The notes under the pieces were generated by a model. That model was not told the DNA's origin and did no database searches. It saw only the letters and a list, made by a program, of their open reading frames with translations. The position numbers and the translations under genes were made by a program. A stretch of DNA of 52,374 bases, taken from NCBI GenBank assembly GCA_947175645.1, contig CAMWNP010000019.1, forward strand, positions 1-52,374. Reading direction: 5' to 3'. Below are positions 1-52,374 of the stretch, in pieces. Within the stretch, counting starts at the first letter, position 1. Each line of letters opens with the position of its first letter. The DNA is from an uncultured Porphyromonadaceae bacterium (GTDB taxonomy: Bacteria > Bacteroidota > Bacteroidia > Bacteroidales > Muribaculaceae).

Positions 1-51
1 TTTAAGGCTGCCGATTCAACTTTTTTGATCCAATTCTTATCCCGAACTCGC

Positions 52-208
52 GTTAATACTGAGGCGGCCAATGGTAACGTGGCAAAAAGTTACCTTACCG
101 CCGCATCTCACCGGCGCTTTTTGCCTTGTTCTTCAGTCACGTAACTACGGCTACGCTCCTTCATCACAAGCCAAAAATCTCTCGGCGATATGCGTCCTCA
201 GCATTAAC
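52..208. repeat. MITE-like element with 13-bp terminal inverted repeats
   Basis: The ends GTTAATACTGAGG (52-64) and CCTCAGCATTAAC (196-208) are inverted repeats matching at 12 of 13 positions. Inside lies a perfect nested stem: GGCAAAAAG (81-89) with CTTTTTGCC (117-125), and CGCCG (99-103) with CGGCG (112-116). An alternative hairpin pairs GGTAAC (73-78) with GTTACC (89-94). There is no room for a transposase. The right end contains the stop codon of the DUF2851 gene. Bases 1-51 hold nothing I can name. Confidence 0.5.
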
Positions 209-1502
209 AAATATTGGGGAACTGGGTCTTATATTTTCGCAGACCAATCCTGCACCTGAGGCACTTGCGGTTCTCGCAATACTCCTTCCGCAGTTGCAGA
301 CAACCCTGCGACTCAAACGCACTGCCGCAAGGGAATCCGGCTCTGCGGAGAATCTCCACCGGGGAGTTTTTCTCCGCCGGAAGTGATTCGAGCAGATCAA
401 TGGCACGCTCACGGAGTGCCGGTTTGTTATAAATGGTGCCGTAACTGTGGAGCAACGGAACAACAGCGTTAATAATCAGAGTGTTGACGGACTGATGTGA
501 GAGCCCTTTTGCCTTCGTCAGTTCCGGTTCGTGCCACGTGGCGAAGTTATAGTTGCTGCTCCAGAACGGACTCAGTGTCACGTCGAACAGGTCTTTGTAT
601 TGCTCCACGCTTCTGTCTGCGCTTATGATTTCGCTGAACATATTGGTATGCTCATGGAGGAGTGCGGCCAGCATGGCAATCCTCCTGTGAGGGAGGTTCT
701 GCGGGCGCATACGTCCGGTTTGCCAGCATATTTCCGGACGTTCAAGCGAGAATTTGCGTGCATAGAAAAGATATTCACGCTGAAGCATGGCCGCATATTC
801 ATTTTCTGCAGGGATGTAATCCAGCAGTGCCGACTGACCGAACAGCATCGACTCAAGAGCAGTGATGGAATCTCGGTGTTTACGAAGATAACATAGCGGC
901 ATCGAGCGGGCGAGACGCTCAAACTGGTCGGAGTTTTTACCGAATCCCAGCGCACGTGCCAGAATAATATAAAGTGTTTCCTCCCAGTTGTTTCCGGTGG
1001 CTGACAGAATCGCCTCCAGACGGTCGGTTTTGGAGTAAATCCGCTCGTAGCCTAAGGCTGTTATCCAGTCGGTCAGATAAATCCTTGGAATGTCAGGAAT
1101 CATGTCGGCACAAGGGAGTTCTATTGTTCCGCCGGTCATCAGCATTTCCTTGAAGCGGGCCATTTTCTCCGTCACGTGGAGTTCAAGTTGAGGTATAGGC
1201 GTTCCATCCTGCCGGGTGACTTCGGTATCCGCGGTATCAACCACGTGGAGTATCACGGAATCGTAGGCCGGATTATGCTGATGTCCGTGGCGGTACCAGT
1301 CTGAAGACTTCATGTGCACCTCAACGTTGCCGGCCCATTCCTGACCGTTGATGACTATCTTGGCATTGAAAAAGTCAGGACCGGCATCATGGTTGATCCA
1401 CCCCGGAGAGAGCACACTGACGGGATTACCGGCGGTATCTTGCAATTTACCCTCCGGATAAAGTTTATGCTGCCATGCGTATTGGAGATCCTCCTCCATC
1501 AC
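204..1502 (-). CDS. DUF2851 family protein
   Basis: Conserved Bacteroidota protein of unknown function, 432 residues, which is full length for the family. The N-terminal half carries the family signature: a GWINHDAGPDFFNAKI block near residues 34-49, WAGNVEVHMKSSDW, and a HxxN segment. The C-terminus has a cysteine cluster (CxxxxCxxC, about residues 406-417) that could bind metal or Fe-S; this is inference. Its start overlaps the end of rsmD by 4 nt, and it is the last gene of a four-gene minus-strand operon. The stop codon falls inside the terminal repeat of the 52-208 element, so the last few residues may have been set by that insertion. No signal peptide or membrane segment is visible. Confidence 0.85.
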   Translation of the reverse strand: MMEEDLQYAWQHKLYPEGKLQDTAGNPVSVLSPGWINHDAGPDFFNAKIVINGQEWAGNVEVHMKSSDWYRHGHQHNPAYDSVILHVVDTADTEVTRQDGTPIPQLELHVTEKMARFKEMLMTGGTIELPCADMIPDIPRIYLTDWITALGYERIYSKTDRLEAILSATGNNWEETLYIILARALGFGKNSDQFERLARSMPLCYLRKHRDSITALESMLFGQSALLDYIPAENEYAAMLQREYLFYARKFSLERPEICWQTGRMRPQNLPHRRIAMLAALLHEHTNMFSEIISADRSVEQYKDLFDVTLSPFWSSNYNFATWHEPELTKAKGLSHQSVNTLIINAVVPLLHSYGTIYNKPALRERAIDLLESLPAEKNSPVEILRRAGFPCGSAFESQGCLQLRKEYCENRKCLRCRIGLRKYKTQFPNIC

Positions 1503-2041
1503 TCGCTCATGTCAAAGATGGAAAAATTCACTGATCCGTAGGCGCGGTGCTCGCTGAAATGAGGGAGGTGCGAGAAGTCATAGTTTTTGGAATGTTCAAT
1601 TATCACCAGCGTTGTGGGCTTGAGCATGTCAGAGTTGAGGATTAGTTCGGGTATCTTGCCGAAATCGGGGAGATTGTATGGAGGATCGGCGAAAATGATG
1701 TCGAACTTCCGGCTGCATGCCGAGGCGAAACGCAGTGCGTCCCCCTTGATCACGGTAAGGTTCTCATCGCCTAATTCCTTCGCCACCTTCTTGATGAAGG
1801 AATATTGTGTGGCTGCCTTTTCAACTGCTGTCACTTCCGAGCATCCGCGGGAGAGAAACTCGAACGACACTGCTCCTGTGCCGGCGAAAAGGTCAAGTGC
1901 CGATGGTCCTTCTTCAAAGTCCACACGGTTTTCAAGCACGTTGAATATATTCTCACGGGCAAAGTCAGTGGTGGGACGTGCCGTTATGTTCGTCGGGACG
2001 TCGAATCTGCGACGCCCGTATTTTCCTCGGATTATTCGCAT
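1499..2041 (-). CDS. rsmD: 16S rRNA (guanine(966)-N(2))-methyltransferase RsmD
   Basis: Methylates the exocyclic amine of G966 in 16S rRNA of the small subunit, using S-adenosylmethionine. The 180 residues form one Rossmann-type methyltransferase domain: SAM-binding motif DLFAGTGAVSFE at 50-61, an acidic residue after the second strand (VEK, about 73-75), and the catalytic DPPY motif at 119-122. The N-terminal MRIIRGKYGRRRF is the usual RNA-contacting start of RsmD. It overlaps DUF3822 upstream by 10 nt and DUF2851 downstream by 4 nt, which implies translational coupling. The DUF3822-rsmD pairing is, from memory, common in Bacteroidota. Confidence 0.93.
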   Translation of the reverse strand: MRIIRGKYGRRRFDVPTNITARPTTDFARENIFNVLENRVDFEEGPSALDLFAGTGAVSFEFLSRGCSEVTAVEKAATQYSFIKKVAKELGDENLTVIKGDALRFASACSRKFDIIFADPPYNLPDFGKIPELILNSDMLKPTTLVIIEHSKNYDFSHLPHFSEHRAYGSVNFSIFDMSE

Positions 2042-2877
2042 AGTAGTGGCATGAGTATGAGATCAAAAGGTATATCCATCACCCCGCGTGACTTGCGGAA
2101 CAGTGCCGGGGGAAAAATCACAGGGAGGATATTTTTTACGAACTGACCTAACCGCGAACCAAGTTCAAGCCGTTGCTGAAGGTCACCGCAAAGATATATC
2201 TCGTCGTTGTCGGGATCAAGGTCTCCCACTGTCTGGCGGGCTGCAAGAATCAGATATGCCGCATCATCCATAGTGCTGTAAGTGAATGTGTTGCACAGGC
2301 CTACGGTTGACTCACGGAAAATGATTATATCAAGCCCGCGCTCGCGCATCTGAACGTAGGTGCGTGCATGATTCCCCTCTTTTCTGCGTGAACCGAAATA
2401 TTCCAGAAGGGGAGTGAGATGGTTCATTATGCGGGGATTGTGGAAAGTACGCCGCAGGAATGTCAGCATCTTTTCCTCGGGCAGACAGGCTATCTCCACC
2501 GGCACGGATTTCACTTCATCCGTCAGCACATTTTCTCTTTCATCCGGATCAACTCCTCCGGGAAGTGACAGCGAGAGAATATCGCGTTGCATCACCGGAC
2601 TTTCAACTCCATTTGGAATAAGGGTGAAGCGAGGTGTCTCAAGCAATATGGTAACCGAACGGAAGTCGCTTAACAACAGCGGGTTGTCATATACAAACGT
2701 TTCCAGCGCAGGAAGCAGATCGTTTCCCTCAGGGCATCCCTGACGTATGCCCCGCATAGGTTGTTCAGGCGCAGGGTTATGGAGCAACGCATCAAAACCT
2801 GATGGTCCGATGCGCAGAAACAGACTCCACGACTGTGGATTTTCAAGTGCCGGGGCTGTTGAAACGTTTTCCTTCAT
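2032..2877 (-). CDS. DUF3822 family protein
   Basis: Bacteroidota-restricted protein of unknown function, 281 residues. It resembles the actin-like ATPase fold reported for DUF3822 members: a short N-terminal strand region with SLFLRIGPSGFDALL, a central segment with FLRRTFHNPRIMNHLTPL, and a C-terminal part with DDAAYLILAARQTVGDLDPDNDEIYLCG. The fold assignment is recalled rather than shown. It starts 19 nt after the Ig-like lipoprotein gene and runs 10 nt into rsmD, so it is co-transcribed with both. No signal peptide is seen, so it is probably cytoplasmic. Confidence 0.8.
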   Translation of the reverse strand: MKENVSTAPALENPQSWSLFLRIGPSGFDALLHNPAPEQPMRGIRQGCPEGNDLLPALETFVYDNPLLLSDFRSVTILLETPRFTLIPNGVESPVMQRDILSLSLPGGVDPDERENVLTDEVKSVPVEIACLPEEKMLTFLRRTFHNPRIMNHLTPLLEYFGSRRKEGNHARTYVQMRERGLDIIIFRESTVGLCNTFTYSTMDDAAYLILAARQTVGDLDPDNDEIYLCGDLQQRLELGSRLGQFVKNILPVIFPPALFRKSRGVMDIPFDLILMPLLCE

Positions 2878-2896
2878 GATATGTCAATAATCCGGG

Positions 2897-4846
2897 TTAT
2901 CTGTGATTGTGGTTCCCGTGCCTGTCGTTATATTGAGAGCCGGGGGTGAAGTTGGTGCCCCATTCGTCTTCTTCCTCTTCTTCGTTGTTCTGCTGTTGTG
3001 AGAAGTCGGTCTTTTTGGGTTTGTTTTTCTTTATTTCTATCGGTTTCTGCATATCAACGGGAATCTCCAGCGGATTCCATGACTGCTGTATGTCCCAGTT
3101 CTTTTTGAGTTCTATCTTCTTGGGATAGTAGAAAATCTCCTCGGGCTGACGTTGTTCGGCTATGCTTCCTGTGTCCCATACGCCGTTGTGGTTGACATCA
3201 TAGAAGCCACGGGCATAATAAGTGCCCGGATTGATGTAGTCAAACGTTACGCTTCCGTCAACCACCGGGAGTGTCATCACCGGCTGATCCTGCGAATTGA
3301 GCAATTCCACTACTATCAGTCCGGTACTGTCGGTCAGATTGAACGTCAGTGTGGAGTAATCCTCGAAATTCTTGACACTGAACTCATGTATTACAGGACG
3401 GTTTATGTAGCCGTAAATTCCTTTTATGGCCATGGAGTCGATGGTCAGACGATACTTCTCACCCGGTTCCCATTGATAGTCGGCCTTATATCGCAGAGGT
3501 GTATAGATGGTGTCCTGGCGTAGCACCGGCGGAGTCACGGGTGTCCATAACGTATCCTGCTTTATTTCCAGATGTATACCTGCCGAATCAATCACGCTGA
3601 TAGGCTGTGACACACTGAATGTGAGCCCCTTGTACAGATCCTGCTGACTTCCTGAGGTGACTTTGAACTCAAGCAGGTCGACTTTGGGAACCGAATCGGC
3701 CTCTTCCTTTTTTTTCTCCTTCTTTTGCTTTCGGCGGATATAGTTGAAGCGGAGCGTATCGGTGGTCCATGAGAGGTTGTCAAGCGTGTCGGTCCGTTTG
3801 TATCGTGCCTCTATCAGCATGGAGTCCTGGGTGTAGATGGCCGGGTCAGTGAACCATATATCCAGAGAATCCAGATAGAGGGTGGTGTTCAGGATAGAGT
3901 TTGACTGATCTATCCGGCGCCCCGCATTCGCACCGCTGACAATGGTGAGGATGGGGAGCGTGTCGGCGGGAGCGGCGAAGTTCAGTGTTATTCGTGTGGA
4001 GTCAGCGCGGCTGTAATCACCTAAATATTGTGAACGATACTCCTCGTTGAACCATGTCAGCAGAATGTCGTTCGGGAGATACTGTACCCCCGGACGGGTA
4101 GCAAGCGAGTCGGTTCCGTCTGATGCTAACAGCGTGTCGGTGACTTCGAAATTGACTGCCGAGGGCTCCACTATGAAGTCATAAAAAGCCACATCCTCGC
4201 TGCGGTCCCACTTATAGTCGCGGTTGATGTCATTGATGGCATATACCCGGTATTGTCCCGGCTTCATACCGCGTATGGTGAATTGTCCGTATTGGTTTGT
4301 GCGTGCTATTCGGTCAAGTTTAAGAGTGCTTATGGCGGAGTCGGCGGTGTTGGAGTGCACACCAACCAGAATCTGCTGCGCCGGTTCCAGATTGCGTGCG
4401 CTGAACAGCATCCCTGAAATGCGCAGGGTGTCGATGGTATCACCGGTGGCAAAGTCAAGGGCGAACCCGTCAAGGATATTCTTTTCGTTCAGATCGGCTA
4501 TGGCGTCGGCGAAGTCAATAGTGTAGGTGGTGTTTGGCAGCAAGGTGTCGCGCAGATCCACCGTCACACGTTTCCCGCCCGCTATCACCTGAGGTGTCAG
4601 CCGCTGTGCGGGTGACACCACCACTTTCTGCTGGGGATTTTCCAACTGCACGTTCTCGTTGAAATACACCTCTATCCGGTTTTTGTTGAACCTCACTTCA
4701 CCGGGGGCGGGGTTGGAGCGGACGTAAACCGGCGGGTCCTCGTCGCGCGGTCCTCCTTCCGGACGTCCCATGCTGGCACATGCTGCCATCAGCAGCGATA
4801 TGATCACTGCCACCAGCCACGTCATATTTGAGAACCTGCGTTTCAT
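2897..4846 (-). CDS. Lipoprotein with SbsA Ig-like (Big_5) domain
   Basis: Surface or periplasmic lipoprotein of 649 residues. The signal peptide ends in a lipobox LLMAAC with Cys about residue 23. Next comes an Ig-like domain (about 38-135: YVRSNPAPGEVRFNKNRIEVYFNENVQL) of the Big_5 type. A carboxypeptidase-regulatory-like segment with a DINRDYKWDRSEDVAFYDF calcium-loop-like stretch follows near 205-225, with a second one near the C-terminus (DVNHNGVWDTG). The tail is low complexity: Lys-rich, then five Glu, then Asn/His. It is the first gene of the minus-strand operon with DUF3822, rsmD and DUF2851, and tRNA-Arg lies just upstream. The molecular role is unknown. Confidence 0.8.
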   Translation of the reverse strand: MKRRFSNMTWLVAVIISLLMAACASMGRPEGGPRDEDPPVYVRSNPAPGEVRFNKNRIEVYFNENVQLENPQQKVVVSPAQRLTPQVIAGGKRVTVDLRDTLLPNTTYTIDFADAIADLNEKNILDGFALDFATGDTIDTLRISGMLFSARNLEPAQQILVGVHSNTADSAISTLKLDRIARTNQYGQFTIRGMKPGQYRVYAINDINRDYKWDRSEDVAFYDFIVEPSAVNFEVTDTLLASDGTDSLATRPGVQYLPNDILLTWFNEEYRSQYLGDYSRADSTRITLNFAAPADTLPILTIVSGANAGRRIDQSNSILNTTLYLDSLDIWFTDPAIYTQDSMLIEARYKRTDTLDNLSWTTDTLRFNYIRRKQKKEKKKEEADSVPKVDLLEFKVTSGSQQDLYKGLTFSVSQPISVIDSAGIHLEIKQDTLWTPVTPPVLRQDTIYTPLRYKADYQWEPGEKYRLTIDSMAIKGIYGYINRPVIHEFSVKNFEDYSTLTFNLTDSTGLIVVELLNSQDQPVMTLPVVDGSVTFDYINPGTYYARGFYDVNHNGVWDTGSIAEQRQPEEIFYYPKKIELKKNWDIQQSWNPLEIPVDMQKPIEIKKNKPKKTDFSQQQNNEEEEEDEWGTNFTPGSQYNDRHGNHNHR

Positions 4847-4872
4847 TTCTGCCTGACAGGATATAAAAAAAG

Positions 4873-4944
4873 TACCCCGGAGCAGAATCGAACTGCTATC
4901 AAAGGTTTAGGAAACCTCTATTCTATCCGTTGAACTACCGGGGC
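4873..4944 (-). tRNA. tRNA-Arg (anticodon CCT)
   Basis: Read on the minus strand this is a complete 72-nt cloverleaf. Acceptor GCCCCGG pairs with CCGGGGT, discriminator is A, anticodon arm is GAGGT-TTCCTAA-ACCTT with anticodon CCT, and the T arm contains TTCGATTC. The 3' CCA is not encoded. Confidence 0.96.
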
Positions 4945-4954
4945 AAACTCACCG

Positions 4955-4986
4955 CAAAGTTAATTCATTTTTTTGAATCGCCCAAA
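4955..4986 (-). promoter_or_regulatory. Promoter of tRNA-Arg
   Basis: On the minus strand, TTTG (complement of 4983-4986), a 20-nt spacer and TAACTTTG (complement of 4955-4962) give a full match to the Bacteroidota housekeeping promoter, 10 nt before the tRNA. Confidence 0.75.
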
Positions 4987-5221
4987 CCTTTTTTGACTTC
5001 GTTTGATTGTGGAAAGGTTATTTTACGGCAATTTTTCCGGTTGTTTCCGGTGTCATAGCCGGACCCTTTCATGATTCTCACCATATTCCTGGAGGGATGG
5101 AACATGACCGCAGCCACCGGGTCTAATGAACAACATGGGGTGGATAATCATTATATATGGTGTGCGTTGCATGGTTTATGCATCGCCGGGGATGTTATGA
5201 ACTATATAAATTTATTGATAA

Positions 5222-6598
5222 ATGTTGACCACGGGTAAACTCGGCTTCTGGGGGCTCACCGCACTTGTTTTCGGTCTTGTGGTGGGTGTGGGAATCTATA
5301 ATCTGCCACAGAACATGGCCTCGGTGGCTTCACCCGGCGCGGTATTCCTGGCGTGGATGGTGACGGCTTTAGGAATTTTGCCCCTTGTGCTCGCATTCAA
5401 GTGGTTGAGTAACCGTTATCCGCAGTATAATGCAGGATTATATCAATATGCCCAGGCTGAATTCGGAAACTATGCCGGATTCAATATAGCCTGGGGCTAC
5501 TGGCTCTGCACGGCCTTCTCCAATGTGACCTACGGTGTGATGCTCAACGATTCCTGCGGTGCTTTTTTCCCGCGGCTGCTTGACCATGGCTGGGAAACCG
5601 TCTGTTTCGGGTCAGTGCTGATTTGGATAATGTATTTCATTGTTTCGCGGGGAATCAAAACAGCAAAGATCATCAACACCTTGCTGGCCGTGGTGAAAAT
5701 AGTGATGCTGATTTTCATAATCGCGGTGTTCGTCATTTTCTTCAGGATGAATCTTTTTGAGGCTGACATCTGGGGAAATGTTTCTGACCTCGGGGATGTT
5801 GCAACCCAGGTGAAAAGCACCATGATGATAACGCTGTTCTGTTTCTTCGGCGTTGAGGGAGCGGTCATGATGTCGGCGAGGGCCAAACGAAGTTCTGATG
5901 TGGGGCGGGCCGGAATCACCGGATTTCTCATCTCACTGGTGCTGTATGTGGCAGTGACACTGCTCTGTTTCGGACTGATGGGTAGGGCGAGACTTTCGGG
6001 CCTGCAGGACCCGTCGATAGCCTACATTCTGCGTGACACAGTTGGCGAGTGGGCCTACTGGTTTGTGATCATTGCCGTAATCGTGTCCCTTACAGGGGGA
6101 TGGGTGGCGTGGACCCTTGTGGTTGCACAAGTGCCTTACGAGGCATCATTGGTAGGGATTCTTCCGCGAAGTTTCCGCAGGCTGAACCGCCACGGTATGC
6201 CCGCTTTCGGACTTTTCGCTTCAAGCGTTGTCATGGAACTGTTTCTCATTATGGTGGTTATGGCCGACGATGTCTATATGGCCGCCCTGAGAATCACGGG
6301 GCTTATGATTATCCCCTGCTATTTCTTCACCGGATTATTCCTTCTGAAGAAAGCCGACCGTCTTCCCATCCGTCTGACAGCCGTCGTGACCTCGCTTTTC
6401 TGTCTGTGGATGGCTTATGCCGGCGGTCTGCTTGAGATGCTCATGACCTCAGTGTTCTATATCCTCGGGATAGGTTTTTACATCAAGGCGCGTCGTGAAA
6501 ACAACCATGGCGCACCACTTTTCACCACCGCGGAAAAATACGTGCTCGCACTCCTGCTCGCCGCATCGGCCTACACCATTGTGCTGTTCCTGAAATAG
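5222..6598 (+). CDS. APC-superfamily basic amino acid / polyamine antiporter
   Basis: Inner-membrane amino acid transporter, 458 residues with about 12 hydrophobic segments. The first helix carries the unwound G-x-G motif (FGLVVGVGIYNLPQNMAS, about 17-34) typical of the APA (basic amino acid/polyamine antiporter) branch. WGYWLCTAFSNVTYGVML near 92-108 and FCFFGVEGAVMMSARAKRSSDVGRAG near 207-232 are further branch-like blocks. Closest resemblance is to arginine/ornithine or lysine antiporters, but the substrate cannot be fixed from sequence. It stands alone between tRNA-Arg and tRNA-Lys. The 277 nt upstream hold the divergent tRNA promoter and no other gene. A GC-rich hairpin (GCCCGG/CCGGGC, about 6613-6630) follows the stop without a T run. 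Confidence 0.85.
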   Translation: MLTTGKLGFWGLTALVFGLVVGVGIYNLPQNMASVASPGAVFLAWMVTALGILPLVLAFKWLSNRYPQYNAGLYQYAQAEFGNYAGFNIAWGYWLCTAFSNVTYGVMLNDSCGAFFPRLLDHGWETVCFGSVLIWIMYFIVSRGIKTAKIINTLLAVVKIVMLIFIIAVFVIFFRMNLFEADIWGNVSDLGDVATQVKSTMMITLFCFFGVEGAVMMSARAKRSSDVGRAGITGFLISLVLYVAVTLLCFGLMGRARLSGLQDPSIAYILRDTVGEWAYWFVIIAVIVSLTGGWVAWTLVVAQVPYEASLVGILPRSFRRLNRHGMPAFGLFASSVVMELFLIMVVMADDVYMAALRITGLMIIPCYFFTGLFLLKKADRLPIRLTAVVTSLFCLWMAYAGGLLEMLMTSVFYILGIGFYIKARRENNHGAPLFTTAEKYVLALLLAASAYTIVLFLK

Positions 6599-6680
6599 AC
6601 ATGGCTCCCCGCCCGGTCTGTTCCGGGCCACACTCCCTTATGCCACGGCATCGGCAATTCTCACAGTTATAAACAAAATG

Positions 6681-6719
6681 AAAAAGACACTGAAAATCAA
6701 ATTTTCTCAGCGTCTTTTT
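6681..6719. terminator. Bidirectional intrinsic terminator
   Basis: Arms AAAAAGAC (6681-6688) and GTCTTTTT (6712-6719), with inner CTGAAAA/TTTTCTCAG pairing. T-rich tracts lie on both sides, so it can end the permease transcript (plus) and the tRNA-Lys transcript (minus). Confidence 0.65.
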
Positions 6720-6730
6720 CTTCTTTTTTG

Positions 6731-6803
6731 TGACCTCGGAGGGGCTCGAACCCTCGACCCACTGATTAAGAGTCAGTTGCTCTACCAACTGAGCTACGAA
6801 GTC
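6731..6803 (-). tRNA. tRNA-Lys (anticodon CTT)
   Basis: 73-nt cloverleaf on the minus strand. Acceptor GACTTCG pairs with CGAGGTC, discriminator A; D arm GCTCAGTTGGTAGAGC; anticodon arm ACTGA-CTCTTAA-TCAGT with anticodon CTT; T arm GGGTTCGAGCCC-like. CCA is not encoded. Confidence 0.96.
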
Positions 6804-6823
6804 ATTTTTCTGTATTGCGATTG

Positions 6824-6855
6824 CAAAGTTACGTGTTTTTTTTGGGTTGACAAAA
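6824..6855 (-). promoter_or_regulatory. Promoter of tRNA-Lys
   Basis: Minus-strand TTTTG, 19-nt spacer, TAACTTTG (complement of 6824-6831), 20 nt before the tRNA. Confidence 0.75.
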
Positions 6856-6910
6856 TAATAGGGGTGATTTTTTTGTGATTTTTGCGGTTTAGGGGGATTT
6901 TTTGCGGTTG

Positions 6911-6950
6911 CATAAAAAATAAAGTACACTATAACCGATATAGCGTACTT
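6911..6950 (-). terminator. Terminator of the tRNA-Glu/rpsT operon
   Basis: 12-nt arms 6922-6933 and 6939-6950 (one mismatch) with loop ACCGA; on the minus strand the stem is followed by a T-rich run (TTTATTTTTTA). It ends the trailer that follows the downstream tRNA-Glu. Confidence 0.75.
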
Positions 6951-6958
6951 CCAAGGGG

Positions 6959-6971
6959 AATGTGATAATGA
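6959..6971 (-). other. tRNA-Glu trailer segment complementary to the small-RNA core
   Basis: The minus-strand transcript leaving tRNA-Glu contains TCATTATCACATT. This is the exact 13-nt reverse complement of AATGTGATAATGA in the core shared by the three small-RNA copies at 17.9, 24.6 and 47.1 kb. It lies 8 nt beyond the tRNA 3' end and before the operon terminator. A sponge or target role is inference. Confidence 0.4.
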
Positions 6972-6979
6972 CTTAAGAG

Positions 6980-7051
6980 TAGCCCATAGGAGAATCGAAC
7001 TCCTCTTTCAAGAATGAAAATCTTGCGTCCTAACCGATAGACGAATGGGCC
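6980..7051 (-). tRNA. tRNA-Glu (anticodon TTC), distal copy
   Basis: 72-nt cloverleaf on the minus strand. Acceptor GGCCCAT pairs with ATGGGCT, discriminator A; anticodon arm CAAGA-TTTTCAT-TCTTG gives TTC; T arm with GTTCGATTC. It is identical to the copy at 7367-7438 and lies 15 nt after rpsT, so it is probably cut from the rpsT transcript. Confidence 0.96.
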
Positions 7052-7066
7052 TTTACAAACAACTGC

Positions 7067-7330
7067 TTAAGCGGCAGCAGCGAGTTTGTTTATGTGGCGG
7101 GCCAACTTGCTTTTGAGGTTGGCGGCTTTGTTCTTTGAGATGGTCTTTTTAGAGGCAAGACGGTCAAGCATTGCGCTTACTTTAATCAGAGCGGCCTTTG
7201 CTTCATCCACATTTGTCATTTTGCGGAGGCGACGAACTGCGTTGCGTGCAGTTTTTTCGTAGTAGCGGTTTTCAAGACGACGCTTGATGGTCTGGCGGAT
7301 TCTCTTTTTAGATGATTTATGGTTTGCCAT
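7067..7330 (-). CDS. rpsT: 30S ribosomal protein S20
   Basis: Primary 16S rRNA-binding protein of the small subunit body. 87 residues is the usual length. It is almost entirely helical and basic: [22 protein letters not shown] at the N-terminus, [32 protein letters not shown] in the C-terminal half, ending in an Ala run. The gene sits between two identical tRNA-Glu genes (36 nt and 15 nt away) on the same strand, with the only recognisable promoter upstream of the first tRNA. RNase cleavage at the tRNAs would therefore define the rpsT message ends. Confidence 0.96.
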
Positions 7331-7366
7331 TATTTTGTTCTTTTATTTTCCTTATGTGTTAGTTTG

Positions 7367-7438
7367 TAGCCCATAGGAGAATCGAACTCCTCTTTCAAGA
7401 ATGAAAATCTTGCGTCCTAACCGATAGACGAATGGGCC
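7367..7438 (-). tRNA. tRNA-Glu (anticodon TTC), proximal copy
   Basis: 72-nt cloverleaf identical in sequence to the 6980-7051 copy (anticodon TTC, acceptor GGCCCAT/ATGGGCT). First gene of the tRNA-Glu/rpsT/tRNA-Glu operon. Confidence 0.96.
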
Positions 7439-7458
7439 TTTTGCCTATAAAGCGAGTG

Positions 7459-7490
7459 CAAAGTTAATGTTAAATTTTTAATTGCGCAAA
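7459..7490 (-). promoter_or_regulatory. Promoter of tRNA-Glu/rpsT/tRNA-Glu operon
   Basis: Minus-strand TTTG (complement of 7487-7490), 20-nt spacer, TAACTTTG (complement of 7459-7466), 20 nt before the tRNA. Confidence 0.78.
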
Positions 7491-7550
7491 TTTTTTTGTT
7501 GTTTTTGTTGATTTTTTTCGGTTTGGGTTCTTTATGAGGTCAAATTTTAT

Positions 7551-7558
7551 TAAGTTTG
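7551..7558 (+). promoter_or_regulatory. -7 box of recO
   Basis: TAAGTTTG matches TAnnTTTG but no TTTG lies at the proper distance upstream. The box ends only 4 nt before the first ATG, so the message is leaderless or translation starts at the second ATG (7575). Confidence 0.45.
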
Positions 7559-7562
7559 TGGC

Positions 7563-8282
7563 ATGAATGATAAGATGGAGTGTGTGGTTCTGCGAGTGAT
7601 ACCTCACAATGAGCGGAGTGTTATTGTTACGTGCTACAGTGATGTTGCCGGGCGATTGTCGTTTGTTTCGCCCGGTGGAAACGGAAGGGAGGCGCGCAGA
7701 AGGCGTGCGCTGCTGATGCCGTTGAGTGTTGTTGAGTGTGTGGCGTTGTCTTCATCTAAGGAACTTGTGAGGGTTCGTGATGTCAGTCGTCCGTCGGGGT
7801 TCGAGGATTTTTCTCTTAATCCAATGAAGATTGTGGTTGCTCTGTTTGTGGCGGATTTGCTGGAATCGCTGACGAGAAACAGTGATGCGGATCCGTTTTT
7901 CTTCAGGTTCATACGGTCGGCGGTAATGCATCTGGGTAAGGCGGGTGCCACGGCTACGGCAAACTTCCATCTGGCACTGATGGCGGGTGTTATCCGTCAA
8001 GCCGGTATTGAACCGGATCTGAGCAGTTACCGTGAGGGTTATCTGTTTGACATGAGGGAGGGTATTTTCCGAGGCACACCTCCCATGCATGATGATTTTC
8101 TGGAGCGTGATGAGAGTGAGTGGGTGAGGAGATTGTGCAGGATGGATATGTTGAACAGCCGTTTTTTCAGGTTGAACCGCGCGGGTCGTAACCGTGCGAT
8201 GGATCTGATGCTGGAGTATATATCGCTTCACCTGAAGGATGTCAGGCATCTGCGGTCAGTTGATGTGGTGCGCTCGCTGTAG
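7563..8282 (+). CDS. recO: DNA repair protein RecO
   Basis: Loads RecA at ssDNA gaps with RecR and anneals SSB-coated strands. 239 residues: an N-terminal OB fold (about 5-80, MECVVLRVIPHNERSVIVTCYSDVAGRLSFVSPGG) followed by the helical RecO C-terminal domain with FRFIRSAVMHL and YREGYLFDMREGIF. The zinc-finger cysteines of some RecO proteins are absent. The -7 box lies so close that Met5 (7575), which begins the conserved domain directly, is a real alternative start. It is followed by 298 nt without a gene that hold a GGAGG/CCTCC hairpin (about 8304-8320) and the promoter of the topoisomerase gene. Confidence 0.88.
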   Translation: MNDKMECVVLRVIPHNERSVIVTCYSDVAGRLSFVSPGGNGREARRRRALLMPLSVVECVALSSSKELVRVRDVSRPSGFEDFSLNPMKIVVALFVADLLESLTRNSDADPFFFRFIRSAVMHLGKAGATATANFHLALMAGVIRQAGIEPDLSSYREGYLFDMREGIFRGTPPMHDDFLERDESEWVRRLCRMDMLNSRFFRLNRAGRNRAMDLMLEYISLHLKDVRHLRSVDVVRSL

Positions 8283-8524
8283 TTAAAACATGGGATGTAT
8301 GGCGGAGGCCGGAGACCTCCACTCCTTCCTTTTGCCGGCGGCAATTTGCTACTCTATAATGCGGGGAGTTTGTCACGCCAGCATTGGTCGGTGAGCCAGC
8401 GGGTCATGGCGGGGAAAGCGGGGACGGAAATATGGGGTCATGCGCACCCCAAAGATAAATGTGGATGATTAGAACCGAAGAGAAACGGAAAGGTGGGGGC
8501 TTTCTGAGGGATTGGAAAATAAAT

Positions 8525-8555
8525 TTTGAGTTGTTTGCCTTTTTTTGTAACTTTG
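8525..8555 (+). promoter_or_regulatory. Promoter of topoisomerase subunit A gene
   Basis: TTTTG ending at 8528, a 19-nt spacer, then TAACTTTG (8548-8555), 25 nt before the ATG. Confidence 0.75.
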
Positions 8556-8580
8556 TGGGACTTGACACATTAATTTATTT

Positions 8581-11286
8581 ATGACTGAAGATAATACCAC
8601 CGAAAATATTTCTGAAGAACCCCTGGAAAACAAAGGAGAAAACAGTGATGGCTCGTCGTCATCATCCGTGAAGGTTCCTGACCGGGACTCCACTGATCCC
8701 CGCCATCTGCGCGGTATGTTCCGCAACTGGTTTCTGGATTTTGCGTCGTATGTTATCCTGGAGCGTGCGGTACCGCATATCGATGACGGATTGAAGCCGG
8801 TGCAGCGCCGTATTCTCCACGCCATGAAAACACTGGAGGACGGACGATACAACAAGGTTGCCAACATTGTGGGTACGGCCATGCAGTATCATCCCCACGG
8901 CGATGCATCGATCAAGGATGCGCTGGTGCAATTAGGTCAGAAGGATCTGCTGATCGACACTCAGGGGAACTGGGGCAATACGCTAACCGGAGCGGATGCC
9001 GCCGCCGGCCGTTACATAGAGGCCAGGCTCTCGCTCTTTGCTTTGGAGACGCTTTATAACAGCAAGATTACGGAGTGGACGATGTCATACGACGGTCGTA
9101 AGAAAGAGCCGGTGGTTCTGCCTGCCAAGTATCCAATCTTGTTGTTTCAGGGGGGTGAGGGTATAGCCGTTGGTCTGTCGTCAAAGATACTGCCGCATAA
9201 CTTCAATGAGATCTGCGATGCCGCGGTCAGTTATCTGAAGGGTGAGGAATTTCATCTTTATCCTGATTTTCCCACGGGGGGATTCATAGATGTGTCACGA
9301 TACAACGACGGTGAGCGTGGTGGCGCTGTAAAGATCAGGGCCAAGATTGAAAAGATCGACAACAAGACGCTTGCCATAACAGAGATCCCATACGGGCGCA
9401 CCACCGGGGCTGTCATCGCCTCCATAATAAAGGCTTTTGAGAAAGGGAAGATAAAACTCCGCAAGGTTGACGACAACACTGCCAAGGATGCCATGATTCT
9501 GGTGCATCTGCAGCCAAACACCTCGTCAGACAAAACCATAGATGCGCTGTATGCTTTCACTGACTGCGAGATTTCCGTATCGCCTAACTGCTGCGTGATA
9601 TCCGATAACAAACCTCATTTTCTGGGGGTAGGCGACGTGCTCCGTCACAATGTTGACAACACGCGCCGGCTTTTCCGCAAGGAACTGGAGATTCTGCTCG
9701 GCGAGGTGCAGGAGTCGCTCCAGTTTGCATCATTGGAGAAGATATTCATTGAGAACCGCATCTACAAGGACAAGGGATTCGAGCAGAGCGAAAGCATGGA
9801 TGAGGCTGTAGAGCACATCCGCGGACGTCTGCTGCCGTTTCTCCGGAAGGAGCCGTACAAGAGTGCGGTTCACCGGGAGGTTACCGACGATGATATCCTC
9901 AGGCTGATGGAGATAAAGATGAAGCGTATCCTCAAGTTCAATTCCGATGACGCCGACCGTCTGATAGCGGGCTACAACAGCCGCATAGCCGAACTACGTT
10001 CTGATCTTGACAATCTGACCGCCTATACCATAGCATGGTTCGAAGGCCTGAAGGAGAAATATGGCGAAGGCTATCCCCGACGCACCGTAATCCGCGGGTT
10101 CGACAACATAGAGGCGACCAATGTGGCTGAGGCAAACGAGAAACTCTACATCAACCGTCAGGAGGGATTCATAGGCACGTCGCTCAAGAAGGATGAGTTC
10201 ATCTGCAACTGCTCTATGCTTGATGACATTATCATAATCTACAAGGACGGACGCTACAAGATTGTTAAGGTGGCGGAGAAACTGTTCGTGGACAAGGATG
10301 TGATGTATGTTGCGGTGTACAAACGAAATGACGAGCGAACCATCTACAACATCATATATCAGAACGGCAAAGGGGGCGCATACTACATGAAGCGCTGTGC
10401 CATCACCGGAGTGACCCGCAACAAGGAGTATAATCTCACGCAGGGAGAGCCGAAAAGCAAGATTGTGTGGTTTACGGCCAACAGCAACGGCGAGGCTGAA
10501 GTGGTGAAGGTTGCGCTCAAGCCAAAACAGAAACTTAAGAAACTCCAGATTGACGTTGATTTCAGTGAACTGAAACCTAAGGGCAAGACCTCTATAGGTA
10601 AACTGGTGACCCGCAACGATGTTCACCGCATCACGCTCAAGGAAAAGGGGGTTTCGACACTCGGCGGGCTGAAGGTTTGGTTCGATCCGGATGTGTTGCG
10701 CCTGAATACCGAAGGGCGCGGAGATTTCCTCGGTGAGTTCACAGGTGAAGACCAGATTCTGGTGATCACCAACAACGGTGAGTTCTACACCACGGGCTTC
10801 GATGTTACCAATCATTATGACGACAACATCATGAAGATAGAGAAGTTCCGCCCGGGTCATGTGTGGACGGCAATCCTCAACGATGCCGACAATCAGATGT
10901 ATCCCTATCTGAAGCGTTTCACATTCGAGTCGTCGCCCAAATGCCAGCGCTACTTAGGTGACAACGTTAAGTCAGAACTGATAATGCTTACCGATACCCC
11001 CATGCCCCGTTTCCGTATAACATTCGGAGGGGACGATGAGTCACGTGAGCCGCTTGATGTCACGGCCTCAGAATTCATAAGCGTGAAATCCTTCAAGGCC
11101 AAAGGAAAGCGTCTCACCACGTTCACTGTAGACGAGATAGATGAAATAGACCCGGAGCCAGAACCGGCATATGCCGAACCGGCCGAACCGACTGACTTAC
11201 CTGATGAACCGGACGAGTCGGACCGTTCCGATCAGTCAGACGATGAACTGCGTGATGAAATCAACGGTCAGCAACGCATATTCTGA
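8581..11286 (+). CDS. parC: DNA gyrase / topoisomerase IV subunit A
   Basis: Type IIA topoisomerase breakage-reunion subunit, 901 residues, of the form usually named ParC in Bacteroidota. The N-terminal 30 residues are acidic and Ser-rich. The winged-helix and tower domains follow (RAVPHIDDGLKPVQRRILHAM about 61-81; QYHPHGDASIKDALVQLGQ about 101-119). The catalytic tyrosine is Tyr145 in AAAGRYIEARLS. The C-terminal domain (about 520-830) has blades such as IIIIYKDGRYKIVKV and GQKL-type basic strands, but I see no clear GyrA-box, which favours topoisomerase IV. The last 50 residues are very acidic (EPEPAYAEPAEPTDLPDEPDE). No subunit B gene is adjacent. The DUF3316 gene starts 13 nt downstream. 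Confidence 0.9.
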   Translation: MTEDNTTENISEEPLENKGENSDGSSSSSVKVPDRDSTDPRHLRGMFRNWFLDFASYVILERAVPHIDDGLKPVQRRILHAMKTLEDGRYNKVANIVGTAMQYHPHGDASIKDALVQLGQKDLLIDTQGNWGNTLTGADAAAGRYIEARLSLFALETLYNSKITEWTMSYDGRKKEPVVLPAKYPILLFQGGEGIAVGLSSKILPHNFNEICDAAVSYLKGEEFHLYPDFPTGGFIDVSRYNDGERGGAVKIRAKIEKIDNKTLAITEIPYGRTTGAVIASIIKAFEKGKIKLRKVDDNTAKDAMILVHLQPNTSSDKTIDALYAFTDCEISVSPNCCVISDNKPHFLGVGDVLRHNVDNTRRLFRKELEILLGEVQESLQFASLEKIFIENRIYKDKGFEQSESMDEAVEHIRGRLLPFLRKEPYKSAVHREVTDDDILRLMEIKMKRILKFNSDDADRLIAGYNSRIAELRSDLDNLTAYTIAWFEGLKEKYGEGYPRRTVIRGFDNIEATNVAEANEKLYINRQEGFIGTSLKKDEFICNCSMLDDIIIIYKDGRYKIVKVAEKLFVDKDVMYVAVYKRNDERTIYNIIYQNGKGGAYYMKRCAITGVTRNKEYNLTQGEPKSKIVWFTANSNGEAEVVKVALKPKQKLKKLQIDVDFSELKPKGKTSIGKLVTRNDVHRITLKEKGVSTLGGLKVWFDPDVLRLNTEGRGDFLGEFTGEDQILVITNNGEFYTTGFDVTNHYDDNIMKIEKFRPGHVWTAILNDADNQMYPYLKRFTFESSPKCQRYLGDNVKSELIMLTDTPMPRFRITFGGDDESREPLDVTASEFISVKSFKAKGKRLTTFTVDEIDEIDPEPEPAYAEPAEPTDLPDEPDESDRSDQSDDELRDEINGQQRIF

Positions 11287-11299
11287 ATTAATTGATATT

Positions 11300-12139
11300 A
11301 TGAGAGCCGTTCCACATATTCTGGTGTCAATTCTCCTGCTTGTGACCGTTGGTGTGCAGGCACAGGAGGTAGTTCGTCCGGTTACCTCCACCTATACGAT
11401 GGAGGTTGGAAGAGCGCATCTGCATGACACTTACCTTACCCCCCTTGGCTATGACGGGCTGACCACAGCCATCACTTACCGGCGAGCGCAGGCCATGAAG
11501 TTCAATCCGGAGCGATGGGTGATGCAACTTAATCTGTCAGCAGGGATAGACTATACCGAGAATCCGGCAAGGAATGCCACCATGTGGGGAGCCGGAATAA
11601 AGGCAGGGTGGGATATGGTCTACCGTTGGGAACTCCCTTATGGCCTTACGGTTGGCGCAGGACCGGGAACCGGGCTGAACGTGGGAGCGCTATATCTGAC
11701 CCGCAACCAGAACAATCCGGTATCGGCCAAGGTTTCATGGACATTGGACGCCACCGGTTATCTGAGTTGGCGGACGAGGGTGCTGGATATTCCTGTGAAT
11801 ATCAGATACCAGCCTTCTGTTCTGCTGACAGGCGTTTTTTTCTCGCAGGAATATGATGAACTCTATTATGAAATTTATCTGGGAAACCACCGTAACCTGG
11901 TGCATCCCGCCTGGTGGGGGAACTACTTCACGATGGACAACCTGGTGAGCGCAGACCTCCGGTTCGGCGGCACATGGCTTACGGTGGGGTATCACAATAC
12001 GATTGTTTCAACAAAGGTATCAGAAATCACCACCCGTATTACAACCCATGCTTTCGTCATAGGGATAAGCGGGGAGTGGCTTTCGCTGGGACGCGGTGCG
12101 CTCCCATCAGCAACCTCAAAAATCATCTCGGCCTACTGA
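11300..12139 (+). CDS. DUF3316 family secreted protein
   Basis: Predicted envelope protein of 279 residues. I chose the ATG at 11300 because a signal peptide follows at once (MRAVPHILVSILLLVTVGVQAQ, cleavage after AQA). An in-frame upstream ATG lies inside the topoisomerase gene. The mature part starts with TYTMEVGRAHLHDTYLTPLGYDGLTTAITYRRAQAMKF, the DUF3316 signature. The rest is aromatic-rich with alternating strands, consistent with an outer-membrane beta-barrel (inference). It is 13 nt after parC and 1 nt before the S41 lipoprotein gene, so it appears to belong to the uptake cluster that follows. Confidence 0.78.
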   Translation: MRAVPHILVSILLLVTVGVQAQEVVRPVTSTYTMEVGRAHLHDTYLTPLGYDGLTTAITYRRAQAMKFNPERWVMQLNLSAGIDYTENPARNATMWGAGIKAGWDMVYRWELPYGLTVGAGPGTGLNVGALYLTRNQNNPVSAKVSWTLDATGYLSWRTRVLDIPVNIRYQPSVLLTGVFFSQEYDELYYEIYLGNHRNLVHPAWWGNYFTMDNLVSADLRFGGTWLTVGYHNTIVSTKVSEITTRITTHAFVIGISGEWLSLGRGALPSATSKIISAY

Positions 12140-12140
12140 C

Positions 12141-13157
12141 ATGAAGAAAGCGATTATAACCATCCTGATTACCGTAGCGGGAGCCTTCCTGCCGGCGTGT
12201 CACCAGATTGAGGAATTCGACAATGATCCCCGAGGGAACTTCAGGGCTCTATGGACAATCCTGGATCAGCATTATTGTTTTTTCAAACAAAAGAATATTG
12301 ACTGGGATGCGGTAGGAGAGAAATATTACAACCGGGTGTATGACGATATGAATTCACGCGAACTGTTCGAGGTTTGCAGCGATATGCTTGATGAACTGCA
12401 GGACGGTCACACGAATCTCTCCTCATCGTTCAATGTTTCATATTACCGGAAATGGTGGAGCGACTATCCGCAGAATTTCAATCTACGCATCATTCAGGAG
12501 AACTATTTCAATTTCAACTTCATGGTGTCCTCCGGACTTACCTACGGTATACTGACCGAGAACATAGGATATATACGCTATGGGTCCTTTTCACAGCCGG
12601 TAGGTGACGGTAACCTTGATTCGGTTCTCAGTTATCTGGCCTCCTGCAACGGACTGATTATAGATATCCGTGACAACGGGGGAGGAGATATGACCAACGT
12701 TGAGAAAATCGTCGCGCGTTTCATAACGCACCGGACGCTGATGGGTTATATCCTGCACAAAACCGGTCCCGGACACGATGATTTCTCCGAACCATACGAA
12801 TATTATCTCGATCCTGCAGAGCAGGGGCGTGTTATGTGGGGAAAGCCGGTGGTGGTCCTGACCAACCGCTCCACATTCAGTGCGGCAAATAATTTTGTGT
12901 CCATAATGCAATATCTGCCGCAGGTGAAAATTGCAGGCGCACGCACCGGAGGAGGTTCAGGTATGCCATTCAACTCCGAACTTCCCAACGGATGGGGTAT
13001 ACGTTTTTCCGGATCTCCCGTGCTTGATGCAAAAGGGAAATCCACCGAAACTGGGATAGATCCGAGTCCGGGGTGTGAGGTGGCAATGGATCCGCAGGAT
13101 GAGGCACGCGGCATAGATACTATTCTTGAATTTGCAATTAAGGAACTTCAGAAATGA
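12141..13157 (+). CDS. S41 family peptidase, lipoprotein
   Basis: Serine protease of the tail-specific (C-terminal processing) family, 338 residues, anchored as a lipoprotein (lipobox LPAC, Cys20). After a helical N-terminal domain (ALWTILDQHYCFFKQKNIDW) comes the S41 core: GYIRYGSF about 143-150, LIIDIRDNGGGDM about 172-184, and the nucleophile Ser247 in TNRSTFSAAN, followed by GARTGGGSGMP. I see no PDZ domain between the helical part and the core. The start was chosen at 12141 for the signal peptide; a longer in-frame form would overlap DUF3316. Its stop overlaps the start of the substrate-binding protein gene (ATGA). A peptidase inside an uptake operon suggests processing of a surface partner, but this is inference. 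Confidence 0.85.
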   Translation: MKKAIITILITVAGAFLPACHQIEEFDNDPRGNFRALWTILDQHYCFFKQKNIDWDAVGEKYYNRVYDDMNSRELFEVCSDMLDELQDGHTNLSSSFNVSYYRKWWSDYPQNFNLRIIQENYFNFNFMVSSGLTYGILTENIGYIRYGSFSQPVGDGNLDSVLSYLASCNGLIIDIRDNGGGDMTNVEKIVARFITHRTLMGYILHKTGPGHDDFSEPYEYYLDPAEQGRVMWGKPVVVLTNRSTFSAANNFVSIMQYLPQVKIAGARTGGGSGMPFNSELPNGWGIRFSGSPVLDAKGKSTETGIDPSPGCEVAMDPQDEARGIDTILEFAIKELQK

Positions 13158-14275
13158 ACAGATTCGGCATTATTTTTCTTACGGCTCTGCTCCTGCTGAC
13201 AGGAGCGTGTTCGGGAAACCGCAATTCCTCCGGGGATTCAGGCGTTGAGGTTTGTGACACACTGACCTCTGAGGCATCGTTATTATGTATGACAGAGCGC
13301 CCTGACGGCGTTGTCGTTGCCGAAATAAAAGATCCGTGGAATCCTGGTCGGCTTCTGCAACGTCTGGTATTGGTCAATGATGACAATGCCGGAGCATCGC
13401 TGCCCGAAGGTACGGTGATAAAATGTCCGGTTAACCGCTCACTTGTAAGTTCCGTGATGTTCGCCCATGCCATTGACGAACTTGGAGCCACTCAATCCAT
13501 AGCGGCGGTTACAGACGGGCAATATTACAAGACACCTGCCGTGCGCAAGGCTATTGATGACGGAAATATTGTCAACGTAGGCTCATCCATGCAGCCCAAT
13601 GCCGAACTTATCGCCGCCTGTCGTCCTGACGTTATTCTGTCAAACCCTTATCAGAACGCCGGACATGGAGTTATTGAAACAATGGGAGTTCCCATTGTGG
13701 AGATGGCTGACTACATGGAACCCACACCTTTAGGACGTGCGGAATGGATAAAACTGCTCGGTGTGCTTTACGGGAATCCCGAAAAAGCGAATAACATTTA
13801 TGATACCGTAAAGGAAAATTACGCACTATGGAAAAACCGTTCAGGCGAGAAATCTCCTATGGTGCTTACTGAGATGAGTCAGGACGGAGTGTGGTTTGTC
13901 CCCGGAGGTGAATCGTATATGGCGCACATCATCGCAGATGCCGGAGCCTCATACCCATGGAGTGACAATAACGAAGGAGGCTCACTGCAACTTGATTTCC
14001 CCACGGTTTATAATTCCGCTCACGATGCTGACTACTGGTTTATCAAAACCGATAATCCCCGTTTTTCATACAACGATCTGAAAGAGGCATATCCCCTCAA
14101 CGAAAAGTTCCGTCCGTTTCAGCAGAAAAAAGTCTATTTCCTTGACACCGCCGGAAGTATGTTTTTCGAGGAGATGGCATTTCATCCGGACCGATTGCTC
14201 CGCGATTTTATCATAATCATTCACCCTGACAGCGCACGAGGTGAAGAAACACTCTATTATCATCCTGCGTTATGA
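13154..14275 (+). CDS. ABC transporter substrate-binding lipoprotein (FecB/BtuF type)
   Basis: Periplasmic binding lipoprotein for a metal chelate (iron-siderophore, haem or cobalamin class), 373 residues. Signal peptide with lipobox LTGAC, Cys19. The TroA-like fold shows in VNRSLVSSVMFAHAIDELGATQSIAAVTDG in the first lobe, PDVILSNPYQN in the middle, and MVLTEMSQDGVWFVPGGESYMAHIIADAG in the second lobe. The ligand cannot be assigned. Coupled by ATGA overlaps to the S41 gene upstream and the permease gene downstream, so the operon encodes a complete importer. Confidence 0.9.
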   Translation: MNRFGIIFLTALLLLTGACSGNRNSSGDSGVEVCDTLTSEASLLCMTERPDGVVVAEIKDPWNPGRLLQRLVLVNDDNAGASLPEGTVIKCPVNRSLVSSVMFAHAIDELGATQSIAAVTDGQYYKTPAVRKAIDDGNIVNVGSSMQPNAELIAACRPDVILSNPYQNAGHGVIETMGVPIVEMADYMEPTPLGRAEWIKLLGVLYGNPEKANNIYDTVKENYALWKNRSGEKSPMVLTEMSQDGVWFVPGGESYMAHIIADAGASYPWSDNNEGGSLQLDFPTVYNSAHDADYWFIKTDNPRFSYNDLKEAYPLNEKFRPFQQKKVYFLDTAGSMFFEEMAFHPDRLLRDFIIIIHPDSARGEETLYYHPAL

Positions 14276-15285
14276 GGAGAAGGTTGCTTATCCTGATTCT
14301 TATCATACCCATACTTTTCTTCTGCTGCATGCTGTGGGGGAGTGTGGATATACCTGCCGGCGACGTGATGAGGGTTCTGACAGGACAGCCGCTTGAGAAT
14401 CATGTATGGGAAGTGATACTGATTGAGTCGCGCCTCCCTATGGCTCTCTGTGCCATGCTTGCCGGAGCCGCACTCTCAGTGGCCGGACTACTGTTGCAGA
14501 CAACATTCAACAACCCCCTTGCCGGACCCTCGATATTAGGTATATCCTCCGGAGCCTCGCTCGGAGTGGCCGTGGTGATGCTCTTGTTGGGAGGAAGTGT
14601 GGGAGTCCATGGCTTCGGATATTATGCTGCGGTTGTGGGGGGCGCCATGACGGGCGCCATGACCATACTGGTTATCCTTCTTGTGTTTTCAGGAATCGTA
14701 CGGTCTACTGCAATGCTGCTGATTGTAGGCATACTTGTGGGCTATCTGACGTCATCGGCAATATCATTGCTGAATTTCTTCGCAACACAGGAGGGTGTTC
14801 ACTCCTTTGTCATCTGGGGTATGGGGAGTTTTTCAGGCATAACATGGAGCCGTTTAGGAGTGTTCGCCATGATAGGGGTCAGTGCGCTCCTCCTTTCGCT
14901 TCTGCTTATAAAACCGCTCAACGCCCTTCTTTTAGGGAGCCGCTATGCTGAGAGCATGGGTATTGACATACGCCGCACACGCAACGCATTGATGATACTT
15001 TCCGGACTGCTCACTGCCGTTACCACCGCTTTCTGCGGTCCGATAGGATTTCTCGGATTGGTTGTACCCCATATAGCCCGTATGTTCATGCGCACCTCCA
15101 ACCATGCCGTGCTTCTCCCCACCACCGCCCTCACAGGAAGTGCGGTCGGGCTGCTCTGCACGTTGCTGAGCGTGCTTCCGTCGCGCACCGAGGTCATTCC
15201 GCTCAATGCCATCACTCCTGTGATAGGGATTCCCGTGATAATATATATTATTGTGGCACGTAAACGACTTCATTATTTCAACTGA
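14272..15285 (+). CDS. FecCD-family ABC transporter permease
   Basis: Membrane subunit of the metal-chelate importer, 337 residues with about 9-10 hydrophobic segments. Family blocks are present: ESRLPMALCAMLAGAALSVAGLLLQTTFNNPLAGPSILGISSGASLG (about 45-90) and, near the C-terminus, the ATPase-coupling GPIGFLGLVVPHIARM about 252-267. It functions as a homodimer in this family. Start overlaps the binding-protein stop (ATGA), and its stop shares a base with the ATPase start. Confidence 0.93.
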   Translation: MRRRLLILILIIPILFFCCMLWGSVDIPAGDVMRVLTGQPLENHVWEVILIESRLPMALCAMLAGAALSVAGLLLQTTFNNPLAGPSILGISSGASLGVAVVMLLLGGSVGVHGFGYYAAVVGGAMTGAMTILVILLVFSGIVRSTAMLLIVGILVGYLTSSAISLLNFFATQEGVHSFVIWGMGSFSGITWSRLGVFAMIGVSALLLSLLLIKPLNALLLGSRYAESMGIDIRRTRNALMILSGLLTAVTTAFCGPIGFLGLVVPHIARMFMRTSNHAVLLPTTALTGSAVGLLCTLLSVLPSRTEVIPLNAITPVIGIPVIIYIIVARKRLHYFN

Positions 15286-16046
15286 TGGAACCGCTGACAC
15301 TACATGAGCTTCAATGCGGATATCCCGGAGCGGTTATTCTTGACGGAATAAGCGGTACGCTCCACGGAGGTGTTCTTACCGCACTCCTGGGAGCGAACGG
15401 TATAGGTAAGTCGACATTGTTGCGAACCATCTGCGGAGTCCAGCCTTCATTGGGCGGAGAAGTGATCGTAGAAGGTAAGCCGCTTAAAGATATGAGCCGA
15501 AAAGAACTGGCTCAGACAATAAGTATAGTCAACACGGACCAGACCGGAGCCGGCGGACTGACAGTAGAGGAACTCGTGGCCTTGGGGCGTCATCCTTTCA
15601 CCGGTTTTTTCGGCAGATTATCCGGAGAGGATCACAAGATAGTCAGGAATGCACTTGAGGCGGTGGGTATGGCTCACCGGAGCAAAGATTATGTAGCCAC
15701 CCTCAGTGACGGCATGCGCCAGAAGGTAATGATAGCGCGTGCTCTGGCACAGACCACCCCCATCATAGTGCTTGATGAGCCTACCGCTTTCCTTGATGCG
15801 GCGAGCAGGATAGAGACCATAAGACTTTTGCAGAAACTGGCCACGGAGCAGGGTAAGGCGGTGCTGATCTCCACTCATGACATAGGTCAGGTCCTTCCGC
15901 TGGCTTCGCATCTGTGGCTTCTGACCCATGACCGGCATTTCATCACCGGTGAAACCGGTTCGCTGACATCGGATTCATGCGTCATGGACTCACTGTTCAG
16001 CAACAGGAATGTAAGGTTTGACCCGTTGCGGCAGGAATTTTTCTGA
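15285..16046 (+). CDS. ABC transporter ATP-binding protein (FecE/BtuD type)
   Basis: ATPase of the metal-chelate importer, 253 residues. Walker A GANGIGKST (36-44), Q-loop region near IVNTDQTGAGG, signature LSDGM (140-144), Walker B IIVLDEP (160-166) and switch His in STHDIGQ (about 198). The signature has D in place of the usual G in LSGG, which is tolerated in this branch. Last gene of the cluster; no clear terminator follows, only A/T-rich sequence and the next promoter. Confidence 0.93.
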   Translation: MEPLTLHELQCGYPGAVILDGISGTLHGGVLTALLGANGIGKSTLLRTICGVQPSLGGEVIVEGKPLKDMSRKELAQTISIVNTDQTGAGGLTVEELVALGRHPFTGFFGRLSGEDHKIVRNALEAVGMAHRSKDYVATLSDGMRQKVMIARALAQTTPIIVLDEPTAFLDAASRIETIRLLQKLATEQGKAVLISTHDIGQVLPLASHLWLLTHDRHFITGETGSLTSDSCVMDSLFSNRNVRFDPLRQEFF

Positions 16047-16076
16047 AAAAAATAACAACAATTACTCACTATTTAG

Positions 16077-16084
16077 TAAATTTG
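16077..16084 (+). promoter_or_regulatory. -7 box of fumarase gene
   Basis: TAAATTTG matches TAnnTTTG, 43 nt before the ATG. The -33 part is not convincing. Confidence 0.5.
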
Positions 16085-16127
16085 CAATCAATAAACTGAC
16101 AAACACATTATAAACATAAATATCATT

Positions 16128-17777
16128 ATGGCGACAAAACCGTTCAAATACCAGGAAATGTTCCCTATGGGAATGGACACCACTGAGTATTATCTTCTCA
16201 CCTCAGACTATGTTAAGGTAGAAAAATTCGGCGACAAGGAGATGCTTGTCGTAGACCCCGAGGCACTGACAGTACTGGCTCAGCAGGCCACACATGACAA
16301 CGCATTCATGCTTCGCCGGGAGCATAATGAAATGGTTGCCAAAATCCTGCATGATCCTGAAGCAAGCCAGAACGATAAATTCGTTGCCCTGACCATGCTC
16401 CGCAACGCTGAAATAGCATCCAAAGGTCAGTTACCGTTCTGTCAGGATACGGGTACGGCCATCATCATGGGTAAGAAAGGCCAGTATGTCATGACCGGCG
16501 GAAAGGATGAGGAATATCTTTCACACGGCGTTTACAACACTTACACCGAATGTAACCTCCGCTATTCACAGAATGCCCCCCTGAACATGTATGACGAGGT
16601 GAACACCGGCTGCAATCTTCCCGCACAGATCGACCTCTATGCCGTGGACGGCGATGAATATAAATTCGTTTTTGTTGCCAAAGGTGGTGGCTCCGCCAAC
16701 AAAACATATCTCTATCAGGAAACCAAGGCTATAATCAACCCCAAAACCCTTGTACCGTTCCTGGTTGAAAAAATGAAAACTCTGGGAACAGCCGCCTGTC
16801 CTCCCTACCACATCGCATTCGTTATCGGGGGTACTTCAGCCGAGATGAATCTTGCCACAGTCAAGAAGGCTTCAATCAAATATTATGATTCTCTTCCCAC
16901 CGAAGGTAATGAACTCGGTCACGCATTCCGCGATGTAGAACTTGAGAAAGAACTCCTCGAAGCATCACGCAAGATTGGCTTGGGCGCACAGTTCGGCGGT
17001 AAATATTTCGCGCACGACATCCGCGTTATCCGTCTGCCGCGCCACGGGGCATCCTGCCCCATCGGTATGGGTGTAAGTTGTTCAGCCGACCGCAACGTCA
17101 AGGCAAAAATCAACCGTCAGGGTCTCTGGATTGAGAAACTCGATGCCAACCCCGGTGAACTCATCCCCGAAGAAATGCGTAACGCAGGTGAGGGTGAAGT
17201 AGTCAAGATTGACCTTAACCGCCCCATGGAAGAAGTTCTTGCCGAATTGACCAAATATCCCGTTTCAACCCGTCTGTCACTGAACGGTACTATCATCGTG
17301 GGTCGTGACATTGCACACGCAAAAATCAAGGAACGTCTTGACAAAGGTGAACCAATGCCCGAATATCTCAAGAACCACCCCATCTACTATGCCGGTCCTG
17401 CAAAAACACCCAAGGGTATGGCATCAGGTTCATTCGGTCCTACAACTGCCGGACGTATGGACCCCTACGTAGACCAGTTCCAGTCTGCCGGAGGCTCCAT
17501 GATCATGATTGCGAAAGGAAACCGCAGCAAGCAGGTAACCGACGCATGTCATAAACATGGCGGTTTCTATCTTGGATCAATCGGTGGCCCCGCAGCAATT
17601 CTGGCAAGCAACTCCATAAAGAAGGTTGAACTTCTCGAATACCCTGAACTGGGAATGGAGGCAATCTGGAAAATTGAAGTCGAGGATTTCCCTGCATTTA
17701 TTCTGGTAGATGATAAGGGAAATGATTTCTTCACTCAGATAGCACAGCAGTGTGCAGGTTGTCCTGTGGTGAAGTAA
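16128..17777 (+). CDS. Fumarate hydratase class I (iron-sulfur)
   Basis: Interconverts fumarate and malate in the cytoplasm, serving the reductive branch that makes succinate in anaerobic Bacteroidales. At 549 residues it is the full two-domain single-chain form. Candidate [4Fe-4S] ligands lie in LPFCQDTGT (Cys105), in the middle of the N-terminal domain, and in the [13 protein letters not shown] segment. The C-terminal beta domain has [32 protein letters not shown] and ends QCAGCPVVK. Single gene with its own promoter and terminator. The cluster makes it oxygen-sensitive (family knowledge). Confidence 0.95.
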
Positions 17778-17802
17778 ATTTTCTTTGCAAAATTTATTGG
17801 TT

Positions 17803-17831
17803 GGAGTCCGGATCAAAACCGGACTCCTTTT
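17803..17831 (+). terminator. Terminator of fumarase gene
   Basis: Perfect 9-bp stem GGAGTCCGG/CCGGACTCC (17803-17811, 17819-17827) with a 7-nt loop, then TTTTG. Confidence 0.85.
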
Positions 17832-17884
17832 GTTCTGTCTTGCGGTTATTGAGGCGCATCAGTGTGAATAAAAAAATTTCTGCA

Positions 17885-17919
17885 GTGAACTTTTTTGAAC
17901 TGACCGGTGTTATATAATC
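17885..17919 (+). promoter_or_regulatory. Promoter-like block of small-RNA copy A
   Basis: GTGAACTTTTTTGAAC (17885-17900) followed by TATAATC at 17913. The distance from GTGAAC to the TAnnATC element is 28 nt in all three copies. GAAC-N17-TC also resembles ECF sigma promoters; which sigma factor is used is not known. Confidence 0.5.
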
Positions 17920-17920
17920 A

Positions 17921-17998
17921 AAGCAAGAAACAAAGCAAGAAATGTGATAATGATTGGTTTATAACGAAACTGAGGCTGTCGGGAGACAGCCTTTTTTC
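17921..17998 (+). ncRNA. Putative small RNA, repeated family, copy A
   Basis: Intergenic unit of about 75 nt. It has a promoter-like block, a leader with repeated GCAAGAAA, a 35-nt core (17934-17968) identical to copies B and C, and an intrinsic terminator: stem GGCTGTC/GACAGCC (17974-17980, 17985-17991), loop GGGA, six T. The core begins AGCAAGAAATGTG and ends TTTATAACGAA and has no sensible reading frame. It is A/U-rich and mostly unpaired, which suits an antisense RNA. It sits between the fumarase terminator and the DUF308 gene. A Rho-independent attenuator for DUF308 is possible but does not explain the shared core. Confidence 0.6.
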
Positions 17999-18076
17999 GT
18001 GCAGGGCAAACAATAACATGGTTATGACGTTATAAATAAAAAAAAGAAATAATAACAAAATCAGTCTATATATTAT

Positions 18077-18715
18077 ATGAGAACTCTTGGAAATTATCTT
18101 ACAGCATTGATTATCGGTGGAGCGGGTGCGCTATTGTGTATGATGAACTCGCGCACTCAGGTGGCCGACACCATAATAATGATACTCGGAGCCTTGTTTA
18201 TTCTGTGTGGAGTAATCACAATCTTCAGTGTATCACACGGTTCACGTCGTCAGCAGCAGGGAATTGTCATGCGCACCGTGGCCTGGATAACCTCAATAGG
18301 AGGAATTGGTCTGGCCGTGGCAATGCTTGTGTCGCCGGAATGGTTCATGGGGGTACTTGTGTACATGTTCTCGGCCATACTTATTCTCTGCGGCCTTGTA
18401 CAGGTGATAGCATTGACCTGGGGATACCGTGGCGTCCGTTTCCCCGGTTGGATGTATATCATTCCGGTTATACTCCTTGTGGCCGGAGTGACCATGATTT
18501 TCTCCGATTCGCTCCGCTACGATACTTCACGTATGTTGTTGATAGCAGGTATAGGACTGCTTTTGTTCGGCTTCAATTATCTGTTGCAGTTGATTATTGC
18601 GGCCGCTCGCCGTCCAAAACTTTCGCCCCGCGTTGAACGTCCGGCAGTGGCTTCCGAAAAGCAAGAGGAAGTAACCGGGAAGAGTGGTGCCGAAGGAGAT
18701 TCAACGGAGGCGTAA
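18077..18715 (+). CDS. DUF308 (HdeD-like) membrane protein
   Basis: Inner-membrane protein of unknown function, 212 residues. Six hydrophobic segments lie within residues 1-175, as in the HdeD/DUF308 family: YLTALIIGGAGALLCMM, TIIMILGALFILCGVITIF, VAWITSIGGIGLAVAMLV, VLVYMFSAILILCGLVQVI, GWMYIIPVILLVAGVTMIF and LLIAGIGLLLFGFNYLLQLII. A soluble Glu/Ser-rich tail follows. HdeD is tied to acid stress in E. coli; no such claim is made here. Its 3' end overlaps the convergent terminase gene by 15 nt. Confidence 0.82.
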   Translation: MRTLGNYLTALIIGGAGALLCMMNSRTQVADTIIMILGALFILCGVITIFSVSHGSRRQQQGIVMRTVAWITSIGGIGLAVAMLVSPEWFMGVLVYMFSAILILCGLVQVIALTWGYRGVRFPGWMYIIPVILLVAGVTMIFSDSLRYDTSRMLLIAGIGLLLFGFNYLLQLIIAAARRPKLSPRVERPAVASEKQEEVTGKSGAEGDSTEA

Positions 18716-20584
18716 CCCATCGAAATCCGAAGCATGGACCACGCTCATTGAGTCAGCGACGAATAATCCCAGGGCACGGGTCATGACGATGTCGTCATGG
18801 TTACCCTCCACCGCACCGAACGAAGTACCCCTGTCTTCGAAGACAGCCATTTCGGCGATAGCCTCGGCGGAGCGTTCGATGTACATGTTGTCGCGGACAT
18901 AAGCAAGGAGTTTGTTTACAATCATTGTTTTTGTGGCGCGATTCGTGTGGAATCCCACGCGTGTGTTTCCGGTCTCGGGGTCGCGTCGGTAATAAAGATT
19001 CGAGTAGGTCTGCTGAATTTCGTTCAGCACGCAAAGCGACGGATCACCCCCGATGTTGTCACACTCCAGAGTGTTACTTTCAATGACTAACAGGGCGTTG
19101 CCATACCAACGGGCTATGGCGGCGCTTCGCCATGCTATGATGTCATGGTCGGCGTGACCGCGCCATTGTGCCACAACTGTAACTTTCCCGCCCCGGATGA
19201 GAGGAGCGCGGTCAAAAACAGCGATTACGGAATAGTCGGCGCTGTGAGAGCGACCACCGATGTCCACCGCAACAACATATCGGTCAGTTATATCCGATTT
19301 GACTGACGGTTTTTCCCATACTTCCAGTTTCCCAAGCGAGTCCTCAACAAAGTGCAATCCGGAGAGGGAATCAGGTCCTACCACAGCCCTGCCGGTCACT
19401 TCTCCCCGGAATTGAGGCTGCCGCACGCCACTCCGGAGTACATCGAGTTTATCAATAGAGAATATTGCACGGCCGGTAGATGCGAACGCTTCTGTAGGAT
19501 CAGTGGGATACTCGGCGTGCATCTGCACATCAGAGGTGTATTCGCGTCGTTTATGGTGATACCAGTTGATCATTTCCAGAGTCAGCCCTGATTCCCATAG
19601 TCTCCATTCATAGTCATCCATAGAGTTTATCAGGTTCACGGGGTCGTCGACCTTCCGGCGGTATATTTCAATTTCATGCCAGGGTATGAAAATAGGTGTC
19701 TTGTCGCTTTTCCCTTCAGAAGCGCGCAGCCATTCCCGGTGGAAGTAGTTACCCATACCGTTGGCAGTGCTCTCATGCACGATGAGGGTACCGCAAACGG
19801 CATTTATGGATCCGCAAACGGCACGGATGAACTGCTCCGGGGTAGCGGTTGGAGTATAGTTCCAGAAAGCCACTTCAGAAAGATGGGCCAGGGCGAAGTC
19901 ATTGCCACGTACGGCTTCGGGGCGCTCACTTGTCCCAAGAGTAACGCAACAGCCGCGTCCTTCGATTATGCGTGTGTTCTGCGAACGTTCGTAGGGGCGG
20001 AAAGCGGGAGATTTATCCCCTTCCCAAAGCGTTTCAGGGTAGTTTTCGAGCAGACGGGAGTAAATTCCTCTTATGGTGGCGGCGGTGTCCTTGACATGAG
20101 CGCATATCAGTGAGTGGCAGTTTCTGGTGAGGACAGTCTGAATCCAGGCCATGTAGATCTGGACCAGTGTTGAACCTCCCCACTGACGGGCTTTCAGAAG
20201 AATGATTCTCACGGGCTTTCCGGCACGCCGCTGGTTTTCCATCAGGGCAAGAAGTTTGCGTTGCGGTGCGTTTAGACGGAAGGGAATCAGTGCGCCTGTG
20301 TTCTTATCCTTTATTTTGACACAAGTCACAGCCCAGAATTCAAAGTCGTGACGGAAGCGCAGCAACTTGTAGTCCGTTACGGTTTTGATGCGTTTGTATT
20401 CCGGATCGGCGAGCATGCTGACCGGGAGGAGTGTGTCGTGAGGGATTATGTTTACCGGATGGCGGTCATCGGTTGCTCTGGGACCTGTGGCACCTAAGCC
20501 TGACTCAGGGTCGTAGGGCACAACGAGTGATTGGTTCCTGAGGTTGTTGAGTTCGAGAATACGGGGTATGTCTTTACGGTTCAT
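18701..20584 (-). CDS. Orphan phage-type terminase large subunit
   Basis: DNA-packaging motor protein family, 627 residues from the ATG at 20584 (overlapping the upstream gene by 11 nt; an in-frame ATG at 20605 would overlap more). ATPase domain: adenine/Q region RLNAPQRKLLALMENQRR, Walker A KARQWGGST (131-139), Walker B with catalytic Glu237 in LAHLSEVAFW, coupling motif HESTANG (270-276). RNase H-like nuclease: Asp441 in VVAVDIGGRS, Glu502 in LLVIES, Asp597/598 in NHDDIV. All catalytic residues are present, so it looks functional. It is co-transcribed with the 811-residue protein. No portal, capsid, protease, tail, integrase or lysis gene is nearby, so it is either a prophage remnant under selection or a domesticated motor. 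Confidence 0.85.
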   Translation of the reverse strand: MNRKDIPRILELNNLRNQSLVVPYDPESGLGATGPRATDDRHPVNIIPHDTLLPVSMLADPEYKRIKTVTDYKLLRFRHDFEFWAVTCVKIKDKNTGALIPFRLNAPQRKLLALMENQRRAGKPVRIILLKARQWGGSTLVQIYMAWIQTVLTRNCHSLICAHVKDTAATIRGIYSRLLENYPETLWEGDKSPAFRPYERSQNTRIIEGRGCCVTLGTSERPEAVRGNDFALAHLSEVAFWNYTPTATPEQFIRAVCGSINAVCGTLIVHESTANGMGNYFHREWLRASEGKSDKTPIFIPWHEIEIYRRKVDDPVNLINSMDDYEWRLWESGLTLEMINWYHHKRREYTSDVQMHAEYPTDPTEAFASTGRAIFSIDKLDVLRSGVRQPQFRGEVTGRAVVGPDSLSGLHFVEDSLGKLEVWEKPSVKSDITDRYVVAVDIGGRSHSADYSVIAVFDRAPLIRGGKVTVVAQWRGHADHDIIAWRSAAIARWYGNALLVIESNTLECDNIGGDPSLCVLNEIQQTYSNLYYRRDPETGNTRVGFHTNRATKTMIVNKLLAYVRDNMYIERSAEAIAEMAVFEDRGTSFGAVEGNHDDIVMTRALGLFVADSMSVVHASDFDGLRLR

Positions 20585-23009
20585 AAGATTCGGTGACGGT
20601 TTCAAAGTCGGTTATAGAACTATTGGAAGGGATAAGTCCATCGGCTGTCAGATGCAGAGTGTGAAGGTGAGGTGCGGGAGTGTGAAACAGAAGTGGGGAA
20701 TTTACAGCACCTCTGACCTTGAACCTGCAGAAAGATGGGGAGAAAGCATAACCGGCCCCATTGTCAGCGTGCATGCTGACCGTAAGGTTTACCGGACCGG
20801 GTGATTGCATGGTAAGACGTATGGAGCGCACTCGTTTTCCTTTCCGGCGTTGCGGGAGATTTACCCCTTTAACGGGAGCGGTAAGTTTTAGAGAGCGTGT
20901 GAATCTTACATTGACCATCTCCTCACCCTGATCTTCACCGCCGAGAAGGTATAAACCGTTTATCCCGCGCAATATTGTCCCCTCAGGAAGATGAATCACA
21001 GCCGTTACCTTGTCGAGAAGTGATCTTTCTGATGATAAGGATGGGTCAAAAGGTAGTTTTGCGGAAGCAGGACCGGAAAGCAGCAGTTCATCGGTCATTA
21101 GCCAGAACTCATCGTGAACGGTGTCGTATCCGGGGGTGCCGTGAAGATTACGTCCGGCTGATTCGGGTGCTATTCCACGCCACAGAAGCAGGTCGGCAGA
21201 GTCGGTGAGAACCGCCACACCCCGGCGTGTAACAGGAATTACGTTTGCTTTCACCGACACACCGCGCGAGTCAATTTTGTTGATCCCACGGATGGCTGAT
21301 TCATCGGTAATTACCGTGAAGGTCCCTTCAGGTGAAAAAACATAAAAACGAGATCTGACGTAGTCCCACCCTGCGCCTGAACCGAGTGCATGTGTGAGGG
21401 TGGTGATCGGAGAGTGAGAGATGTGTCTTAAACAACAGGGTGTAGTGGGGGTGGAGGCATGAGCCACACCCACAGTTCCCGGGAAACGGTGTGTTACTGG
21501 CTTCTCTGCCGGAACTATAAAGAAATCGGCTTCAGTTTCAGTGATGTCGATGGGTTCAAGACCTGGGCTGATGAAAAATGAAAAATCGCCGGAGCGTGAG
21601 GGGGAGAGGTTGAACCGGTGACTGTAACATTTACCGCCTGATTGAAAGCTGATGGTCATTCTGATGGCATCGGCACGAGGGTATGTGATTACAGGTGATA
21701 GAAGTGTGGGGGAGTCAGATGAACCTTCGCAGAATCGCACGACCGTTTCTTCATCTTCACCGGCAAACTCCACGGTTACCGAGGCTTTCCATTTCTCATT
21801 GGTGAAACCGCATCCGAATGTGTCAAGCGCGTATCCCCGGAAAGGGAGCAGCGTCATGTCGCCCATCAGCAGGGTATCGCCGTTCTTTGCCACTGAAGAG
21901 CATGTTACTGTGTGGGGAGGACGGGCCAAATCCGGCAGTCCGTTTGGGGAAGGTCCGGAAACAGGTGCGGAAATAGTTCTGCGCATGGCATTTACAGCGG
22001 TTTTAAGGTCACCGGTGGAGGTTGCATCCGGACCTACGTGTAAAGTTGAGGATTCACCATTGAACGGTGAGGCTACCGAGGCTATGACTTTGAACAATGA
22101 TTCAAGGTGTTCGATAACTGATTGTGCAAGCAGTTGTCTGCCCTCATTGGTGGAATAAAGGAGTGGTAGCGATGCACGTATCGACAGGCGCCCGTCAGAA
22201 CCCCGCAGGAGTGCCGCCACCGTTTCCCCAGCGAAGTCCACGAGGTCAAGTTGAGGGGTCGCTTCGATAAGAACCTTTGCCACCGTTGGTCTCAATGCTT
22301 CGGGAAACTCAATCTGAAGGCGGAAAGTTTCGGCGGAAAGAGTGACACCACCGCGTGTGGCCGCGTTTGAGTCAATGACTGAAGTAATTGTGGAATTACA
22401 CTGGAATATATTCTCGTTGGAGATAAGAACCGGTGGTGTCAGAAACAGGGTCCTGCCGTTATGGTCAAGATAGCGTGCTCGTGCCACAACAGGCTGGATG
22501 AAGAATCCGGCAGAGTCGGCTTCCTGCCGGATGATTCTGTACGCTTCGAGAATGTCTGCAGAGAGTGCCGCATTGTCAGTGGCGTTGAGCGAGTGGTCGG
22601 TGAGGGTGTATGATCCGGTGAGTTTTCGTTGTCCAACCGATGCCTCGGCATGGCTTGCGTCAATGCGGCGAATTTTTACTTCAGGGAAGGAGAATGGGGA
22701 TACCGGAATCCATTTTGCTGATTGGTAGCGCAGGTGAAGTTGTCCGGATGACAGGTAGACGGTGCATAGTTCCGGGCCACAGACCACTGCGGTGAGTATT
22801 CGTGCACCTGTGTCGAAAGTCAGGGAAACGGAATCATCGGTGCGGTCAAGGATGTAGAGTGTGGAACCGCTGTAGCACAGCAGGAGGTTACCACCGGGGA
22901 GCGACAGGAGTGGCGTGATGGCGGATTCAGAGAAACGCAATGGGGATTTTGTCGGGATGTAGGTACCGGTTTCCGTGTCAAGGCGCATGTTTTTGTTTCG
23001 TAACGTCAT
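20574..23009 (-). CDS. Large beta-rich protein paired with the terminase
   Basis: Unrecognised 811-residue protein. The start was placed at the ATG at 23009 because a good -7 box lies just upstream of it; an in-frame ATG at 23081 lies beyond that box. No signal peptide or membrane segment. The sequence is built of short strands: LLSLPGGNLLLCYSGSTLYIL, ARILTAVVCGPELCTVYLSSGQLHL near the N-terminus and YDTVHDEFWLMTDELLL, GTILRGINGLYLLGG near the C-terminus, which read like beta-propeller or phage tail/stabilisation modules (inference). First gene of the unit; it overlaps the terminase start. A virion or accessory DNA-handling role is possible from context only. Confidence 0.6.
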   Translation of the reverse strand: MTLRNKNMRLDTETGTYIPTKSPLRFSESAITPLLSLPGGNLLLCYSGSTLYILDRTDDSVSLTFDTGARILTAVVCGPELCTVYLSSGQLHLRYQSAKWIPVSPFSFPEVKIRRIDASHAEASVGQRKLTGSYTLTDHSLNATDNAALSADILEAYRIIRQEADSAGFFIQPVVARARYLDHNGRTLFLTPPVLISNENIFQCNSTITSVIDSNAATRGGVTLSAETFRLQIEFPEALRPTVAKVLIEATPQLDLVDFAGETVAALLRGSDGRLSIRASLPLLYSTNEGRQLLAQSVIEHLESLFKVIASVASPFNGESSTLHVGPDATSTGDLKTAVNAMRRTISAPVSGPSPNGLPDLARPPHTVTCSSVAKNGDTLLMGDMTLLPFRGYALDTFGCGFTNEKWKASVTVEFAGEDEETVVRFCEGSSDSPTLLSPVITYPRADAIRMTISFQSGGKCYSHRFNLSPSRSGDFSFFISPGLEPIDITETEADFFIVPAEKPVTHRFPGTVGVAHASTPTTPCCLRHISHSPITTLTHALGSGAGWDYVRSRFYVFSPEGTFTVITDESAIRGINKIDSRGVSVKANVIPVTRRGVAVLTDSADLLLWRGIAPESAGRNLHGTPGYDTVHDEFWLMTDELLLSGPASAKLPFDPSLSSERSLLDKVTAVIHLPEGTILRGINGLYLLGGEDQGEEMVNVRFTRSLKLTAPVKGVNLPQRRKGKRVRSIRLTMQSPGPVNLTVSMHADNGAGYAFSPSFCRFKVRGAVNSPLLFHTPAPHLHTLHLTADGLIPSNSSITDFETVTESYEP

Positions 23010-23029
23010 AGTATTAAAAGAATTTTTTG

Positions 23030-23037
23030 CAAAATTA
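23030..23037 (-). promoter_or_regulatory. -7 box of the terminase unit
   Basis: Minus-strand TAATTTTG, 20 nt before the chosen ATG. A TTTG lies 23 nt further upstream, slightly beyond the usual spacing. Confidence 0.5.
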
Positions 23038-23064
23038 CGACACGGACTGTGGTGTCCCGACAAA

Positions 23065-23103
23065 AAAATGTCAGACATCATTGATGTGCAAATCTGACAT
23101 TTT
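23065..23103. promoter_or_regulatory. Nested palindrome between divergent genes
   Basis: Perfect 11-bp arms AAAATGTCAGA (23065-23075) and TCTGACATTTT (23093-23103) enclose a second palindrome CATCATTGATG (23076-23086). It lies between the divergent terminase unit and xerC, upstream of both, so an operator or a structured leader is more likely than a terminator. Confidence 0.45.
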
Positions 23104-23235
23104 GCTTTAATATTTCAGGCTATTGCCATGAAATACAGACTGTTGGAAAAGGTGGACAGGCTGCGAAACTATACGTGAATTAACATTCCATAAAAGTTGC
23201 AGGAGTGAAAAATTATGTATAAATTTGGGGAACTT

Positions 23236-24132
23236 ATGTTAGTAGAACAGTTTACGTCATATCTTAGAAACGAGTTGAACCTGTCGGAACATACCGTCAG
23301 GGCCTACAACAAGGATGTCACCGAGTGGGGGGAATGGCTCACCGGCGGTGATCTTCAGCGGCTTGACCCGTCGACGGTGACCACGGCGGATATCCGTGTG
23401 TGGCTTGCGGATGAGTCGCGCCGCGGAGTAGGCGCCCGCTCGCTTCGCCGTAAAACACAGTCGCTCCGCTCGTTCTTCAAGTATCTTATCAACCGTCACG
23501 GACTGAAAGGTAGTCCGGCTCAGGATGTAGTGCTTGCGAAAAGCGGCAAACCGTTGCCCGCCTTTGTCCCTACCGAGGAAATGGAAGAGTTGCTTGATAA
23601 AAAAGCGAGTGAGGGCAACACGTTTGAGGATGTGCGCAATCACCTGATATTGCTAATGTTATATACAACTGGCATGCGAAGGGCTGAACTCCGGGATCTC
23701 CGTGACGAAGATATTAACATGATTCGTGGCGAACTAAAAGTGCTCGGAAAACGTAATAAAGAAAGAATGATTCCTTTCGGCAAAGAGTTGGCCGAGGCGA
23801 TAACCGGATATCTCGATGAGCGGCGTAAGGTGGGACATGGTGTGACGGAACGTTTTTTCGTACGTCAGAACGGTGAGCCCCTCTACGATAAACTGATCTA
23901 CAACGTAGTCCACAACGCAATGCTCAGCGAGGGGGTACATGCAACGAGGATGAGTCCGCACGTGATGCGACATTCCTTCGCAACGGATATGCTCAACAAC
24001 GGGGCGTCGCTGAGCGCGGTGCAACACCTGCTGGGACATGAATCACTGGCAACCACTCAGGTTTACACTCATATAACCTACAGAGAACTTCAACAAAATT
24101 ATCAACTCGCCCACCCAAGGGCTAAAAAGTAA
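23236..24132 (+). CDS. xerC: Tyrosine recombinase XerC
   Basis: Site-specific recombinase that resolves chromosome dimers at dif with XerD. 298 residues from the ATG at 23236, which begins the conserved SAM-like N-terminal domain (MLVEQFTSYLRNELNLSEHTVRAYNKD); an ATG at 23215 would add seven residues. Catalytic set: Arg148 in TTGMRRAEL, Lys near 172 in LGKRNKERM, His242 and Arg245 in HVMRHSFATDML, His268 in LLGHES, Tyr277 in TTQVYTH. All present. It lies 12 nt before hpf, and the two are probably co-transcribed. This is a core Xer protein by sequence, not obviously a phage integrase, although the terminase unit is adjacent. Confidence 0.9.
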   Translation: MLVEQFTSYLRNELNLSEHTVRAYNKDVTEWGEWLTGGDLQRLDPSTVTTADIRVWLADESRRGVGARSLRRKTQSLRSFFKYLINRHGLKGSPAQDVVLAKSGKPLPAFVPTEEMEELLDKKASEGNTFEDVRNHLILLMLYTTGMRRAELRDLRDEDINMIRGELKVLGKRNKERMIPFGKELAEAITGYLDERRKVGHGVTERFFVRQNGEPLYDKLIYNVVHNAMLSEGVHATRMSPHVMRHSFATDMLNNGASLSAVQHLLGHESLATTQVYTHITYRELQQNYQLAHPRAKK

Positions 24133-24139
24133 AAGGAGG
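24133..24139 (+). promoter_or_regulatory. Strong Shine-Dalgarno site before hpf
   Basis: AAGGAGG lies 5 nt before the ATG. Such a site is unusual in Bacteroidota, where most genes here have A-rich leaders instead. It may keep hpf translated when initiation is otherwise limited (inference). Confidence 0.6.
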
Positions 24140-24144
24140 ATACC

Positions 24145-24438
24145 ATGGAAGTAAGAATCCAACCTATCCATTTTGACATCGCACAGCGATTAGTGGATCA
24201 CATCAACAAAAAGGCTCAGCGCCTGGAACGCCACTACCCAAATGTTACGGTCTTTGACGTGACACTCAAGGTGGTAAAGCCTGAAACCGCAATGAACAAG
24301 CAGGCTATAGTCCGTCTGTTCCAGCCGCAGGAATCGGAAGTGGTGGCTGACAAAACCGCAGACTCCTTTGAAGAGGCTGTCGACATGGCCATCGAAGCCG
24401 TGGAACATCAACTTGAAAAGAAGAAAAACAAGAAATAA
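24145..24438 (+). CDS. hpf: Ribosome hibernation-promoting factor (short HPF/RaiA family)
   Basis: Binds the 30S decoding region in stationary phase and helps store inactive ribosomes. 97 residues is the short form, without the dimerising C-terminal domain of long HPF. The beta-alpha-beta-beta-beta-alpha core is seen as VRIQPIHFDIAQRLVDHINKKAQRLERHYPNVTVFDVTLKVV, with a C-terminal helix (FEEAVDMAIEAVEHQLEKKKNKK) rich in Lys. It follows xerC by 12 nt and is followed by a strong terminator. Confidence 0.92.
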   Translation: MEVRIQPIHFDIAQRLVDHINKKAQRLERHYPNVTVFDVTLKVVKPETAMNKQAIVRLFQPQESEVVADKTADSFEEAVDMAIEAVEHQLEKKKNKK

Positions 24439-24464
24439 ACAAATCTGATTCATATTCTGGAAAG

Positions 24465-24489
24465 CGGGGGTTATGCCCCCGTTTTTTTT
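24465..24489 (+). terminator. Terminator of xerC-hpf
   Basis: CGGGGG/CCCCCG stem (24465-24470, 24476-24481) with a 5-nt loop and eight T. Confidence 0.88.
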
Positions 24490-24526
24490 GTTTCGGTTTA
24501 TCGACTCAAAAAAATTTTCACCATCC

Positions 24527-24561
24527 GTGAACTTTTTCAACGCCATCGGCGTTTTATTATC
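24527..24561 (+). promoter_or_regulatory. Promoter-like block of small-RNA copy B
   Basis: GTGAACTTTTTCAAC from 24527 and TATTATC at 24555, again 28 nt apart. Confidence 0.5.
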
Positions 24562-24562
24562 G

Positions 24563-24640
24563 AAAGCAAGAAACAAGCAAGAAATGTGATAATGATTGGT
24601 TTATAACGAATTTAAGGCTGTCGGGAGACAGCCTTTTTTC
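24563..24640 (+). ncRNA. Putative small RNA, repeated family, copy B
   Basis: Same organisation as copy A: GCAAGAAAC leader, 35-nt identical core at 24576-24610, then stem GGCTGTC/GACAGCC (24616-24622, 24627-24633), loop GGGA and six T. Only 3-4 bases between core and stem differ from copy A. It lies after the hpf terminator and about 130 nt before blaI, so it does not look like a leader of either gene. Confidence 0.6.
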
Positions 24641-24659
24641 GTTTTGTAAATTTTAAAGT

Positions 24660-24686
24660 CTTATAAATCTTATAAAACTTATAAAA
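24660..24686 (+). repeat. Three tandem 9-bp repeats
   Basis: CTTATAAAT, CTTATAAAA, CTTATAAAA in succession, upstream of the blaI promoter. Could be an A/T-rich regulator site or simple slippage. Confidence 0.5.
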
Positions 24687-24715
24687 CTCCTCCTCAAAAA
24701 TTTTTTCATTTTTTA

Positions 24716-24770
24716 TTTGCATAACTAAAAAATTAGTTCTAAATTTGCCGTATCAACTAAACTGTTAGTT
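24716..24770 (+). promoter_or_regulatory. blaI promoter with two operator dyads
   Basis: TTTG (24716-24719), 20-nt spacer, TAAATTTG (24740-24747). Two dyads AACTAA-N4-TTAGTT lie at 24723-24738 (inside the promoter) and 24755-24770 (ending at the start codon). Their centres are 32 bp apart, about three helical turns. This fits repression by the BlaI-type protein encoded next. Confidence 0.75.
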
Positions 24771-25154
24771 ATGGCAAAGAAGAAAACGAATAAACTTACA
24801 GAGAAAGAAGCGTATATAATGAATTTGCTTTGGGCGCATGGACCTATGTTCGTGCGTCAGATGCTGGAGTATTATCCGGATCCGCGGCCTCATTTCAACA
24901 CGGTTTCAACCACAGTGCGTATACTTGAGGAAAAGGGGTTTGTGGAGCATGAGGCGGTAGGCTCGTCTTACCGTTACGTGGCGGTTGCTCAGCCTGATGA
25001 TTTCCGTGAACGTTCACTTGCCGATGTGGTCAAGAGTTATTTCAACAACAGTTATAAACTGGCCGTTTCGGCTCTTGTGGAAGAAGAGAAAATATCTGTT
25101 GAGGAACTGCGTGAATTGATTGATATGGTGGAATCACAGAAAAAGAAAAAATGA
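24771..25154 (+). CDS. BlaI/MecI-type transcriptional repressor
   Basis: Winged-helix repressor, 127 residues. The DNA-binding domain covers about 5-72 (LTEKEAYIMNLLWAHGPMFVRQMLEYY, then HFNTVSTTVRILEEKGFVEHEAVGSSYRYVAV), followed by a helical dimerisation part. In this family the repressor is removed after the partner membrane protease senses a signal. Two matching operator dyads cover its own promoter, so it is probably autoregulated. Its stop overlaps the M56 gene start (ATGA). No beta-lactamase gene is nearby, so the regulon is something else. Confidence 0.9.
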   Translation: MAKKKTNKLTEKEAYIMNLLWAHGPMFVRQMLEYYPDPRPHFNTVSTTVRILEEKGFVEHEAVGSSYRYVAVAQPDDFRERSLADVVKSYFNNSYKLAVSALVEEEKISVEELRELIDMVESQKKKK

Positions 25155-26785
25155 TGGGTGAGTTGTTCAGTTACAGTCTGGGAGTATCGGTATTTCTGCT
25201 GTTCGGCTATCTGGCCTACAAACTTTTTCTGTCAGGTGAGAAACAGCCATTAATTAACCGGGTGACATTGCTATCAATATATATTATAAGTATGGTGGCC
25301 CTGCCTCTGCTTGCAATGGAGTGGAGTAGTGCGGAACCTGTGGTTAGGGGCACGATTGACTTGGGATCGATCACGGTCAGCGTGGTTCCCTCCGAGGTGG
25401 AGCCGGCCTCTATGGTGTTGCCCAGGATGTTGCTGGCTTGCTATGTGGGCGGTGTTGTTGTGTCGGCGCTGATAAGTGTGGTGGCGATGGTCAGAATAGC
25501 GGTGCTGCTGCATCGCGGAACCTGTGAAATCAGAGAAGGTTTCACTCTTGTCACACTGCCTGATTGTGACGTGCCGTTCAGTTTCGGCCGCTATATATTT
25601 ATTGGTGAGGGAGAAACGTCGGAAGCACAGTCGCTGATTGAGGCGCACGAAGAGGCTCATCTGCGTCATCTCCATTGGCTTGATCTTGTTCTGGCTCAGG
25701 TTATGTGTGTGGTGATGTGGTATAACCCCGTTGTGTGGCTTATGAGGGAGGAACTCCGTCAGGTGCATGAGTATCAGGCAGATGCGTCAGTACTCTCCAA
25801 GGGTTATGATCCGTATGTTTATCAAATGTTATTAATAAAAAAGGCTGCCGGCAGAAGATTGCAGTCACTTGCCAACAGCCTGAATCACAGTAATTTATCA
25901 AAACGTATCACTATGATGTACAAATCAGAAAACCGAGGGATGCGCACCATCAGGGTGCTTGCCCTCCTCCCCGCCATCGCTTTGGCGGTTCTTGCAGTGG
26001 AACAACCGGCAGTCGCCAGAACCATCAGTCAGGCTGGATCGGCATCGCTGCTGCCTGTCGGTGTGGTTGAGGAAACCGTTGTTGCCGACAAAGTTACGGA
26101 AAATTATGCTGATAACCAAGAGTTGACGGAAAATGACATCCTGCCGACCGACCAAGAAGATGTCGTAGCAGAATCCTCGGATGCAATGGCACCTGTGACC
26201 GGTGCGCTTGATGATGGTGTTGAACTGAAGGAAAATCTTCCTGATGTGTCGGATTATCCGGTGAAGATAATGAAGAAAATGCCGCAGTTTCCGGGCGGAG
26301 AGCGTGCTATGATGGAATTCTTGGTGGCAAATATGAAGTATCCGGAGGATGCTGCCAAAGCCGGCAAGGAGGGCAGAGTGATTGTAAATTTCACGGTGGA
26401 AAAGGATGGAAGCGTAAGCGATCCGAGTATTGTGCGCGGCATCTGTGAGTCGCTTGATGCCGAGGCACTGAGGGTCGTGGGACTTCTGCCTAAGTTTGAA
26501 CCGGGAATAATGGAGGACGGAGAGCCTGTGGCATGTGTCTACACCCTGCCGGTGTCGTTCAAGTTGAAGAAGGATGAGGCTAAGGCCAAGGTAGTCGAGC
26601 ATTATGCCGGCAATCTCACAATCCACACTGACAGCAGCAAGCCTCACCCCGCATGTTTTGTGAACGGGAAGCCTTATGACGGGGATTTCAAGGATATTCC
26701 TTCGGAAAGCATTGCCGAAATCACCCTCACAAAAAATGACCCTGCATATCCTGATGGAAAAATGGAGATAACACTGAAGGATTGA
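25151..26785 (+). CDS. M56 family metalloprotease with TonB C-terminal domain
   Basis: BlaR1-like membrane protein, 544 residues. Hydrophobic segments near 8-27, 38-55, 92-120, 175-195 and 268-285. Zinc protease motif HEEAH (166-170) with a likely third ligand Glu207 in HEYQAD. After the last membrane segment comes an acidic linker, then a TonB_C domain (about 375-472: MPQFPGGERAMMEFLVANMKYP, GRVIVNFTVEKDGSV). The C-terminal 65 residues resemble a TonB-receptor plug strand set (CFVNGKPYDG, IAEITLTKNDPAYPDG). No penicillin-binding sensor domain is present. The design suggests a sensor that touches an outer-membrane or periplasmic partner, cleaves and signals to the BlaI repressor (inference). 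Coupled to blaI by ATGA overlap. Confidence 0.88.
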   Translation: MMGELFSYSLGVSVFLLFGYLAYKLFLSGEKQPLINRVTLLSIYIISMVALPLLAMEWSSAEPVVRGTIDLGSITVSVVPSEVEPASMVLPRMLLACYVGGVVVSALISVVAMVRIAVLLHRGTCEIREGFTLVTLPDCDVPFSFGRYIFIGEGETSEAQSLIEAHEEAHLRHLHWLDLVLAQVMCVVMWYNPVVWLMREELRQVHEYQADASVLSKGYDPYVYQMLLIKKAAGRRLQSLANSLNHSNLSKRITMMYKSENRGMRTIRVLALLPAIALAVLAVEQPAVARTISQAGSASLLPVGVVEETVVADKVTENYADNQELTENDILPTDQEDVVAESSDAMAPVTGALDDGVELKENLPDVSDYPVKIMKKMPQFPGGERAMMEFLVANMKYPEDAAKAGKEGRVIVNFTVEKDGSVSDPSIVRGICESLDAEALRVVGLLPKFEPGIMEDGEPVACVYTLPVSFKLKKDEAKAKVVEHYAGNLTIHTDSSKPHPACFVNGKPYDGDFKDIPSESIAEITLTKNDPAYPDGKMEITLKD

Positions 26786-26822
26786 CCTCAGGTCCATTGC
26801 TTCTGTGACATTAATGATTGAT

Positions 26823-26859
26823 ATTCTCCCTGCGATGATGAACGCGGGGAGAATTTTTA
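26823..26859 (+). terminator. Terminator of blaI-M56 operon
   Basis: ATTCTCCCTGCG pairs with CGCGGGGAGAAT across an 8-nt loop (one mismatch), followed by a T run. Confidence 0.8.
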
Positions 26860-26927
26860 TAAAAAGCAGGAATTGCTAAGAGCAGGGTCTAACTGCTTGA
26901 CACACCGCGAAAAAAGTGATAAAAATA

Positions 26928-26959
26928 TTTGGTGGTTTGCAAATTAAATTGTAATTTTG
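26928..26959 (+). promoter_or_regulatory. Promoter of the rpsL-rpsG-fusA block
   Basis: TTTG (26928-26931), 20-nt spacer, TAATTTTG (26952-26959). It leaves a leader of about 155 nt before rpsL. Confidence 0.78.
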
Positions 26960-26962
26960 CAG

Positions 26963-27117
26963 TGCCTTTCGGAGGATTGTGTCGCAATCACCCTGCTAAC
27001 TATTTGTGAGCCAGGGGTTTGATTGTGTCGTATCTGTATCTGTGAGGCATTGAAAAAATAACGTGAATACGTAAAAAGAGAATTAAATAACAAAAAGTAA
27101 AACAGAAAAGAACTAAG
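26963..27117 (+). other. Structured rpsL leader
   Basis: Untranslated leader with several pairings: TGCCT (26963-26967) with AGGCA (27045-27049), hairpin GATTG/CAATC (26975-26979, 26985-26989), and CCCTG/CAGGG (26991-26995, 27012-27016). The decamer GATTGTGTCG occurs twice (26975, 27021). The shape suggests a junction that could be a ribosomal-protein binding site; no known leader class is claimed. Confidence 0.4.
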
Positions 27118-27507
27118 ATGCCTACCATTCAGCAATTAGTAAGAAAAGGACGTGTAGCACTTGAGGATAAGAGCAAGTCACCCGCGCTTGACTCATGCCC
27201 CCAGCGTCGTGGGGTTTGCGTGCGTGTGTACACTACTACCCCCAAAAAGCCTAACTCCGCAATGCGAAAAGTAGCCCGTGTACGTTTGACTAACGGCAAA
27301 GAAGTGAACTCTTACATCCCCGGTGAAGGTCACAACCTTCAGGAGCACTCAATCGTGCTCGTTCGCGGCGGTCGTGTAAAAGACCTTCCCGGTGTACGTT
27401 ATCACATCGTTCGCGGTACACTTGACACCAGCGGTGTGAAGGACCGTACACAGCGTCGCTCAAAATACGGAGCAAAACGTCCCAAAGCCGGTGCTGCTAA
27501 GAAGTAA
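27118..27507 (+). CDS. rpsL: 30S ribosomal protein S12
   Basis: Decoding-centre protein of the small subunit, 129 residues. The loop [11 protein letters not shown] keeps Lys43/Lys44 and the second loop GRVKDLPG keeps Lys88 and Pro91, the positions changed in streptomycin-resistant mutants. The usual long form with basic tail ([14 protein letters not shown]). First gene of the str-type operon here; rpoBC is not upstream, where the BlaI-M56 pair sits instead. Confidence 0.97.
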
Positions 27508-27682
27508 TCGATGACCTCCGGTTATCGGTGAAGTGACTGAAACGCACCACGAGAAATTAATTTTTTAATCTCGTTTTTGATAAGCACTACGCTGCCAACG
27601 GTTGAGTAAACGCACATTAGAGAATGGCGTTGAAGAAGACACCAGCCAAGCCTACAAAAACAAAAAACAACTTTCACTCAAA
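27508..27682 (+). other. rpsL-rpsG intercistronic region with terminator-like hairpin
   Basis: ACGAG(AA)ATTAA pairs with TTAATCTCGT (about 27549-27574) and is followed by TTTTG, an attenuator-like hairpin inside the operon. A second stem AACGC/GCGTT lies at about 27608-27632. S7 binds this intercistronic region in E. coli, so a regulatory site is plausible here. Confidence 0.45.
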
Positions 27683-28159
27683 ATGAGAAAAGCCAAACCA
27701 AAGAAACGTCAAATTTTGCCCGATCCCGTGTTCGGTGACGTTCGTGTTTCAAAATTCGTCAATCATCTGATGTATGACGGAAAGAAAAACACCTCTTACA
27801 CAATTTTCTACACTGCATTGGAAATTGTGAAGTCAAAACTTCCCAACGAAGAAATGGGAGCGCTCGACATCTGGAAAAAAGCCCTCGAGAACGTTACTCC
27901 CCAGGTGGAAGTGAAATCACGCCGAGTAGGTGGCGCAACCTTCCAGGTTCCTACTGAAATCCGTGCTGACCGCAAAGAATCAATCTCAATGAAAAACCTT
28001 ATCCTCTATGCCCGCAAACGTGGCGGCAAGACTATGGCTGACAAACTCGCTGCCGAAATAGTCGACGCATTCAATGACCAGGGCGGTGCTTACAAACGTA
28101 AGGAGGATATGCACAAAATGGCGGAAGCAAACCGCGCATTCGCTCATTTCCGCTTCTAA
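27683..28159 (+). CDS. rpsG: 30S ribosomal protein S7
   Basis: Head assembly initiator of the small subunit. The start at 27683 gives [19 protein letters not shown] and 158 residues, the usual Bacteroidota length. An upstream TTG at 27602 would add 27 residues with no family match. Core blocks: [42 protein letters not shown], and the C-terminal [20 protein letters not shown]. It follows a 175-nt intercistronic region and precedes fusA by 36 nt. Confidence 0.95.
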
Positions 28160-28195
28160 AACGCCAATCTCTCACATTGAATTCAATTCTTTAAT

Positions 28196-30322
28196 ATGGC
28201 AAAATCAGACGAACTTCTCAAGTATACCCGCAACATCGGCATCATGGCTCACATCGATGCCGGTAAAACAACTACTTCCGAACGTATCCTCTTCTATACC
28301 GGTCTGACACACAAAATCGGTGAGGTGCACGACGGTGCAGCCACCATGGACTGGATGGAGCAGGAACAGGAACGCGGTATCACTATCACATCAGCCGCTA
28401 CCACCACTTTCTGGAAGTATAACGACGAAAAATACAAAATCAACCTTATTGACACCCCGGGACACGTTGACTTCACCGTTGAAGTTGAACGTTCACTCCG
28501 TGTGCTCGACGGCGCCGTGGCCACCTTCTGTGCCGTAGGCGGTGTTGAACCCCAGTCAGAGACCGTGTGGCGTCAGGCCGACAAATATAACGTACCCCGT
28601 ATCGGTTACGTAAACAAAATGGACCGCTCAGGCGCTAACTTCTTTGAAGTAGTACGCCAGTTACGCGAAGTCCTCGGCGCAAACCCCTGCCCCATCCAGA
28701 TTCCCATCGGCGCTGAAGAAACATTCAAAGGTGTCGTTGACCTGATCCGCATGAAAGCAATCTTCTGGCATGACGAAACAATGGGTGCAGACTACTCAGT
28801 TGAAGATATTCCCGCAAACCTTGTCGACGAAGCAAACGAATATCGTGACAAGATGCTCGAGAAAATCGCCGAATACGACGAAGCCCTCATGGAAAAATAC
28901 TTCGACGATCCCTCCACAATCACCGAAGATGAAATCAAACGCGCACTCCGTGCCGCAACCCTGAAGATGGACCTCGTTCCCATGATCTGCGGTTCTTCAT
29001 TCAAGAACAAAGGCGTACAGTGTCTGCTCGACGCTGTCTGCGCTTACCTCCCCAGTCCTCTGGATGCAGGTGCGATCGAAGGAACTGATCCCTCAGACCC
29101 CGACAAGGTTGAAGTACGCGAACCCTCAGCCGACGCTCCCATGTGTGCGCTCGCGTTCAAGATCGCTACCGACCCCTATGTTGGCCGACTCACCTTCTTC
29201 CGCGTATACTCAGGCGATGTAGTGGCAGGAAGTTACGTGCTCAACAGCCGCTCAGGCAAGAAAGAACGTGTGAGCCGTCTGTTCCAGATGCACTCAAACA
29301 AACAGAACGCAAAAGAACTCATCGGCTGCGGTGACATCGGTGCCGGAGTAGGCTTCAAGGATATCCGCACAGGTGACACACTCTGCGACGAAAACCACCC
29401 CATCGTTCTCGAAGCAATGGACTTCCCCGATCCCGTTATCGGTATCGCCGTAGAACCCAAAACCCAGAAAGACCTTGACAAACTCGGCGTAGGCCTCCAG
29501 AAACTCGCCGAAGAAGACCCCACCTTCCGCGTACAGACCAACGAAGAAACCGGTCAGACCGTAATCTCAGGTATGGGCGAACTTCACCTTGACATCATCA
29601 TCGACCGTCTCCGTCGTGAATTCAAGGTAGAATGTAACCAGGGTCGTCCTCAGGTAACCTACAAGGAAGCCATCACCCGTCCCGTTGAACTCCGCGAAGT
29701 ATTCAAGAAACAGACCGGTGGTCGCGGTAAATTCGCCGACATCATCGTTCGTGTAGAACCCGTAGACGAAGGATTCGAAGGCAACCTCCAGTTCATTGAC
29801 GAAGTCAAAGGCGGTAACATTCCCAAAGAATTCATCCCCTCAATCCAGAAAGGCTTCGTGACAGCAATGAAGAACGGTGTCCTCGCAGGCTACCCCGTAG
29901 AACAACTCAAAGTCACCGTAATCGATGGATCATTCCACCCCGTTGACTCTGACCAGTTGTCATTCGAACTCTGCGCCATCCAGGCCTTCAAGAAAGCATC
30001 AGAGAAAGCCGGTCCCGTGCTGCTCGAGCCCATCATGAAGATTGAAGTAGTAACACCTGAAGAATCAATGGGTGACGTAATCGGTGACCTTAACAAACGC
30101 CGTGGTCAGGTAGAAGGCATGGAAACAAGCCGCTCAGGAGCACGCGTTGTCAAAGCCAAAGCACCTCTGGCAGAAATGTTCGGATATGTTACCGCCCTGC
30201 GTACAATCACCTCAGGCCGCGCAACCTCAACCATGTCATTCAGCCACTACGCAGAGGTAAGCAGTTCAATCGCTAAAAACGTTCTTACAGAATGTAACGG
30301 ACGTGTTGACCTTCTCAAATAA
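28196..30322 (+). CDS. fusA: Elongation factor G
   Basis: Translocation GTPase, 708 residues. G1 AHIDAGKTT (18-26), switch region with [19 protein letters not shown]3 DTPGHVDF, G4 NKMDRSG; then domain II, III, IV ([36 protein letters not shown]) and domain V with [18 protein letters not shown]. This is a canonical translational EF-G. tuf is missing between fusA and rpsJ, which is normal for the phylum. Codon use is strongly biased (CGT/CGC, GAA, CTC), as expected for high expression. Confidence 0.97.
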
Positions 30323-30337
30323 TAAACAAAATCAATT

Positions 30338-30643
30338 ATGAGCCAAAAAATAAGAATCAAACTGAAATCTTACGATCACAACCTCGTAGACAAATCTGCT
30401 GAGAAAATCGTAAAGACTGTGAAGGCAACAGGCGCCGTAATCAGCGGTCCCATACCCCTGCCCACTCACAAACGCATCTTCACCGTTAACCGCTCAACCT
30501 TCGTGAACAAAAAATCACGCGAGCAATTCCAGTTATCATCCTACAAACGCCTCATCGACATCTACAACTCAACAGCGAAGACTGTCGACGCGCTGATGAA
30601 ACTCGAACTCCCCAGCGGTGTAGACGTAGAAATCAAAGTCTGA
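30338..30643 (+). CDS. rpsJ: 30S ribosomal protein S10
   Basis: Small-subunit head protein, also the NusE antitermination partner, 101 residues. Starts [25 protein letters not shown] and includes the exposed loop with [22 protein letters not shown]. It is 15 nt after fusA, then 87 nt of A/C-rich, unstructured sequence separate it from rplC. Confidence 0.97.
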
Positions 30644-30730
30644 TCTACCCAAAACAATAAACTGCACTCCACTCCTCTCACCTTCCTAAAACAAAACAAA
30701 AACCAACAATTATTATAAACAACCACAGAA

Positions 30731-31348
30731 ATGCCAGGATTAATAGGAAAAAAAATCGGAATGACATCCGTTTTCAGTGCCGACGGTAAAAACGTACCGT
30801 GCACTGTTATCGAAGTAGGTCCTTGTGTTGTCACCCAGGTTAAAACCGTTGAAACAGACGGTTACGAAGCACTCCAGTTAGGTTTCGAAGAACAGAAAGA
30901 AAAACATCTGACAAAACCCGAACTCGGACACTTCAAAAAAGCCGGCGTGGCTCCCAAGCGTCACTTGGCCGAGTTCAAAGGTTTCACTTCAGATTACAAG
31001 TTAGGTGACTCCATCAGCGTTGACTTCTTCACAGAAAGCGATTTCGTAGACATCGTAGGAACCTCTAAAGGTAAAGGCTTCCAGGGCGTAGTTAAACGTC
31101 ACGGCTTCGGCGGTGTAGGCCAGGCAACCCACGGCCAGCACAACCGTCTCCGCGCTCCCGGTTCAGTAGGTGCCTGCTCTTATCCCGCCAAAGTATTCAA
31201 AGGAATGCGCATGGCCGGACAGACCGGTAACAAACGCGTAACCGTTCAAAACCTGCAAGTAGTTAAAGTAATCCCCGAACACAACCTGCTCATGATCAAA
31301 GGTTCAATTCCCGGATCAAAAGGTTCAATCGTATTAATTGAGAAATAA
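30731..31348 (+). CDS. rplC: 50S ribosomal protein L3
   Basis: Early-assembly 23S rRNA-binding protein reaching the peptidyl transferase centre, 205 residues. The loop [23 protein letters not shown] holds the Gln that PrmB methylates in enteric bacteria. The stop overlaps the rplD start by one base (TAATG). Confidence 0.97.
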
Positions 31349-31968
31349 TGGAACTCGCAATTTACAACATCAAAGGAGAAGACACCGGTCGTAAGGCAGA
31401 ACTTAACGACGCAGTGTTTGCAATTGAAGCAAACGAGCACGCATTGTATCTCGACGTAAAGCAGTATCTCGCCAACCAGCGTCAGGGTACACACAAATCA
31501 AAAGAACGCAGCGAAGTGTCCGGATCAACCCGCAAACTCCACAAACAGAAAGGTGGCGGCGGCAGCCGTATCGGTGACATCAACTCACCCCTGCTCGTAG
31601 GTGGTGGTCGCGTTTTCGGTCCACGTCCCCGTGACTACCGTTTCAAACTCAACAAAAAAGTTAAACAACTCGCTCGCAAATCCGCGCTCTCCCTCAAAGC
31701 ACTTGACGGACAGATAATCGTTGTGGAAGACTTCTCATTCGAAGCCCCCAAAACTAAAGAATTCTTAAAAATTGCTAAAAACCTTAAGGTAGAAGGCAAA
31801 AAGACCCTCCTCGTTTTAGCATCTCAGGAAAAAAACGTATATTTGTCAGTCCGTAATGTGCCCAACGCATCAGTGATGAATGCGAAGGATATCAACGCGT
31901 ACAAACTGCTCAACAACAACGCTATTCTCCTCACAGAGAGTAGCCTTGACGTTATTAACAAACTTTAA
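31348..31968 (+). CDS. rplD: 50S ribosomal protein L4
   Basis: Large-subunit assembly and exit-tunnel protein, 206 residues. The tunnel loop is [31 protein letters not shown], slightly shifted from the E. coli GTGRARAG form as in other Bacteroidota. In E. coli L4 represses the S10 operon by attenuation at the leader; no equivalent leader is seen before rpsJ here. Confidence 0.96.
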
Positions 31969-31988
31969 TCTCGAAGAGAAACAGAACA

Positions 31989-32279
31989 ATGGAAATAAAA
32001 ATTCAACCAATCGTAACAGAACAGGCGACAAAGTTGACAGAAAAACTTAATCGCTACACGTTCCGCGTATCATTGGATGCCAACAAATACCAGATAAAAG
32101 ACCTGGTCGAGAAACTCTATGGAGTTAAAGTTGTCGACGTGAACACAATGATCGTCAGAGCAAAAAACAAATCACGCTACACCAAATCCGGTCTTCTCCG
32201 CGGCAAAACATCAGCCTACAAGAAAGCCGTAATCAGTGTGGCAGATGGTGAAACAATCGACTTCTATAGCAATATCTGA
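31989..32279 (+). CDS. rplW: 50S ribosomal protein L23
   Basis: Tunnel-exit protein that docks trigger factor and SRP, 96 residues. Family blocks: [47 protein letters not shown]. Between rplD (20 nt) and rplB (5 nt). Confidence 0.96.
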
Positions 32280-32284
32280 TAAAA

Positions 32285-33112
32285 ATGGCAGTAAGAAAAT
32301 TCAAGCCCACAACTCCCGGGCAGAGACACAAAGTTATTGGCGTTTTCAAAGGTACAATCACTGCTACCACGCCAGAAAAATCTCTTACAGTCGGTAAAAA
32401 AAGCACCGGCGGCCGCAATGCCGAAGGTCATCTGACCACTCGTTACCTTGGTGGCGGACACAAACGCAAATACCGTTTCATAGACTTTAAGAGAAACAAA
32501 GACGGAGTTCCCGCAACAGTAAAATCTATCGAGTACGATCCCAACCGCTCGGCGCGCATCGCACTCCTTTACTACGTTGACGGAGCAAAAGCATACATTA
32601 TCGCACCCAACGGACTCGAAGTTGGTCAAACCGTAGTCAGTGGTAACGATGTAGCACCCGAAGTCGGAAACGCACTCCCCCTGAGCCAGATTCCCGTCGG
32701 TACACTCATCCACAACATTGAACTGCGTCCCGGTCAGGGAGCCTTCATGGCACGTTCAGCCGGTACATTCGCGCAACTCGTTTCGAGAGAAGGCAGTTAC
32801 GCCATCGTTAAATTACCCTCAGGAGAAACCCGCAAAATCCTCGCTGCCTGCAAAGCAACAGTAGGCGTCGTTGGAAACTCCGAGCACTCACTCGAACGCT
32901 CCGGTAAAGCAGGACGCTCACGCTGGTTAGGCCGCCGTCCCCGCAACCGTGGCGTTGTCATGAACCCCGTAGATCACCCCATGGGTGGTGGTGAAGGCCG
33001 TGCATCAGGTGGTCATCCACGTTCACGCAAAGGCCTCTACGCTAAAGGTCTCAAGACACGTGCTCCCAAAAAGACCTCTTCTAAGTATATAATCGAAAGA
33101 AGAAAGAAGTAA
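32285..33112 (+). CDS. rplB: 50S ribosomal protein L2
   Basis: Subunit-association and peptidyl-transferase-region protein, 275 residues. N-terminal [15 protein letters not shown] and SH3-like domains, then [24 protein letters not shown], which includes the conserved functional His. Basic C-terminal tail. Confidence 0.97.
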
Positions 33113-33134
33113 CCTGACCTAAATTAAATCAACT

Positions 33135-33404
33135 ATGAGTCGTTCATTAAAAAAAGGCCCGTTTATTAGCGTCAAACTCGAAAAGAAAGTCAACGCAATG
33201 GAAGCAAGCGGCAAAAAAGCAGTTATCAAAACCTGGAGCCGCGCCTCAATGATTGCACCTGAATTCGTTGGCCACACATTCGCTGTTCACAACGGAAACA
33301 AATTTATTCCCGTATACGTTACCGAGAACATGGTAGGACACAAACTCGGCGAATTCGCCCCTACACGTCAGTTCCGCGGTCACGCCGGCAATAAGAAAAA
33401 ATAA
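33135..33404 (+). CDS. rpsS: 30S ribosomal protein S19
   Basis: Head protein that contacts S13 and the A-site tRNA, 89 residues. [19 protein letters not shown] start and [18 protein letters not shown] end block are diagnostic. 22 nt after rplB, 49 nt before rplV. Confidence 0.97.
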
Positions 33405-33453
33405 ACGAGCCCCAAAGTAAAATAATTTTGACAAAAAAAAGAAATTAAATAAA

Positions 33454-33861
33454 ATGGGTGTAAGAAAAAGACTATCAGCCGAAGCGCGCAAAAGTGAACA
33501 AAAATCACAAGCCTTCGCCAAATTACTCAACATACCTACCTCCCCCCGCAAAATGCGCCTCGTCGCTGACCTGGTGCGCGGCAAAGAAGTATTCCGTGCC
33601 TTAGGTATACTCAAATTCTCCAACAAAGAAGCCGCAGCGAGAGTAGAAAAACTTCTCCGTTCAGCAATCGCCAACTGGGAAGAGAAAAACCAGCAGAAAG
33701 CAGAGGCAGGCCAACTCTACGTAAGCACAATCTTCGTAGGATGCGCCCCAATGCTCAAACGCCTCCGCACCGCCCCTCAGGGCCGCGGTTACCGCATCCG
33801 CAAACGCGCTAACCACGTAACCCTTTTCGTTGACACAATCGATAACACTAAAGACGCTTAA
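33454..33861 (+). CDS. rplV: 50S ribosomal protein L22
   Basis: Exit-tunnel protein, 135 residues, slightly long at the N-terminus ([44 protein letters not shown]). The tunnel hairpin is [29 protein letters not shown]. 3 nt before rpsC. Confidence 0.96.
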
Positions 33862-33864
33862 AAA

Positions 33865-34602
33865 ATGGGACAGAAAGTAAATCCAATCAGTAACCGCCTT
33901 GGCGTGATCCGCGGATGGGACTCAAACTGGTTTGAGGCTGACAAGAAAAAAGCAAGCGCCGCTCTCCTTGAAGACTCAAAACTCCGCAACTACCTCAACG
34001 TCCGCCTCGCAAAATCAAGCGTCTCAAGAATTGTAATCGAACGCACACTCAAACTCATCACCATCACAGTTTGCACCTCTCGCCCCGGTCTGATCATCGG
34101 TAAAGGTGGCGCTGAAGTAGACAAACTCAAAGAAGAGTTAAAGAAAATCACCGACAAAGACGTCCAGATCAATATCTTCGAAGTAAAACGCCCCGAACTT
34201 GACGCACAGATCGTCGCAAGCACAATCGCACGTCAGATCGAAGGCAAGATCGCATACCGTCGCGCAGTGAAAATGGCCATCGCCTCAACAATGCGCTCAG
34301 GTGCGGAAGGTATCAAAATCCAGATTTCAGGTCGTCTCAACGGCGCCGAAATGGCTCGCTCTGAAATGTTCAAAGAAGGACGTACTCCCCTTCACACACT
34401 CCGTGCCGACATCGACTATGCACTGGTAGAAGCACACACCAAAGTTGGTGTTATCGGCGTAAAAGTGTGGATCTGCCGCGGCGAAGTTTACGGCAAACGT
34501 GACCTCGCTCCCCAGTTCACAGCATCTCAGAAAGAAAACCGTCCCAGCCAGCCCGCAGGACAGCGTCGCGGCGGTTTCCGTAAACCCAAAAACAACCGTT
34601 AA
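33865..34602 (+). CDS. rpsC: 30S ribosomal protein S3
   Basis: mRNA-entry protein of the 30S head, 245 residues. KH domain with [18 protein letters not shown] (about 72-89), C-terminal domain with [30 protein letters not shown], and a basic tail [13 protein letters not shown]. Start overlaps nothing; rplP begins 23 nt later. Confidence 0.97.
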
Positions 34603-34625
34603 ACCCCCAATTGAAGTAAACAACA

Positions 34626-35057
34626 ATGTTACAACCTAAGAAAACAAAATTCCGTCGCCAGCAAAAAGGCCGCATGAAAGGCAATGCCCAGCGCGGTAAC
34701 CAATTGGCGTTCGGTTCTTTCGGCATCAAAACTCTCGAATCAAAATGGATCACCGGTCGCCAGATTGAAGCAGCCCGTATCGCTGTAACACGCTACATGC
34801 AGCGTCAGGGTCAGATCTGGATCCGAATCTTCCCGGATAAACCCATCACCAAGAAACCCGCCGAAGTACGTATGGGTAAAGGTAAAGGTTCTCCCGAAGG
34901 ATTCGTTGCGCCCGTCACCCCCGGACGTATCATCCTGGAAGTTGAAGGTGTAAGTTACGACGTTGCTAAAGAAGCACTCCGCCTTGCCGCACAGAAACTT
35001 CCCGTAGTTACCAAATTCATTGTTCGTCGCGACTACGACCCCACTCAAAACGTGTAA
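34626..35057 (+). CDS. rplP: 50S ribosomal protein L16
   Basis: A-site region protein of the large subunit, 143 residues. Blocks: [65 protein letters not shown]. The Arg of the RMGKGKG block is the usual hydroxylation site region. Confidence 0.97.
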
Positions 35058-35064
35058 TTAGGCT

Positions 35065-35262
35065 ATGAAAAAAGAAGAAATCAAAGAACTCAGCACAGCA
35101 GACCTCAAAGAACGCCTCGTTGAAATGGAAAAAGAGTACCGTCAACTGACAATCAACCACTCCGTATCACCCATTGACAACCCCGCGAAAATCACTGCTG
35201 ATCGCAAAATGATTGCACGCGTGAAAACAGAGTTACGTCAACGCGAGATTAACAATAAATAA
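35065..35262 (+). CDS. rpmC: 50S ribosomal protein L29
   Basis: Two-helix protein at the tunnel exit, 65 residues: [43 protein letters not shown], then a basic helix. It lies 7 nt after rplP and 20 nt before rpsQ. Confidence 0.96.
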
Positions 35263-35282
35263 ACCCCCGAAAACCATCAGAC

Positions 35283-35540
35283 ATGGAAAAAAGAAATCTT
35301 AGAAAAGAACGTATTGGGGTTGTTTCCAGCAACAAAGGTGACAAAACAATCACCGTTACCGTTAAGTGGAAAGAAAAACATCCGATTTATGGCAAATTCG
35401 TCAATAAATCAAAAAAATATCATGCCCACGACGAGAACAACGAATGTTCAGTAGGTGACACCGTACGTCTTATGGAAACCCGTCCTCTCAGCAAAACCAA
35501 ACGCTGGAGATTAATCGAAATAATTGAAAAAGTAAAATAA
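35283..35540 (+). CDS. rpsQ: 30S ribosomal protein S17
   Basis: Primary 16S-binding OB-fold protein, 85 residues. [33 protein letters not shown] and [29 protein letters not shown] are canonical. One base separates it from rplN. Confidence 0.97.
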
Positions 35541-35541
35541 T

Positions 35542-35907
35542 ATGATACAGACTGAATCCCGTTTAACCGTAGCCGACAACAGCGGTGCTAAAGAAGCACT
35601 CTGCATCCACGTTCTCGGCGGTACCGGACGCCGCTACGCTTCTGTAGGCGACATCATCGTCGTATCAGTAAAAAGCGTAATCCCTTCATCTGACGTAAAA
35701 AAAGGTACTGTCAGCAAGGCAGTAGTCGTTCGCACCAAGAAGGAAATCCGCCGTCCCGACGGTTCCTACATCCGCTTCGACGATAACGCTTGCGTACTTC
35801 TCAACAACGCCGGTGAACTCCGCGGAACACGTATCTTCGGCCCCGTTGCCCGTGAACTTCGTGCAACCAACATGAAAATCGTTTCACTTGCACCCGAAGT
35901 GCTTTAA
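35542..35907 (+). CDS. rplN: 50S ribosomal protein L14
   Basis: Intersubunit-bridge protein and docking site for RsfS, 121 residues. [27 protein letters not shown] start, [17 protein letters not shown] and [13 protein letters not shown] blocks. Confidence 0.97.
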
Positions 35908-35930
35908 AAACCTTCAACATTAAAAACATA

Positions 35931-36248
35931 ATGAGCAAGACAAACATAAAAAAAGGGGACACCGTTCAGGTTCTGGCAGGTGACGACCGCGGCAAACAAG
36001 GTCGCGTTGTCAAAGTCGACGCTGAAAAACAGCGCGCTATCGTGGAAGGTGTCAACATGGTGACCAAACACGCCAAACCCAGCGCTAAACATCCCCAGGG
36101 CGGACGCATCCAGATGGAAGCACCCATCCATATTTCTAACCTCAGCCTTCTCGACCCCAAATCAGGAAAACCCACCCGCGTAGGCCACAGCCTCGTTGAT
36201 GGAAAAAAAGTCAGAGTTGCTAAAAAATCAGGAGAGGAAATAAAATAA
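35931..36248 (+). CDS. rplX: 50S ribosomal protein L24
   Basis: Assembly-initiator protein of the large subunit, 105 residues. KOW motif [34 protein letters not shown] near the N-terminus. The stop shares a base with the rplE start. Confidence 0.96.
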
Positions 36249-36793
36249 TGGCAGCATCTAACATCAAAAAACAATACGAAGAGCAGATTATCCCCGCTCT
36301 GACAAAGGAGTTCAACTACACAACTCCCATGCAGGTTCCCCGCCTTGAGAAGATCGTTATCAACCAGGGTCTCGGTCAGGCCACTCAGGACAAGAAGATC
36401 ATTGAAACCGCTATCAACGAACTCACTGCCATCACCGGTCAGAAAGCCGTTGCCACTCTTTCACGCAAAGACATCGCAGGTTTCAAAGTCCGTAAAAAGA
36501 ACCCCATCGGTGCTCGCGTGACACTCCGTCGCGACCGCATGTACGAATTCCTCGAACGACTCATCCGCGTTGCCCTTCCCCGTATCCGTGACTTCAAAGG
36601 TATCGAAGGCAAACTCGACGGTCGCGGTAACTACACCCTCGGAATCACCGAGCAGATCATCTTCCCTGAAATCAACATCGACAACATCCAGAAACTCCTC
36701 GGAATGAACATCACCTTCGTGACATCAGCAAACACCGACGAAGAAGGATACGCCCTGTTGAAACAATTTGGATTACCCTTTAAAAACAAATAA
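36248..36793 (+). CDS. rplE: 50S ribosomal protein L5
   Basis: 5S rRNA-binding protein of the central protuberance, 181 residues. Blocks: [59 protein letters not shown]. Followed 6 nt later by rpsN. Confidence 0.97.
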
Positions 36794-36799
36794 TCCCCT

Positions 36800-37069
36800 A
36801 TGGCAAAAGAATCAATGAAAGCGCGCGAAGTAAAACGCGCAAAACTCGTTGCCAAATACGCTGCAAAAAAAGCCGCCCTCAAAGCAGCCGGCGATTACGA
36901 AGCACTCCAGTTGCTCCCCAAAAACGCATCTGCAGTACGCCTCCACAACCGTTGCAGCATCACCGGACGCCCCAAAGGCTACATCCGTCAGTTCGGCATC
37001 TCACGTATCCAGTTCCGTGAAATGGCATCTGCCGGACTCATCCCCGGTGTGAAAAAAGCCAGCTGGTAA
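36800..37069 (+). CDS. rpsN: 30S ribosomal protein S14 (zinc-free form)
   Basis: Head protein, 89 residues. The long form without the CxxC zinc ribbon (only one Cys, in [27 protein letters not shown]). After it, 126 nt without a gene contain a GC hairpin before rpsH. Confidence 0.97.
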
Positions 37070-37073
37070 ATTA

Positions 37074-37099
37074 CCGGTGGGCTTTTTTCAAGCCCCCGG
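37074..37099 (+). other. Hairpin between rpsN and rpsH
   Basis: CCGGtGGGCTT pairs with AAGCCCcCGG (one mismatch). No T run follows, so it is more likely an RNA processing or protein-binding site than a terminator. In E. coli S8 regulates the spc operon near rplE, so a site close to rpsH is of interest. Confidence 0.4.
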
Positions 37100-37195
37100 C
37101 AAATTAACCCGCCCGCAGCAACCAAAAACAACACTGACCACAGAGTTTATTAAATATTGTTGGGATCAACCCAATCAATTTAAACAAACAACAAA

Positions 37196-37594
37196 ATGAC
37201 AGATCCAATAGCAGACTATCTGACAAGATTGAGGAACGCCATCAAGGCCAACCACAGAGTAGTGGAAGTTCCCGCCTCAAACTTGAAAAAAGAAATCACA
37301 AAGATTCTCTTTGAACAGGGCTACATCCTGAATTACAAATTCATGGAATCAGAAAACCCCGCCGGAACAATCAAGATCGCCCTCAAGTACGATCCAATCG
37401 ACAAAGTTAACGCAATCAAAGACCTCAAACGAGTATCACGTCCCGGTCTCCGCCAGTACACCGGCTACAAAGACATGCCACGCGTACTAAACGGCCTCGG
37501 TATTGCAATTCTCTCAACCTCAAAAGGAGTCATGACCAACAAACAGGCCGCAGACCTCAAGATTGGTGGTGAAGTTCTTTGCTACATTTACTAA
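37196..37594 (+). CDS. rpsH: 30S ribosomal protein S8
   Basis: Central-domain 16S-binding protein, 132 residues. MTDPIADYLTRLRNAIKANHRVVEVPASNLKKEI start and the C-terminal ILSTSKGVMTNKQAADLKIGGEVLCYIY are canonical. In E. coli S8 is the translational repressor of the spc operon. Confidence 0.97.
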   Translation: MTDPIADYLTRLRNAIKANHRVVEVPASNLKKEITKILFEQGYILNYKFMESENPAGTIKIALKYDPIDKVNAIKDLKRVSRPGLRQYTGYKDMPRVLNGLGIAILSTSKGVMTNKQAADLKIGGEVLCYIY

Positions 37595-37612
37595 TGAAAG
37601 GAGAAACCAACT

Positions 37613-38167
37613 ATGTCAAGAATAGGTAAAGCACCCATTGAAATACCCGCCGGCGTAACCGTGAAAATTGACGGCAACAAAGTAACCGTCAAAGGTCCCA
37701 AAGGAGAACTCTCTCAGGAAATCCACTCTGACATCGAAGTCAAAGTAGAAGACAACCACATCATCGTAACCCGTCCCACAGACGACCGCGAGCACCGCGC
37801 ACAGCACGGACTCTACCGCGCGCTCATCCACAACATGGTCGTAGGCGTCAGCACCGGTTACCGCAAAGAAATGGAACTCGTCGGTGTCGGTTACCGCGCA
37901 ACATCACAGGGTCAGGTTCTCGAACTCGCCCTCGGATTCTCCCACGCAATCTTTATTAAGTTGCCCCCCGAAGTTAAGGTGGAAGCAAAAACCGAACGTA
38001 ACAAAAACCCCCTTATCATCCTCGAATCAGACGATAAACAACTCCTCGGACAAGTTTGCGCAAAAATACGTTCACTCCGCAAACCTGAACCATACAAAGG
38101 AAAAGGTATCAAATTCGTTGGCGAAATCATTCGCCGCAAATCAGGCAAATCGGCTGGCGCTAAATAA
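37613..38167 (+). CDS. rplF: 50S ribosomal protein L6
   Basis: Large-subunit protein near the factor-binding site, 184 residues, two related domains. SRIGKAPIEIPAGVTVKIDGNKVTVKGPKGEL at the start and EPYKGKGIKFVGEIIRRKSGKSAGAK at the end. An AAAGGAGA site at about 37597 serves as a Shine-Dalgarno-like sequence, unusual in this window. Confidence 0.97.
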   Translation: MSRIGKAPIEIPAGVTVKIDGNKVTVKGPKGELSQEIHSDIEVKVEDNHIIVTRPTDDREHRAQHGLYRALIHNMVVGVSTGYRKEMELVGVGYRATSQGQVLELALGFSHAIFIKLPPEVKVEAKTERNKNPLIILESDDKQLLGQVCAKIRSLRKPEPYKGKGIKFVGEIIRRKSGKSAGAK

Positions 38168-38183
38168 TTAAACTGACACCATC

Positions 38184-38525
38184 ATGATCTCAAAGATACA
38201 AAGAAGAAACAAAATCAAGACACGCATCCGCGGCAAAGTCTCTGGAACACCCCAGCGCCCCCGCATGACTGTCTTCCGCAGCAACAAACAGATTTATGTC
38301 CAGGTAATCGATGACCTCGCAGGCAAAACTCTCGTTAGCGCCTCCTCAAAAGGAATCGAACAAGGCACAAAAACCGAAATAGCCGCTCAAGTGGGCAAAG
38401 CAATCGCAGCAGCAGCACTCGCAGCAGGCATAACCGAAGTAGTCTTTGACCGTAACGGATACCTCTTCCACGGTCGTGTAAAATCACTGGCTGACGCAGC
38501 ACGCGAAGGCGGACTTAAATTCTAA
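38184..38525 (+). CDS. rplR: 50S ribosomal protein L18
   Basis: 5S rRNA-binding protein, 113 residues. [38 protein letters not shown] and [28 protein letters not shown]. Confidence 0.97.
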
Positions 38526-38530
38526 CAGCA

Positions 38531-39049
38531 ATGGCAAAAAGAAACAACAGAGTAAAATCTACAAACGATATCGAACTCAAAGACCGCCTCGTTGCCATCA
38601 ACCGCGTTACTAAAGTAACCAAAGGTGGACGCACATTCACCTTCGCCGCAATCGTAGTTGTCGGCAACGAAAACGGAATCGTAGGCTGGGGACTCGGAAA
38701 AGCAAACGAAGTCACCGCCGCAATCCAAAAAGGCGTCGAAGCAGCAAAAAAGAACCTCATTCAGGTGCCCGTTCACAAAGGAACAATCCCCCACGAACAA
38801 ATCGCCAAATTCGGTGGCTCACGCGTACTCCTCCGTCCCGCCTCACACGGTACAGGTGTTAAAGCCGGTGGTGCGATGCGTGCCGTACTCGAAAGCGTGG
38901 GAGTAACAGACGTCCTCGCAAAATCAAAAGGATCATCAAACCCCCACAACCTCGTCAAAGCAACAATCGCTGCACTTGATGAAATGAGAAGCCCCGCAAC
39001 AGTCGCTCAGAACCGCGGAATCTCAGTAGAAAAAGTATTCAAAGGTTAA
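38531..39049 (+). CDS. rpsE: 30S ribosomal protein S5
   Basis: mRNA-entry and decoding-fidelity protein, 172 residues. N-terminal double-stranded-RNA-like domain with [19 protein letters not shown] and [20 protein letters not shown]-terminal [27 protein letters not shown]. Confidence 0.97.
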
Positions 39050-39062
39050 TCATTTTCACATC

Positions 39063-39242
39063 ATGGCACAGATTAAAATCAAACAAACAAAAAGTCGCAT
39101 CAACTGTCCCGCCGTTCAAAAGCGCACACTTGACGCACTCGGACTTAGAAAAATGAACCACGTCGTAGTCAAAGAAGACACCCCCGACGTGATGGGTATG
39201 GTTAACAAAGTACGTCACCTCGTTGAAGTGACCAAAGCCTAA
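39063..39242 (+). CDS. rpmD: 50S ribosomal protein L30
   Basis: Small large-subunit protein, 59 residues: MAQIKIKQTKSRINCP at the start, then QKRTLDALGLRKMNHVV and a VRHLVEVTKA end. It lies between rpsE (13 nt) and rplO (14 nt), the standard spc position. L30 is missing in some bacteria, so its presence here is worth recording. Confidence 0.95.
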   Translation: MAQIKIKQTKSRINCPAVQKRTLDALGLRKMNHVVVKEDTPDVMGMVNKVRHLVEVTKA

Positions 39243-39256
39243 AAACAAACAGAACT

Positions 39257-39703
39257 ATGGATTTAAGCAATATCAAACCCGCCGTAGGCGCAACCTCCAA
39301 CTCCAAACGTGTGGGCCGTGGCGCCGGATCAGGCAAAGGCGGCACATCAACCCGCGGTCACAAAGGTGCGAAATCTCGCTCCGGCTACAGCCGCAAAATC
39401 GGTTTCGAAGGCGGTCAGATGCCCCTTCAGCGCCGTCTCCCCAAATTCGGCTTCAAAAACATCAACCGTGTTGAATACAAACCCGTCAACCTCCGCGACA
39501 TCGTCGCCCTGGCTGAAGCCAAAAACCTCGCAAAAGTCGGCATCGAAGAACTTCGCGCCGCTGGCTTCGTAGGGAAAAAACAACTCGTGAAAATCCTCGC
39601 AGTAGGCGAAATCAACCGCCCCCTCGAAATAGAAGCCAACGCATTTTCAGCAACCGCACAGCAAGCAATAGAAGCAGCAGGCGGTAAAACAAACAAAGTA
39701 TAA
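39257..39703 (+). CDS. rplO: 50S ribosomal protein L15
   Basis: Late-assembly large-subunit protein, 148 residues. The N-terminal extended arm is KRVGRGAGSGKGGTSTRGHKGAKSRSG, followed by GFEGGQMPLQRRLPKFGFKN. It is 5 nt before secY. Confidence 0.97.
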   Translation: MDLSNIKPAVGATSNSKRVGRGAGSGKGGTSTRGHKGAKSRSGYSRKIGFEGGQMPLQRRLPKFGFKNINRVEYKPVNLRDIVALAEAKNLAKVGIEELRAAGFVGKKQLVKILAVGEINRPLEIEANAFSATAQQAIEAAGGKTNKV

Positions 39704-39708
39704 GACCA

Positions 39709-41058
39709 ATGAGATTTTTCGAAACCATTAAGAACATCTGGACAATCAAAGAGCTTCGTGAACGTATCGCAATAACCCTTATGCTGGTTCTTGTATACCG
39801 CCTTGGCTGCTACATCGTCCTCCCCGGCATTTCACCTGCCGACCTCGATGCACTGTCAAACTTCACAAACAAAAGCGGGCTCATGCAATTGCTCGACATG
39901 TTCTCAGGTGGTGCATTCTCACAAGCCTCTGTATTCGCCCTCGGAATCATGCCCTACATCACAGCCTCAATCGTGATACAACTCCTCGGCATGGTTTGGC
40001 CCTACTTCCAGAAACTTCAGCGCGACGGAGAAAGCGGACGACAGAAAATCAACCAGTACACCCGCTACCTCACCGTCCTGATCCTTCTGCTCCAGGGACC
40101 CGCATACCTCGTTAACCTCCAGGTACAGGTAAGCGCCGCCGGCGGACACGCAACAATGGGCGTATGGACCGTGATATACCTCACAATCATCCTCGCCGCA
40201 GGCTCCATGTTCATCATGTGGCTCGGTGAAAGGATCACAGACCGAGGCATCGGAAACGGTATCTCCTTCATCATCCTCGTAGGTATCATCGCACGCCTCC
40301 CGAATGCACTCAAATTCGAATTTGTCAGCCGCCTTCCCGGATCAACCGGTTCAGAAGGAGGTCTGATAATGTTCATTGTTGAAATCGTCCTCCTCTTCGC
40401 TGTGACAGTAGGAGCAGTGCTCCTGGTGCAGGGCGTACGCAAAATTCCCGTACAATACGCAAAACGTATAGTAGGAAACAAGCAGTACGGCGGTGCACGT
40501 CAGTACATCCCCCTGAAAGTCAATGCAGCAGGTGTAATGCCAATCATCTTCGCGCAGGCAATCATGTTCATCCCCATCACACTCGCAGGATTCGGGGCAA
40601 ACGAAAAAACATCAGGATTCTTCGCAGCATTCTCTGACGTAAACGGATTCTGGTACAACTTCGTCTACTTCATCATGATCGTAGCCTTCACCTACTTCTA
40701 CACAGCAATCACCGTACGTCCCACCCAGATGGCCGACGAAATGAAGCGCAACAACGGCTTCATCCCCGGCGTAAAACCCGGCAAGAAAACCGCAGAATAC
40801 ATCGACACCATCATGTCACGCATAACCCTGCCCGGTTCAATCTTCCTCGGAATCGTAGCCATCCTCCCCGCATTCGCCAGAATGCTCGGAATCAGCCAGA
40901 ACTTCGCACAGTTCTTCGGTGGAACATCACTCCTCATTCTCGTAGGCGTTGTCCTTGACACCCTCCAGCAGATAGAGACACACCTGATGATGCACCACTA
41001 CGACGGACTCATGAAAGACGGCCGAATCAAAGGACGCACAACCGGAAGCATGTACTAA
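39709..41058 (+). CDS. secY: Protein translocase subunit SecY
   Basis: Channel-forming subunit of the SecYEG translocon, 449 residues with 10 membrane segments. MRFFETIKNIWTIKELRERI start; plug-region and second helix near LLDMFSGGAFSQASVFALGIMPYITASIVIQLL; cytoplasmic loop VQYAKRIVGNKQYGGARQYIPLKVNAAGVMPIIFA; C-terminal loop NNGFIPGVKPGKKTAEY. Standard position between rplO and map. Confidence 0.97.
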   Translation: MRFFETIKNIWTIKELRERIAITLMLVLVYRLGCYIVLPGISPADLDALSNFTNKSGLMQLLDMFSGGAFSQASVFALGIMPYITASIVIQLLGMVWPYFQKLQRDGESGRQKINQYTRYLTVLILLLQGPAYLVNLQVQVSAAGGHATMGVWTVIYLTIILAAGSMFIMWLGERITDRGIGNGISFIILVGIIARLPNALKFEFVSRLPGSTGSEGGLIMFIVEIVLLFAVTVGAVLLVQGVRKIPVQYAKRIVGNKQYGGARQYIPLKVNAAGVMPIIFAQAIMFIPITLAGFGANEKTSGFFAAFSDVNGFWYNFVYFIMIVAFTYFYTAITVRPTQMADEMKRNNGFIPGVKPGKKTAEYIDTIMSRITLPGSIFLGIVAILPAFARMLGISQNFAQFFGGTSLLILVGVVLDTLQQIETHLMMHHYDGLMKDGRIKGRTTGSMY

Positions 41059-41075
41059 AATTCGCTGACATCCGA

Positions 41076-41858
41076 ATGATCTATCTCAAGACACCACACG
41101 AAATCGATCAGATCAGAGCAGCCTGCACACTGGTCAGCCGCACTCTTGGCGAAATAGCCAAGAGCGTGGTTCCCGGTGTCACTACACAACACCTCGACAA
41201 CATAGCGCGCCAGTTCATCCTCGACAACGGCGGAAAACCCGCCTGCCTCGGCTACGGAGGATTCCCCGCAACACTATGCATCGAAGTCAACGAAACAGTA
41301 GTACACGGATTCCCATCAAACTACGCCCTCCGCGAAGGAGACATCATTGGCATCGACACCGTAGTAGAACTGAACGGATACAACGGCGACATGTGCTACA
41401 CCTTCCCAGTCGGAGAAATCGACCCACAAGTCCGCAGACTCCTTGAAACAACAAAACAAAGCCTCTACAAAGGAATCCAGGCCTGCAAACCCGGAAACCG
41501 CATAGGCGACATCTCCAACGCCGTACAAACCTACTGCGAACAACACGGTTACACCGTAGTACGCGAAATGTGCGGCCACGGAATAGGGAAAAAAATGCAC
41601 GAAGACCCGAACATCCCCAACTACGGACGCCGAGGCATAGGACCCGTGATCAAAAACGGAATGTGCCTCTGCATAGAACCAATGATAAACCTCGGAAGCA
41701 AAAACATAGTCATCGAATCCGACGGCTGGACCTGCCGGACCAAGGACCGCAAACCATCAGCCCACTACGAGCACACAGTAGCAGTCCTTGACGACCAGAC
41801 CCACATACTGACAACATTCGAACCAATCCGCGAGGCACTCGGAGATAGATTCATCTAA
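41076..41858 (+). CDS. map: Type I methionine aminopeptidase
   Basis: Removes the N-terminal Met from new proteins, 260 residues. Metal ligands visible: the two Asp in [14 protein letters not shown], the His in [13 protein letters not shown], the Glu in CIEPMINLG and the Glu in HYEHTVAVL. It starts 17 nt after secY and ends 10 nt before infA, the classic secY-map-infA order. Confidence 0.96.
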
Positions 41859-41868
41859 AAAGCAATAC

Positions 41869-42087
41869 ATGGCAAAACAAGCAGCAATAGAACAAGACGG
41901 CACAATCGTAGAAGCCCTCTCAAACGCAATGTTCCGCGTAGAACTTGAAAACGGTCATGAAATCACAGCCCACATCTCAGGCAAGATGCGCATGCACTAC
42001 ATCAAAATACTGCCCGGCGACAAAGTCAGAGTAGAAATGTCACCCTACGACCTCTCCAAAGGTCGGATTGCATTCCGTTACAAATAA
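41869..42087 (+). CDS. infA: Translation initiation factor IF-1
   Basis: 72-residue S1-like OB protein that occupies the 30S A site. [41 protein letters not shown] and the C-terminal [19 protein letters not shown] are canonical. Confidence 0.97.
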
Positions 42088-42109
42088 CAACACAAAAAAC
42101 AACAACAAT

Positions 42110-42226
42110 ATGAAAGTTAGAGCGTCAATCAAAAAACGCACCCCCGACAGCAAAATCGTACGTCGCAAAGGACGTCTGTACGTTATCAACAAAAAAAATC
42201 CAAAATACAAACAACGTCAAGGATAA
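42110..42226 (+). CDS. rpmJ: 50S ribosomal protein L36, cysteine-free
   Basis: 38 residues: [15 protein letters not shown] at the start, then a [15 protein letters not shown] block and KYKQRQG at the end. Standard position after infA. None of the Cys/His zinc ligands of the zinc form remain, so it is the zinc-independent (C-minus) type. Related Bacteroides proteins, as I recall, keep one Cys where this has Ser. Confidence 0.95.
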
Positions 42227-42234
42227 CATTTTAT

Positions 42235-42242
42235 TAACTTTG
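42235..42242 (+). promoter_or_regulatory. Internal -7 box before rpsM
   Basis: TAACTTTG 21 nt before rpsM; the -33 part is weak. It suggests that rpsM-rpsK-rpsD-rpoA-rplQ can be transcribed separately, as in the E. coli alpha operon. Confidence 0.45.
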
Positions 42243-42263
42243 CAAAAAAAAGATCAATAAAAT

Positions 42264-42644
42264 ATGGCAGTAAGAATCGTGGGAGTTGACCTCCCCCAAA
42301 ACAAAAGAGGTGAAATCGCCTTGACTTACATCTTCGGTATCGGACGCAGCGCAGCCAATAGCATCCTCGAAAAAGCCGGAGTTGACAAAGACATCAAAGT
42401 AAAAGACTGGACTGACGACCAGGCAGCAAAAGTCCGTGAAGTAATCGGCGCAGACTACAAAGTAGAAGGTGACCTCCGCAGCGAAATCCAACTCAACATC
42501 AAACGTCTCATGGACATCGGATGCTACAGAGGAATCCGCCACCGCATCGGTCTTCCCGTTCGCGGTCAATCAACAAAAAACAACGCCCGCACACGCAAAG
42601 GACGCAAAAAAACAGTCGCTAACAAAAAGAAAGCAACTAAATAA
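42264..42644 (+). CDS. rpsM: 30S ribosomal protein S13
   Basis: Head protein that contacts P-site tRNA and L5, 126 residues. [35 protein letters not shown] start, [26 protein letters not shown] near the end and a Lys-rich tail. Confidence 0.97.
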
Positions 42645-42653
42645 AATTAAGAT

Positions 42654-43043
42654 ATGGCAAAAAAAACAGTCGCAGCAAAGAAAAGAAACGTCAAAGTTGA
42701 CGCTGCCGGACAACTTCACGTACACTCATCATTCAACAACATCATTGTCTGCTTAGCAAACAGCGAAGGACAGGTGATCTCCTGGTCATCAGCAGGCAAA
42801 ATGGGTTTCCGCGGTTCAAAAAAGAACACCCCCTATGCAGCACAGATGGCCGCACAGGACTGCGCGAAAATAGCATATGACCTCGGACTCCGCAAAGTAA
42901 AAGCATACGTAAAAGGTCCCGGTAACGGACGCGAATCAGCCATCCGAACCATCCACGGAGCAGGAATAGAAGTAACCGAAATCATCGACGTTACTCCACT
43001 TCCCCACAACGGATGCCGCCCCCCCAAGAGAAGAAGAGTATAA
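42654..43043 (+). CDS. rpsK: 30S ribosomal protein S11
   Basis: Platform protein that contacts the Shine-Dalgarno helix, 129 residues. [46 protein letters not shown] and the C-terminal [17 protein letters not shown]. 9 nt after rpsM. Confidence 0.97.
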
Positions 43044-43246
43044 AAAACCTGAATAGGAAAACCAACGCTCATAACTTCATCAAACAACTCAATTCTCTAT
43101 AACAAAACCCGGGAAACAAAGGCAAAAACTGCCGCCACCGGACCCCATCGACATGAAAAGACCATTCAACAAATCACCTCTCAATGGTCGCGGCTGCATG
43201 CAGAGGTCCACACAAAACCCCGGATAAAACAAAAACAGAAACAAAA
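43044..43246 (+). other. Long rpsK-rpsD intercistronic region
   Basis: 203 nt without a gene, the longest gap inside the ribosomal block. It carries CCCGGG (about 43109) and CCCCGG (about 43219) that could close a large stem, and GCTGCATGCAG near 43192. A leader for S4 autoregulation is possible; in E. coli S4 represses the alpha operon. Confidence 0.35.
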
Positions 43247-43852
43247 ATGGCAAGATATACAGGCCCAAAATCAAAAATCGCCCGTAAATTCGGCGAACCC
43301 ATCTTTGGCGAAGACAAAGTACTGGCCCGCAGAAACTTCCCTCCCGGCCAGCACGGTGCAAACAAACGTCGCAAAACCTCTGAGTACGGCGTCCAGTTGC
43401 GCGAAAAACAAAAAGCCAAATACACCTACGGAGTACTGGAAAAACAATTCCGCAACCTCTTTGAAAAAGCATCAAGCCTCAAAGGTATCACCGGTGAAAT
43501 CCTCCTCCAACTCCTCGAATCACGTCTCGACAACGTTGTTTACCGTCTCGGCATCGCCCCCACACGCCCCGCAGCACGCCAGATCGTGCTCCACAAACAC
43601 ATCACCGTCAACGGACAGGTAGTGAACATCCCCTCCTACGCCGTAAAACCCGGTGACGTGATCGGCGTACGCGAAAAATCAAAATCACTCGAAGTAATCG
43701 CAGACGCACTCAGCGGATTCAACCACTCAAAATATCCCTGGATCGAATGGGACGAAGCAACCAAACTCGGTAAATTCCTCCACGTTCCCGCTCGCGAAGA
43801 CATCCCCGAAAACATCAAAGAACAACTCATCGTCGAGTTGTATTCAAAATAA
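43247..43852 (+). CDS. rpsD: 30S ribosomal protein S4
   Basis: 16S-binding assembly initiator, 201 residues from the ATG at 43247 ([18 protein letters not shown]). An in-frame ATG at 43184 would add 21 unrelated residues. S4 RNA-binding domain at about 93-155 ([35 protein letters not shown]). No N-terminal zinc cluster. Confidence 0.96.
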
Positions 43853-43876
43853 TAAACCACAATAAACTCCAGATCC

Positions 43877-44872
43877 ATGGCTATATTAGCATTCCAGAAA
43901 CCCGACAAGGTGCTCATGTTGGAATCGAACGACTTCTTCGGAAAATTCGAGTTCAAACCCTTGGAACCCGGCTATGGTATCACCGTAGGAAACGCCCTGC
44001 GTCGCGTACTGCTCTCATCGCTTGAAGGCTACGCGATCTCATCAATCAAAATCAACGGCGTCAAACACGAATTCGATACCGTCCCCGGCGTTAAGGAAGA
44101 TGTAACAAACATCATCCTTAACCTCAAAAAGGTCGACCTCAAACAAACCGTAGAAGACACAGACTTCGAAAAAGCCACCATCGAGATACCCGCGGGCCAG
44201 GAAACCTTCAAAGCCGGAGACCTCAACAAAGTCCTCACCGGTTTCGAAGTACTAAACCCCGAACTCGAAATCTGCCACCTGGATCCCTCAGCGAACTTCT
44301 CCATCGAACTGACCATAAACAAAGGACGCGGATGGGTTCCCGCCGATGAAAACCCCGTACCCACTGACGACGTCAACGTACTCGCCATCGACTCCATCTA
44401 CACCCCTATCAAAAACGTCAAATACACAATTGAGAACTTCCGTGTCGACCAGAAAACCGACTACGAGAAACTCATTCTCGAAATCTCGACCAACGGCTCG
44501 ATTCACCCCAAAGAAGCACTCAAAGAAGCAGCAAAGATCCTCATCTACCATCTGATGCTCTTCTCCGACGAAAAAATCACGCTCGAAACCACAGAAGACG
44601 AACAAAACGAGGAATTCGACGAAGAAATCCTCCACATGCGACAACTTCTCAAAACCAAACTCGCTGACATGGACCTCTCCGTACGCGCCCTCAACTGCCT
44701 CAAAAGCGCAGAAGTGGAAACCCTCGGAGAACTCGTGGTATTCAACAAAACAGACCTCCTCAAATTCCGAAACTTCGGCAAAAAGTCACTCACAGAACTC
44801 GACGAACTCCTTGCCCACCTAAACCTCTCCTTCGGAATGGACATTTCAAAGTACAAACTTGACAAAGAGTAA
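43877..44872 (+). CDS. rpoA: RNA polymerase subunit alpha
   Basis: 331 residues. N-terminal dimerisation domain with [45 protein letters not shown], acidic linker ([14 protein letters not shown]), C-terminal domain with [41 protein letters not shown], which contacts UP elements and activators. 24 nt after rpsD, 6 nt before rplQ. Confidence 0.97.
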
Positions 44873-44878
44873 ACAACG

Positions 44879-45361
44879 ATGAGACACAATAAAAAATTCA
44901 ACCACCTTAGCCGCAAAAAGGCTCATCGCGACGCCCTTCTTGCCAACATGACCATCAGTCTGATAAAATACAAACGTATCTTCACCACTCTGGCCAAAGC
45001 AAAAGCACTCCGCGTATACGCCGAACCACTGATCAACCGCGCTAAAAACGACACAAGCGAAAACCGTCGCCTCGTGTTCAGTTACCTCCAGAACAAAGAA
45101 GCAGTCACCGAACTCTTCCGCGAAATCGCACAGAAAATCGCTGACCGCCCCGGAGGTTACACCCGTATCCTCAAAACCGGTAACCGCCTCGGTGACAACG
45201 CAAAAACCTGCTTCATCGAACTCGTTGACTACAACGAAGCACTCCTGGCAGCAAAAGGCGAAAAGAAAACCCGTCGCACCCGCCGCTCACGCAAATCCGC
45301 TCCAAAAGCAGAAGCAGCACCCGCAGAAACACCCGCTGCTGAAGCACCCGCAGCAGAATAA
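44879..45361 (+). CDS. rplQ: 50S ribosomal protein L17 with Ala-rich tail
   Basis: Tunnel-exit region protein, 160 residues. [45 protein letters not shown] and the [30 protein letters not shown] block. The last 45 residues are a basic then Ala/Pro/Glu-rich extension, which is common in Bacteroidota and absent in E. coli. Last gene of the block. Confidence 0.96.
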
Positions 45362-45385
45362 AACAAACACTGCATACACTATCCG

Positions 45386-45420
45386 CACCTCCCGGCAAAC
45401 CACGTCGGGAGGTGTTTTCA
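45386..45420 (+). terminator. Terminator of the ribosomal block
   Basis: 9-bp stem CACCTCCCG/CGGGAGGTG (45386-45394, 45406-45414) followed by TTTTC. Confidence 0.8.
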
Positions 45421-45497
45421 TATCCCCTCAGCCAAAAAAAATCCGAACCCCCTCAAACACACACCAAAAACATACCGCAAAATCCAACAAAAATTAT

Positions 45498-45505
45498 TAA
45501 CTTTG
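45498..45505 (+). promoter_or_regulatory. -7 box of enolase
   Basis: TAACTTTG, 43 nt before the ATG; no clear TTTG at the -33 position. Confidence 0.5.
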
Positions 45506-45536
45506 TAGCACAAAACAACAAAACCAAAACAACTAA

Positions 45537-46853
<1,317 letters not shown>

Positions 46854-46880
46854 TCAGAAATCAATTCCGATTACATAACA

Positions 46881-47044
46881 AGAGGGTGTGTCAAAACAAA
46901 AATTTTGGCACACCCTCTTAAGGTTTGTCAGAATATGCCGGATGCAAGACGCTGAGGATGAGGCTGATGGGAGCATACCTAAGTATGTGACCGAAGCCGC
47001 TTCCGAAAGCAACGACGCAGATGGCTTATTATGACACACCGTCT
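46881..47044. repeat. MITE-like element with hairpin end
   Basis: Ends AGAGGGTGTGTCA (46881-46893) and TGACACACCGTCT (47032-47044) are inverted repeats at 12 of 13 positions. The left end also forms a 16-bp hairpin with 46903-46918 (one G-T), which may terminate eno. The interior has CATAC/GTATG and a GTGACCGAAG segment, which resembles GTGACTGAAG in the element at 52-208 (minus strand). A 20-nt block at 46915-46934 recurs inverted at 50929-50948. No coding capacity. Confidence 0.5.
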
Positions 47045-47100
47045 AACTTTTTCCACCTTTTAAAATCAGTAGAAGAGCAACTTCAGCAAACTTCCTGACA

Positions 47101-47170
47101 CGAAAAAAGGCTGTCATCCCGACAGCCTTAATTTCGTTATAAACCAATCATTATCACATTTCTTGCTATG
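47101..47170 (-). ncRNA. Putative small RNA, repeated family, copy C
   Basis: Minus-strand copy: 35-nt core identical to A and B (complement of 47133-47167), then stem GGCTGTC/GACAGCC with loop GGGAT and six T. The leader is shorter, lacking the first GCAAGAAAC. Its promoter-like block lies at 47174-47208 and diverges from the acidic small-protein gene. Confidence 0.6.
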
Positions 47171-47173
47171 TTC

Positions 47174-47208
47174 GATATTATAACACACCACAGTTCAAAA
47201 AAGTTCAC
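47174..47208 (-). promoter_or_regulatory. Promoter-like block of small-RNA copy C
   Basis: Minus-strand GTGAACTTTTTTGAAC starting at 47208 and TAATATC starting at 47180, again 28 nt apart. Confidence 0.5.
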
Positions 47209-47227
47209 CAAATTCACAGAAAAATCA

Positions 47228-47235
47228 TAACTTTG
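47228..47235 (+). promoter_or_regulatory. -7 box of the acidic small-protein gene
   Basis: TAACTTTG, 33 nt before the ATG; back to back with the promoter block of small-RNA copy C. Confidence 0.5.
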
Positions 47236-47268
47236 TACAAACAACCAACAAAAAACCATCCAAACCCC

Positions 47269-47520
47269 ATGTCATTCTGGAACATTATCAGCGAGATTCT
47301 TCTGTTCCGTTGGCTCTTCGGCTCAGAAAAAAAGAGAGATAATCATTACACAGGTCGCAACTCTCCCTACACCAATAATCACTACAACGACCAATACGAT
47401 GACCTTGACAACTTCGAAGACATCTATTACGGCAAGTATGATCAGCATCATGACTACGACCGCTCGTTTGATGATTTCTGCGATGAACAGGATGACTACG
47501 ACTTCTTTGATGACCTCTGA
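47269..47520 (+). CDS. Small acidic protein, unknown function
   Basis: 83 residues from the ATG at 47269, which lies just after a -7 box; an ATG at 47233 overlaps that box and is unlikely. The N-terminal part (MSFWNIISEILLFRWLFG) is hydrophobic and could be a membrane or interface helix. The rest is rich in Asp and Tyr (DDLDNFEDIYYGKYDQHHDYDR, ending DDYDFFDDL). I do not recognise a family. It stands alone between small-RNA copy C (divergent) and the metK leader. Confidence 0.6.
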   Translation: MSFWNIISEILLFRWLFGSEKKRDNHYTGRNSPYTNNHYNDQYDDLDNFEDIYYGKYDQHHDYDRSFDDFCDEQDDYDFFDDL

Positions 47521-47652
47521 TCATCCCCTTACACAAGTATCTCCGAAGAACTGCTGAAACGAGCAAAACCTCAGATGCCCCGTCAGACCATTGGAAGATA
47601 GAGGTGTTTAGTCGGCAAGGACGGGACCATTCCAAATTTTTCTGCCGCCCTT

Positions 47653-47683
47653 TTTGCCGATTCAAAAAAAAGATGTAACTTTG
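47653..47683 (+). promoter_or_regulatory. Promoter of metK
   Basis: TTTG ending at 47656, 19-nt spacer, TAACTTTG (47676-47683). It gives a leader of about 200 nt before metK. The stretch 47521-47652 holds nothing I can name. Confidence 0.72.
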
Positions 47684-47696
47684 CTGACAGAAAATC

Positions 47697-47748
47697 GGTG
47701 GACAGATTTGACTGCTTGCAACCACCCCAAAAAAAATGCTAAAACGCC
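47697..47748 (+). promoter_or_regulatory. SAM-II-like riboswitch in the metK leader
   Basis: P1 stem GGTGG/CCACC (47697-47701, 47722-47726). The loop carries GATTTG (47705-47710) and CTTGCA (47715-47720), and the A-rich 3' segment carries GCTAAAA (47738-47744). These are the order and sequence of SAM-II conserved elements. The second pseudoknot helix pairs poorly (CTG against CGC), so the match is good but not complete. Placement before S-adenosylmethionine synthetase supports the call. Confidence 0.65.
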
Positions 47749-47821
47749 TCATTGTGGTCCCTCACGGGGTTGGATTGAGAGCCGGGATGTTCCGGCGAAC
47801 GTTATAACGGTAGTTTTGGGA

Positions 47822-47860
47822 AATGTGCAGTCATTGTTGTCTGCGCATTATTTTTTTTTG
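47822..47860 (+). terminator. Intrinsic terminator in the metK leader
   Basis: AATGTGCAG pairs with CTGCGCATT (47822-47830, 47841-47849) and is followed by nine T, 25 nt before the metK ATG. Together with the SAM-II-like element this suggests transcription attenuation. Confidence 0.7.
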
Positions 47861-47884
47861 ATTAATTTAAAGAAAAGGAATAGG

Positions 47885-49168
47885 ATGAACTACTTATTTA
47901 CCTCAGAATCAGTGTCGGAGGGCCATCCTGACAAGGTGGCCGACCAGATATCGGATGCGATACTCGACGAGTTTCTTGCGTATGACCCTCAGTCAAAGGT
48001 GGCTTGTGAAACGTTGGTGACCACCGGACAGGTGGTGGTGGCGGGCGAGGTTAAGTCAAACGCATACGTTGACCTCACCGATGTTACCCGCAAGGTGATC
48101 ACCGAGATAGGATATAACCGAAGCGAACTAATGTTCGACGGAAACTCATGCGGCATACTTTCGGCTCTGCATGAGCAGAGTGCCGACATCAACCGCGGCG
48201 TTGAGCGCGAAGAGGCTGACCTTCAGGGAGCCGGTGACCAAGGAATGATGTTCGGATACGCTACGGACGAGACCCCTGTGTATATGCCTTTGACCGTGGC
48301 GTTGAGCCATGCGCTGCTCAAGGAACTGTCAGCCATCCGGCGCCAGGGGAAAGAGATGACTTACCTGCGCCCGGATTCCAAGAGTCAGGTGACTGTGGAA
48401 TATGACGGCAACAATAATCCTGTAAGGGTGCACACCGTGGTTATCTCCACGCAACATGATGATTTCATCAAGCCTGCCGATGGTGAGAGTCAGGAGGATG
48501 CTGACCGCCGTATGCTGGATATTATCCGGGAAGATGTGAAGAATATCCTTATTCCGCGTGTCAAGGAAACGCTGCCGGAGCATCTGCGTCACATCTGGGG
48601 GGATGATTTCGTTCTGCATGTAAATCCCACAGGGAAATTCGTTATAGGCGGACCTCATGGTGATACCGGTCTGACCGGACGAAAAATCATAGTAGACACC
48701 TACGGGGGTCATGGCGCTCACGGAGGTGGTGCCTTCTCCGGAAAAGACCCGAGTAAGGTTGACCGTTCAGCGGCATACGCGGCGCGCCATATAGCCAAGA
48801 ATCTGGTTGCCGCCGGGGTGGCAAGCCGGGCGCTGGTTCAGGTGGCCTACGCCATTGGTGTCGCACAGCCGGTGAGCCTTTATGTTAATACTTTGGGAAC
48901 GGCGAAAGTCAATATGACTGATGCGGAGATTTCCGAGGCTGTGTCACACATCTTCGATATGCGTCCCGCGGCCATAGAGCGCCGTCTGAAACTGCGTAAC
49001 CCCATCTACCGCGAGACCGCTACCTACGGTCACCTGGGCCGTACTCCGCGCAAGGTTGTCAAACGTTTCGTGTCGCCCTATGAGGGAGAGAAGGTGATGG
49101 AGGTTGAACTGTTCACCTGGGAGAAACTGGACTACGTTGACACTGTCCGCGCTGAATTCGGGCTGTGA
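47885..49168 (+). CDS. metK: S-adenosylmethionine synthetase
   Basis: Makes S-adenosylmethionine from methionine and ATP, 427 residues from the ATG at 47885 ([31 protein letters not shown]). An upstream in-frame ATG lies in the leader and adds no family match. Catalytic blocks: [61 protein letters not shown]. The protein is longer than the roughly 385 residues of E. coli, with inserts in the middle, as in other Bacteroidota. The leader carries a riboswitch-like element and a terminator, so product feedback is likely. Confidence 0.95.
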
Positions 49169-49190
49169 CAGATACTCGTCAACTGCTTTA

Positions 49191-49228
49191 CAGGCGTGTT
49201 CTTTGGAAGGGAATACGCCTGCTTTTTT
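49191..49228 (+). terminator. Terminator of metK
   Basis: CAGGCGT/ACGCCTG stem (49191-49197, 49215-49221) with inner TTC/GAA pairing, then six T. Confidence 0.82.
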
Positions 49229-49275
49229 AATGTTACGGATATTTGGGGGTCGGGAAAAGCGGAATTGCCGGCTCT

Positions 49276-49686
49276 TCAGGCTTTGATGCCCAGGAGTTTG
49301 TTCAGGCGAATGAGGAGTTCGGAGATTGCGAAGGGGCGGGTTATGTAGTCATCGGCTCCTGCGTTAAGCGCTTCCACAATGTTCTTGTTGCTGTTAGTCT
49401 TGGAGCATACCACAACCGGTGTTTCCTCCGTCAGAGAGTCGTTCCGGACTTCCGAGATGAATTCCAGGCTTTTCTCAAAGTTGTAGTTCATGTCAACGAT
49501 AATCATGGAGTATTCCGTGAGATCAAGTTCTCCGGTGTCATCCATTGAATGACATACGTCAATACCATAACCCTTTTTTGTGAAATGGAAATGAATCAGA
49601 TCCGCGAGCAGGAAGTCCTCATCGATGATGAGAATTTTCTCACCACAGAAGTCGGGGTCTTCATCGTATGTAAAAATTTTGCTCAT
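49276..49686 (-). CDS. Stand-alone response-regulator receiver protein
   Basis: 136 residues from the ATG at 49686; an in-frame ATG at 49743 adds 19 unmatched residues. One CheY-like domain: acidic pocket IIDED (Asp22, Asp24), phospho-acceptor Asp65 in IIVDM, Ser95 in VVVCS, and Arg117 where the conserved Lys of the K-P motif is expected (DYITRPF). No output domain. The Lys to Arg change may weaken or alter the phospho-switch (inference). No histidine kinase is adjacent. About 276 nt separate it from the divergent secreted-protein gene. Confidence 0.85.
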   Translation of the reverse strand: MSKIFTYDEDPDFCGEKILIIDEDFLLADLIHFHFTKKGYGIDVCHSMDDTGELDLTEYSMIIVDMNYNFEKSLEFISEVRNDSLTEETPVVVCSKTNSNKNIVEALNAGADDYITRPFAISELLIRLNKLLGIKA

Positions 49687-49962
49687 TGCGGTGTCGATGG
49701 TATTGATATCGTTATTGAATTTTGATATGCAAATATGCAACAAATAATTGAGAAAAGGTTGATGGTAACAGCATTGTTATACTCTTTTCATCCCATATAA
49801 ATAGATATTACTAAATTAACATAATTAACACTTGAGTGTTGCCGGATTGTAATGTTGGTGAAAAACGGATAATTATTGGTAAATAATACGGAATTACGGG
49901 GTGTGGATTAAACGTAAGGTTAAATGAGTTGTCAAAAACTTAAACGCTAAAATCAACAGGAT

Positions 49963-50895
49963 ATGAAAAGATTATTCAGAGTATTAGGGATAGGACTGAT
50001 ATGTTTTTCTCTTGCTACCCCAATGAGTGAATTATCGGCTCAAGGTCGCCGTCCCGGTGCTAACAGTAACATGGGTCAGCACAATGGTAACGGAAATGGC
50101 GGAAACAAGGGGAATTCCGGGACTCACGGTCAGCGTCCGAACCAGGGGAATCATAACGGCCAGGGCACCGGTCAAGGTAATCATAACCAGCGTCCGAACC
50201 AGGGGAAACCCGGCAGCGGTCAGAATCATAGACCTGATCATGGAAAACCGAATCAGGGGAACCATAATCAACGTCCGAATCCGGGCAAACCAAACGTTGG
50301 ACACCATAGTCCCGCTCCGGCTCCAAATCCATGGAACGGTCCGGGGCACCGTCCGAATCCCGGTCATCCAGGAGGTCACCATCCTGTTCCGGCACGTCCG
50401 CCCCACAGGCCTCACAGGCCGAGTATGTTCTGGAGTCATCGTCCGGCCCCTCCCCCCTCATTCCGTCCGCATTACCGGCTCACTCCACTGCAGGCCATAC
50501 TTGGTTTCGCCATGGGCACGGCGTTCAATGCATCGCTCAACTATCTGTATGCCAACAATTATGTTGTTGACGGGTTCGCTGACAATCAGTTGTTCCTGCG
50601 TAATGTCAATGCATTCAACATGATGTGGCCTGATGCGGTTCTGACATATACCAACGGCTATCTTACCTCCGGTAATTTCAGTTATTCCACACCCTATTAT
50701 GACAGCACATGCTACAACCGGGTGTTCGGTGTGCTCAGCACTACCTACGGTGCCCCTGTCAGCACCATAAGGCAGAACAATGGCTGGAGTGCCACATGGT
50801 GGGGCTACGACAACAGATATGTTACGCTGGATTTCCGTCCTTATTATGCGGTTGACGGAACGCTCCGCTACTATACGACTCTTATAGTGGGTTGA
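49963..50895 (+). CDS. Secreted Gly/Asn/Pro/His-rich protein
   Basis: 310 residues with a signal peptide (MKRLFRVLGIGLICFSLATPMSELSAQ). Residues about 30-150 are low complexity with imperfect repeats of the type GNHNQRPNQGKP, followed by Pro/His-rich sequence. The C-terminal 140 residues look folded: LTPLQAILGFAMGTAFNASLNYLYANNYVVDGF, then a strand-rich part with many Tyr and Trp (WSATWWGYDNRYVTLDFRPYY). I do not recognise a family. The repeat part resembles wall- or matrix-binding linkers. Single gene followed by two hairpins. Confidence 0.7.
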   Translation: MKRLFRVLGIGLICFSLATPMSELSAQGRRPGANSNMGQHNGNGNGGNKGNSGTHGQRPNQGNHNGQGTGQGNHNQRPNQGKPGSGQNHRPDHGKPNQGNHNQRPNPGKPNVGHHSPAPAPNPWNGPGHRPNPGHPGGHHPVPARPPHRPHRPSMFWSHRPAPPPSFRPHYRLTPLQAILGFAMGTAFNASLNYLYANNYVVDGFADNQLFLRNVNAFNMMWPDAVLTYTNGYLTSGNFSYSTPYYDSTCYNRVFGVLSTTYGAPVSTIRQNNGWSATWWGYDNRYVTLDFRPYYAVDGTLRYYTTLIVG

Positions 50896-50928
50896 CCTGA
50901 CTGGAATCTTCAGGCCTTACAGTGTCTG

Positions 50929-50990
50929 ATTCTGACAAACCTTAAGAGAGGCTGCGCCGTAAACCTTCAATTACGACACAGCCCCTTTGT
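50929..50990 (+). terminator. Hairpin after the secreted-protein gene (repeat fragment)
   Basis: Stem GGCTGCGCCGTAA (50950-50962) with TTACGACACAGCC (50971-50983), two mismatches, then a T-rich stretch. Bases 50929-50948 are the inverted copy of 46915-46934, so this is a terminal fragment of the 46881 element used as a terminator. Confidence 0.6.
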
Positions 50991-51017
50991 TTTATGTTTT
51001 TCAGCATGTTATAAAAA

Positions 51018-51045
51018 GAGGGTGCGCCTATTTTGACACACCCTC
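51018..51045. terminator. Second hairpin, GAGGGTG/CACCCTC
   Basis: GAGGGTGCG (51018-51026) with CACACCCTC (51037-51045). Same sequence class as the left end of the 46881 element. Confidence 0.5.
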
Positions 51046-51123
51046 ATATTCATCATCTCTATAATTCTGTACTATGTTGATTTTCAACTACTCTCTATGC
51101 TCAGTGTTTTAAAGAAAGCGCAT

Positions 51124-51323
51124 TTATAATCGCAAAAAATTGTACCTTCAAAAAATCATAGTCGTGATTTTTTGTAATACTATATGGCTTTTTATGGGCT
51201 ACTCTAAGTTCAAATGTCGACAAAGCCAACAAAGGCACGCTCTAAACTCAATTTTTTGTAAAAATCGCGGTTATAATCGCAATTTTTTGTACCTTTGAAT
51301 TCTCTTAATAGCGATTTTTTGTA
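51124..51323 (+). promoter_or_regulatory. Phased motif array upstream of the Fic gene
   Basis: Motif (A/G)ATTTTTTGTA occurs at 51166, 51250, 51281 and 51313; the last three are 31 and 32 bp apart, on one face of the helix, and the last runs into the ATG. A 25-nt block at 51124-51148 recurs at 51271-51295 with 21 of 25 identities, with only its central A/T tract changed. The -7 box TACCTTTG is at 51290-51297. This looks like an autoregulatory operator array. Confidence 0.55.
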
Positions 51324-52374
51324 TGGCAGTTAAAGTTGACACCCAAAAAGAGATTATATTCGGTTCTTCAGACCCGAATGTTTCCCGTGTGCTCAGTAGA
51401 AAGGAAAAGGATGGTGAACTGCGTAAGGTGGCGCCACGTATCTATACGACCAACCTTATAGATAGTCTGGAAAATATCGTGCGCCGTAACCTTATTGATA
51501 TACTTGTTTACCGCTATCCGGATGCGTTAATAAGTCACCGAAGTGCCAAAGAGATGCGCCCGACTGCTTCGGGCGACTTCTTCCTTACAAATTCAACTAC
51601 GAGGCGAGTGACTGATTTGCCGGGTATTATCCTTAATTTTGTCAAGGGACCAAAGGCATCATCACATGATATTCCGTTCATGGGTATGCACATCTCAGGA
51701 GAGCATAGATATATGCTTGAAAATATGCAGGTGTCACGAAAGTCCGGTGATGAGTCGCGTGTGTTACCCGTAAGTGCCATTGAAAATAAACTTGAACAAA
51801 TACTGCTGACAGGAGGTGAAGATCGGCTCAATCAATATCGGGATGAGTTAAGGAGTGTAGCCGAAGAATTGGGTATGGAGACCGAATTTGCCAAGATAAA
51901 CAATATTATTTCTGCTCTGCTGTCAACACATGATGCGAACGTGTTGTCAACAGACTCTGCGAAAGCACTTGCAGTCGGAAGTCCGTTTGACAAAACAAGA
52001 GTAGAATTGTTTGAGGTGCTTTTTGACGCGATAAAGGACAGGTATTTCATAATACGCAACAACCGCAATACCGATGAGGAGTCTTTCCGCTTGTTCTCTT
52101 TCTTTGAAAGTTATTTCTCCAATTACATCGAGGGAACGGAATTTGACGTGGAGGAAGCCAAAGCCATCGTTGACTCTGGAATTCCAATGCCACGGCGGGA
52201 TGAGGACTCGCATGACATACTCGGAACTTTCAAGGTGTTGTCAAACCGTGCTGAGATGATGAAGACACCGACATCGCCGGAAGAATTGTTTGCGATTTTG
52301 AGCCACAGACACAGCGTACTGCTTGAAGGACGACCGCACATGAATCCCGGTATTTTCAAAACGAAGAACAACCG
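51323..52374 (+). CDS. Fic-family protein, N-terminal part (runs off the window)
   Basis: At least 350 residues, with no stop before the end of the window. The N-terminal 170 residues look like an AbiEi-type winged-helix domain (VAPRIYTTNLIDSLENIVRRNLIDILVYRYPDALISHRSA). A helical part follows, then the start of a Fic domain (DSHDILGTFKVLSNR, then LEGRPHMNPGIFKTKNNR). The catalytic HPFxxGNG motif would lie beyond 52374 and cannot be checked. Fic proteins transfer AMP or related groups to target proteins. Combined antitoxin-like and Fic domains suggest a self-regulated toxin-like or defence protein (inference). The call rests on motif resemblance. Confidence 0.7.
   Translation, partial: MAVKVDTQKEIIFGSSDPNVSRVLSRKEKDGELRKVAPRIYTTNLIDSLENIVRRNLIDILVYRYPDALISHRSAKEMRPTASGDFFLTNSTTRRVTDLPGIILNFVKGPKASSHDIPFMGMHISGEHRYMLENMQVSRKSGDESRVLPVSAIENKLEQILLTGGEDRLNQYRDELRSVAEELGMETEFAKINNIISALLSTHDANVLSTDSAKALAVGSPFDKTRVELFEVLFDAIKDRYFIIRNNRNTDEESFRLFSFFESYFSNYIEGTEFDVEEAKAIVDSGIPMPRRDEDSHDILGTFKVLSNRAEMMKTPTSPEELFAILSHRHSVLLEGRPHMNPGIFKTKNN

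Follow-up and report, generated by a model that had tools for sequence, protein, structure and literature searches.

The window, by which we mean the whole 52,374-nt stretch analysed, contains three intergenic copies (A, B and C) of a repeated unit with the parts of a small RNA (sRNA) gene, and their neighbours are genes for fumarase, a DUF308 protein, HPF, BlaI/BlaR1, enolase and SAM synthetase. The predicted ends place the sRNA of copy A at 17920-17998 (+), that of copy B at 24562-24640 (+), and that of copy C at 47102-47173 (-). An identical 35-nt core, AGCAAGAAATGTGATAATGATTGGTTTATAACGAA, occupies 17934-17968 (+), 24576-24610 (+) and 47133-47167 (-), respectively, and is followed in all three copies by a GGCTGTC/GACAGCC hairpin and a T-run; the stem arms lie at 17974-17980 and 17985-17991 in copy A, with a T6 run at 17992-17997, at 24616-24622 and 24627-24633 in copy B, and at 47121-47127 and 47109-47115 in copy C. 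Copies A and B also have in common a doubled GCAAGAAA. These features, first described in a sequence-only reading of this DNA, were all found as described, and the three copies were also recovered independently by a repeat search. Since the gene contexts of the copies differ, we share the view of that reading that the unit is not the leader of one gene; a small ORF in the core was rejected, its ATG being directly followed by TGA.

In each of the three copies, GTGAAC begins exactly 28 nt ahead of TAnnATC, as had been claimed. While this spacing stands, TAnnATC is not retained as an element of its own: it is better assigned to an ECF-type -10 (GTTATA), of which it would form part, GAAC being the -35, than to the usual Bacteroidetes TAnnTTTG. 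The promoter of copy A (17886-17914, +), found by promoter pattern search, consists of TGAAC at 17886-17890, N18, and GTTATA at 17909-17914, while that of copy B (24528-24556, +), found by pattern search and PWM, reads TGAAC-N18-GTTTTA. On the minus strand, the promoter of copy C (47179-47207) has TGAAC at 47203-47207, N18, and GTTATA at 47179-47184. The PWM, which was built from 67 sRNA promoters with that of copy A among them, scores the latter at 31.8, versus 8.2 for the best non-sRNA site of the window.

Several other features of the window may be recorded. The DUF308 (presumably HdeD-like) gene (18077-18715, +) lies some 80 nt downstream of copy A, an ordinary SAM-II riboswitch (47692-47752, +) is found at the S-adenosylmethionine synthetase gene, and a pair of identical tRNA-Glu genes, spaced by 387 nt, is located at 6979-7054 and 7366-7441. 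A dispersed intergenic element of about 160 nt (46882-47040, +), bounded by GGTGTGTCA/TGACACACC, begins with a hairpin, GAGGGTGTGTC/GGCACACCCTC; near-identical copies occur in the same genome on contigs C14 (L025, partly tandem), C6 (L309) and C4 (L316), with variants elsewhere, and it resembles a small non-coding element of the mobile or REP-like kind.

The source genome (3.17 Mb, 139 contigs) holds seven copies of the sRNA unit in all. Searching a 34-mer with up to three mismatches returned six sites, versus none for the reversed pattern, which excludes chance; the seventh, diverged copy (C8:14648, -) was first found via its promoter pattern. This copy keeps the core, and five of its nine terminator pairs are changed, four on both sides and one on one side. 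The proposed seed, TGATAATGATTGGTTTAT, which lies at 17945-17962 (+) in copy A and is complementary to SusC leaders (AUAAACCAAUCAUUAUCA), is identical across the seven copies, the last base of one excepted. Folding of five copies left the 5' part mostly open and the terminator strong, and in five of the seven an A-run of at least 6 lies within 35 nt upstream of TGAAC. That the copies might be fragments of a longer mobile element, the case which the sequence-only reading had set against its own claim, is ruled out: similarity ends at the promoter and the terminator, and the seven flanks beyond these are unrelated, with one 23-nt match as their sole common stretch. The HPF-sRNA-BlaI gene order of copy B is conserved in at least one other genome (it is found in L276 and L088, probably from one single genome), and HPF-sRNA in another.

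A covariance model (R1) was made from these seven copies, and gives 93.9 bits for copy A and 99.1 bits for copy C, both of which are in its training set. With the covariance-model search proposed in the earlier reading, the family turned up in 168 of the 248 Muribaculaceae genomes and 20 of the 30 genera sampled, with up to eight copies per genome in Muribaculaceae, and when 12 loci were compared with Rfam none matched a family at the gathering cut-off. The core is near-invariant across genera; a 21-mer taken from it occurs in at least 116 stretches, including Duncaniella muris DSM 103720, Paramuribaculum intestinale DSM 100749 and Muribaculum caecicola NM86_A22, together with a few metagenome bins labelled Clostridiales, Lachnoclostridium and Odoribacter. 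Most copies elsewhere possess a longer conserved part, AAAATTACTTTTTCCATTGCAAGAAATGTGATAATGATTGGTTTA. In most non-window copies, the 5' half is a 45-nt stretch, AAAAUUACUUUUUCCAUUGCAAGAAAUGUGAUAAUGAUUGGUUUA, complementary to an entire translation start, the leader together with AUGGAAAAAGU, and the reverse complement of the longer form resembles the start of an mRNA: UAAACCAAUCAUUAUCACAUUUCUUGCAAUGGAAAAAGUAAU. The first segment of the longer form was found in 108 of 149 distinct copies. The seventh copy of the source genome has it; the three window copies are devoid of it, keeping just the 3' part of that seed.

Strong matches are confined to Muribaculaceae among 393 genomes sampled from the order: a model of the longer form that uses sequence alone gave six genomes with values below 1e-8, each of them in this family, and values of 4.0e-5 to 0.01 at best in 37 genomes outside it. 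The weak matches outside Muribaculaceae were rejected as target-like sites, as they show no enrichment opposite gene starts (3 of 24, versus 4 of 24 on the sense side). The terminator helix covaries, with 98.5% of cells paired and both-sided changes in six of nine pairs over 36 distinct sequences, in an alignment that was fitted to the covariance model. A crude hairpin-plus-TTTT test was failed by 42 of the 149 copies, and the ten shown all fold below -17 kcal/mol. The copies, the terminator covariation, the unshared flanks and the start-site complementarity described below support the proposal, made in the earlier reading, that the window repeats belong to a paralogous, intergenic, trans-acting sRNA family, here in Muribaculaceae.

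Over the 149 distinct copies, the spacing between GAAC and GTT is 18 nt in 65 occurrences, 17 nt in 53, 15 nt in 6 and 19 nt in 1. We take this GAAC-N17/18-GTT arrangement to resemble ECF-sigma promoters. For Flavobacterium psychrophilum, an ECF motif has been proposed whose -10 region includes a conserved CGT (PMC9723704). When up to one mismatch was allowed, the promoter motif occurred 59 times in four same-genus genomes, compared to 16 times for the reversed control. Thirty of the 59 sites were read, of which 15 are tagged sRNA copies and one (L285) is, by eye, a diverged copy. The 14 remaining sites include DUF308 genes, presumably HdeD-like, in two species (G134 and G014). Motif sites also precede a fimbrillin-like lipoprotein in two species (by eye, no Pfam match), a YtxH gene, a Na+/H+ antiporter gene and a 103-codon ORF without a Pfam match, as well as genes with no obvious stress link, named by eye as an Era-like GTPase, a MoxR-like ATPase and an acyl-ligase. 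Judged by this shared motif, the sRNA copies seem to use an ECF-sigma-like promoter in common with stress-type genes.

In a scan of sigma genes (22 of the 29 listed TIGR02937 matches were taken, 21 with a usable ORF), the motif was found upstream of one of the 21, an ECF sigma gene of the source genome (L325; G000:C7:3333-3779), with a score of 17.9, the next best being 2.2. There it lies 84 nt ahead of the start and overlaps a TAnnTTTG box. No ortholog of L325 was found among the ten sigma genes of G014 that were compared, despite the six sRNA copies in that genome, and L325 is therefore not claimed as the driving sigma factor.

A 21-nt part of the reverse-complemented longer form, searched in 20 genomes with up to three mismatches, gave, besides the sRNA copies, nine antisense sites that were judged by their mismatches to be non-copies, versus one site for the reversed pattern; one more doubtful site, G151:C40:16390, proved to be a copy. 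A start codon lies within about 30 nt of six of the nine: those of two SusC-like genes (L187/L243 in G059, over the TIGR04056 cut-off, and L192 in G026, with CarbopepD_reg and Plug domains), a glycosyltransferase (L190 in G034, paired by both seed segments), a protein kinase (L191), a mandelate-racemase-like enzyme (L189) and a class-III aminotransferase. The remaining sites (L188, L194 and L195) do not adjoin a start. In the source genome, a 19-mer gave seven further near-matches, versus one for the control, and for four of these (L034, L037, L038 and L039) a plausible start is no more than about 35 nt away, L034 being the leader of an OPT transporter. Of the other three, L036 is located 88 nt ahead of a plausible start, while L035 and L040 are inside genes.

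For a test of SusC genes as a class, these were taken by TIGR04056 from three genomes, giving 39 matches over the cut-off; three without a matched N-terminus, one without a start and three duplicate leaders were left out, which leaves 32 SusC starts. Duplex energies, which disregard mRNA folding and take the first ATG as the start, were calculated at these and at 661 other starts, and turned into z-scores by comparison with dinucleotide-shuffled versions of the sRNA. At z<-3, the window form pairs with 10 of 32 SusC versus 21 of 661 other starts (Fisher 2.3e-7), and the longer form with 13 of 32 versus 20 of 661 (Fisher 9.6e-11); with similar leaders collapsed, the SusC counts are 9 of 30 and 12 of 30, respectively. 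The threshold is missed by 22 of the 32 SusC starts with the window form and by 19 with the longer form. Among the controls, the reversed window form gave 4 of 32 SusC versus 15 of 661 other starts and its complement 0 of 32 versus 5 of 661, while the longer form gave 0 of 32 versus 6 of 661 when reversed and 3 of 32 versus 8 of 661 as its complement. Three of the four controls lean towards SusC (MWU p = 0.011, 0.036 and 0.022; 0.86 for the fourth), so that part of the SusC signal is composition. An earlier run, superseded by the TIGR04056 set, had labelled 17 genes as SusC by a crude motif, and with the window form reached z<-2 at 7 of 17 SusC starts, compared to 98 of 757 starts of other genes and 36 of 774 intragenic places.

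Of the six SusC starts in the source genome, three reach z<-3 when the window form is used (C8:98241, C12:29787 and C8:91690). Furthermore, a TonB-receptor-like gene at C1:132288 (carboxypeptidase-regulatory and plug domains), which is below the TIGR04056 cut-off and outside the 32 SusC starts, has AAACCAAUCAUUAU directly before its start. The paired stretch extends to the AUG in 10 of the 11 duplexes shown, which would make blocked ribosome entry the natural mechanism.

As to whether the family is one already known from Bacteroides, a question which the sequence-only reading had left open, the Rfam model answers "no" for FopS (RF04319): four source-genome copies score 18.4-19.9 bits and copy A 18.0, against a gathering score of 56, and the full-length sequence L070 gave no FopS match at E<=10. 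The conserved 5' stretch of the FopS consensus that carries the seed, UUUUUCAUGGUAUUAGAUUUAAGG, is absent from the sRNA copies. The source genome has FopS genes of its own, two of them over the cut-off (C5:67475-67543 and C12:6777-6844, with 76.1 and 58.5 bits) and a third FopS-like locus below it (C6:19919-19993, 46.6 bits). Of the FopS loci L007-L009, the first two contain UUUUUCAUGGUAUUAGAUUUAAGG and L009 a variant, and all three show, by eye, TAnnTTTG, where the sRNA copies have TGAAC-N18-GTTWTA instead. In B. thetaiotaomicron, as described in PMC11697453, FopS comprises 14 paralogous sRNAs, 9 of the 14 intergenic, which the RRM protein RbpB antagonises. No RRM_1 (PF00076) protein was found in the source genome, though FopS genes are present there, or in G058, in a search with a positive control in Bacteroides ihuae, and RRM_1 proteins are absent from 148 of 150 Muribaculaceae genomes; two have one, G004 and G027 (86% and 82% complete), and neither of them matches the sRNA model. 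Hence, the helper of these sRNAs is probably not RbpB.

Overall, we consider it likely that the copies form a family of short intergenic sRNAs, transcribed under stress by an ECF sigma factor, which silence the translation of SusC/TonB-linked transporters by pairing with their start sites. The genes would be short (about 70-90 nt), with the seed in a conserved, mostly single-stranded 5' half and with a Rho-independent terminator at which the transcript would end. An ECF sigma factor sensing envelope or general stress would transcribe all copies together, and by pairing with SusC/TonB-linked transporter mRNAs, and with some other mRNAs too, over their leader and start codon, the sRNAs would then keep ribosomes from entering. 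The outcome would be a joint shutdown of glycan-uptake systems.

Other readings of the same repeats can be framed. One, which we think unlikely, accepts the sRNAs as real and has them act mainly on other mRNAs, the SusC signal being a by-product of AU-rich, stereotyped leaders. The strong matches outside SusC (OPT transporter L034, glycosyltransferase L190, kinase L191 and mandelate-racemase-like enzyme L189) and the SusC lean of three of the four control sequences speak for it, yet the z-scores are relative to dinucleotide shuffles on the same target, and the real sequences reach z<-3 at 10 and 13 of 32 SusC starts, compared to 0-4 of 32 for the four controls. We regard as distinctly improbable a role in sequestering an RNA-binding protein, as sponges or decoys, with copy number as dosage and target complementarity as an incidental feature. 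The 45-nt conserved stretch does exceed what one seed needs, and a length of 55 nt is stated for the site at which RbpB binds FopS-10 (PMC11697453); however, the known partner is missing from 148 of the 150 Muribaculaceae genomes, RRM_1 being absent, and the conserved stretch looks antisense to a start region. It is hardly credible that the repeats are DNA elements rather than genes, be it mobile element ends, REP-like repeats or bidirectional terminators: dispersed, several to a genome and on both strands they certainly are, but constant promoter spacing, a covarying terminator, a near-identical core, unshared flanks and the conservation of gene order at copy B (HPF-sRNA-BlaI in one further genome or more, HPF-sRNA in yet another) all argue against this.

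The sRNA core has also been found in a phage. Among viral contigs, the exact 21-mer occurs in one, the IMG/VR contig L337, where it is intergenic and followed by a terminator (5794-5860), on a contig with terminase, dUTPase, helicase and exonuclease genes by PHROGs; no ECF-like promoter is visible ahead of this copy. An 18-mer occurs in six contigs, lying in open frames in the five other than L337, and a second 21-mer gave no match in viral contigs. In phage records, the sole matches were two 19-nt stretches, in Bacillus and Rossellomorea phages.

Muribaculaceae, which feed on polysaccharides, are the dominant bacteria of the mouse gut, and our literature search returned nothing on their small RNAs among the matches listed. 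If start-site silencing of SusC by these sRNAs holds true, a set of sRNA genes, their seed and their targets would be defined for this family of bacteria, and stress response and diet use would be joined in one circuit. In Bacteroidales, silencing of SusC by repeated sRNA genes would moreover have arisen or been rewired more than once, and it could do with no RRM protein of the kind that antagonises FopS in Bacteroides. A bolder extension, which we offer as a tentative and on balance doubtful idea, is that Muribaculaceae evolved a second, RbpB-independent SusC-silencing regulon, in which one ECF stress signal fires up to eight near-identical genes alongside a separate FopS, and of which at least one phage captured the core and terminator. 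The phage copy could then silence TonB-linked outer-membrane receptors of the infected cell, for example excluding competitors.

Silencing of SusC translation by many sRNA paralogs is already known from FopS, whose conserved part is described as pairing with translation starts, including those of SusC genes (PMC11697453). The two families are alike in having several copies per genome and an open 5' part with a Rho-independent terminator, and also in that a phage copy is reported for FopS (PMC11697453) and one was seen for the window core (L337). They differ in that the window family has another seed, an ECF-like rather than a sigma-ABfr promoter, and no RRM_1 protein in 148 of the 150 genomes. 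The window sRNAs probably work like FopS, repressing SusC translation. In E. coli, RybB and MicA are sRNAs dependent on the envelope-stress factor sigma-E that silence outer-membrane protein mRNAs; they depend on Hfq and are not known to occur in many copies. The likeness to the window sRNAs is one of wiring logic only, that of the window family being a predicted one. GibS of B. thetaiotaomicron likewise pairs with translation initiation regions of metabolic mRNAs, and differs, by its description, in its two seeds, termed R1 and R2, and in a promoter with the PM2 motif (PMC11697453). Finally, the paralogous multi-copy Bacteroides sRNAs BTnc020, 054, 075, 172, 213 and 266, which are among the RbpB ligands, are set apart by their description as adjoining transposases or invertases (PMC11697453), unlike the copies of the window.
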